DNA from: Deltaproteobacteria bacterium
Lineage (GTDB): Bacteria > Desulfobacterota > Binatia > DP-6
DNA: 35,979 bases
Direction of reading: 5' to 3'
NCBI GenBank assembly: GCA_005888095.1
Contig: VBKF01000126.1
Location: 1-35,979 of the forward strand
Shown: piece by piece, positions 1 through 35,979 of the stretch
How the letters are laid out: each line of letters opens with the position of its first letter
Numbering within the stretch: the stretch's first letter is position 1
Made by a program: the position numbers and the translations under genes
Notes under the pieces: model-generated
What the model saw: the letters and a program-made list of their open reading frames with translations, nothing else
What the model was told of the DNA's origin: nothing
The model's database searches: none

Positions 1-1
1 G

Positions 2-1048
2 GTCTGCGCTCTCTACCCGACCGACGATGCCGAGACCATCCGGAAGAACTACACGGTCCTGATGCGGGACGGACGGATCACCGGGCTCGTGGAGAAACCG
101 GACAGCATCGTGAGCCCGTACGCCGGGTGCGGCACGTACCTCTTCACCCCGGACATCTTCCGGGACGCGCGCGAGACGCCGCGCTCCGCGCGCACCGGGC
201 GGCTCGAATTGACCGATGTCGTCGACCACGCGGCCCGCCGCGGCGCAGTCGTACTGCCGTTCGTTCTGAGCGGACAGTATCTGAACGTGAACACGATCGA
301 GGACCTGAACCTGGCGAACTTCCTCTGCCGCACGCTCCACTTCGAGGCCAACCGCGTGAGCCTCGTCATCCCCGCGTTCAACGAGGCCGACTCCATCGGC
401 TTCGTCATCCGCGATTTCAAGGACCGCGTGCACGAGATCATCGTGATGGACAACTGCTCGACGGACGGGACCGCGGACATCGCCCGGACGCTAGGGGCAA
501 CCGTGTGCTCGAAGCCGCTGCGCGGCTACGGGGACGCGCTCCGGCAGGGCATGGAGCTCGCCGCCGGGGACATCGTCGTCCTGGTCGAGGCGGATGCGAC
601 GTTCCGCGCCAAGGACCTCGGCAAGCTGCTCGAGTACCTCAAGGACGCCGACATGGTCATCGGCACACGGACGACCCGCCAGATGATCGAGCAGGGCGCC
701 AACATGGATGGCCTCCTCCGCTGGGGGAACGTGTTCGTCGCCAAGCTGATCGAGGCCCTGTGGTGGGGCCTCGAGCCGCGCTTCACCGACGTGGGGTGCA
801 CCTACCGGGCGATCTGGCGCGACACCTTCCACAAGATCCGCGGCTATCTCAGGCGGGACGACGCCGCGTTCTCGCCGGAGATGATGATCGAGGTCCTGCG
901 CCTGCGCGGGCGCGTGATCGAGGTGCCGGTGAGCTACTACCGGCGCCGCGGCGGCACGTCGAAGCATTCGGCGAGCCGGTGGCACAGCATCCGGACCGGG
1001 CTCCGCATGCTGCGCCTGATCCTGAGCAAGCGGTTGAACCTGAGTTAG
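2..1048 (+). CDS. Nucleotidyltransferase-glycosyltransferase family 2 fusion (5' partial)
   Basis: The frame is open from base 2, so the start lies upstream of the window. About the first 115 visible residues are the C-terminal part of a sugar-phosphate nucleotidyltransferase (VEKP motif, then NVNTIEDL, as in RmlA/GlmU-type enzymes). From about visible residue 118 a GT-A glycosyltransferase 2 domain starts at LVIPAFNEADSIG, with DNCSTDGT and an EAD acidic motif, like polyprenyl-phosphate mannose/glucose synthases. One polypeptide could therefore both activate a sugar and transfer it, probably to a lipid carrier on the cytoplasmic face; the substrate is unknown. The stop codon lies inside a GTTAGGC integron-type core site at 1044-1050. 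The next native gene is the DprE2-like reductase, displaced about 2.5 kb by the cassette array. Confidence 0.85.
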   Translation, partial: VCALYPTDDAETIRKNYTVLMRDGRITGLVEKPDSIVSPYAGCGTYLFTPDIFRDARETPRSARTGRLELTDVVDHAARRGAVVLPFVLSGQYLNVNTIEDLNLANFLCRTLHFEANRVSLVIPAFNEADSIGFVIRDFKDRVHEIIVMDNCSTDGTADIARTLGATVCSKPLRGYGDALRQGMELAAGDIVVLVEADATFRAKDLGKLLEYLKDADMVIGTRTTRQMIEQGANMDGLLRWGNVFVAKLIEALWWGLEPRFTDVGCTYRAIWRDTFHKIRGYLRRDDAAFSPEMMIEVLRLRGRVIEVPVSYYRRRGGTSKHSASRWHSIRTGLRMLRLILSKRLNLS

Positions 1049-1050
1049 GC
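1044..1050 (+). other. Integron core site GTTAGGC at array boundary
   Basis: GTTAGGC matches GTTRRRY and is identical to the R' box of the attC at 2431-2437, in the same orientation. It contains the TAG stop codon of the preceding glycosyltransferase. No paired R'' arm is evident to its left, so it may be an attI-like or secondary insertion point, or the remnant of an attC. Confidence 0.5.
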
Positions 1051-1081
1051 AGCCCCGCCGCACAGTGGTAGGCTTTTCGCA

Positions 1082-1270
1082 GTGAAGGTCCGAGACGTGA
1101 TCAGCCTGATTGAGTCCGATGGGTGGGTTCAGGTTCGGATCAAGGGAAGTCATCGTCAGTTTCGACACCCCACGAAGCCGGGGATCGTGACGGTAGCGGG
1201 CAAGCCAGGCGTCGACGTTCCGCCGGGGACACTCAGCAGTGTGCTGAAGCAGGCGGGCCTCAAGAGATAG
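1082..1270 (+). CDS. hicA: HicA-type mRNA interferase toxin
   Basis: This 62-residue protein has the HicA fold pattern: an N-terminal helix (VISLIESDGW), a beta strand and the GSHRQF motif with the catalytic His at residue 24. The tail VPPGTLSSVLKQAGL is typical of the family. HicA toxins cleave mRNA and are held inactive by HicB. The start is GTG at 1082, only 32 bp after the upstream core site, so the gene probably uses a promoter within the cassette boundary. The matching hicB follows 11 bp downstream. It is full length for the family, with no lesion visible. Confidence 0.92.
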   Translation: MKVRDVISLIESDGWVQVRIKGSHRQFRHPTKPGIVTVAGKPGVDVPPGTLSSVLKQAGLKR

Positions 1271-1281
1271 GAGAGCTCCAA

Positions 1282-1497
1282 ATGCGTTACCTCGTTGTCA
1301 TCGAAAAGGGTGCCACGTCGTTCGGAGCCTATGTCCCCGATCTTCCCGGCTGTGTCGCAGCTGGAAAGACACGGGATGAGGCGTTGAGCCTGATCCGCGA
1401 GGCCATCGAATTCCACATCGAGGGCCTCAAGCGGGAAGGCCAGCCTGTTCCTCCTCCTTCGTCAACCAGCGAAGTGGTCGACATTCAAGCTGCCTAA
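1282..1497 (+). CDS. hicB: HicB-type antitoxin
   Basis: This 71-residue protein has the HicB partial RNase H-like fold: a strand (MRYLVVIEKG), the signature VPDLPGCVAAGKT, then a helix (EALSLIREAIEFHIEGL). It should bind and neutralise the HicA toxin encoded just upstream. The ribosome site GGAG lies a few bases before ATG 1282. No C-terminal DNA-binding domain is present, so this is the short HicB form and its role in autoregulation is uncertain. The TAA stop at 1495-1497 lies inside the GCCTAAC R'' box of the following attC, as is common for cassette genes. Confidence 0.92.
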   Translation: MRYLVVIEKGATSFGAYVPDLPGCVAAGKTRDEALSLIREAIEFHIEGLKREGQPVPPPSSTSEVVDIQAA

Positions 1498-1581
1498 CCC
1501 AGCGATGGAGCCGCCCGGCTCAAATTCCGCCACTTCTCGCGAGCGCCAGCGCGCCAGCGGCTCATCGCCACGTCGTTAGCC
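1492..1581 (+). other. attC recombination site A
   Basis: R'' is GCCTAAC (1492-1498) and R' is GTTAGCC (1575-1581), complementary at six of seven positions. The L'' arm GCGATGGAGCCGC (1502-1514) pairs with L' GCGGCTCATCGC (1557-1568) except for one extra G in L''. That unpaired base is the extrahelical-base feature by which integrases recognise the folded bottom strand. Length is 90 bp. Confidence 0.8.
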
Positions 1582-1640
1582 AGGGCAGGGAAACAGTCAT
1601 TGGAGACATCAGGATGAAGAGTCGAGCAGCGGGAGCACGA

Positions 1641-1856
1641 ATGAGAAACGAGTTCACGGCGGTCATTGAGCGGGACGGTAAATGGCACATCGCCTACTGC
1701 CCTGAGATCCCCGGGGCGAACGGTCAAGGCTTGAGCAAGGCTGAGGCGCGGCGCAGCTTGGCTGACGCGATTGCGCTGATCCTTGATGATAGGCGCCGCG
1801 ACGGGCTACGTGGGCTACCGCGGGATGCGGTCCGTGAGAAGGTCATCGTCGGGTGA
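1641..1856 (+). CDS. hicB: HicB-like antitoxin, second module
   Basis: This is a 71-residue HicB-family protein: strand FTAVIERDGKWHIAYCP, signature CPEIPGANGQGLSKAEA, then a helix ending in LILDDRRRDG. It overlaps the following hicA by 4 bp (GTGA), which implies translational coupling. ATG 1641 is preferred because GGGAG lies about six bases upstream and the family begins at this point. An ATG at 1614 would add nine residues and also has a purine-rich leader. Gene order is antitoxin-toxin, the reverse of the module before it, and the two modules differ clearly in sequence, so this is not a simple duplication. Confidence 0.88.
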   Translation: MRNEFTAVIERDGKWHIAYCPEIPGANGQGLSKAEARRSLADAIALILDDRRRDGLRGLPRDAVREKVIVG

Positions 1857-2044
1857 AGCGAGGCGACCTCTTGCGCTACCTGAGAAGGCACGGTTGTCAC
1901 CTGAAGCGCGAGGGTCGGTCGCACTCGCTGTGGACGAACCCCGCGAGCGGCGCCGTGGAGGCAGTCCCGCGCCACAGCGAGATATCGGATGCACTCGCCC
2001 GGAAGATCTGTCGAGGACTTTCCGTGCCGGAGATCGGGAAGTGA
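1853..2044 (+). CDS. hicA: HicA-type toxin, second module
   Basis: This is a 63-residue HicA-family protein. Its pattern is an N-terminal helix (DLLRYLRRHG), a strand (CHLKREG), the RSHSLW motif with the catalytic His at residue 24, then VEAVPRHSEISDALARKICRGL. It is a predicted ribosome-dependent or free mRNA interferase neutralised by the HicB encoded immediately upstream. The GTG start overlaps the hicB stop codon by 4 bp. It is complete and probably functional. Confidence 0.88.
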   Translation: MKRGDLLRYLRRHGCHLKREGRSHSLWTNPASGAVEAVPRHSEISDALARKICRGLSVPEIGK

Positions 2045-2113
2045 CCCCGGCGAACCCGGCGCTGCAGCGGACCGGCTGTGCGGGCCGCTGCGGGCCCTCT
2101 CGGTGCACTGAAG
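2045..2113 (+). other. Decayed attC (R''-L'' half recognisable)
   Basis: Directly after the hicA stop the sequence AACCCGGCGCTGCAGCGGAC closely matches the left arm of the attC at 2345. The right arm is eroded: GGGCCGCTGCGGGCCC is seen but no clear GTTRRRY. It probably marks the former border between the hicBA cassette and the next one. Confidence 0.4.
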
Positions 2114-2114
2114 C

Positions 2115-2350
2115 ATGAAGAAGCACGGTACGAAAACAGGTGCTGAATCGCCGGCCGAACCGGCTACGGCCATCGTCTGGTACACCCGGGAGGAATGGGA
2201 CGCCGTGCGCCGCGAGGCTTCGTGGGTGCCGCTGAACTTCGAACCTGGTGCGATCAGCAGGGGATTCCTCCAAACAGCAAGGCGAGGTCCAGCTATGCAG
2301 CTGAGAAACTCCGCAATCTCCGCGACCAGAAGCCGGACGGTGCAGCCTAA
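2115..2350 (+). pseudogene. Decayed small cassette gene
   Basis: An ATG frame at 2115 gives about 35 residues including TAIVWYTREEWDAVRREA, then loses sense. From about 2230 a different frame reads AELRTWCDQQGIPPNSKARS and on to YAAEKLRNLR, ending at TAA 2348-2350. Both ends look like parts of one small soluble protein with a central deletion and a frame change. I recall similar small uncharacterised proteins but cannot name a family. The stop codon lies in the R'' box of the attC at 2345, as for hicB at 1495, which supports its origin as a cassette gene. No function is assigned. Confidence 0.55.
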
Positions 2351-2437
2351 CCCGCGGCTGGAGCGGACCGGCGGGCAGTCGTCACCTTCGATCCGACCGG
2401 CAGTCGCCGGCGGCCGCTCAGCCGCCGGTCGTTAGGC
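2345..2437 (+). other. attC recombination site B
   Basis: R'' GCCTAAC (2345-2351) and R' GTTAGGC (2431-2437) are perfect inverse complements. L'' GCGGCTGGAGCGG (2354-2366) pairs with L' CCGCTCAGCCGC (2414-2425) apart from one extra G, at the same place as in the attC at 1492. The stem continues with CCGGCG (2368-2373) against CGCCGG (2405-2410). Length is 93 bp. This is the best preserved site in the array. Confidence 0.85.
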
Positions 2438-2728
2438 GACCCGTGCGGACCGCTTGGAGCTCCTGAAGATGAGCCTGACCCGGATGCCGAGGCGTGCGAG
2501 CATGTCGATCAAGGTGTCAACGCTGAATAGGTCGATGCGGCCACGCATTAGGTCGCTGACGCGAGGTTGCGTGACACCCAGTAGCTTGGCGGCCTCGGCC
2601 TGCTTGAGCCGCTGGGACGAGATTGTCTTCTGGAGCTGGATCAGGAGGTCTGAGCGGATGCGGAGGTGCTCAGCCTCGTCGGGTGTAAAGCCGAGGTCTC
2701 GGAAGACATTTCCCGTGGAACGCGTCAT
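2432..2728 (-). CDS. XRE-family antitoxin (HigA-like)
   Basis: This 98-residue protein starts MTRSTGNVFRDLGF and contains a Cro/C1 helix-turn-helix at about residues 38-65 (LKQAEAAKLLGVTQPRVSDL), followed by IDLFSVDTLIDMLARLGIRV. This arrangement is typical of HigA-type antitoxins and orphan XRE regulators. ATG 2728 is chosen because GAGGG lies five bases upstream; ATG 2740 is possible. No toxin gene accompanies it, although HigB would normally be encoded just upstream on this strand, where only half an attC remains. The TAA stop is read from the TTA of the GTTAGGC box at 2431-2437. It reads against the attC direction. Confidence 0.85.
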   Translation of the reverse strand: MTRSTGNVFRDLGFTPDEAEHLRIRSDLLIQLQKTISSQRLKQAEAAKLLGVTQPRVSDLMRGRIDLFSVDTLIDMLARLGIRVRLIFRSSKRSARVA

Positions 2729-2782
2729 CTTCACCCTCATTGGCGGCTTACCTGCCTCCCTGAGGTCGATGAAGTACCTCGG

Positions 2783-2815
2783 TCTGCCGGCCAGCTCAGC
2801 GCCCACCCGTTAGGC
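2783..2815 (+). other. Half attC (L'-R' arm)
   Basis: GCTCAGCGC followed by a short spacer and GTTAGGC (2809-2815) reproduces the L'-R' arm of the two intact attC sites. No matching R''-L'' arm was found to its left, so a deletion seems to have removed it, perhaps with the toxin partner of the XRE antitoxin. Confidence 0.5.
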
Positions 2816-3097
2816 GTCTCGATGGAACTTGCCAGCCACTCGCCGGGATCCCCTCCGGAGCTCCTGGCGAAGGACGCGCCGAATGGTACTCTCGAGAGAT
2901 TCGGGCCGACGTCGGGCGTACTCACGCAGCGCGTTGTTGATGAGCGTCTGGTAACTGCCGCCGCCCGCGGCATGCACCTGCTGCCGGAACCAGTCGATCA
3001 CGTCGTCGTCGAGGCGGATAGTGATCCGGGTCTTCCCCGGCGGGACCGGGACCACGGCGCCCCGCTTGCCCTTGCTGAAATCGTACTCCTTCTTCAT
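2810..3097 (-). CDS. brnA: BrnA-type antitoxin
   Basis: This 95-residue protein has the BrnA layout: an N-terminal segment (DFSKGKRGAVVPVPPGKT) and a ribbon-helix-helix core (ITIRLDDDVIDWFRQQVHAAGGGSYQTLINNALREY). It should bind the BrnT toxin and repress the shared promoter through its ribbon-helix-helix. Its ATG overlaps the brnT stop by 4 bp. The C-terminal tail is longer and more Arg-rich than in the short family members. The TAA stop is supplied by the TTA of the GTTAGGC core site at 2809-2815, so the cassette border defines the end of the gene. Confidence 0.9.
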   Translation of the reverse strand: MKKEYDFSKGKRGAVVPVPPGKTRITIRLDDDVIDWFRQQVHAAGGGSYQTLINNALREYARRRPESLESTIRRVLRQELRRGSRRVAGKFHRDA

Positions 3098-3366
3098 CGT
3101 CGCTTACCTTCGTATTGCTTTCGTTCCCTGCGGGTTGCAGGCCTCGCGGAGATCAGGCGGATTCGTGGACCCCGCCACGTGCATACGACGACGAGCACAC
3201 GCCCGAGCACGTCGGAGGCGAGAGTTACGAACCGTTGCTCGTCGGGATCGTCGTCGGGAATGGTGATGGCCATTTCGTCGTGGAGAGCCGTGGCAGCGTC
3301 TGCGAAGTCCACTCCGTGCTTCTGGAGGTTGAGCCTAGCCTTCTCCGGATCCCACTCGACCTCCAC
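3094..3366 (-). CDS. brnT: BrnT-type ribonuclease toxin
   Basis: This 90-residue protein has the BrnT signature: VEWDPEKARLNLQKHGVDF at the N-terminus, then EQRFVTLASDVLGRVLVVV and the basic IRLISARPATRRERKQYE near the C-terminus, where the catalytic-site residues of this RelE-like fold lie. Its RNase activity would be blocked by BrnA, encoded directly downstream with a 4-bp overlap. Toxin-antitoxin is the usual gene order for this family. It is complete, in a cassette, and transcribed against the attC direction, so it needs its own promoter. Confidence 0.92.
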   Translation of the reverse strand: MEVEWDPEKARLNLQKHGVDFADAATALHDEMAITIPDDDPDEQRFVTLASDVLGRVLVVVCTWRGPRIRLISARPATRRERKQYEGKRR

Positions 3367-3375
3367 GAGGGGCTA

Positions 3376-3404
3376 GTGTATGCACAACTGTACACCAGAC
3401 ACAA
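3376..3404 (-). promoter_or_regulatory. Candidate brnTA promoter/operator
   Basis: Ten bases before the brnT start lies GTGTATGCACAACTGTACAC (3376-3395), with inverted GTGTA/TACAC ends. On the minus strand a TTGTGT (-35-like, 3399-3404) and TACACT (-10-like, 3375-3380) overlap it. BrnA-type antitoxins repress their own promoters through such elements. The match is modest. Confidence 0.3.
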
Positions 3405-3437
3405 CAAGTTCAAGGTTTTGTATCAGTCGTCCACGCC

Positions 3438-3512
3438 GGCTAACACCGTGCTGCAGCCGGCCGGCGACCAACCAGGGGTCATGCCCGGACGATCCGTCGC
3501 CGGCGGTTGAGC
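3438..3512 (+). other. Decayed attC at the right end of the array
   Basis: GGCTAAC (3438-3444) is followed by GTGCTGCAGCCGGCCGGCG, resembling the left arms of the other sites. GTTGAGC (3506-3512) fits GTTRRRY. The L' arm does not pair well with L'', although GCCGGCGAC pairs with GTCGCCGGC further in. It is probably the worn terminal site, immediately before the SDR gene. Confidence 0.4.
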
Positions 3513-3539
3513 GCCCGGTCCGCTGACGCGGCGCCCGCG

Positions 3540-4310
3540 ATGGCCCGCACCGCGACCGTGTCCCCCTGGAAGCACGCGATCGTTGTCGGAGCCTCGTCCG
3601 GCATCGGTGCCGCAGTTGCCCGCGAGCTCGGACGGCAGGGATGTCGGGTGGCGCTCGTCGCGCGGCGGGAAGAGGAGCTACGCCGGGTCGCCGACGCGAT
3701 CAATGGAGCCGGCGCGACCCACGACCTCGCCCGGCTCTACGTGCACGACGTGACCGCGTACGACGAGGTGCCCGGGCTGCTGGAACGCATCTGCCGGGAC
3801 CTCGGCGGCCTCGACCTGATCGTCTATGCCGCCGGCGTCATGCCGCGGCTCGCAGCCGACGAATACACCTTCGACAAGGATCGCCGCACCCTGGAGGTCA
3901 ACGTCCTCGGCGCCGTCGCGTGGCTCAACGAGGCGGCACAGCGCTTCGCGCTGGCGCGTGCCGGCACGATCGTGGGGATCGCCTCGGTGGCGGGCGACCG
4001 TGGCCGTCGCGGGAACCCCGTCTACTGCACGTCGAAGGCGGCGCTCGCGACGTACCTGGAAGCGCTCCGCAACCGTGTCGGGCGCCATGGCGTCGCGGTG
4101 GTGACCGTCAAGCCGGGCCCGGTCGACACCCCGATGAGCCGCGGCGTCGAGCGCCGGCCCTTCGTCATCGGAGCGGACGACGCCGCGCGCCAGATCCTGG
4201 CCGCCGCGCGCCGGCGGGCGGTCGTCGCTTACGTGCCGAGGATCTGGCAGCCGATCATGTTCGTGATACGCCACCTCCCGTCGCGCATCTTCCGGCACCT
4301 CGACCTATGA
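3540..4310 (+). CDS. Short-chain reductase, DprE2-like
   Basis: This is a 256-residue classical SDR. The nucleotide-binding motif is GASSGIG from about residue 17, YAAG replaces NAG, and the catalytic pair is Y162-xxx-K166 (YCTSK) with a preceding Ser. The tail (YVPRIWQPIMFVIRHLPSRI) resembles the hydrophobic end of mycobacterial DprE2. DprE2 reduces the 2'-keto intermediate made by DprE1 from polyprenyl-phospho-ribose to give polyprenyl-phospho-arabinose. The 4-bp ATGA overlap with a DprE1-like oxidase strongly supports this assignment over a generic SDR. ATG 3540 is chosen; a TTG at 3507 would fall within the decayed attC. The exact sugar substrate is inferred. Confidence 0.75.
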   Translation: MARTATVSPWKHAIVVGASSGIGAAVARELGRQGCRVALVARREEELRRVADAINGAGATHDLARLYVHDVTAYDEVPGLLERICRDLGGLDLIVYAAGVMPRLAADEYTFDKDRRTLEVNVLGAVAWLNEAAQRFALARAGTIVGIASVAGDRGRRGNPVYCTSKAALATYLEALRNRVGRHGVAVVTVKPGPVDTPMSRGVERRPFVIGADDAARQILAAARRRAVVAYVPRIWQPIMFVIRHLPSRIFRHLDL

Positions 4311-5773
4311 GCCGGTCCGCGCATTCCGGCACGGCGGTGGCGTCGGGTACCCTGCCGGTCGAGCGGCTCGAACGCCTGTGGGGATGGGGCAGGACGTCGA
4401 GCGCCACGAGCTACGTCTACCGGCCGAGCACGCCCGAGGGCGTACTCCAGATGTTCGAGCTCGCGCGGGCTCACGGGGTGACGGTCGGGCTCCGCGGCGC
4501 GGGCCAGAGCTACGGCGATGCCGCGCTCAACGCCGGAAACATCTGCCTGGACCTCTCGTGCATGAAGCGGATCCTCGCCTGGGATCCCGGTCAGGGAATC
4601 ATCCAGCTCGAGCCCGGCGTGACGATCGAGCAGCTCTGGCAGTACGCGATCGAGGACGGCTGGTGGCCCGCCGTCGTGCCCGGAACGATGTTCGCCACCC
4701 TCGGCGGCTGCCTCGGCATGAACGTCCACGGCAAGAACAACTGGGCCGTCGGTCCGATCGGCGAACACGTCGTCGAGTTCGAGCTCCTGCTGCCGAACGG
4801 GGAAGTGCGGCGGTGCAGCCGCGAGCACGAGGCCGAGCTCTTCCACGCCGCGATCGGGGGATTCGGCATGCTCGGGTGCTTCCTGAGCGTCACCCTGCGT
4901 CTGAAGAGGGTGCACTCCGGCCTGCTCGACGTGGAGCCCTTTGTCGCGCGGAGCCTCGACGAGATGATCGAGGTGTTCGAGGCGCGGATGAGGACCGCGG
5001 ACCATCTTGTCGGTTGGGTCGACGGGCTTGCCCGCGGCGAGCAGGTGGGCCGCGGCGTGGTCCACCAGGCGAACCACCTCGGGCCCGGCGACGACCCGGA
5101 GCCGGCGCGCACCCTGCGCGTGGACAGCCAGACGCTCCCCGCGACGTTGATCGGTGTCGTTCCCGCATCCATGGCGTGGCGGCTGATGCGGCCGTTCATG
5201 AACCAGATCGGCCTCCGCCTCATCAACGGAGTGCGATATCGGTGGAGTCGCGCAACGGGCCACCGGGCCTACCGGCAGTCGCACGCCGCATTCGCCTTCC
5301 TCTTCGACTACATCCCGAACTGGAACCTCGTCTACGGACCGGGTGGGATGATCCAGTACCAGAGCTTCGTGCCGGCGTCGCGCGCTGCGCGGGTCTTCAA
5401 GATGCAGCTGGAGCTCGCGCGGCGGAACGGCCTCCCGGCACTGCTCGGCGTCCTCAAGCGCCACCGCGCGGACCCCTTCCTCATGTCCCCTGCCGTCGAC
5501 GGGTACTCGCTGGCGCTCGAGTTCAAGGTCACCGAGCGGAACCGCCGGCGGCTGTGGGCGCTCGCGGCCGAGTTCGACGCGCTGGTCCTCGAGGCTGGGG
5601 GCCGCCTCTACTTCGCGAAGGACAGCACGACGACCGCGGCGACGGTGCGCCGCGCCTATGGCGAGGAACGGATCGAGCGCTTCCTCGCGCTCAAGAGGGT
5701 CTGCGACCCCGAGGACCGGCTCGTGACGGACCTGTTCCGGCGGCTCCTCTGCGGACGGGATGAAGCGCTGTGA
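4307..5773 (+). CDS. FAD-linked oxidase, DprE1-like
   Basis: This is a 488-residue vanillyl-alcohol-oxidase-type flavoprotein. The FAD-binding half includes GAGQSYGDAALNAG and VHGKNN (H141, K143), the counterpart of the HGKNH motif of mycobacterial DprE1. Near the C-terminus LYFAKDS contains K438, matching the catalytic Lys of DprE1. Where mycobacterial DprE1 has the Cys attacked by benzothiazinones, this protein has Ala403 in GYSLALEF. The predicted reaction is oxidation of polyprenyl-phospho-beta-D-ribose to the 2'-keto sugar, in concert with the DprE2-like reductase just upstream. Start and stop both overlap the neighbours by 4 bp, giving a tightly coupled three-gene operon. Confidence 0.78.
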   Translation: MSRSAHSGTAVASGTLPVERLERLWGWGRTSSATSYVYRPSTPEGVLQMFELARAHGVTVGLRGAGQSYGDAALNAGNICLDLSCMKRILAWDPGQGIIQLEPGVTIEQLWQYAIEDGWWPAVVPGTMFATLGGCLGMNVHGKNNWAVGPIGEHVVEFELLLPNGEVRRCSREHEAELFHAAIGGFGMLGCFLSVTLRLKRVHSGLLDVEPFVARSLDEMIEVFEARMRTADHLVGWVDGLARGEQVGRGVVHQANHLGPGDDPEPARTLRVDSQTLPATLIGVVPASMAWRLMRPFMNQIGLRLINGVRYRWSRATGHRAYRQSHAAFAFLFDYIPNWNLVYGPGGMIQYQSFVPASRAARVFKMQLELARRNGLPALLGVLKRHRADPFLMSPAVDGYSLALEFKVTERNRRRLWALAAEFDALVLEAGGRLYFAKDSTTTAATVRRAYGEERIERFLALKRVCDPEDRLVTDLFRRLLCGRDEAL

Positions 5774-7845
5774 AGGTGCGCCGCTGGCGCCCGACCTGCC
5801 TGGCGGGCCTCTTCGCCCTCGCGGCGTGCGCTCGGTCGCCGGACATGGTCCTCGAGCCTGTGCACCACCTGCTCGACGATCTCGCGCGTCCGCTTCCCGA
5901 GGGGACGCCGCTCGCCTGCGCCGTCGACGACGAGACCCGGCCGGCGCTCGGTTGTGCGCCGCACCTGCTGCTCGCCAGAGAGCGGGCGATCGTGGGCGAG
6001 GGCGGCCGGGTGCGCCGTACCTTCGGACTCAGGCGGGCGGGCGACACCTCCGCCTTTCTCGTCGAGCCGTTCGCACAGCTGTCGGACGATTCGAGCCCGA
6101 CTGCTCTGCCCGTGGCGCTGGTGGATGGGCCCCGCAAAGACGTCGAGGTGACCTTCGACGTCCCCTCCGCCATCGCGGGCAGCAGCGTCGGGGTGAGCGT
6201 GTACGTGGTCCCCGCGCCACCTCCCCGTGGCAGGGTGAAGACCCGACCCGTCCTGCTCGGTCCGGGATCGGTCCTCCGGGTCGGAATCGGGCTCGATCCG
6301 ATCGGCTCGAAGGCCGGCGCGGCCCCGGTGGAGTTCCGGCTCGTCGCCCGCTCGCGGGGGTCCCGGCGGGAGCTGGTCCGGGCCGTCCTCGCGCCGACGG
6401 AGGCTGACGGCGGCCGGTGGCACGACTACCGGCAGGAGCTCGGGACACTCGGCGGCGAGCGGGTGCGGTTCGCGTTCGTGAACCGGGTGCTGGCGCGCCC
6501 GGGCGAGCGGCGCGAGGTGCCGCTCGGCTTCCCGCTCTGGAGCGAGCCCGAGATCCTCGAGTCCCGGCCACGGGGCATCCGGCCGAACCTCCTCCTGATC
6601 TCCGTCGACACCCTGCGTGCCGATCACCTGGGGTCGTACGGCTGCGACCTCCCGACGTCGCCGAACCTCGACCGGGTGGCCGCCGAGGGGACGGTCTTCG
6701 AGCAGACCTTCGCGACGTACCCGGCGACCGGCACATCGCACGCGACCATGTTCACCTCCCTCTACCCCTCGGTGCACGGCGTGTTCGGGCCGATCGACCA
6801 GGCGCCCCTGGCCGCCCCGACCCTCGGGGAAGTCGTGCGGGCCCACGGCTACCAGACGGGCGCCGTCACCGAGGACGGCATGCTCGTCGCCAGCCAGGGA
6901 GTTCAACGTGGCTTCGGGTACTATCGCGAGCACAAGGGCGCCGACCTGTGGGACACCGCGGGGCAGGTGGGGGCGACCTTCAGCGACGGACTCCGCTGGC
7001 TCGAGGCTCACCGGGGCGAGCGGTTCTTCCTCTTCCTCCACACCTACCAGGTCCACTCGCCATACAGCCCCCCTCCCGCGTTCGACCTCTTCAGGAGCTA
7101 CCGTCTCGACGGCCGGGAGGTGCCGATCACGGACGAGACTGCCGAGGCGATCCGCAGTCGCCACGCGTATGCCGGCGAGGTCCGGTACGTCGACAGCGAG
7201 TTCAGGCGGCTCCTCTCCGGGCTCGAAGCCCTCGGCGAGGCGGATCGAACGCTCGTCGTCGTCACGTCGGACCACGGGGAGGAGTTCGGGGAGCACGGCA
7301 GGATCGGCCACGGCCTGACACTCTACGACGAGGTCCTGCGCGTCCCGCTCATCCTCCGGCTGCCTCGGATCGTACCGGCAGGGCTCAGGGTGCCGGTCCA
7401 GGTCTCGCTCGTCGACCTCATGCCCACCCTGCTCGACCTCCTCCACATTCCCGTGCCCGACACGGCCCAGGGGCGGAGCCTCGTGCCGCTCCTTGGCGAC
7501 CCGCGTGCCGCGGCGTTCGCGAGCCGGCCGGTCTTCGCCGAGCTGAAGGTGGCAGGCCTGGAAGCTGTGGGGGTCCGGTACGCCGGCTACAAGTGGGTTT
7601 TCCCGAGGCAGCCGGGCGCGCAGGTCGAGACGTACGACCTCGGGGCGGACCCCGGGGAGCAGCGGGATGTCGGCGGCTCGGACCTCCGCGAACGGGGGGA
7701 GGCGCTCGCCGCGCAGTACGCGACGCTCGTCTCGTCGGCGACGACTGCGCTTGCGAGCGCGCCAGGCGTGCCGGCTGCGCCGCCCGCCCCGCCGCTCGAC
7801 GAGCGCACGGTACAGAAGCTCCGCGCGCTCGGATACGTCCAGTGA
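5770..7845 (+). CDS. Alkaline-phosphatase-superfamily (sulfatase-like) lipoprotein
   Basis: This 691-residue protein has a lipoprotein signal (LFALAAC, Cys20), a roughly 250-residue N-terminal beta-rich region and a sulfatase/phosphotransferase domain from about residue 270. The domain opens with [16 protein letters not shown] (metal ligand D280), and [12 protein letters not shown] carries later metal ligands. The nucleophile region reads T320-G-T-S-H324 instead of C/S-x-P-x-R, so it should not form formylglycine. It is more likely a phosphoglycerol- or phosphoethanolamine-transferase-like or phosphodiesterase enzyme than a true sulfatase. It ends in LRALGYVQ, common in this family. The GTG start overlaps the DprE1-like stop by 4 bp, which suggests a role in the same surface-glycan pathway. 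Confidence 0.8.
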
Positions 7846-7856
7846 TGGGCCATCAC
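7842..7856. repeat. Perfect palindrome spanning two convergent stop codons
   Basis: GTGATGGGCCATCAC is a 7+1+7 palindrome. It contains the TGA of the sulfatase-like gene on the plus strand and the TGA of the vapC remnant on the minus strand. It has no T-tract, so a terminator role is doubtful. Confidence 0.5.
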
Positions 7857-8047
7857 GCGGGACCATTCTCTGGGAGGACGTCGAAGCCTTCCCGGGCCGC
7901 CGCCTTCCGCAGTCGATCGTCGAAAGAGACGAAGCCGCGGCCGGCCGTCCTGCCCCGGGTCCAGAGAAGCGCAGCGGCGAGCTGAAACGCGTCGGCGGCT
8001 TGAAGCGGGTGCACCGAGAGCAGGCGCTCGGCGCGTTCGCGGAGACG
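7853..8047 (-). pseudogene. vapC: VapC-type PIN toxin, C-terminal remnant
   Basis: On the minus strand an open frame from about 8047 to TGA 7853-7855 reads RLRERAERLLSVHPLQAADA, then FQLAAALLWTRGRTAGRGFV, then SFDDRLRKAAAREGFDVLPE. These are the C-terminal PIN-domain elements: the acidic HPLxAADAxQLAAA helix and the FVSFDDRL strand with active-site Asp residues. A TAA occurs in frame at 8069-8071, so it has no start. The missing N-terminal part lies in the same orientation at 9976-10091 next to vapB. The toxin gene has therefore been split by roughly 1.9 kb of inserted DNA. Confidence 0.75.
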
Positions 8048-8068
8048 CCCGCCAGGGGACGATCGCGG

Positions 8069-8398
8069 TTAGAGGTAGGGGTCGGCAATGTAGAGGATGC
8101 CGCCGTCCAGCAGTTCCTTCGGGTCGGGCCGACCGGAGCCCCCGATGCTGCCATCGCGGCGACGATACTGGTGCACCAGGGCGATGCGGGTGCCGGATGC
8201 TCTGTCCAGGTACTCCAGAATCTGGGTTCGGGTCTTACTCGGCTCTCCAGCAATCCGCTTGCGGGGAATGAAGCTGCTGAGCTTCCTGATCCTGAACTCC
8301 CCGGCCTCGGCCCGCTGCCAATACTGCCCCCGATTGAACCTATCGCGGATGTCGTCCAGTGTGGTAGGGACCCGTAGCGGGGGTGGCGCAATGCCCAT
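8069..8398 (-). CDS. Hypothetical protein (109 aa)
   Basis: I do not recognise the family with certainty. The sequence looks like a real soluble protein with balanced composition: IRDRFNRGQYWQRAEAGEFR, then TRTQILEYLDRASGTRIALV, then the Gly-rich DGSIGGSGRPDPKELLDGGI. Its start codon overlaps that of the divergent gene on the plus strand: the 8-bp palindrome ATGCCCAT at 8391-8398 supplies both ATG codons. It lies inside the DNA that splits vapC and may be passenger cargo. No function is assigned. Confidence 0.6.
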   Translation of the reverse strand: MGIAPPPLRVPTTLDDIRDRFNRGQYWQRAEAGEFRIRKLSSFIPRKRIAGEPSKTRTQILEYLDRASGTRIALVHQYRRRDGSIGGSGRPDPKELLDGGILYIADPYL

Positions 8399-8726
8399 TT
8401 CGGAGCGTGAAATCCAGCGGGAGTTGGGGCTCTACCTAGCCGGCCGCATGTCAGTTGCCAACTTTTATCGCTGGGTGTCCCAGCGAGCGGTTGATAGCGC
8501 TCAGTGGGCCAATGCGGCGACCGGACGGATGGCAATGCGTCTCATGAACGCCCTCTCAGTACATGCCGCCGGTGGATGGAGCGAGGACGAACTCCAGAAC
8601 GACCTCCGGCCCCTACTGAGGGTTCAGACGGCGGTCGTTGACATCCCTACTGCGCCCTCCTACCGCCTACATTTGGCAGGCAGCCCCTCAGCAACCAGCG
8701 TGGAGCGTGAACTCAGGGTGTCTTGA
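8391..8726 (+). CDS. Hypothetical protein (111 aa)
   Basis: The predicted protein begins MPISEREIQRELGLYLAGRM, is mainly helical, and ends in a short beta-like segment (SYRLHLAGSPSATSVEREL). The family is not recognised. The region LYLAGRMSVANFYRWVSQRA suggests a small helical scaffold rather than an enzyme. It is divergent from its left neighbour with overlapping start codons and convergent with a broken gene on the right, overlapping its end by 14 bp. It is located within the IS1-associated insertion, with no clear ribosome site. Confidence 0.5.
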   Translation: MPISEREIQRELGLYLAGRMSVANFYRWVSQRAVDSAQWANAATGRMAMRLMNALSVHAAGGWSEDELQNDLRPLLRVQTAVVDIPTAPSYRLHLAGSPSATSVERELRVS

Positions 8727-9167
8727 CTCCGGGTTCGTAGATCAACCGGAAGGGCGTCCGCGCTAGGGGCTCGTCCTCTCCATCGACATACACCTCGACC
8801 CAGTAGAGCCCCATCTCCGTCGTCTGGATCCCCACACGTAAGATGAAGTTCGCCCCGCTCTCCTCGTTCTGGAAGAGAGCACGGAATTCCGCATCGTCAC
8901 CGACCGGCTTCCCGTTGGGGCGAACGAGCCTGACCCTGAAAGTTCGCTCCCCTCTCGCTTCCCCCGCTTTGGAAATCACGAGCACGGTGAAGGTCACCCC
9001 CATAGGGGGGGAGTGTCCAGGGCGGTACTGCCAGTAGGTCCAACGAAACCAACCGTAATGTTATCTATGATCCGGATAGCGCTGAGCGTTGTGTCAGCCT
9101 CTTGAAGAACCCTGTCGCATACAAGGGTCGCACATATCAGCGGTCTGGGATTAGACGTTTTGGCCAT
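8713..9167 (-). pseudogene. Frameshifted small protein (DUF6941-like)
   Basis: Two minus-strand frames join into one sensible protein. ATG 9167 starts a frame reading LICATLVCDRVLQEADTTLS, then AIRIIDNITVGFVGPTG. A second frame from about 9003 continues with FTVLVISKAGEARGERTFRV and on to GLYWVEVYVDGEDEPLARTP, ending at TGA 8713. They meet at a run of seven C (plus-strand G7, 9005-9011). One additional C would restore a continuous frame of about 150 residues. The pattern (a CD-x-VL motif, a beta-sandwich, VYVDGE) resembles DUF6941-type proteins, whose function is unknown. Its start overlaps the upstream gene's stop by 1 bp. The lesion may be natural or a homopolymer error. Confidence 0.65.
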
Positions 9168-9457
9168 TATCGGCGCTTTGCGTCGGCGGCGACCGCAGCC
9201 CTAACGGCGTCTTGGGCACTCCTTATCGGGTCCACCCCGAGGACCGCAATGTACCGACGCCCGCCCGTATCCGTCTCATAGCTCCAGGCATAGGCGAGCC
9301 CGGCCTTGGGGTGTCCCTTGAGGGCGAATACTTCCACAATGCCCTCCCATACCGTCTGGCCTTGGAACGTCTCGTGCACCGGCACAGAGCGCAGATGGGT
9401 GCCCTCGACGCCGCGTAGGTCGCGGATCGCCTTTCGCAGTCGCTCGCGCTCCGTCAT
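9167..9457 (-). CDS. Hypothetical protein (96 aa)
   Basis: This small soluble protein begins MTERERLRKAIRDLRGVEGT. It continues with TFQGQTVWEGIVEVFALKGH and the aromatic strand AYAWSYETDTGGRRYIAVLG, and ends in a helix rich in Ala and Arg. I recall similar unnamed proteins in other bacteria but know no function. Its ATG overlaps the TGA of the transposase remnant by 4 bp, and its stop overlaps the start of the next gene by 1 bp. The three thus read like one transcript, which supports a passenger-gene status on the insertion. Confidence 0.6.
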   Translation of the reverse strand: MTERERLRKAIRDLRGVEGTHLRSVPVHETFQGQTVWEGIVEVFALKGHPKAGLAYAWSYETDTGGRRYIAVLGVDPIRSAQDAVRAAVAADAKRR

Positions 9458-9978
9458 GCCGCCATGTCTACCAAATCCTTGACGGTCAGAGGACTGCTCG
9501 CCACACCGGCTTCTATCGCCGGCGTGCAGCGGATCGAGCGGTGGAACCGGACGAAGTTGTAGTGGGTGAAGTGGAGGTCCATCGTGGCCTTCAAGTTCTC
9601 CGCCTTCTTGCTGAAGGCGTTGGTCAACCGCGTCAGCCGCCGTACCTGCATGCGGATCGTGACGTTCTGCCGCTCGACGTAGGACGTGCTCACGAGTTCC
9701 ATGTCTGGGTAGCCGATCACGTCCTCTTTCTCGACGTTGACGATGCGCGATGGGCTGTATCGCCCACGGCCGGCTGGCGTCTCCTCGTAGGACTTTACCA
9801 CTTGGGCGAAGGCCACATCGTCCCCGAACGCATGGCGGACGGCGCCGACGTACGGCTCGAAGGCGTCGGTGGAGAGCTGGATATGGCCCCGGAGCCTGGC
9901 CTTGAGGTCCAGGATGAAGTCGTAGCCTGTGGCGGTGCCGCGCTTGCCGACGCGCCAGGCGGGAACTCCGTGCGTGTC
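9454..9978 (-). pseudogene. IS1-family transposase, 5'-truncated
   Basis: The frame has no start of its own and enters from the vapC remnant. IS1-type sequence begins at PAWRVGKRGTATGYDFILDL and continues through IQLSTDAFEPYVGAVRHAFG. It ends with the family hallmark STSYVERQNVTIRMQVRRLT, RLTNAFSKKAENLK and LHFTHYNFVRFH before TGA 9454. This is the C-terminal half of an IS1 DDE transposase, with the zinc-finger/HTH region and about the first 100 residues absent. An internal GTG could start a shorter product, but it would lack catalytic residues. It marks the insertion that disrupted vapC. Confidence 0.8.
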
Positions 9979-10091
9979 CGCCCACCAGGCGGCGATCGCC
10001 GGATCCTCGTCGACAAGTCGCTTGTGGCGCGCGCGGTCTCGGGCTCGTCAATGACCAGCGTGACGACGGCCGAGGTGTCCCAGTACTTCAC
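9976..10091 (-). pseudogene. vapC: VapC-type PIN toxin, N-terminal remnant
   Basis: GTG 10091 opens with VKYWDTSAVVTLVIDEPETA, a typical PIN-domain N-terminus with the first catalytic Asp in WDTSA. A frame change within the GCGCGCGCG run (about 10025-10036) is needed to continue with RLVDEDPAIAAWWAD, after which IS1 transposase sequence takes over. The gene is therefore doubly broken, by an indel and an insertion. Its start overlaps the vapB stop by 4 bp (GTGA), the usual vapBC arrangement. The other end of the gene is at 7853-8047. Confidence 0.72.
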
Positions 10092-10378
10092 CAGCCCGAC
10101 TCGCGTTCCTTGATCAGCGTCTTCCGCAGGAGTCCTCTCGGGTCCCGGACACGACGCTGCTTCCAGAATCCTTTTGGCAGCTTTCCGGTGCCGATCCGCA
10201 GGAGTCCCTGCCGTTCGAGCTCGCGTAGATCCGCGTCGACGAGTTCGCCGGGTTCGATCGGCACCAGGCGAGCGACCGGCACACGACGCTCGGTCACCAG
10301 TATCTCCTCCCCGCTCTTCACGAGACGCAGATACCGACTCAGCTCGGCCTTCAACCGGGCGACAGGGGCGGTCTTCAT
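10088..10378 (-). CDS. vapB: Phd/YefM-type antitoxin (VapB role)
   Basis: This is a 96-residue antitoxin. The N-terminal MKTAPVARLKAELSRYLRLV and EEILVTERRVPVARLVPIEP are the Phd/YefM DNA-binding fold, and the C-terminal tail (residues about 55-96) is the toxin-wrapping region. It would neutralise and autoregulate with the PIN toxin encoded next to it, but that toxin is now split and frameshifted. ATG 10378 fits the family start better than an upstream ATG at 10396. With its toxin dead, this is an orphan antitoxin that could still repress its own promoter or counter related toxins elsewhere. Confidence 0.85.
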   Translation of the reverse strand: MKTAPVARLKAELSRYLRLVKSGEEILVTERRVPVARLVPIEPGELVDADLRELERQGLLRIGTGKLPKGFWKQRRVRDPRGLLRKTLIKERESGW

Positions 10379-10575
10379 GTGACCAGAATAGTACACAGAC
10401 CGCTCGGCCGCTGGCGCGGCGTGTCGCGAAAGGAGCGGGACTGGCGCGGCGGGGCGATTGACGAGCGAACGCTGGAGATCTCCGAACCCTGGGCTGCGTG
10501 AACTGAAGCGAAAGGGGGACGTCCATATTTTGGGCTTTACCTGGCCGGCGCCGCTGTGTCAGGATCCGCGAGCAG

Positions 10576-11583
10576 ATGAGCCCGGGTGCCGCCCACAGCA
10601 GATCGACCGCCCCCGGGCCGGCCCGCGAGGACCTGCCGCCGGGCGCCGACCTTCCCACCGAGCGGGGCAGCTGCGCCCTCTGCGGCGAGCGCCGCGGCAC
10701 CCGCCTCGCCTCGGGGCCCGACTTCGAGTACGACACGACGCGTACCGAGCTGACCCTCTGGCGCTGCCCCTGCGGCGGCGTCTACCTCGATCCGCGCCCG
10801 AGCCATGCCGCCCTGGGGCGCATCTACCCGGACAGCTACTACGCCTACGACTTCGTCGCGAAGGCGGGCGGCTTCGTCATGCGCTTCAAGGGCATGGCCG
10901 AGCGGGCCAAGCTCGACCTCTATCGCCGCTACCTGCCCGACGGCGGCAGAGCGCTCGACGTCGGCTGCGGCGACGGGCATCTGCTCGTCCAACTCGCCGG
11001 CGAGCGCCGCGCCTCCCTCGAGCTCCACGGGGTCGAGTTCTCGGAGGCGGCGGTCCTGGCGGCGGAAGCGCGGGGGCTGGTCGTGCACCGCGGGCGCATC
11101 GAGGACGTGAGCCTCCCGGCCCGCGCCTTCGACCTCGTCATCATGAACCAGCTGATCGAGCACGTGGCCGATCCGCGCGCCGTCCTCGCCAAGGTCGCCG
11201 CCTCGCTGCGGCCCGGCGGCCACGTCTTCGTCGAGACGCCGAATTTGGACTCGTGGGACGCACGCCTCTTCCGCCGCCGCTACTGGGGCGGCTACCATCT
11301 CCCGCGCCACTTCCACCTGTTCGACACGCGCACCCTGCCGGCGCTCGCGCGCCGCGCCGGCCTCGAGCCGGTGGCGCTCCAGCCGCTCGTCTGCCCGCAG
11401 TTCTGGATCGTGTCGCTGCACAACTGGCTCAGCGACCTGGGCGCGCGCCGCCTGGCCGACCGGCTCTTCAGCCCCTTCAACCCGGTGTGGCTCGCGCCGT
11501 TCACCCTGGTCGAGCTCGTCCACCGCCGGCTGGGGTGGACGTCGAACCTCCAGATGATCGCACGGCAGGGAGCCGTGAGATGA
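10576..11583 (+). CDS. SAM-dependent methyltransferase with N-terminal zinc-ribbon-like region
   Basis: This is a 335-residue class I methyltransferase (Methyltransf_23 type). Cys33/Cys36 (CALC) and Cys64/Cys66 (CPC) could form a metal-binding knuckle, as is usual for methyltransferases encoded in polysaccharide loci. Motif I is LDVGCGDGH (about residues 127-135), followed by GVEFSEAAV, then IMNQLIEHVADP and LRPGGHVFVETPN. The acceptor may be a sugar or lipid-linked glycan, but that is inferred from context. The start of the next gene overlaps the stop (ATGA), so the two are translationally coupled. The ribosome site before ATG 10576 is weak. The 180 bp upstream, back to vapB, hold no recognisable gene. 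Confidence 0.85.
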   Translation: MSPGAAHSRSTAPGPAREDLPPGADLPTERGSCALCGERRGTRLASGPDFEYDTTRTELTLWRCPCGGVYLDPRPSHAALGRIYPDSYYAYDFVAKAGGFVMRFKGMAERAKLDLYRRYLPDGGRALDVGCGDGHLLVQLAGERRASLELHGVEFSEAAVLAAEARGLVVHRGRIEDVSLPARAFDLVIMNQLIEHVADPRAVLAKVAASLRPGGHVFVETPNLDSWDARLFRRRYWGGYHLPRHFHLFDTRTLPALARRAGLEPVALQPLVCPQFWIVSLHNWLSDLGARRLADRLFSPFNPVWLAPFTLVELVHRRLGWTSNLQMIARQGAVR

Positions 11584-12689
11584 GTCCGGCGAGGATGGCG
11601 TCGGGAACGCCCGCTCCCGCGGCGCTGGCGCTCCCCGGCGGTGGATGGATCGCCAACCCCGGCTGGGACGCCACCTTCTTCGTCGGCTCGCTCGCACTCG
11701 GGATCGTGCTCACCACGATCGCCCTCGCGGCGCCGTCGCTCGCCATCCCGGCGACCATCGCGGGCGGCATCCTGTTCGCGAACACCCACAACCTGGTGAC
11801 CGGCTTCTTCTTCCTCGATGCCGAGAACCTCACCTACTACCGGCGCTTCCCGCACTGGTACTTCACGGTCCCGCTGCTCCTGCTCACCTCGGCGATGGGG
11901 ATCACGCTGGTCGCGCCGATCCTCGCCTTCGTCATGCATTTCTTCTTCACCAACTGGCACGTGATCCGGCAGTCGGTCGGCATCCAGAAGCTCTACCTCG
12001 GCCGCGCCAAGGCCGCGGAGGTCGAGCGCAAGCTCGACGCGACGCTCATCTACGCGGCGGGCGTCGTGCTGAACGGGTTCGCGCTGTGGAAGTACGGCCT
12101 GCTCTCCGGGACGAGCCCGCTCGCGACGGTCGACGGGCAGCCGGCGGCCGCGCTCGTCACCGCCGGCGCCGTCGCGCTCCTCGGCGCGATCCTCACCGGC
12201 CGCGTCCTCTGGGTCGGCCGGCGGGCGGGGCGCGTCGCCTGGCAGCGCCTCGCCTTCGGCCTCACGGGCATCGCGATGTACAGCCCCTACCTGGTGATCG
12301 ACAACCTGGCCTGCGCGTTCCTGGCCGGGCTGCTCCCGCACTACATGCAGTACCACGGCATCTTCTGGCTGGTCGGCCGGAACAAGTATCCCGGCAACCC
12401 GCGCTACGCGGACTCGTGGCTCGGGAAGCTCGCGCAGGACTTCCGCGTCTGGGTCGGCCTGGTGGTCGTCGCGGCGTTCGCGATGGGCCTGCTCCGCGCC
12501 CCGCATTTCCTCGCCGAGAAGAGCCCGGCGCTCATGGCCGCCTACCACACGCCCGTCATGCTCACGCTCGGTGCGTTCTACGGCCTCGGCTGGATGCACT
12601 TCTACCTCGACGGGCTCCTCTTTCGCTTCCGGTACCCCGAGGTGCGGGCGGCGATCCTCCGCTACCTGAAGGACCCGCGCGCGCGCTGA
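11580..12689 (+). CDS. Polytopic membrane protein with conserved histidines
   Basis: This is a 369-residue protein with about eight to ten hydrophobic segments. Histidines sit at the membrane edges in repeated aromatic motifs: NTHNLVTGFF (H70), FPHWYF (H92), MHFFFTNWHVIRQ (H120, H127), LPHYMQYHGIFW (H254, H259) and WMHFYLDG (H340). The set recalls membrane di-metal oxygenases and Brp/Blh-type carotene-cleaving enzymes, but no family could be confirmed. It is coupled to the methyltransferase by a 4-bp overlap, so it may modify the same lipid or glycan. It is complete, with signal-anchor-like hydrophobic stretches from residue 31. Confidence 0.65.
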   Translation: MSPARMASGTPAPAALALPGGGWIANPGWDATFFVGSLALGIVLTTIALAAPSLAIPATIAGGILFANTHNLVTGFFFLDAENLTYYRRFPHWYFTVPLLLLTSAMGITLVAPILAFVMHFFFTNWHVIRQSVGIQKLYLGRAKAAEVERKLDATLIYAAGVVLNGFALWKYGLLSGTSPLATVDGQPAAALVTAGAVALLGAILTGRVLWVGRRAGRVAWQRLAFGLTGIAMYSPYLVIDNLACAFLAGLLPHYMQYHGIFWLVGRNKYPGNPRYADSWLGKLAQDFRVWVGLVVVAAFAMGLLRAPHFLAEKSPALMAAYHTPVMLTLGAFYGLGWMHFYLDGLLFRFRYPEVRAAILRYLKDPRAR

Positions 12690-12778
12690 CGGCCGGCGGC
12701 GGGACGGACGGCCGTGCGCGCACCGCGCCGAGGTCGGGCGGTAGACCGGAGGGGTAAAACCGCTATACCCGGAGGCGC

Positions 12779-13675
12779 ATGCCGCCGGTCGCACGCCTCG
12801 CCCTCCTTCTCGCCGGGTGGCTGGTCGCCTGCGCTCCCCACAGACAACCCGTCCCGCCGCCGCCGGCACGCGCGGCCGCGGACGTGGCGCAAGAGACGAA
12901 GCTCGATAACGGCTTCCTCACCGTGCGCGTCGAGGTGCCGCCCGCGCCGGCGGGACCCAAGCCCGTGGTCGTCTCGCCGCTCGGCGAGCGCGACGCGCTC
13001 CGGAGCGCCGGGGCGGTCGTCATCACCTACGAGGCCAACTGGCAGCTCCTCGAGCCGTTCAAGGCGGGCCAGCCGCCGCCGAAGAACACGGTCGGCGTCT
13101 GGCTGCTCGCCTCGCCGACGCCGAAGACGATCGGCAAGGGTTTCTTCAACCTGATCGACTACTATGCGAACACGGCGATCCCGAAGGTGCTCGACTACGT
13201 GACGACGCTCCCCGAGGTCGACCCGACGCGCATCGGCATCGCGGGTAGCTCGACGTACGGCTTCATCGCGCTGCAGGCCGTCGCCGCGGACCGCCGGCTG
13301 GCGGCGGCCGCTGCGGTGCTCGCCTGCGGCGACTACCGCACCTTCCTCCACTACTCGAACCTGGCGATGAACGGACAGCCGCTCGACCTCGACGAGGGGT
13401 ACGCGCGGTGGATCGACGCCCAGGACCCGGCGCTGCATCCCGAGCGCCTGGTGCACGCCGCCGTGCTCATGATCAACGGCACGGCCGACCAGGCGATTCC
13501 GATCCGCTGCGTGCGAAACACCGGGCGCGTGCTCCGGCGGGCCTACGCGCGAGCCGGTGTGCCGGAGCGGTTCCGGCTTCGCATCCTGAACGGCGTCGCC
13601 CACGTGCAGAACGAGGAGACGCGGCACGAGGTCCTGGCCTGGTGGGATCGTTGGCTGCTTCGCCCGTCGAAGTGA
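12779..13675 (+). CDS. Alpha/beta hydrolase lipoprotein
   Basis: This 298-residue protein has a lipobox (LVAC, Cys18) and a Pro-rich linker, so it should be anchored in the envelope. The fold is that of dienelactone-hydrolase/prolyl-oligopeptidase-like esterases. The nucleophile elbow GSSTYG contains Ser158, NGTADQAIPI supplies the acidic residue, and GVAHVQNEE supplies the His near the C-terminus. The substrate is unknown; esters on surface glycans or lipids are plausible given the neighbours. A purine-rich GGAGG lies just upstream of ATG 12779. The 89 bp separating it from the previous gene hold no recognisable feature. Confidence 0.78.
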   Translation: MPPVARLALLLAGWLVACAPHRQPVPPPPARAAADVAQETKLDNGFLTVRVEVPPAPAGPKPVVVSPLGERDALRSAGAVVITYEANWQLLEPFKAGQPPPKNTVGVWLLASPTPKTIGKGFFNLIDYYANTAIPKVLDYVTTLPEVDPTRIGIAGSSTYGFIALQAVAADRRLAAAAAVLACGDYRTFLHYSNLAMNGQPLDLDEGYARWIDAQDPALHPERLVHAAVLMINGTADQAIPIRCVRNTGRVLRRAYARAGVPERFRLRILNGVAHVQNEETRHEVLAWWDRWLLRPSK

Positions 13676-13695
13676 GCCTGCCGGCTCCTCAGGCT
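13675..13695. terminator. Weak hairpin between convergent genes
   Basis: AGCCTG and CAGGCT form a 6-bp stem around a 9-base loop where the hydrolase and YfhO-like genes converge. There is no T-run on either side, so any termination role is tentative. Confidence 0.25.
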
Positions 13696-16082
13696 GCGCG
13701 CAGGATCCCCACCCGAGGCTCATGCATCGTGCGGCCGGTCCAGAGCAGGAGCACGACCACGCCGAGGCTCCCGAGGCTCGCGATCGCGCCGAGCCGGAAG
13801 CTCCAGGGCCGGTACTCGAAGCGAACGAGGTGGCTGCCGGCCGGGATCGGCACGCCGCGGAAGAGGTGGTTCGTGGGCAGGATCGGCGCTGGCACGCCGT
13901 CCACCGTCGCCTGCCAGCCAGGGTAGAAGGAATCGGCGAGCACGAGCAGCCCGGGGGCAGCGGCTGTCGCGCGGACCTCCACGGTCCGCTCCTGATCGAC
14001 CATGATCCTGGCCGGCACGCCGCGGGCGGGCCCCGGGAACGCGGGGGGGATGCCGACGTCTCCTTCGACGTAGCTTTCGCTCAGCGGATCGAAGTCATCC
14101 CGGCTGATCTTCTCCAGGAGCTCTGCTGCCGGCGGCGCTACGCGTGTCCGGTAGACGACGTACGCACGGGGGAGGACGTGTGGGTTCATGAACAGCGCCA
14201 GCTCTTGTGCGCTCGGCGTCGGGCGTTCTCCGGGCAGCGGCCAGAACTCTCGCATCCCCGCTGCCGTGACGAAGTCCCGCACGTGGGCGTCCCTGAGAGC
14301 AATCCTGGGAACGACCATGAAGCCCACCGCAGCGAGGTCGAGCAGACGGCGGCGGGTTGCGGGCGGAGGCGAAGCTCCGTGGGCTCGCAGTTTGGTGATG
14401 TTCCCCGCGAAGAGCCAGGGCCAGTGAGAGACGGTCGTCTTCCCGTCGATGAAGTACGTGTAGTACTGTGAATGCCGCTTCGGGTTGACGGGCTCGTAGT
14501 CCTCGAACGAGCGCAGCCCGTAGAGAGCGCCGCGCTTCTGCGTCAGCTCAGGATTGCTGACGTTGAATATCCAGACGCGGAAGGGCCCAGCCATCTTCCC
14601 GAGCAGGGCGAATGCCGGTTCGTGTCGACGATAGATCGCGGCGGCGGTGCTGGTGTACGGCAGGATCTCGTCCAAGGGCGGTGTCAGGAAGACTTCCCCG
14701 ATGGCGAGGGCAACGAGCACGCCGACGAACGCAGGGCGGCGCTCGGGCCGGGACCATGCCAGGGCGGCAAGCGCGGCCGTGCCGCCCGCGGCGAGAAGCG
14801 CGGCTGGCCAGATGCCGGACGAGCTCCCGACGCCGGCGAGGACGAGCGCCGAGGTCGCCACGAGCCCAAGGAGAGCGGCGAGCAGGGCCCACGGCACCCG
14901 GATTCTCGCCGCCGGCGTCGTCCCGACCCGGCTCCCGAGTGCCGTCATCACCGCATCGAGGCCGACAGCGGCAGCAGTCGCGAACGCGAACTCGGTCAGG
15001 CAGACGATCCGGTTCGGCGCCCGGAACCAGGCGAGGGTTGGCAGCGCCAGGTAGACCGGAAAGAGCGGTGTCAAGGGTCCCAGGGCGAAGACCAGGGTGA
15101 GAGCGCACCAGCCGAGCGCCCAGAGTGCAAGCGGGCGCCGCCGGGCCGCGAAGGGAGCGGCCACCGCGAGTGCGAGTCCGACGACGCCGAAGGAGAAGCG
15201 GCTTCCCGAGATCGCGTCGTCGAGGGACGCGCGAACCGGGTTGCCGAGGATGGGGCCGCCAACCGGGAACATCGTGTCGAAGCTCAGCGGCTCGCTGGTG
15301 CGCGTTCCGAGGTGCAGCAGCTCCATCCCCGGCAGCAGCTGGACCCCGCCGCCGAGCGCGCCGAGAGCGAGGGCCGCCGCGAAACAACCCGCCGCCGCGG
15401 CCCCGCCGCGGAGACCCGGCCGGGCGCCGAGCAGCAAGGCGATGAAGAGTGTCGTCCACGTATAGATGACGTAGACGGAGATCTGCGGATATCCTGCAAG
15501 GAAGCTGAATGCGGCCGCGAGCGCGAGCAGCGCCACGGACCGGCGACCGCCGCCCCGCGCGAGATCCAAGACGGCCACGGACCCGAGCGGCAGCCACGTG
15601 AGCGCCTCGAACTGGGAAGGCTCGGCCGCGGCAAAATCGGGGATCGTCCCCCGCAGGACGAAGAGCCCGGCCGCGAGGACCGCGGCGGCGACGCCGAGGC
15701 CCGCGCGGCGTGCGAAGAGCACGGTCGAGACCGCGAGGAAGACGAGGTGCAGCAACGTCGAGGCGGCGAACGCGGTGGGAGTCGGGAGCAGGAGGTAGAG
15801 CACGTGGGGTGGGTAGAAGAAGCCTTCCTGGAGCCCGGCGACCCAGGGGATGCCGCACAGCGCGTAGGGGTTCCAGAGCGGCAGCACGCCGCGTTTGATC
15901 CAGCCGGCGGCCACCTCATACGCCGGGAGGTAGAGGAGATAGTCGTCGATGCTCGAGAACCCGCGGTGAGTGCCCGGCAACAGAAGCCGCGTCACCCAGA
16001 AGAAGGAGACCAGGACCGCGACGGCGGACAAGACCCCGAAGGTGGTACGGCGCGAGCGCCAGGAGTGATCCGGCTCCAGCAT
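13689..16082 (-). CDS. YfhO-like polytopic membrane glycosyltransferase
   Basis: This 797-residue protein has an N-terminal membrane region of about 12 segments and a large extracytoplasmic part. It closes with a beta domain (LVLADSFYPGWQATVDGVPA) and a final transmembrane segment, a layout characteristic of the YfhO family. After the first segment the loop SSIDDYLLYLPAYEVAAGW and LPLWNPYALCG fits the acidic/aromatic catalytic loop of GT-C enzymes. YfhO-type proteins transfer sugars from polyprenyl-phosphate donors outside the membrane. It lies 3 bp downstream of the UbiA-type gene that would help make such a donor, so the pair may be donor synthesis and use. The transferred sugar is inferred, not shown. 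Confidence 0.8.
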   Translation of the reverse strand: MLEPDHSWRSRRTTFGVLSAVAVLVSFFWVTRLLLPGTHRGFSSIDDYLLYLPAYEVAAGWIKRGVLPLWNPYALCGIPWVAGLQEGFFYPPHVLYLLLPTPTAFAASTLLHLVFLAVSTVLFARRAGLGVAAAVLAAGLFVLRGTIPDFAAAEPSQFEALTWLPLGSVAVLDLARGGGRRSVALLALAAAFSFLAGYPQISVYVIYTWTTLFIALLLGARPGLRGGAAAAGCFAAALALGALGGGVQLLPGMELLHLGTRTSEPLSFDTMFPVGGPILGNPVRASLDDAISGSRFSFGVVGLALAVAAPFAARRRPLALWALGWCALTLVFALGPLTPLFPVYLALPTLAWFRAPNRIVCLTEFAFATAAAVGLDAVMTALGSRVGTTPAARIRVPWALLAALLGLVATSALVLAGVGSSSGIWPAALLAAGGTAALAALAWSRPERRPAFVGVLVALAIGEVFLTPPLDEILPYTSTAAAIYRRHEPAFALLGKMAGPFRVWIFNVSNPELTQKRGALYGLRSFEDYEPVNPKRHSQYYTYFIDGKTTVSHWPWLFAGNITKLRAHGASPPPATRRRLLDLAAVGFMVVPRIALRDAHVRDFVTAAGMREFWPLPGERPTPSAQELALFMNPHVLPRAYVVYRTRVAPPAAELLEKISRDDFDPLSESYVEGDVGIPPAFPGPARGVPARIMVDQERTVEVRATAAAPGLLVLADSFYPGWQATVDGVPAPILPTNHLFRGVPIPAGSHLVRFEYRPWSFRLGAIASLGSLGVVVLLLWTGRTMHEPRVGILRAA

Positions 16083-16085
16083 CGT

Positions 16086-17054
16086 CTACGGCCGCGCCGG
16101 GAACAGGCGGAGGTCGAAGTAGATGACCGCCACGCAGAGCACCACCCAGGCGAGCACCGCCAGGACGAGCGGCCCGTCGCGGGTGAGGATCTCGCCCGGG
16201 TCCTCGCCGCCCGCGTCCTCGACGAGGACGAGCATCATGTAGCGGGCGATTCCAAAGACGACGGGAAGGACGGTCAGCAGGAAGGTCTCGTTGGCCTGCA
16301 CCGTGACCGCGTAGAGGGAATAGCAGACGAGGGCGGTGGTGGCGCTCAGCCCGAGCAGCATGTCGACGAACCCGATGGAGTACGACGCCAGGACCAGCCG
16401 ATGGCCCCGTCCGGTCTCCGCCCCGAGGTTGGTCATCTCTCCGCGACGCTTCGTGAAGCCGAGGAACAGGGCCATGAAGAACATGGTCAGCACGATCCAT
16501 GCGCTCTGCGGCGCCCCGATGGCGTCGACGCCGGCCTGCACCCGGAGCACGAAGCCCGCGGCGATCGCCATCACGTCGAGGATGGGGATCGTCTTCAGCC
16601 ACATGCTGTAGAGGAGGTTCAGGACGAGGAAGGAGCCGAGCTCCACGCGCGCGCGGGGCAGGAGCACGAGCGAGAGCGCGACGCTGCCGGCGGCGAGCGC
16701 GAGGGCCCAGACGAGCGCGGCCCCGATGTCGACGTTGCCGGCGGCGAGGGGGCGGTGCCGTTTGACGGGATGCGCGCGGTCGGCGTCCACGTCGCGGATG
16801 TCATTGACGATGTAGACGGCGCTCGATGCGAGACAGAACGCGAGGAAGACGATGATCGCGTGCCGCCGTGCGCCGGCGTCGGAGAGCTTCCCCGAGAAGA
16901 TCAGCGCCGCCAGGCAAACCGTGTTCTTCGTCCACTGTCGCGGTCGGACCAGCCGGATGAGCGCCTGCACCACCGGCTGCCTCTTCAGATCGCGCGGCTG
17001 CTCTCCGGGCGCCCTCCATGAGCTTCCCCTCGGGGCGTTCGAGGCGTTAGACAT
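16086..17054 (-). CDS. UbiA-family polyprenyl-phosphate phosphoribosyltransferase
   Basis: This is a 322-residue integral membrane prenyltransferase. The first Asp-rich motif reads NDIRDVDADRAHPVKRHRP (N84, D85, D88, D92) and the second region YSMWLKTIPILDVMAIAAGF. Both match decaprenyl-phosphate 5-phosphoribose synthase (Rv3806c type) more closely than quinone-pathway UbiA. A later FTKRRGEM also fits that family. It should transfer 5-phosphoribose from PRPP to a polyprenyl phosphate, the first committed step before the DprE1/DprE2-like pair at 3540-5773. ATG 17054 (MSNASNAPRG) is preferred over an upstream start at 17099. Confidence 0.82.
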   Translation of the reverse strand: MSNASNAPRGSSWRAPGEQPRDLKRQPVVQALIRLVRPRQWTKNTVCLAALIFSGKLSDAGARRHAIIVFLAFCLASSAVYIVNDIRDVDADRAHPVKRHRPLAAGNVDIGAALVWALALAAGSVALSLVLLPRARVELGSFLVLNLLYSMWLKTIPILDVMAIAAGFVLRVQAGVDAIGAPQSAWIVLTMFFMALFLGFTKRRGEMTNLGAETGRGHRLVLASYSIGFVDMLLGLSATTALVCYSLYAVTVQANETFLLTVLPVVFGIARYMMLVLVEDAGGEDPGEILTRDGPLVLAVLAWVVLCVAVIYFDLRLFPARP

Positions 17055-17111
17055 TGCACGCGACTGCCAGGGCGGCAGTTTGGCAGGGGACTGTCTCAAA
17101 GCGCTCCGGAC

Positions 17112-17150
17112 GCTGTCAAGGGACGGAACCCGAGGTTTGTTCTTGACAGC
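17112..17150. promoter_or_regulatory. Perfect 9-bp inverted repeat in divergent promoter region
   Basis: GCTGTCAAG (17112-17120) and CTTGACAGC (17142-17150) are exact inverse complements separated by 21 bp. They lie between the divergent UbiA-type gene and the GMC operon. Each arm contains TTGACA reading outward on its own strand. It could be an operator for a dimeric regulator overlapping two promoters. Confidence 0.4.
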
Positions 17151-17172
17151 CCCTTGCCCCGACTCCTATCTG
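17143..17172 (+). promoter_or_regulatory. Candidate sigma70-type promoter for the GMC operon
   Basis: A consensus TTGACA (17143-17148) is followed after 18 bp by TATCTG (17167-17172), about 50 bp before the operon's first start codon. The -35 is perfect and the -10 is weak. It overlaps the right arm of the inverted repeat, which suggests regulation by occlusion. Confidence 0.4.
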
Positions 17173-17221
17173 AAGGTGCCGCGGGTGGCAGGCCGATGGC
17201 TCCCATCGCGAGCTCCGTTTC

Positions 17222-17662
17222 ATGAAAATCGACCGCGTGCTTCCCTCCCAGCGGCGCGTCCTCGCCGCGGTGGTCGACCTTCTCCTGCCACCGTCGCCGG
17301 AGCTGGAGGCCCAGACCCGCCGCCGCGTCGCGGAAGACGCCACCCGCTTCGTCGTCGTCGAGGTGGAGAGCATGCCGAAGTTCCTGCGCATGCCGTACCT
17401 GCTGGCCATCGTCGCCTTCCAGTGGTCTGCGATGGCACGCTATGCGCGACCCTTCTCGCGCCTCGCTTCGGAGCAACGGCAGGCGTATCTCTCGCTGTGG
17501 AGTCACAGCCGCGTCGGACCGCTCCGGGACTTCGTCAAGCTGATCCGCAGCTGTGCGTTGCTGGCGTACTTCGACCACCCCGAGGTGCGCGCGGTTCTGG
17601 AGCGCGGCCGAGCGGCGCATCTCGCCGCGCACGAGGAGCGCCTGCGCATGGTAGCCGAATGA
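17222..17662 (+). CDS. Small subunit-like protein preceding GMC oxidoreductase
   Basis: This 146-residue helical protein begins MKIDRVLPSQRRVLAAVVDL and contains MPYLLAIVAFQWSAMARYAR, FSRLASEQRQAYLSLW, and RSCALLAYFDHPEV. The last two resemble the small subunit of membrane gluconate/sugar dehydrogenases (gluconate_2-dh3 type), which assist a GMC-type flavoprotein. No Tat or Sec signal is evident, unlike many such subunits. Its stop overlaps the start of the GMC gene by 4 bp, consistent with a stoichiometric complex. It is the first gene of a three-gene operon behind the TTGACA promoter. Confidence 0.65.
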   Translation: MKIDRVLPSQRRVLAAVVDLLLPPSPELEAQTRRRVAEDATRFVVVEVESMPKFLRMPYLLAIVAFQWSAMARYARPFSRLASEQRQAYLSLWSHSRVGPLRDFVKLIRSCALLAYFDHPEVRAVLERGRAAHLAAHEERLRMVAE

Positions 17663-20196
17663 CGGAGCATCGTCTCCCGGAACGCACCCAGGTCCTCGTG
17701 ATCGGCTCGGGTGCAGGCGGCGCGACCACGGCGCGGATCCTGGCGGAAGAGGGGATCGACGTGACGCTGGTCGAAGAGGGCCCCGACATCGACACCGCGA
17801 GTATCGACTCGAACTCCATCGACGCAATCGAACGCCTGTACCGCAACGGCGGCATGGCCCCGATCCTCGGCAATCAGAACATCGCCTACGTCGAAGGCCG
17901 CTGCGTCGGCGGCTCGACCGAGATCAACAGCGGCTTCTGGCACCGGCTGCCGCCCGACTGCTACCACCGGTGGCGTAGCGAAGCGTTGCTGGATGACTTC
18001 AGCCCCGAGCGCATGGACGGCTACTTCCAGCGAGCCGAACGCGACCTCAGCGTCTCTCTCCTCGGCCGCGAGCGCGAGCCCGTCAGCTCCGCCGTCTTCC
18101 GCCGCGGGATCGAGCGTCTCGGTTGGGAGTACCTCGAGGTGCCCCGCTGTCAGAGGGACCCGGCTGCGAGCGCCTTCACCGCGGGCGCAAAGCAGTCGAT
18201 GCGTCAGACCTACATCCCGCGGGGGCTCGAGGCGGGCGTGCGCCTCCTCTCCGGGGTGAAGGTGAAGACCGTCCTTCATGCCGGCGGCCGTGCCGCGGGC
18301 GTCGAAGCCGTCGCCGGCGCGGACGGTCACCGGCAGACGATCGCCGCCGACGCGGTGTTCGTATGCTGTGGTGCCGCGCAGACGCCGGCGCTCCTGCGCC
18401 GCAGCGGCATCCGCAAGAACGTGGGTGACAACCTCTGCATTCATCCGATGATCAAGGCCGCTGCGCTGTTCGATGAGGACATCGGTGCCCACGACGGCCC
18501 GTTGCCGATGTATCAGGTGAAGCAGTTCTCACCGACCATCACCATCGGCGGGTCCGTGTTCACCCCGGGCTTCCTGGCCATGATCTTGTCGGACAATTGG
18601 GAGGCCAATCGGAACGCCATGCTGCGGTGGGACCACATGGCGCTCTTTTATGCGGGGACGCGCGGCATGAATCGCGGCAGCATCCGCGCGCTGCCCGGCG
18701 CCGACGGGAACGTGGTGATCCGCTATCGGCTGACCGAGGCGGACCAGCGCAACCTCAGCGTCGGCCTGGCGCGGCTGGGTGAGCTGCTCTTCGCCGCGGG
18801 CGCAAAGGCCGTTTACCCTTCCGTGCGCGAGATGCCCGTGCTGCGTTCGGCCGAGCAGTGCCGCGCTCTCCTGCGGGACCACGTGCCGCTTCGACTCATG
18901 AGCCTCTCTACCGTGCACGCCTTCAGCAGCTGCCCGATGGGGGAGAACCCAGATCTCTGCGGCACCGACTCGCACGGCCGGGTGAACGGCTTCGTCAATC
19001 TCTTCGTCAACGATGCCAGCCTCATCCCCGACTCTCCCGGCGTCAACCCGCAAGGCACGACGATGGCGATCGCGATGCGCAACGCCGAGCACTTCATGGA
19101 AGGGTGGCGCCGGCGGGCGCTGCGCCGCGCGAGGTCTCGGCCGCCCGAGATCCTCATCACCGGCGCGCCCGGCTGGCTCGGCACGCGCCTCGTCGAGCTG
19201 CTGAGCGATGGCGAGGCGCGTGCCGAGCACGTGACCGGCGGCGACTTTGCGGACAAATCGGTCCGCTGTCTCGCCTTGCCGTCGATCGACCCGTCGGTCC
19301 TCGAGCGTATGTCCGACGACGTGGAAGTCCGCCCCGGGGACGTCACCGATCCCGCGTCGCTGCGCGAATTCTTCCAGGGCGCGGAAGGCGCCACGCTGTT
19401 TCACATTGCCGGGGTGATTCATCCGCAGCGCTGGACGCGAGACTTCGCGCGGGTGAACGCCGACGGCACCCGGTGCGTCCTCGAGGCCGCCGCCGCGGGC
19501 GGCATCAAGCGCGTCGTTGCGGTGTCGTCCAACTCGCCGCTCGGCTGCAATCCGGACCCGCAGCACGTCTTCGACGAGACGGCGCCCTATCATCCCTACA
19601 TGGGCTACGGGCGCTCGAAGGCAGCGATGGAGCGCCTGGTGCACGAGGCACAGGCGAACGGCAGAATCGAGACGGTCATCATCCGGCCCCCGTGGTTCTA
19701 CGGGCCGCACCAGCCGCCGCGCCAGACGCTGTTCTTCCAGATGATCAAGGAAGGGCGCTTCCCGATCCTCGGCACCGGCGAGCAGCGTCGCTCGATGGCC
19801 TATGTCGACAACATCTGCCAGGGGTTGCTGCTGGCCGCCTCGACGCCCTCGGCGAGCGGGCAGACGTACTGGATCGCCGACGAGCGCCCGTACACCATCA
19901 ACGAGATCGTGGCCACTGTTGAAGAAGTGCTGGAAGCGGAGCTGGGGACGCCGCGCCCGAAGCGGCGCCTGAAGCTGCCGTCTCTGGTCGGTGACGTGGC
20001 GGCCGCCATCGACGCCTCGTTGCAGGCCGCGGGAGTCTACCACCAGAAAATCCACGTCCTCGGCGAGATGAACAAGACGATCGCCTGCTCGATCGAGAAG
20101 GCCCGGGCCGAGCTCGGCTACCGGCCGCGCATCTCGCTGCGCGAAGGCATGCGCCGCTCGGTGCGCTGGTGCATTGCGAACGGCTACCGACTCTGA
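17659..20196 (+). CDS. GMC oxidoreductase-extended SDR fusion
   Basis: This is an 845-residue two-domain enzyme. Residues about 10-485 are a GMC flavoprotein: VIGSGAGGATTARILAEEG binds the FAD ADP moiety, VEGRCVGGSTEINSG follows, and the catalytic His sits in VHAFSSCPMG (about residue 420) with GVNPQGTTMA near the end. From about residue 492 an NAD(P)-dependent extended SDR begins (ITGAPGWLGTRLVELL), with active-site Y650 and K654 in YGRSK. An alcohol oxidase/dehydrogenase and an epimerase or 3-beta-hydroxysteroid-dehydrogenase-like step may thus be channelled. No stop or ribosome site separates the domains. The substrate is unknown; polyols, sterols or lipid alcohols are possible. Confidence 0.82.
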   Translation: MTEHRLPERTQVLVIGSGAGGATTARILAEEGIDVTLVEEGPDIDTASIDSNSIDAIERLYRNGGMAPILGNQNIAYVEGRCVGGSTEINSGFWHRLPPDCYHRWRSEALLDDFSPERMDGYFQRAERDLSVSLLGREREPVSSAVFRRGIERLGWEYLEVPRCQRDPAASAFTAGAKQSMRQTYIPRGLEAGVRLLSGVKVKTVLHAGGRAAGVEAVAGADGHRQTIAADAVFVCCGAAQTPALLRRSGIRKNVGDNLCIHPMIKAAALFDEDIGAHDGPLPMYQVKQFSPTITIGGSVFTPGFLAMILSDNWEANRNAMLRWDHMALFYAGTRGMNRGSIRALPGADGNVVIRYRLTEADQRNLSVGLARLGELLFAAGAKAVYPSVREMPVLRSAEQCRALLRDHVPLRLMSLSTVHAFSSCPMGENPDLCGTDSHGRVNGFVNLFVNDASLIPDSPGVNPQGTTMAIAMRNAEHFMEGWRRRALRRARSRPPEILITGAPGWLGTRLVELLSDGEARAEHVTGGDFADKSVRCLALPSIDPSVLERMSDDVEVRPGDVTDPASLREFFQGAEGATLFHIAGVIHPQRWTRDFARVNADGTRCVLEAAAAGGIKRVVAVSSNSPLGCNPDPQHVFDETAPYHPYMGYGRSKAAMERLVHEAQANGRIETVIIRPPWFYGPHQPPRQTLFFQMIKEGRFPILGTGEQRRSMAYVDNICQGLLLAASTPSASGQTYWIADERPYTINEIVATVEEVLEAELGTPRPKRRLKLPSLVGDVAAAIDASLQAAGVYHQKIHVLGEMNKTIACSIEKARAELGYRPRISLREGMRRSVRWCIANGYRL

Positions 20197-20197
20197 C

Positions 20198-21235
20198 GTG
20201 AGCGATCTCTGTCTCGTCACCGGCGGCTCCGGCTATTTCGGCTGCCTCCTGCGCGACCGGCTGCTGGAGCGCGGCCGCCGTGTCCGTGTGTTCGATATGG
20301 TCGATGCCGACGACCGTCCGCGCGAGGTCGAGCTCGTCCGGGGAGACATCCGCGACGAGGCGGCGGTGCGCGCGGCGTGTGAGGGCGCCGACGCCATCTA
20401 TCACAACGTTGCCCAGGTGCCGGTGGCGAAGGACCGGCAGCTCTTCTGGTCGGTGAACTACGGCGGTACGGAGAACTTGCTGGGCGCGGCCCTTGCGGCG
20501 CGCGTGCGCAAGGTGGTGCATACCTCGTCGAGCGCCGTCTTCGGTGTGCCGAAGCGCAATCCGGTGGACGAGCAAACCGAGCCGCAGCCGGGCGAGGCCT
20601 ACGGACGCGCCAAGCTCGCGGGCGAGCAGCTCGTGCAGCGCTTCGTGCGGGACCACGGCCTGGACGCGACGATCATTCGGCCCCGGACCATCCTCGGCCA
20701 CGGCCGTCTCGGAATCTTTCAGATACTCTTCGACTGGGTGGAGGAGGGGCGCAACATCCCCGTGCTCGGTCGCGGCGACAACACGTATCAGTTCGTCCAC
20801 GCCGATGATCTGGCCGACGCCTGCATTCGCGCTGCCGCGCGTCCCGGGGCGCGGGTCTACAACGTCGGGGCGGCCCGCTTCGGCACCATGCGCGAGACGC
20901 TGGAGGCGCTCTGCGCGCACGCCAAGACGGGCAGCCGGGTCTACTCCGTGCCGATGAGCCTGGCGGTGGCGGCGATGAAGCTCACCAGTGCGCTCGGTCT
21001 CTCACCCCTCGGGCCGTACCACTCCCTGATGTACGGACGCAGCCTCTACTTCGACATCTCCTGCGCGCGCCGAGAGCTCGAGTGGGAGCCGCGCTTTTCC
21101 AACGTCGAGATGATCTGCGAGTCGTACGACTGGTATCTGCGCCACAAGCGCGAGGTCCTGGGGCAGACGGACCGCTCGGCGCACCGTTCGGCGATGAGAC
21201 AGGGCATCCTCGGGTTGATCAAGCGGGTCTCGTGA
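20198..21235 (+). CDS. NAD(P)-dependent epimerase/dehydratase (extended SDR)
   Basis: This is a 345-residue extended SDR with the cofactor motif LVTGGSGYFG at residue 5 and an Asp that favours NAD (VFDMVD). SSSAVFG supplies the catalytic Ser and YGRAK the Tyr-Lys pair. The tail (about residues 255-345) has hydrophobic stretches such as VPMSLAVAAMKLTSALGL, reminiscent of membrane-associated 3-beta-HSD-like reductases. GTG 20198 follows the previous stop by one base, so it belongs to the operon. It is clearly related in fold to the C-terminal half of the upstream fusion but not a close duplicate. The substrate is unknown. Confidence 0.82.
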   Translation: MSDLCLVTGGSGYFGCLLRDRLLERGRRVRVFDMVDADDRPREVELVRGDIRDEAAVRAACEGADAIYHNVAQVPVAKDRQLFWSVNYGGTENLLGAALAARVRKVVHTSSSAVFGVPKRNPVDEQTEPQPGEAYGRAKLAGEQLVQRFVRDHGLDATIIRPRTILGHGRLGIFQILFDWVEEGRNIPVLGRGDNTYQFVHADDLADACIRAAARPGARVYNVGAARFGTMRETLEALCAHAKTGSRVYSVPMSLAVAAMKLTSALGLSPLGPYHSLMYGRSLYFDISCARRELEWEPRFSNVEMICESYDWYLRHKREVLGQTDRSAHRSAMRQGILGLIKRVS

Positions 21236-21243
21236 AGGCGATC

Positions 21244-22122
21244 ATGCCGACCACGCCGAGCAGGTTTGGCGGTGCATTGCTCATCGCCGCAGCCGGCGTG
21301 TTCGCGCCTGCGTTGGCGCACGCGCACTTCATCCTGGTCACGCCCGACTCATGGATGTCGCAAGACAGCTTCGGACTTCCCGAGAAGCTCGGACCCTGCG
21401 GTGACGAAGGCGGTGGGACGCCGACCGGCAAGGTGACGGCGTTTCACCAAGGCCAGACGATCTCGGTGACCATCAATGAGGTCATCACTCATCCTGGCCA
21501 TTACCGTGTCGCGCTGGCCGTCAACAACCGGAGCGAGCTTCCCGCGGAACCAATGGTGACGCCGGCGGCCGGCGACCCGTGTGCCAGCGCGGCCATCCAG
21601 AATCCTCCGACGTTCCCTGTTCTGGCCGACAACGTGCTTCCGCACACGCAACCTTTTGCGGGGCCTCAGACCTTTACGGTCACGCTTCCGACCAACGTAA
21701 CCTGCGCCAAGTGCACGCTCCAAGTTCTGGAGTTCATGTCCAGCCACCCTGCCCCCTGCTTCTACCATCACTGCGCGGACATCTCGGTCCAGGGAGAGTT
21801 GGTCTCCACGACGTCCACGACGACCCGTCCGTGCCCCACGCCGCGCTGCTCGGTGGAAGCGGTGGTGCAGGGACCGGCGTGTGGGTCCGACACGATTCCC
21901 GCGGCGATCCGGCGCAAGCTCGATCGCGCCCCGGAGCTGCTGGAGCAGGCAGAGACCAGTCCTCCCGGGAAGGCGAGGGTGCTCCGCAAGAAGGCCAAGC
22001 GTTTCCTCGAGCGGGCGGGCGGGGCCGCGCGGCGGGCGAGCCGCGGCAAGAAGCCGAAGCTGTCAGCCGGCTGTGCCGCCTCGATCAAGCAGACGACGGA
22101 CCAGCTCGCGGGCGGGCTCTAG
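21244..22122 (+). CDS. Secreted LPMO-like copper-binding protein
   Basis: This is a 292-residue precursor. A Sec signal peptide (LLIAAAGVFAPALAHA) should be cleaved to expose His28 as the first mature residue (HFILVTPDSW). With H83/H86 in THPGHYRVAL this gives the elements of a histidine brace, as in lytic polysaccharide monooxygenases and related copper proteins. PCFYHHCADISV closes the beta-sandwich, with several Cys available for disulfides. A Thr-rich linker (STTSTTTRP) leads to a basic helical tail. ATG 21244 has GAAGG upstream; a GTG at 21232 overlaps the previous stop. It could oxidise polysaccharide or simply bind copper; activity is not established. Confidence 0.65.
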   Translation: MPTTPSRFGGALLIAAAGVFAPALAHAHFILVTPDSWMSQDSFGLPEKLGPCGDEGGGTPTGKVTAFHQGQTISVTINEVITHPGHYRVALAVNNRSELPAEPMVTPAAGDPCASAAIQNPPTFPVLADNVLPHTQPFAGPQTFTVTLPTNVTCAKCTLQVLEFMSSHPAPCFYHHCADISVQGELVSTTSTTTRPCPTPRCSVEAVVQGPACGSDTIPAAIRRKLDRAPELLEQAETSPPGKARVLRKKAKRFLERAGGAARRASRGKKPKLSAGCAASIKQTTDQLAGGL

Positions 22123-22190
22123 CCTGCTCATTCCCATCGTGCCGCCACGCCACGACCAGCCGCGCGCCGCTTGCCGCCCGGCAGGCGCCC

Positions 22191-25100
22191 GTGCGAACAC
22201 TGCGGGCGGCCGTGCGCGGATCGACCCTCCTCCTTGCCTCGACGCTCGCCCTCGGCCCGGGCCTCGCCCGGGGCGCCGGCCCGACCGTGCTCTTCGCCCT
22301 GCCCGCGGAGAACACGACGCCCGCCGTCTTCGGCTCGCTGCCGTTTCCGGACGACCTCTACTTCGACCAGGGCCGGCCGGCCGACGGGGACGGGACGCTG
22401 CTCGACGCGGGCGCGACGATCGGGCTCGCGGACCGGGTGGTCACGGTGAACGCGGCGTCGATCGAGGACGCCCTCGACCTGCTCGACGGCTTCGGGACGA
22501 CGACCGCGGTCTACTTCTTCCTGAGCGGCCCGCTCGACCCCGGAAGCCTGCCCGCTTCGCCCGTCCTGGGGCCCGCGCTCACCGACGGCGTCTTCTGCGC
22601 CGACGCGGCGAGCGCGACGCCCGTCCCCGTCCTCCTCGAGTTCGGGATCGACTCGCGCATCCCGAACGTCCTCGCCGTGCTGCCGCTGCCCGGCAAGCCG
22701 CTCGCCCCGCAGACGACCTACGCCTGCGTCGTCCGCCGCAGCGTGACGGGCGGCGGCGCCGCGGTGCAGCCGTCGGCCGACTGGCTCGCCGTCCGCGACG
22801 GCACGAGCGCCAACGCCGACGCGGACGCGATCTTCGATCCCGTGGTCGCGGCGCTCGCCGCCCACGGTGTCCCCGCGGGCGACATCGCCGGCATGACGGT
22901 CTTCACCACCCAGTCGACCACGGCCGACCTGGTGGCGATCCGCGAGACCGTCCTGCCGGCGCTGCCCGTGCCGGCCGCCGACTTCGCGAGCAGGCCCGGG
23001 CTCGTGTTCAAGGGCGCAGCACGCCTCGCTGACTTCTTCGGGACGGCGGTGCCCGAGCACATCGCGACGGTCGCGACCGGATTCTACGCGAGCCCGCGCT
23101 TCCAGACGCACGACCCGGATGGCGACGGGCCGTTCGCCGACCTGCCGGTGGCACCCTCGTTCGCGAGCTGCGCCGCCAGCGGCTCCTGCGAGACGACCGA
23201 CGAGCGCTTCACGCGCGACGCGAGCGGCACGCCGGTCGTGATCGACGTCCCGCCGATCCCCTTCACCGTCGTGGTCCCGAGCGGCACGCCGCCGGCGGCG
23301 GGCTGGCCGGTCATCATCCAGCAGCACGCGCTCGGCGGCGACCGGGCCAGCGTGGTCGCCTTCGGGGAGGCGGACGCCGCCCGCGGCTTCGCCTCGATCG
23401 GCATCGACGCCGTGCAGCACGGCTACCGCTACTGGAACTGCGGCGCCGCCGCGGCGTGCCCGCAGGACACCAGGAACGCGTTCGGCGGCACGGCCGTCCC
23501 CGACGGCTTCGCCGACGATCCGAACACGGGATTCCTGAGCGTGAACCTCGGCTTCTTCCAGGCGTTCCACAACTTCCTCGGCATCCGCGACAACTTCCGC
23601 CAGACCTACGCCGACCTGCTGTCGCTGGTCCGGCTGCTGCACGGTCACACGATCGACACCGCCCTCGACGCCCAGCTGGACGACACGCGCATCTTCTACA
23701 TGGGGCACTCCCTCGGCGGCCTCATCGGCTCGGGCTTCGTGCCGATCGAGCCCGACGTGACGGCTGCGCTGCTGAACGCGACGGGCGGCGGCCTCACCTC
23801 GCAGCTCTTCGTCAACTCGTCGATCGGCGCGGGCGCGATCGGGCTCGTCGAGGGCATCCTCGGCCTCGACCCCGCCAACGCGTTCGACCAGTTCGCCTTC
23901 GCCGCGAACCTGACCCAGACCATCATCGACCCCGCCGACGGCATCAATTCGGCTCGTCTCCTCCTCGCGCCGGTCGACGGCGCGCCGCGCAACGTGGTCC
24001 AGGTGGAGGACTTCGGCGATCAGGTGGTGCCCAACCAGGCCAACGAGGCGCTCGCCGTGGCCTCGAACCTGCCGATCTTCGACCCCTTCGTGCAGAACCT
24101 GCACCAGAACCCGCTCGCCCTGCCGATCGCGAACCTCGCCACGCCGCACACGCTCCACGGCAACGCCGCCGGCGGCATGGCGACCGCGGCGCTCGTGCAG
24201 AACGGGCCGGCGACGCACGCCGCGAGCCTCTTCTTCGGCGTGGGAACGCTCACCTTCGTGCCGGAGTTCGCGCACATCGACGAGTTCGTCGTGACCGGCC
24301 AGGCCTTTCCCACCCTCGAGCGCGCCATCCGCGTGCAGAACCTCGGCATCTTCGACGCCGTCGTCGACTGGTTCGCCGACATCGTCGCGCACGGTCCGCC
24401 CGGCACCTTCACGCTCGCCACCGACGAGAACTTCAACCCGGTCGAGAACGCGGAGGTCCCCGCGGGCGCCTCGACCAGCCGCTTCTTCGCGCGTACCGTC
24501 GATGCCGGCGGTGCGCTGCCCACCTCCGAGCCGACGCCCGACGTGGTGGTCGAGCTCGTCGCCAACACGGTGGCGACCCGGGTCACCGCCGGCCGCTCGA
24601 CCATGGGCGCGACCTCGATCTTCGCAAACGACGCCGACGCGCCGCCGGGTCCCGCGTTCACCCTCGGCACGCCGGGCGTGCTGCCCTTCTTCGTCACCCT
24701 CCAGCGCGCGCTGCCCGGCACGTTCAGCGCGGACGTGACCGTCGCCTACAGCCTCGCCGAGCTCGCGGTGGCGGGCATCGCCCCCGGCTCGAGCGCCGAG
24801 CGTGACCTCGTCCTCGCCACCTTCAACCCGGGCACTTGCATGATGGGCGGCGCGCCCTGCGCGGAGAACGGGGACTGCGGCGCCAACGGGCCCTGCGTCG
24901 GGACGAGCTACACCCCCTTCGTCGATACCGCGATCGACACCGCGGCGCACGCCGCGCGCGCCGCGGGCGTGACCCACTTCTCGACCTTCGCCGTGCTGCC
25001 GGCGACGCTCTTCTCGACACTCGTGCGCGGCGGCGGGCCGCGGCGCAGCGACTGCCGCGCCGAGTGGCAGGTCGTCAACCCCACGAACACTCCCTTCCGC

Positions 25101-25544
25101 GACGCACAGGGCGAGGTGAGCGGGCTGCAGACCTGCCGCGACGGCGATGCGACCTGCGACGGCGACGGGGCGGCCGACGGCGTCTGCACCTTCCGGCTGG
25201 CCGTCTGCCTCAACCCCGTCGACGAGGGAGCCCCGACCTGCACGGCGGACGCGGTGGCCGCCTACGCGCTCGCGAGGCCGACGCCGGCCGCCGGGGCGAG
25301 TCTCGACCGGGCGAACGCGCGCGGGCTCGTCGACGCCCTCGTCGCCCTCGGCGGCGTGCGCGGCGGGGCCCGGCGCAACGTCGTCCGCTTCATGCCGCCG
25401 CTCGCGGGCAGCCAGTGCTCGCCGCTGGTGGCCTTCCGGGTACCCACCCGGGGCAGGGGGATGCGGGTGGTGCAAGGAAGGGCGCGCGGCGCGAGCGGGC
25501 GGAGCGACGCCGACACGCTGCGGCTGCGCTGCCTGCCGCAGTGA
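22191..25544 (+). CDS. Large secreted lipase/esterase-like protein
   Basis: This 1117-residue precursor has a signal peptide (STLLLASTLALGPGLARGA). The N-terminal half resembles the Ig-like N-domain of bacterial virulence-factor lipases (FPDDLYFD, then QTTYACVVRRSVT). An alpha/beta hydrolase core carries the nucleophile elbow MGHSLGG with Ser507, an upstream oxyanion region (VIIQQHALGGDRA) and a possible catalytic His in TPHTLHGNA. The C-terminal third contains Cys-rich EGF/Dickkopf-like segments (MGGAPCAENGDCGANGPC), common in extracellular proteins of Myxococcota and relatives. GTG 22191 sets the start; no ribosome site is strong. The likely substrate is an ester or lipid outside the cell. 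Confidence 0.75.
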   Translation: MRTLRAAVRGSTLLLASTLALGPGLARGAGPTVLFALPAENTTPAVFGSLPFPDDLYFDQGRPADGDGTLLDAGATIGLADRVVTVNAASIEDALDLLDGFGTTTAVYFFLSGPLDPGSLPASPVLGPALTDGVFCADAASATPVPVLLEFGIDSRIPNVLAVLPLPGKPLAPQTTYACVVRRSVTGGGAAVQPSADWLAVRDGTSANADADAIFDPVVAALAAHGVPAGDIAGMTVFTTQSTTADLVAIRETVLPALPVPAADFASRPGLVFKGAARLADFFGTAVPEHIATVATGFYASPRFQTHDPDGDGPFADLPVAPSFASCAASGSCETTDERFTRDASGTPVVIDVPPIPFTVVVPSGTPPAAGWPVIIQQHALGGDRASVVAFGEADAARGFASIGIDAVQHGYRYWNCGAAAACPQDTRNAFGGTAVPDGFADDPNTGFLSVNLGFFQAFHNFLGIRDNFRQTYADLLSLVRLLHGHTIDTALDAQLDDTRIFYMGHSLGGLIGSGFVPIEPDVTAALLNATGGGLTSQLFVNSSIGAGAIGLVEGILGLDPANAFDQFAFAANLTQTIIDPADGINSARLLLAPVDGAPRNVVQVEDFGDQVVPNQANEALAVASNLPIFDPFVQNLHQNPLALPIANLATPHTLHGNAAGGMATAALVQNGPATHAASLFFGVGTLTFVPEFAHIDEFVVTGQAFPTLERAIRVQNLGIFDAVVDWFADIVAHGPPGTFTLATDENFNPVENAEVPAGASTSRFFARTVDAGGALPTSEPTPDVVVELVANTVATRVTAGRSTMGATSIFANDADAPPGPAFTLGTPGVLPFFVTLQRALPGTFSADVTVAYSLAELAVAGIAPGSSAERDLVLATFNPGTCMMGGAPCAENGDCGANGPCVGTSYTPFVDTAIDTAAHAARAAGVTHFSTFAVLPATLFSTLVRGGGPRRSDCRAEWQVVNPTNTPFRDAQGEVSGLQTCRDGDATCDGDGAADGVCTFRLAVCLNPVDEGAPTCTADAVAAYALARPTPAAGASLDRANARGLVDALVALGGVRGGARRNVVRFMPPLAGSQCSPLVAFRVPTRGRGMRVVQGRARGASGRSDADTLRLRCLPQ

Positions 25545-25708
25545 CCATCGGCCCGACGCTCTCGGTCGTGCTTCCGGTTGCTGCGGGAATTCCCGAACGT
25601 CGTGCGGTGTGCTGTGCCGCCTGAGGCCCGCTAGAGCGGCAGTGCAACGACACGGCGTGAAGGCGCGACTGCAAGCCCCGGCAACGCGACGCTCACACGG
25701 CACGTCTG

Positions 25709-26983
25709 TTGCTGCTGCGGTTGCGAGTGTACGTGTCTTCCCGTCCGGCCCGTGTCGGGATTCTGGCGTGCGTCCTGTTTCTGACAGGCCCCGCAGGCGC
25801 TCGCGAGCCGCGGACCTTGCACCTGCGTTTTCCGCGTCTGGCTGTGCCGGCAGGCGCCAACACCGAGGCGTGTGTCTTCCTGCGCCTGCCCGCGCAGAAG
25901 CCCTTCGAGCTCGCCAGCTGGGACATCAGGACGCGGAGCAGCGGCGCCGGCCTCGGCGCGCTCCACTTCCTCGTCTACGTCTATACCGGCGAACGCCTCG
26001 CCGAGTTCTCGAAGGATGCGGGGCACATCGTCCCGAGCCGTGGCTGCCTCGATCTGGGGCCCGTCGACCGCGACCGGCGACAGCTCGTCGCGAGCGGTTT
26101 CGCGCGCACCCGGGGCGCCTTGCCGCAGGGTGTGGCGCTGTCCCTCAATCCGGTCCCCGCCGTTCCCGGCGGGCCTCCCGAAGGCATCGGCCTGCTGCTC
26201 GACGGCAACTGGTCCAACGGAGGGTCGCGCACCCGCTACGCTTCGGCACGCGTCGTGCTTCACCGGGCTCCTGTCCACACCGTGCGACGACTGGCCCAGC
26301 CGATCTTCGAGCGCAGCGCGGAAATCGCCCTCGACGTGCCGCCGAACGTCTCGCCGAACGAAGGGCATGTGATGTCGACCGAGACCTCGACCGCCGCCTA
26401 CAACACCGCACATCCGGAGGCGCCGCCGGTGCGCGACACGTGGGGCGCTGGGATCACCGGAGGTCCGGCCGGCGACGCCTGCGTCCTCATGCTCACCGGT
26501 CACATGCACAAGCGCGGGCGCTTCTTCGGCGTCGACCTGATCGGCAGCGACGGCCAGGTGAACAATCCGGTAGGTGGTTTCCCGAACAGGTTCGAGCCCG
26601 GGCGCAGCCATCTATTCGCGGCCGTCGATTACACCGACCCCGGGATCCTCAGGTTCTCGCCACCCCAGCCGCTCCGCGCCACCGAGAGCCTGCACTACGC
26701 CTGCTGGGACGACAACGGCGTCACCACGCCGGTCCGGCTCGGCTGCGAGGAGACACAGGGTGTGACGCCCGGACGCCCGGGGAACCCGGCCAAGCCCTGC
26801 ACCTTCGGCTGTCCGGGCACCGACCCGGAATACCCCGGTCGCACCTTCACGGGCGCGTGCGTGCCGGCAAACCTCGTCGCCGGCGAGACACCTGACGACG
26901 AGGTGTGCGCGCTCGCCGGCTGGTACTTCGATGCGGCACCCGGATCCGGATGCGACGTGACCGGGCTGCCGGCCTTGCGCTGA
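25709..26983 (+). CDS. Secreted copper type II monooxygenase-like protein
   Basis: This 424-residue protein has a signal peptide (VGILACVLFLTGPAGA) and a beta-sandwich pattern like the peptidylglycine/dopamine monooxygenase core. Candidate copper ligands are H86 in ALHFLVYVYTG and the His-x-His H265/H267 in LTGHMHKRG, the usual CuM site, followed by LHYACWDDNG. PHM normally has a His-His pair at the first site and only one His is seen here, so activity is uncertain. Multiple Cys near the C-terminus suggest disulfides. The TTG start at 25709 is weak; GTG 25727 or 25733 are alternatives that keep the signal peptide. The 164 bp before it hold nothing recognisable. Confidence 0.6.
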   Translation: MLLRLRVYVSSRPARVGILACVLFLTGPAGAREPRTLHLRFPRLAVPAGANTEACVFLRLPAQKPFELASWDIRTRSSGAGLGALHFLVYVYTGERLAEFSKDAGHIVPSRGCLDLGPVDRDRRQLVASGFARTRGALPQGVALSLNPVPAVPGGPPEGIGLLLDGNWSNGGSRTRYASARVVLHRAPVHTVRRLAQPIFERSAEIALDVPPNVSPNEGHVMSTETSTAAYNTAHPEAPPVRDTWGAGITGGPAGDACVLMLTGHMHKRGRFFGVDLIGSDGQVNNPVGGFPNRFEPGRSHLFAAVDYTDPGILRFSPPQPLRATESLHYACWDDNGVTTPVRLGCEETQGVTPGRPGNPAKPCTFGCPGTDPEYPGRTFTGACVPANLVAGETPDDEVCALAGWYFDAAPGSGCDVTGLPALR

Positions 26984-27000
26984 GAACGGAGACGTTTGCC

Positions 27001-27597
27001 ATGCCACGTGTTCGGATCGCCGGTCTCGTGCTCCTGCTCACCGCTGGGCTCGGCCGGAGCTCGTCGGCCCAGATACAGCCCCCAATCGCGAAGCCCGTCT
27101 TCCACGGCATCCTCCAGCTCGTCCCCGCCACGGGAAGGATGGACCGGAAGACCGGCACCGGCACGCTCGTGATACGCCGCTGGACCTTCATCCCGAACCC
27201 GGACTCGAACGGCGTGCATCCCGAGCAGGAGCCGACCCTGGTCGCGCTCGGCGACGACGCCTTTCTCATGGCGGCGGGTGAGCTCCACCCGTCGCGTGGC
27301 GGGACGGTCTTCACCTACCGCGGCCCGCGCCCTACCGGTGGCCGTGGCATCCGGCGGTTCCGGCTCACCCACCGGCCCGCGGACTCGTTCTACACGGTGA
27401 GCTTCAAGGTGGAGGGCGTCGACCTCGAGCGCCTGAACATCGAGGACCCGCTCTGCAGTCCGCTTGCCGTCATCGTGGGCGACGACGACGGCTTCGTGAG
27501 TGTGGCCGTGACCAGCCCGAGCTTCGTCTCGCGTCGCGTGTCGCTCCCTCGCATTTGCATCGACCCGAGCGCTTCCTGGCCATGGCTCGGGCGCTGA
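27001..27597 (+). CDS. Secreted hypothetical protein (198 aa)
   Basis: A clear signal peptide (GLVLLLTAGLGRSSSAQ) precedes a beta-rich domain of about 175 residues (HGILQLVPATGRMDRKTGTG, later FYTVSFKVEGVDLERLNIED). Two Cys late in the sequence (DPLCSP, RICIDP) could form one disulfide. The family is not recognised. ATG 27001 has GGAG about ten bases upstream and lies 17 bp after the monooxygenase-like gene, so the two are probably co-transcribed. A structural or substrate-binding role in the same export-targeted system is plausible but unproven. Confidence 0.6.
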   Translation: MPRVRIAGLVLLLTAGLGRSSSAQIQPPIAKPVFHGILQLVPATGRMDRKTGTGTLVIRRWTFIPNPDSNGVHPEQEPTLVALGDDAFLMAAGELHPSRGGTVFTYRGPRPTGGRGIRRFRLTHRPADSFYTVSFKVEGVDLERLNIEDPLCSPLAVIVGDDDGFVSVAVTSPSFVSRRVSLPRICIDPSASWPWLGR

Positions 27598-27616
27598 GCC
27601 GGCCGCGGCGTGCGCG

Positions 27617-28519
27617 TCACGGCGCGGGTGCGCCGGACCGCTCCGCCGACAGCGTGGCCGCCCGGTAGATCGGCGGCGCCCCGACGACGCGGTGGTCGTG
27701 GGGGCCGGCAAAGGCATCGAATGCCCGGGCGAGCTGGTCGACCGCAGGATCGTCGACGAAGCGCCTGAGGGCGTCCTCGTCCCGGAAGCCAAACGTCGTC
27801 ACGAGGGACGGGCCGTCGTGCGCGACGTCCACGTAGGTCTCGATGCTGAGGAGTCCGTCGTACGCGAAGAAGCGCGCGGTGCCCTCCTGCCGGAACCAGG
27901 TCTCGAAGTCCCGGAGCTCTCCCTGGTTGACGTCGTACACCTGGACGAGGAAGCGCGACGCGTCCTGCGGGGGTGGCGCGGGCAGCTCGCCGCGCGGCTG
28001 CTGGACGCTGGCCATGACGTGCTGCATCCCGCCCGCCGTGAGGCTCTCGAGATACGCGACCAGGTCCGCGAGCTGCAGGAGGGTCATCTCGGGATAGGCG
28101 GGCATGACCGAACGGCCGTCCGGACCGACGTAGCCCGGGCCGTCCACGAGGACCGCATCCGGATTGAGGATCGACTCGACGAAGTACTCGGCGGGGTGAT
28201 GCGAGCCCATGCCCGTCAGGTCGGGACCCACGCCCTGCTCGCCCGCCCTGGCGGCGAAGGCCTCGCCCTTGATGGTGTGGCAGGAGGCGCAGCCGAAGTC
28301 GACGAACAGCCGCCGGCCGGTCACGATGTCGCCGGCCGGCGGCGTGAGGCGCCAGCCCGGCGGCACACCGCCGGCGCGGTGGAGGGCGTCCATCGTGATC
28401 CGCACGGATCGGCCGCTGGGACGCCGGACCGCAGTGGGCGCAGGTGCCCTGCGACATGAGGAGAGGAGTAGACCGACTGCGGCCGCAAAGGTCGCCCAGC
28501 GCTCCAGTCTCGAGTCCAT
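27617..28519 (-). CDS. Cytochrome c lipoprotein with C-terminal ferredoxin-like domain
   Basis: This is a 300-residue lipoprotein (LLLSSC, Cys22). A class I cytochrome c domain carries one heme site, CASCH (Cys77, Cys80, His81), and an axial Met candidate in SVMPAYPEMT. After about residue 190 a second domain of roughly 100 residues (FLVQVYDVNQGELRDFETWF, then VTTFGFRDEDALRRFV) resembles dimeric alpha-beta barrel (ABM/NIPSNAP-like) folds. Fusion of the two is unusual. ATG 28519 is chosen because the lipobox follows at the proper distance. It converges with the secreted hypothetical gene 19 bp away. It probably passes electrons in the periplasm. Confidence 0.72.
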   Translation of the reverse strand: MDSRLERWATFAAAVGLLLSSCRRAPAPTAVRRPSGRSVRITMDALHRAGGVPPGWRLTPPAGDIVTGRRLFVDFGCASCHTIKGEAFAARAGEQGVGPDLTGMGSHHPAEYFVESILNPDAVLVDGPGYVGPDGRSVMPAYPEMTLLQLADLVAYLESLTAGGMQHVMASVQQPRGELPAPPPQDASRFLVQVYDVNQGELRDFETWFRQEGTARFFAYDGLLSIETYVDVAHDGPSLVTTFGFRDEDALRRFVDDPAVDQLARAFDAFAGPHDHRVVGAPPIYRAATLSAERSGAPAP

Positions 28520-28605
28520 CGCCGAGCGCAGCGTGTAGCGGGCGGCTGCGGACGCGGCAAGCGAGGAAGCCGCGGTGGGATCACGTTCAGCTACGGACCT
28601 ATGCG

Positions 28606-29088
28606 CTACGTCTTCCGCCGCTCCTCCGAGATCGCTTCGAGCTCGGCGATGCGCTCCAGGTCCTTGGGGCGACCGGCTGCTCGCTTGAGATGGATCAGCG
28701 TCTCGAGATCCACGAACCGAACATCGAGACCGAACAGCAGTCGAGTCTCGGAGCGAGACAGCAACGCTTCGTACGTGCCGCCGCCGGTTGCTTCGCCCAT
28801 GGCGTCGAGATCTCCAGCAACCGTGACCAGCGTGAAGTTCAAGCCACGTCTGATCGTCTCGACATCGAACTGGAACGGCAGGCCGGGCGGCGCGCCCCGG
28901 ATGTACGGCTGCAGCGGCGATAAGGCCTCGGCCAGCCGCGCGATGTTTTGCGGCGTCCGACGATAGACAATATCGAGATCGGCGGTGACATGCGCGGATC
29001 CGTGTGCCGTCGCTGCCACGCCTCCGATGATGATGAACTCGACACCGCCGCTCACCAGCGCTTGGAGCAAGCGTGCGAAGTCGGTCAT
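28606..29088 (-). CDS. Nucleotidyltransferase-fold protein (AbiEii/DUF6036-like)
   Basis: This 160-residue protein has the minimal nucleotidyltransferase signature: a GG motif (FIIIGGVAATAHG) followed by the metal-binding acidic pair in TADLDIVYR. A third acidic residue may lie in GLDVRFVDLETLIHLK. Proteins of this type are the toxin or nucleotide-transferring half of several defence and toxin-antitoxin modules. It overlaps the small upstream gene by 4 bp (ATGA), so the two form a bicistron. It ends with a basic helical tail (KDLERIAELEAISEERRK). The function in this organism is inferred from fold and context only. Confidence 0.75.
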   Translation of the reverse strand: MTDFARLLQALVSGGVEFIIIGGVAATAHGSAHVTADLDIVYRRTPQNIARLAEALSPLQPYIRGAPPGLPFQFDVETIRRGLNFTLVTVAGDLDAMGEATGGGTYEALLSRSETRLLFGLDVRFVDLETLIHLKRAAGRPKDLERIAELEAISEERRKT

Positions 29089-29276
29089 TTCCCTGACGTG
29101 CTCGTTCGCCGGACTTCTTCAACGAACCGAAGCACCGAGATCATCTTCTTGATGCGTTCGTCAGGAGTGAGCTTCAAGTTCTCGCGGATCAGCGTTCGAT
29201 CCACATCCTTCTTGTAGGCCTCGATGACCGGGCTTGGCTCGAGAGAAACCCACTGGAGCTCCATGGCTTCGGCCAT
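29085..29276 (-). CDS. Small helical partner of nucleotidyltransferase
   Basis: This 63-residue protein starts MAEAMELQWVSLEPSPVIEA and is dominated by a helix pair (VDRTLIRENLKLTPDERIKK, MISVLRFVEEVRR). The RENLKLTPDERIKK pattern is typical of short proteins encoded just before AbiEii/DUF6036-type nucleotidyltransferases and may be the cognate antitoxin or regulator. ATG 29276 is preferred; an in-frame ATG at 29264 is possible. Its stop overlaps the start of the downstream gene by 4 bp. The pair is flanked by unrelated exported-protein genes, consistent with acquisition as a module. Confidence 0.65.
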   Translation of the reverse strand: MAEAMELQWVSLEPSPVIEAYKKDVDRTLIRENLKLTPDERIKKMISVLRFVEEVRRTSTSGK

Positions 29277-29413
29277 GGCCCGATTATGGCGCGCGGCTAC
29301 CGCTTCGTCGACCAGCGCCCGTACGGGGCTGCCACGACGCGGCCGCAGATCACAGAGGGCATGGATGCCGGTCTCGCTTGACCTGCCCGGCGCGCGGCGT
29401 TTTATGGCGACCG

Positions 29414-30205
29414 ATGCCGCAGTCGAGAGTCGGTCGGTGGGCGTTGGCCGTTGCGGTCGGCCTCCTTGCGTGCCCGGCACGAGCACAGACGGCCGATGCG
29501 AGCGATCCGATCCCGGTCCTCGAGGGGGAGCGCATCCTCTCGCCGGGACCGCGCGCGCTCGGCTTCGACGGTCTCGCTGCCGACCCGTCCACGATCGGGA
29601 ACTTCCAGGGTGTCGTGGCGCTCGCGTACATGCGCGCGAGGGTCCGGGACACCACTGGCCACCGGTGGGTGATGGTGAACGACATCCGCATCTTCAAGGG
29701 AGACTACGTCTCCACCGACGGTGTGGCGCGGCGAGGGACGTTCGCCTTCGTCTGAATCGATCTGTTCGAGCCCGGTTCGGGCTCGCGAGCGCACGACTTC
29801 ACGGGCGGCATCACGCCCGCAGGCCTCGTGTGGACGGTTCGCCTTCCCGACGACACGGTCACCGTCGAGCCGCGCGGAAACGTCGTCACGGTCGACGTGC
29901 ACGACGTCGCGGTCGTGGACGACCGTCCGGCGCCCGCGGGCGAGACGCCGGCGACGGTGAGCCTCCAGATGACGTGGAAGGGCAGGGGCGGGGGTCGTCA
30001 TCTGAGGGCGGGAGCACCGGCCTTCGCCGGGCTGTTCTTCCGCCACACACGGGCGCGCGGCACCTTTTCCGGGGCCGAGGACGGCTTCGGCTTCGCATCC
30101 GATGCGGTGAAGCGCGCGCGCAGCACGTTCGCCGAGCTCGGGACGGAGCAGAACGGACTCTTCTTCGCCTTGGCGACCCGGTGCCCGCGATGCGGCGCGC
30201 CGTAG
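29414..30205 (+). pseudogene. Exported hypothetical protein interrupted by in-frame TGA
   Basis: ATG 29414 opens with a signal peptide (ALAVAVGLLACPARAQ), followed by VPVLEGERILS-like beta segments and HRWVMVNDIRIFKG. A TGA at 29753-29755 interrupts the frame, but the same frame continues with IDLFEPGSGSRAHDFTGGIT and further beta-rich sequence to TAG 30203-30205. A single TGG-to-TGA change would explain this, with Trp fitting between FAFV and IDLFEPG. Intact, it would have about 263 residues. The family is not recognised. The end overlaps the CusF-like gene by 16 bp, so a polar effect is possible. Confidence 0.6.
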
Positions 30206-30910
30206 GTCTCGCCGCGCTGCTCGGCGCGTTCGGGGGCGGCTGCGGCGCCCCGACCTACCACGGAGAGGGTGACGTCGTGGGAGTCGACGCGGGAGCCCGC
30301 CAGGTGACGATCAACCACGAGGACATCCCGGGCCTCATGCCCGCGATGACCATGACCTTCGCCGTCCGCTCGCCGAGCGCGCTCGCCGACGTCACCGCCG
30401 GGTCGCGCGTCCGGTTCGACCTCGTCAAGGAAGGCGAGCTGCTCGTCGTCACCCGGCTCGTGCCGCTCGGCCGAGCGAGCGGCGGCAGGCCCGGCATCCA
30501 CGACCACACGCCCCACCACGGAGGTGTGGTCGGGATGGTGGGCCTGCTCCACCTCGAGGCGGTTGCGGCGCGCGACGGGCTGGTGCGGGTGTACCTGACC
30601 GACGTGTGGCGGCGGCCCTTGCCGCTCGCCGGCGTGCAGGGCCGCGTGACCATCGGTCTCCCGGGCGCGAGCAGCGAGCTGGCGCTCGTCGCCGGGGAAG
30701 ACGCGCTCGAGGCGAAGGGGCCGCCGCTCGAAAGGGGCGGAGGTCGCGGCCGACGTCCGCCTCGAGCGGGACGGTCAGCCGATCGAATCCCTTGCCTGGC
30801 ACCGGGCCGGCATCTACGGCCTCGCGTGGGCCGGCCCGGTCCTCGTCTCGGGCGACACCCAGGGAAGCGTGGCGCTCTGGGACCTCGCCGAGCGCCTGCG
30901 CGCGCCCTGA
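30190..30910 (+). pseudogene. CusF-like copper-binding lipoprotein, frameshifted
   Basis: ATG 30190 encodes a lipoprotein (lipobox Cys18) with a CusF-type domain: GDVVGVDAGARQVTINHEDI followed by PGLMPAMTMTFAV. The His and the Met-x-Met are the copper ligands of this family, and Leu stands at the position of the usual Trp. A His-rich linker (IHDHTPHHGG) follows. At an A3G4 run (30731-30737) the frame breaks. Removing one base lets it continue as AEVAADVRLERDGQPIESLA and LVSGDTQGSVALWDLAERLR to TGA 30908-30910. The protein would bind copper at the outer face of a membrane. The lesion affects only the last third, so the metal site could still be made. Confidence 0.7.
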
Positions 30911-30918
30911 AAGAAGCG

Positions 30919-32949
30919 CTACTTCACGTAGTACTGCCCGATCGCGATGAACATCTCGTTCTCGGTGCTCTCGCCGCCGGTGATCGGGCAGGCGTCGCAC
31001 ACGCCGTTGTTCGCGCCCGGTACCGAGTCGCAGTCTCGGTCGGTCCTGCAGGTCGCGGGTGGATTCATCTTCCCGGCGACGCACTTCACCGGATTGCAGA
31101 AGGAGAACGACGGGGCGTTCGGCGGCACGTGCGACGCCCGCGTGACGAGGGTCGGGTCCGGCGACACCCCGTCGGCCGCGACGCCGTTGTTGTACACCGC
31201 GCAGTAGTGGAGCTTGTTGCCCGCGTTGAAGACGAGCGGCGGGTCGAAGGTCTTGTTGGGCGGGTCGTTGTAGACGAAGTTCTCGTAGAGGAGCTGGTCG
31301 CCGTGCTGCGGGTCGGTGATCCAGAAGTGCTCACCGTGCCGGTGCGTGTGCGAGGACAGGGTGAAGACCTGGGCTTGCTGCGGGCTGCTGAAGTCGTTGA
31401 AGGTGTAGTCGTTGCACACCGTCCCCTTCTGGTACGGAGGGATGCCGGTCGCGCCGAAGATCTTCGAGATGTCGAAGATGCCGTGGACGATGTACCGGCG
31501 GTCCTGAGCGTAGCTGTAGTTGAGCCATCCGTGCATTGTCGTGTCCTGGTCGGTCAGGTTGAAGGCATGCGGGTTCCAGAAGAGGATGCCCTTGGATGGT
31601 GTGGGGGCCCACACGCCCGGGGCGAAGTCGATGTCCGACTGGGCCTTCTGCGCGCCGCCGATCTGGGTGTAGTTGAAGAACCGACCCGGCAGCTGGGGGC
31701 CGTACCCGACGCAGGCGAACGACTCCTGCATCTCGCTCCTGCAGATGCCGCTCCCGCACGACGTGAGGTCGGTCGGCTCGCAGACCTGACCGTCCTTCTC
31801 CCCCCCGGCGCAGGTCCAGGTGCCGAACGACGGGTCGTGGATCTGCGCGACGGAGCCGAGGAACAGGTTCAAGATGAGGTGGTGGCTCTGCGGATCCTGC
31901 CGGAGGGTCTGCGCGTTCCAGAGGAAGTCGCCGAACGGATCCGTGAACTGGGCCGGCACCTGGTCCGTGAAGTCGAAGTAGGTCGCGAAGCAGAGCTCGT
32001 GCTGGCTGTGCGCCGGGAGCTTCCAGGGCGGCATGACGAACTGGTGGCCCTGGTCGGGGGGAGGCGGGTCGAGCGGAGCGGCGGTGATCGGCACCACGGG
32101 TGGCAGGCAGGCGTTCAGGATGGTCTGCGTCCCTGCCACCGTCCCGGTTTCGGGCGCGGTCGCATAGATCCACTGGCGCAGCACCTCGAGCTCGTCCTTG
32201 CTCAACGTGGTGGTGTTGTTCGGCATCGGGGCGAGGAGGACCTGGACGCCCGGCGGAAGGTAATCGGGTAGCTTCGCCGGATCGGTCTTCGCCAGGAGCT
32301 TCAGCCAGAGGTAGCTCTTTCGCTCGTCGCCCGGCTCGACGCGGTTGAGGGACGGCACCTCGGTCGAGGCCTTCTGGACGAGGTTCTTGTAGGCGACGTC
32401 GGGCCGTAGATCGAGTTGACCGTTCAGGGCTGTGGCGCCCCCGTGGCAGAGGGTGTTCGCGCAGTCGTGCCGGGCGAAGATCGCCTTCTGGATCGCGTCC
32501 CAGGTGCTCGCGTAAGCGACCGCGCCGCTGTCGCACGCCGAAAGACTGGCCGTGTAGCGCCGGGGCGTTCGATGCTTGGCACGGAGGCTCACCGTGAGCT
32601 TCTGGCAGCCGAAACCGATCTTCAGCGTCACTCTGGGCTTCACGAGATCGCCGCACGAGCTCCAGCGGGCTCCGAGCCGCCAGCAGGAACGGCCTTCTCC
32701 CCTCGGGCATCCGGTGCGGGTCGTCCGCAGCGAGCCGGTTGCCGTGCACGTCCCGCCGATCGTGACCCGCTTGCCCGCGACCTCGACCGAGTCCGTCCCG
32801 GTGGACGTCGCGTTGGTCACGAGCGCCTGGCCCGAATCGAGCAGGAAATGGCCGGAGCACGGCGTGCGCGCCGGCTTCCTGGCGAGCGCGGGCCCGACGG
32901 CGACGGCCAGCACGAAGGCCACGGCAGAGGGGCGGATCAGGAGACGCAT
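30919..32949 (-). CDS. Secreted cytochrome c-copper monooxygenase-like protein
   Basis: This 676-residue precursor has a signal peptide (AFVLAVAVGPALA). After a Cys-rich N-terminal domain it has a CX4CH heme site (Cys163, Cys168, His169) followed by a cytochrome-like segment (RVEPGDERKSYLWLKLL). From about residue 300 the PHM-like part carries His356-His357 (QSHHLIL), His461 (NPHAFN) and His534-x-His536 (SSHTHRHG), matching the order of copper ligands in type II monooxygenases; LHYCAVYNNG follows. Several CxxDxDC-like segments near the end suggest disulfides. Heme and copper in one exported chain would let electrons reach the oxygenase directly. The substrate is unknown. It converges with the CusF-like gene 8 bp away. 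Confidence 0.68.
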   Translation of the reverse strand: MRLLIRPSAVAFVLAVAVGPALARKPARTPCSGHFLLDSGQALVTNATSTGTDSVEVAGKRVTIGGTCTATGSLRTTRTGCPRGEGRSCWRLGARWSSCGDLVKPRVTLKIGFGCQKLTVSLRAKHRTPRRYTASLSACDSGAVAYASTWDAIQKAIFARHDCANTLCHGGATALNGQLDLRPDVAYKNLVQKASTEVPSLNRVEPGDERKSYLWLKLLAKTDPAKLPDYLPPGVQVLLAPMPNNTTTLSKDELEVLRQWIYATAPETGTVAGTQTILNACLPPVVPITAAPLDPPPPDQGHQFVMPPWKLPAHSQHELCFATYFDFTDQVPAQFTDPFGDFLWNAQTLRQDPQSHHLILNLFLGSVAQIHDPSFGTWTCAGGEKDGQVCEPTDLTSCGSGICRSEMQESFACVGYGPQLPGRFFNYTQIGGAQKAQSDIDFAPGVWAPTPSKGILFWNPHAFNLTDQDTTMHGWLNYSYAQDRRYIVHGIFDISKIFGATGIPPYQKGTVCNDYTFNDFSSPQQAQVFTLSSHTHRHGEHFWITDPQHGDQLLYENFVYNDPPNKTFDPPLVFNAGNKLHYCAVYNNGVAADGVSPDPTLVTRASHVPPNAPSFSFCNPVKCVAGKMNPPATCRTDRDCDSVPGANNGVCDACPITGGESTENEMFIAIGQYYVK

Positions 32950-33147
32950 CGGGACCCTCCTTGGATGGGCGGAGTACTACAACACATACCGCACCATCCG
33001 CCAACCAGAATAATCGAAGCGCCCGTCCGGTCGCGGAGGATGCTTCAATGGCTCCATCCGAGCCACGATCGGTCGCCGCCGCCCGTCCATGCCGCGGCGC
33101 GGCGCCGAACGTGACTTGCTCCCGTCGACGGTATAAGAGCGCCCCTC
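32950..33147. other. Divergent intergenic region
   Basis: The 198 bp separate the monooxygenase-like gene (minus) from the porin-like gene (plus). A TATAAG at 33132-33137 lies ten bases before ATG 33148 and would give an almost leaderless transcript; no good -35 is evident. On the other strand GGAGGG precedes the monooxygenase start by a suitable distance. Nothing else is recognisable. Confidence 0.35.
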
Positions 33148-34707
33148 ATGCTCCGGGCCGGGCCGCTCGTCCTCGCCGCCCTCGCCTCGCTCGCGGTCCC
33201 GCCGGCAGCGCGTGCGCTGCCCGCCTTCGCGCGCCGCTTCAACCTCGCCTGTGGCGCCTGCCACATCGCCGTGCCGCGGCTGAACGCCTTCGGCGAGGAG
33301 TTCCACATGAACGGCTTCAAGCCGCCGGGCACCATGTGGGCGCCGCTGCCCGGGAGCTGGCTCGAGCGCGTGAAGGACGGGATGGCGGTCTGGACGCGCG
33401 GCGAGTTCTACGAGCACTCGGACTTCGCGCGCGGCCCGACTCCGCGCGGCAGCCTGGCGGTCCCCGAGCACGCGAGCATCTACGTCGCTGGCGCGCTCAC
33501 GCCGAGCACGAGCGTCTTCATGGAGCTCGAGAACACGGTGCACGAGACCGACATCAACAAGCGCGGCGACTTCGTGAACAGCGACACGGGGGGCATCCAG
33601 AAGGGCTTCCTCATGATCGACCTGCCGATGCTGCTCGGCCTGCATGGGGGGCACGCGGGGCACGCCGGCATGCACCACGACATGGGGGACATGGACGGCG
33701 GCATGGCCACCATGGGCGAGGGGCTCGTCGGTCACGGGCCGATGATGATGATCGGCCGCGTCGACCCGTCGACCAACTTCTCGTACGCGGTCGACCGGCA
33801 GATCTTCCACGACGTGCCCGCCGACACCTCGGAGCGCGGCTTCCTCTTGCGCCTGGGGCTCCAGCCCTATGCCTTCGGCGCCAAGTTCTTCGGCATCTTC
33901 AAGCGCGGCGATCACACGCTGCTCGCGACCGAGCCGACGCTCTACCATGCCGAGGCGGCGCCCGGCGTCGACATCCACGGGCGCCTCTTCGCGTCGCACC
34001 TCCTCTACCAGGTCGGCTTCGGCAGCGATGCCGCGCCCGAGTTCACCGACCGCTTCCACACCTTCACGCCCTACACCATGCTGCGCTGGGACTTCGGGGA
34101 CGAGGACGGGCTCAACGGCTCGGTGTCGGCGCTCGGCAACTACGGCCGCGACGCGTACCGGGTGTTCTATCTCGCGCCCGCGCCCTTGCCCCCGATCCCG
34201 CTCCTGCGCATCGTCCCGGAGCACCGGCCGCCGCCACCGCCGGGACGCGGCACGATCGCGGCACAGCGCGACCTGGACGTGTGGCGCGAGATGCTGGGCG
34301 CCAACCTGCGGCGCGGGCCGTGGGACCTCTACGGCGCCTACTCCCATGACCAGGTGTTCGACGTGCCCGACCGGCTGGCGGGGCGCTTCGTGCGGCGCGC
34401 GCAGGGACTGACGGCGGAGGTCGACTACCGTCTGACGCACGGCCTGCTGCCCTCGATCCGCTACGACTGGATGAAGGCGGGCGGCTTCAAGAGCGACGTC
34501 GTCTTCGAGCCGGGGCCGCGCCAGTCCCAGGTCCTCCACCTCCAGATGCGCTGGTACCTCTTCGAGGGCGACGACCTGGCCCGGGTGCCCATCCCCGCCC
34601 TGCTCGCGCTGTCGCTGCGCGACAGCGTCAACCTGACCCCGGGCGGGTCGCATCCCTTCGGCGCCTGGCGCAACGGGGTCTTCCTCGGCTTCGACTTGGC
34701 ATTCTGA
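33148..34707 (+). CDS. Heme c-tagged porin-like outer-membrane protein with His/Met-rich insert
   Basis: This is a 519-residue precursor. A signal peptide is followed at once by a single heme c site (Cys35-GA-Cys38-His39, CGACH) and then a long series of amphipathic strands ending in Phe (FLGFDLAF), as in outer-membrane barrels. Residues about 165-202 are packed with His and Met (GGHAGHAGMHHDMGDMDGGM, then GHGPMMM), a likely soft-metal (copper) binding loop. A Pro-rich turn (EHRPPPPPGRG) occurs later. It may conduct electrons or metal across the outer membrane. The next gene starts one base after its stop, so it is co-transcribed with a diheme cytochrome. Confidence 0.72.
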   Translation: MLRAGPLVLAALASLAVPPAARALPAFARRFNLACGACHIAVPRLNAFGEEFHMNGFKPPGTMWAPLPGSWLERVKDGMAVWTRGEFYEHSDFARGPTPRGSLAVPEHASIYVAGALTPSTSVFMELENTVHETDINKRGDFVNSDTGGIQKGFLMIDLPMLLGLHGGHAGHAGMHHDMGDMDGGMATMGEGLVGHGPMMMIGRVDPSTNFSYAVDRQIFHDVPADTSERGFLLRLGLQPYAFGAKFFGIFKRGDHTLLATEPTLYHAEAAPGVDIHGRLFASHLLYQVGFGSDAAPEFTDRFHTFTPYTMLRWDFGDEDGLNGSVSALGNYGRDAYRVFYLAPAPLPPIPLLRIVPEHRPPPPPGRGTIAAQRDLDVWREMLGANLRRGPWDLYGAYSHDQVFDVPDRLAGRFVRRAQGLTAEVDYRLTHGLLPSIRYDWMKAGGFKSDVVFEPGPRQSQVLHLQMRWYLFEGDDLARVPIPALLALSLRDSVNLTPGGSHPFGAWRNGVFLGFDLAF

Positions 34708-34708
34708 G

Positions 34709-35419
34709 ATGCGGGTTTTCCCGGCGTCGCTCCTCGTCCTCGCTCTCGGCCGTGCGGCAGTCGGGGCGGATCCGGCCACCGCCGTCTACAACCACGCCTG
34801 CGCCTGGTGTCACGGCAAGGACGGGCGCGGCGATGGCCCGGCCGCGTTCTCCATCAACAAGTACCTCTCGCCACGCCCGCGCGACTTCACGCGCGGGCTC
34901 TTCAAGCTGCGCTCGACCCCGAGCGGCCAGGTCCCCACCGACGACGACCTGCTGCGCACGCTCGAGCGCGGCATCCCGGGCTACATGCCGTCGTTCCGCG
35001 GCCTCACGGCGGGCGAGCGGCGGCTCGCCGTCACCGCCGTCAAGGGCTTCTTTCCGGGATTCGCGACCGCTCATGCGACGCCCATCGCGGTTCCGCCCCC
35101 GCCGCCGGCCGACGCCGCCGCGGTGGCCCGCGGCCGCGAGGCGTACGCGGCAGCAGGCTGTGCGGCCTGCCATGGCGAGCGCGGGCGCGGCGACGGCCCG
35201 TCGGCGCCCGCGCTGAGAGATTCCGACGGTCTGCCGATCCGCCCGGCCGACCTTCGCTACCCGGCGCGCTTCAAGGGCGGTGCGGAGCCGGCCGACGTCT
35301 ACCGGACCCTCATGAGCGGGCTCGACGGCACACCCATGCCGTCCTACGCCTCGGCGTTCGATGATCCCCGGGCGCCCTGGGACCTCGTCGCGTACCTCGG
35401 CTCGCTCCGCCGGCGCTGA
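34709..35419 (+). CDS. Diheme cytochrome c
   Basis: This 236-residue exported protein has a signal peptide (LLVLALGRAAVGA) and two cytochrome c domains. Heme sites are CAWCH (Cys31-Cys34-His35) and CAACH (Cys151-Cys154-His155). Axial Met candidates sit in GYMPSFRG and TPMPSYASAF. The two domains share GxGDGP after each heme, which indicates an internal duplication. A Pro-rich linker (VPPPPPA) separates them. The gene begins one base after the porin-like gene, and both have heme, so they probably form an electron-transfer pair between periplasm and cell surface. It is complete. Confidence 0.88.
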   Translation: MRVFPASLLVLALGRAAVGADPATAVYNHACAWCHGKDGRGDGPAAFSINKYLSPRPRDFTRGLFKLRSTPSGQVPTDDDLLRTLERGIPGYMPSFRGLTAGERRLAVTAVKGFFPGFATAHATPIAVPPPPPADAAAVARGREAYAAAGCAACHGERGRGDGPSAPALRDSDGLPIRPADLRYPARFKGGAEPADVYRTLMSGLDGTPMPSYASAFDDPRAPWDLVAYLGSLRRR

Positions 35420-35472
35420 TCCGCGCTTCGTGCCTTGAATGGCCCGCAGGCCACCCCTACAGTGGATGGTCG

Positions 35473-35979
35473 ATGCGCGCCCCTGGCTTGCTCGTCCTGC
35501 TGCTCGCGGCGCGGGGCGCCGCCGCCCATATCATCCCGATCCCGCCGAGCACCTGCGTCCTCGACCCGGTCGAGATCGTCGCGCCGGCGACCGGTGTCGC
35601 GGCCACGGTCGCCGCACCCGCGGCGGCCGACCAGCTCACCATCCATTGGGATGTCGCCGCGAACCAGGCGCAGCTCGATCTGGCGAGCGTCCCGCCGCGG
35701 AGCTTCGTGGCAGCCGGCGTGTCGGGTACGTTCGCCCTGCCGACCTTCTTCTCCGCGACGTTCACGCACAACGGCGACCTCACGGTCACGGTTCCCGTCG
35801 TCTTTGCGATGGACGGGCGCACGGTTGCCGTGCCCCTCATGCTCACGACCGGCCTCGCGGCCGCAGGGGGGACGATGGTCGCGGGCGTGCCGATCGGGCC
35901 TCCCACCGGCGATGGGCGCTTCACGCTGGTCGGCATCACGGCCAGCAGCGGCCTCGGTCCGCCCTTCGGCCCCGGGATG
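35473..35979 (+). CDS. Exported hypothetical protein (3' partial)
   Basis: ATG 35473 opens a frame that stays open to the window edge (169 codons). The N-terminus (PGLLVLLLAARGAAA) is a signal peptide that would leave His as the first mature residue (HIIPIPPSTC). The rest is beta-rich and low in charge (FFSATFTHNGDLTVTVPVVF). The family is not recognised. An N-terminal His recalls the LPMO-like protein at 21244, but no second His of a brace can be confirmed in the visible part. It follows the diheme cytochrome by 53 bp and may belong to the same cluster. Confidence 0.6.
   Translation, partial: MRAPGLLVLLLAARGAAAHIIPIPPSTCVLDPVEIVAPATGVAATVAAPAAADQLTIHWDVAANQAQLDLASVPPRSFVAAGVSGTFALPTFFSATFTHNGDLTVTVPVVFAMDGRTVAVPLMLTTGLAAAGGTMVAGVPIGPPTGDGRFTLVGITASSGLGPPFGPGM

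Follow-up and report, generated by a model that had tools for sequence, protein, structure and literature searches.

A Met/His-rich insert and a copper-gene neighbourhood in a divergent clade of Cyc2-like cytochrome-porins

In this work, we examined a pair of genes at one end of a 35,979-nucleotide stretch of genomic DNA from a Deltaproteobacteria bacterium (hereafter the window). By its sequence, the first product falls among the Cyc2-like fused cytochrome-porins, in a divergent branch whose members come mainly from Nitrospirota; the second is a diheme cytochrome c. Comparison of relatives establishes, at the sequence level, a fused-heme architecture, a conserved gene pair, an insert-bearing clade with Met and His residues of its own, and a copper-gene neighbourhood around that clade. 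We tentatively favour, at somewhat less than an even chance, a model where the pair works as a copper-adapted redox porin of the Cyc2 type, passing electrons from Cu(I) through the barrel heme to the diheme cytochrome. The open-licence literature searched showed no account of a copper-linked Cyc2 branch.

The features of the two genes, and of a CusF-like gene upstream, are collected in table 1. The signal-peptide-like start of the barrel protein terminates, by eye, at ...AARA and is followed immediately by LPAFARRFNLACGACH; a single CxxCH is present, and the long body closes on a C-terminal Phe. The original prediction had placed a heme right after the signal peptide and, further on, a loop of about 38 residues rich in His and Met; both are borne out, the latter as an insert of 41 residues. 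The densest 40-residue segment of the protein holds 14 Met and His residues together, a value that 2 of 20,000 shuffled versions of its sequence reach. In Keffer et al. 2021 (PMC8406198), the Cyc2 signature is given as AXPXFAR[Q/K][T/Y], CXXCH, and PXL four residues on. The window protein reads ALPAFARRF, agreeing over AXPXFAR and differing in the last two positions (R and F); its Nitrospirota relatives mostly carry FARKY, some FARKH, at this motif upstream of the heme. Three further elements of the Cyc2 pattern are present: a signal peptide (by eye) ahead of the one N-terminal CXXCH, a PXL four residues after it (CH-IAV-PRL), and a length of 519 residues against the at least 365 expected.

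Table 1. Features of the barrel gene, its diheme partner and the CusF-like gene, in positions of the window
Feature	Position	Strand	Evidence and remarks
CusF-like copper-binding protein, lipoprotein-like start (by eye)	30190..30740	+	PF11604, 74.1 bits, cut-off 27
Cyc2-like fused monoheme cytochrome-porin (putative), 519 aa, of the insert-bearing, copper-linked clade	33148..34707	+	ORF, translation, tree, profile match
Signal-peptide-like N-terminus, residues 1-23	33148..33216	+	By eye: hydrophobic core, AxA end
c-type heme motif CGACH, residues 35-39, then PRL (PXL motif)	33250..33264	+	Translation; motif definition in PMC8406198
H53-M54	33304..33309	+	Invariant in 17/17 insert-clade rows covering the site; sister clade L/M/Q and E, 21/21
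Met/His-rich insert, residues 160-200, 41 aa	33625..33747	+	Between hand-drawn strands 4 and 5; 8 Met, 6 His
M199-x-M201 of GPMMM	33742..33750	+	18/18 insert-clade rows
Diheme cytochrome c, putative periplasmic electron partner	34709..35419	+	Two CxxCH; Pfam Cytochrome_CBB3, Cytochrom_C; conserved neighbour

Searched against Pfam and NCBIfam, the barrel protein matched no family. In profile alignments (hhalign), its family aligned with one Cyc2-like group at 100% over 347 columns and with another, carrying FARQ and PAL motifs, at 99.2% over 122 columns, neither group containing a named, tested Cyc2. A tree of 60 rows (IQ-TREE) separated the 40 family rows, as a single group (100/100), from 20 other Cyc2-like proteins, a comparison group without a named Cyc2 from which two of 22 candidate rows, L020 and L098, had dropped out at the motif filter. 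Barrel alignment and tree exclude L129, a repeat of L044, together with L144 and L145, the ends of one gene split across contigs; alignment A4 covers 33 of the 40 family rows (without L045, L051, L130, L131, L135, L139 and L140). Two clades make up the family, one with the insert (18 rows plus L119; support 98/91) and one with a short turn in its place (97/92). The window lineage sits on a branch of length 1.11 and its letter make-up deviates from that of the alignment, so that the support values overstate how sure its placement in the insert clade is.

The two sister clades serve as natural controls. In the insert clade, the turn between strands 4 and 5 spans 22-45 residues, with 2-9 Met and 0-7 His per row (18 rows), a Met count that is partly definitional because rows were assigned to this clade by an insert of 20 or more residues with 2 or more Met; in the short-turn clade, the same turn has 9 residues (13 in one row) and 0-1 Met in 21/21 rows. 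H53, M54, M199 and M201 are invariant in the insert rows; the short-turn clade has other residues there or lacks the positions. His is not fixed within the insert. The original prediction would have been undermined if most homologues lacked the loop; it is kept throughout its own clade and absent from the sister clade, and the outcome thus depends on which homologues are chosen. A second barrel copy in one genome, G754 (L119, 7937-10681), has a long insert poor in both residues (35 residues, 1 Met, 1 His) and reads N-M in place of H53-M54; its diheme gene lies directly upstream and encodes a tail with a single Met, and no tested copper gene was found within ~8 kb of it. This copy works as a further natural control.

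Copper genes (Cu-ATPase, CusA, CusF or CopD) occur within 8 kb of the barrel gene in 12 of the 19 insert genomes and in 0 of the 20 short-turn genomes, a contrast whose Fisher p of 1.3e-5 ignores kinship and is inflated, since the genomes are related and do not provide independent observations. Near one short-turn gene (G525), the edge of a heavy-metal-type RND operon lies ~7 kb off, below the length threshold for neighbours; counting it gives 1/20 and p = 1.3e-4, likewise inflated by kinship. The reference proteins of the neighbour search came largely from insert-clade loci and could favour that clade for CopD and CusA; counts of Cu-ATPase, CusF, multicopper oxidase and CopB rest on family models. 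Taken alone, a Cu-translocating P-type ATPase (TIGR01511 over cut-off) lies within 8 kb in 7/19 insert genomes, all Nitrospirota-type, against 0/20 short-turn genomes and ~0.19 expected by chance; the same model matches in all 39 genomes at E<=1e-100, over cut-off in 38. Its gene is upstream of the barrel in some insert loci and downstream in others, and such differences in gene order between loci argue against one inherited arrangement. Elsewhere the neighbours are a CusA/CzcA pump (G500), a CusF gene with a CopD gene (G002), a downstream CopD gene in two congeners of the window genome, and PpoB2 'Copper chaperone' and zf_CopZ genes near two insert loci; the direction of CopD transport is debated. 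In the window, the CusF-like gene lies ~2.4 kb upstream of the barrel. The remaining 7 of 19 insert genomes had none of the tested copper genes in the stretches examined, some of them cut by contig ends. Overall, this comparative evidence supports a copper link of the insert clade, at a strength that kinship inflates.

Several other features of these loci can be recorded. The reading frame of the CusF-like gene (30190-30912) appears broken or shifted near 30735. Other metal genes near some loci, NikR-like and ZnuA-like (by eye) as well as HupE/UreJ, count against the copper reading; in the first 3.5 kb of L114 and L115, the ZnuA-like and NikR-like genes are close to the copper ATPase, and L114 also contains a weak match to the porin AaxA and a MerR-type regulator whose MerR and ZntR scores exceed its CueR score. 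Just ahead of the barrel, nine insert-clade loci (L112-L118, L049 and L051) encode secreted-looking proteins of ~120 residues (clusters c11 and c17), with a C-x4-C motif visible where the sequence extends far enough; the one tested against Pfam gave no match. Two large proteins of the window, at 30919-32949 (-) and 25709-26983 (+), contain HTH-x2-G or HMH-x2-G stretches, which we take to resemble the motifs of type II copper monooxygenases; the former had no match in Pfam. Two Nitrospirae loci have ORFs with 11 CxxCH a few kb upstream of the barrel (L050, 2221-4434; L051, 172-2322).

The simplest alternative is that the protein is an ordinary Cyc2, that is, a Fe(II)-oxidising cytochrome-porin that feeds the diheme, with the Met/His insert being incidental. 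Its Cyc2-type N-terminus with PXL motif and the profile matches to other Cyc2-like groups are as this reading would have it, and so is the order of cyc2 followed by a c4-type cyc1 in Acidithiobacillus, as reported in PMC10654088. Yet the branch is separate from the 20 other Cyc2-like proteins sampled, and the insert, together with the H and M positions, marks a single clade found beside copper genes. Moreover, thioether ligands from Met are suited to Cu(I) and not to Fe(II). We hold an ordinary Cyc2 to be unlikely.

The diheme gene starts one base past the barrel stop codon, so that co-transcription of the two, proposed from the outset, is plausible; a simple scan across 32800-35979 turned up neither a promoter-like nor a terminator-like site. 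Directly downstream and on the same strand, the diheme is present in 40 of the 41 family stretches reaching past the barrel, in both clades, with L119 the exception (here L129 repeats L044; L051, L140 and L144 end at the barrel and are outside the count). Among 19 other Cyc2-like loci with 1.2-2.7 kb downstream, none had a homologue of this diheme there; six had some other heme-motif ORF downstream (L151, L158, L161, L163, L166 and L167), and L163 has upstream a one-heme ORF weakly matching the diheme (E=1.6e-9). These loci supersede an earlier control of 33 other Cyc2-like genes, whose downstream stretches (mostly ~0.4-0.6 kb) were too short to see two hemes; in it, a one-heme ORF was downstream in two cases and a heme ORF upstream in four, two of these with two hemes. 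The best solved relative of the partner (236 residues) is PDB 6h5l_B, a conserved hypothetical cytochrome that matches across residues 24-233 (E=6.7e-43); we take this chain to be the diheme subunit Kustc0457 of a Kuenenia HAO-like complex, its own partner presumably being a multiheme enzyme, unlike the barrel partner here. Within the 45 residues before the first heme, a stretch that may take in part of the signal peptide, the dihemes of 14 Nitrospirota-type insert loci have 3-12 Met, with MDHS[STK]M in six, versus 1-3 Met in the short-turn dihemes; the ranges touch, as three of the latter have 3 and two insert-clade dihemes have only 3. The window lineage has a diheme without such a Met tail. 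Directly after the diheme in that lineage there is a conserved family (window 35473-35979; L044 4192-5160) with no Pfam match. The proposal of an electron conduit with the diheme as its partner is thus sustained by the Cyc2-like homology and by the constancy of the pair.

The barrel protein probably forms an outer-membrane beta barrel. A PDB search with the single sequence returned the porin OmpK35 as best match, weakly (E=0.094), and searches with two family profiles gave no porin match. Amphipathic beta periodicity across the family covers 115 positions, against a shuffle mean of 71 (SD 14.5) and a maximum of 130 in 500 shuffles; the number of beta segments in the same analysis (27 vs 21.8 in shuffles) is little informative. 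Strands drawn by hand come to ~16, four of them ahead of the insert. AlphaFold2 models, from 9-row alignments led by the window protein or by a Nitrospirota relative, are mostly beta at pLDDT values of 37 and 36, too low for use. The barrel of the original prediction is thus probable; as to the 16-stranded body of a Cyc2, the observations are a modest periodicity and models of low confidence. According to PMC8406198, both termini of a porin lie in the periplasm, where its turns are short, and the loops on the outside are longer; for Cyc2, Keffer et al. have the heme domain plug the barrel at its periplasmic mouth. Applying this topology to the strand order, and considering the 9-residue turn of the sister clade, we infer that the insert forms a turn in the periplasm, on the same side as the heme.

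This placement bears on another suggestion of the original prediction, a copper-uptake gate, which would have its loop exposed to the outside. A Met/His-rich sequence within a probable outer-membrane barrel would fit such a gate, and the copper connection itself is supported; nonetheless, the insert replaces the 9-residue turn between strands 4 and 5, which is periplasmic if both termini are periplasmic, and most of the copper genes nearby serve efflux (Cu-ATPase, CusA, CusF). Strand order therefore makes an external uptake gate unlikely, and with the neighbours considered we rate it as most improbable. A comparison with porin-cytochrome conduits had also been called for by the original prediction: MtrAB, MtoAB and PioAB resemble the present pair in outer-membrane electron transfer through a barrel, but they have a separate multiheme cytochrome and a larger barrel (26 strands in MtrCAB, PMC8406198), whereas here one heme is fused to the barrel and the partner has two.

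Cyc2 is the nearest relative of the barrel protein. The latter shares with the Cyc2 of Fe(II) oxidisers (Acidithiobacillus, Mariprofundus PV-1 and Cyt572 of Leptospirillum) a signal peptide, one N-terminal CxxCH shortly after AxPxFAR, the PXL motif and a porin-like C-terminal body, and a periplasmic cytochrome gene comes next, like cyc1 in Acidithiobacillus. It differs in forming a branch apart from the Cyc2-like proteins sampled (in a tree without named Cyc2), in the RF that ends the window motif where Keffer et al. have [Q/K][T/Y] and the Nitrospirota relatives mostly KY, and in the insert, H53/M54 and the copper genes nearby.

In function, the pcoAB operon comes closest; PMC12509749 describes it as two genes, for a barrel with a periplasmic His/Met-rich region and for a multicopper oxidase. 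Like PcoB/CopB with PcoA (Caulobacter, E. coli Pco), the present pair joins a barrel to a redox partner in a copper setting and has a Met/His-rich region, here placed on the periplasmic side by strand order; unlike them, it shows no Pfam homology, its barrel bears heme, its Met/His region is an internal turn, and a diheme cytochrome stands in the place of the multicopper oxidase. The likeness raises a further alternative, namely a PcoB/CopB-like export channel whose insert collects copper, with heme and diheme acting as a redox sensor or copper reductase, not an oxidase. The copper neighbourhood fits it equally, the periplasmic His/Met region of PcoB is needed for copper resistance (PMC12509749), and CopB/PcoB (PF05275) is encoded in 0/19 insert genomes versus 8/20 short-turn genomes (p = 0.003); the last two points speak for the copper-adapted redox porin as well. 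But the barrel is no CopB homologue by Pfam, PF05275 matching neither the window protein nor any of 33 family members, and the heme and the diheme partner are also found in the short-turn sister clade; being common to both clades, they either predate the insert or are independent of it. Such an export channel appears distinctly unlikely.

The family is unevenly distributed. The window's own genome gave one match to the barrel protein; copies of the same genus match at 90% and 93%, and another genus of the same taxonomic family gave two fragments. Two close copies come from MAGs of the window genome's genus, Deltaproteobacteria bacterium DP_3 and DP_26, to which the tree tool gave the label Myxococcota. 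Elsewhere in the phylum there is one relative (L007), making 2 of 395 genomes including the window's own at E<=1e-30, in a sample without congeners; this very patchy occurrence suggests that the barrel gene was gained horizontally in the window's phylum. No relative was found in viral contigs, where two pattern matches were seen, nor in plasmids, queried with L113 only. A pattern scan of GTDB contigs recovered eight family loci, among them MAGs of Ca. Troglogloeales and Nitrospirae; because one of its two patterns sits at the insert end, the frequency of the insert was judged instead from whole-genome profile searches. In the phylum of one Troglogloeales genome (G357), the family occurs in 29 of 395 genomes at E<=1e-20.

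Ca. Troglogloeales is also the name on the MAGs of three relatives, and PMC9040806 counts the Cyc2 of this order among the candidates for oxidising Mn. This could be read as a conduit for Mn(II) oxidation, the role put forward for Cyc2 in Ca. Manganitrophaceae. Against that stands the presence of this branch in 10 of 18 Ca. Troglogloeales genomes, with five others, of 4.2-5.2 Mb, having only other Cyc2-like matches, and for this reason we marked the reading down. In addition, Mn(II) does not favour Met ligands. A role in Mn oxidation is, in our view, very unlikely.

Returning to the copper-adapted redox porin, the pair might operate as follows. The barrel would lie in the outer membrane with its heme domain plugging the periplasmic mouth, and the Met/His-rich insert would form a periplasmic turn beside this plug. 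There the insert, probably together with H53/M54 and M199/M201, would bind periplasmic copper, most likely Cu(I), of the kind handled by CusF, CopD or the Cu-ATPase. An electron from Cu(I) would pass to the barrel heme, on to the diheme cytochrome and into the respiratory chain, and the Cu(II) so formed could leave through the barrel. Barrel and diheme would then do the job that falls elsewhere to PcoA and PcoB, with the respiratory chain as electron acceptor. In its full extent, as a respiratory cuprous oxidase and exporter in one, where a Cyc2 branch was retuned to copper, Cu(II) leaves by the same barrel, no multicopper oxidase is needed to detoxify copper and energy is possibly conserved, the proposal is rather unlikely. 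With PF07732, multicopper oxidases gave strong matches (E below 1e-30) in 2/19 insert genomes and 9/20 short-turn genomes. The window's own genome is one of the former 2 and has two such genes; hence the pair is not its only possible cuprous oxidase, and the idea of a replacement is weakened there.

Cyc2-like genes serve as markers of Fe(II) oxidation. If a Cyc2-like branch is tied to copper, some calls of Fe(II) oxidation, as well as of Mn oxidation, would be wrong. Such a branch, if true, would also mean one more way, by electron transfer, of handling Cu(I).
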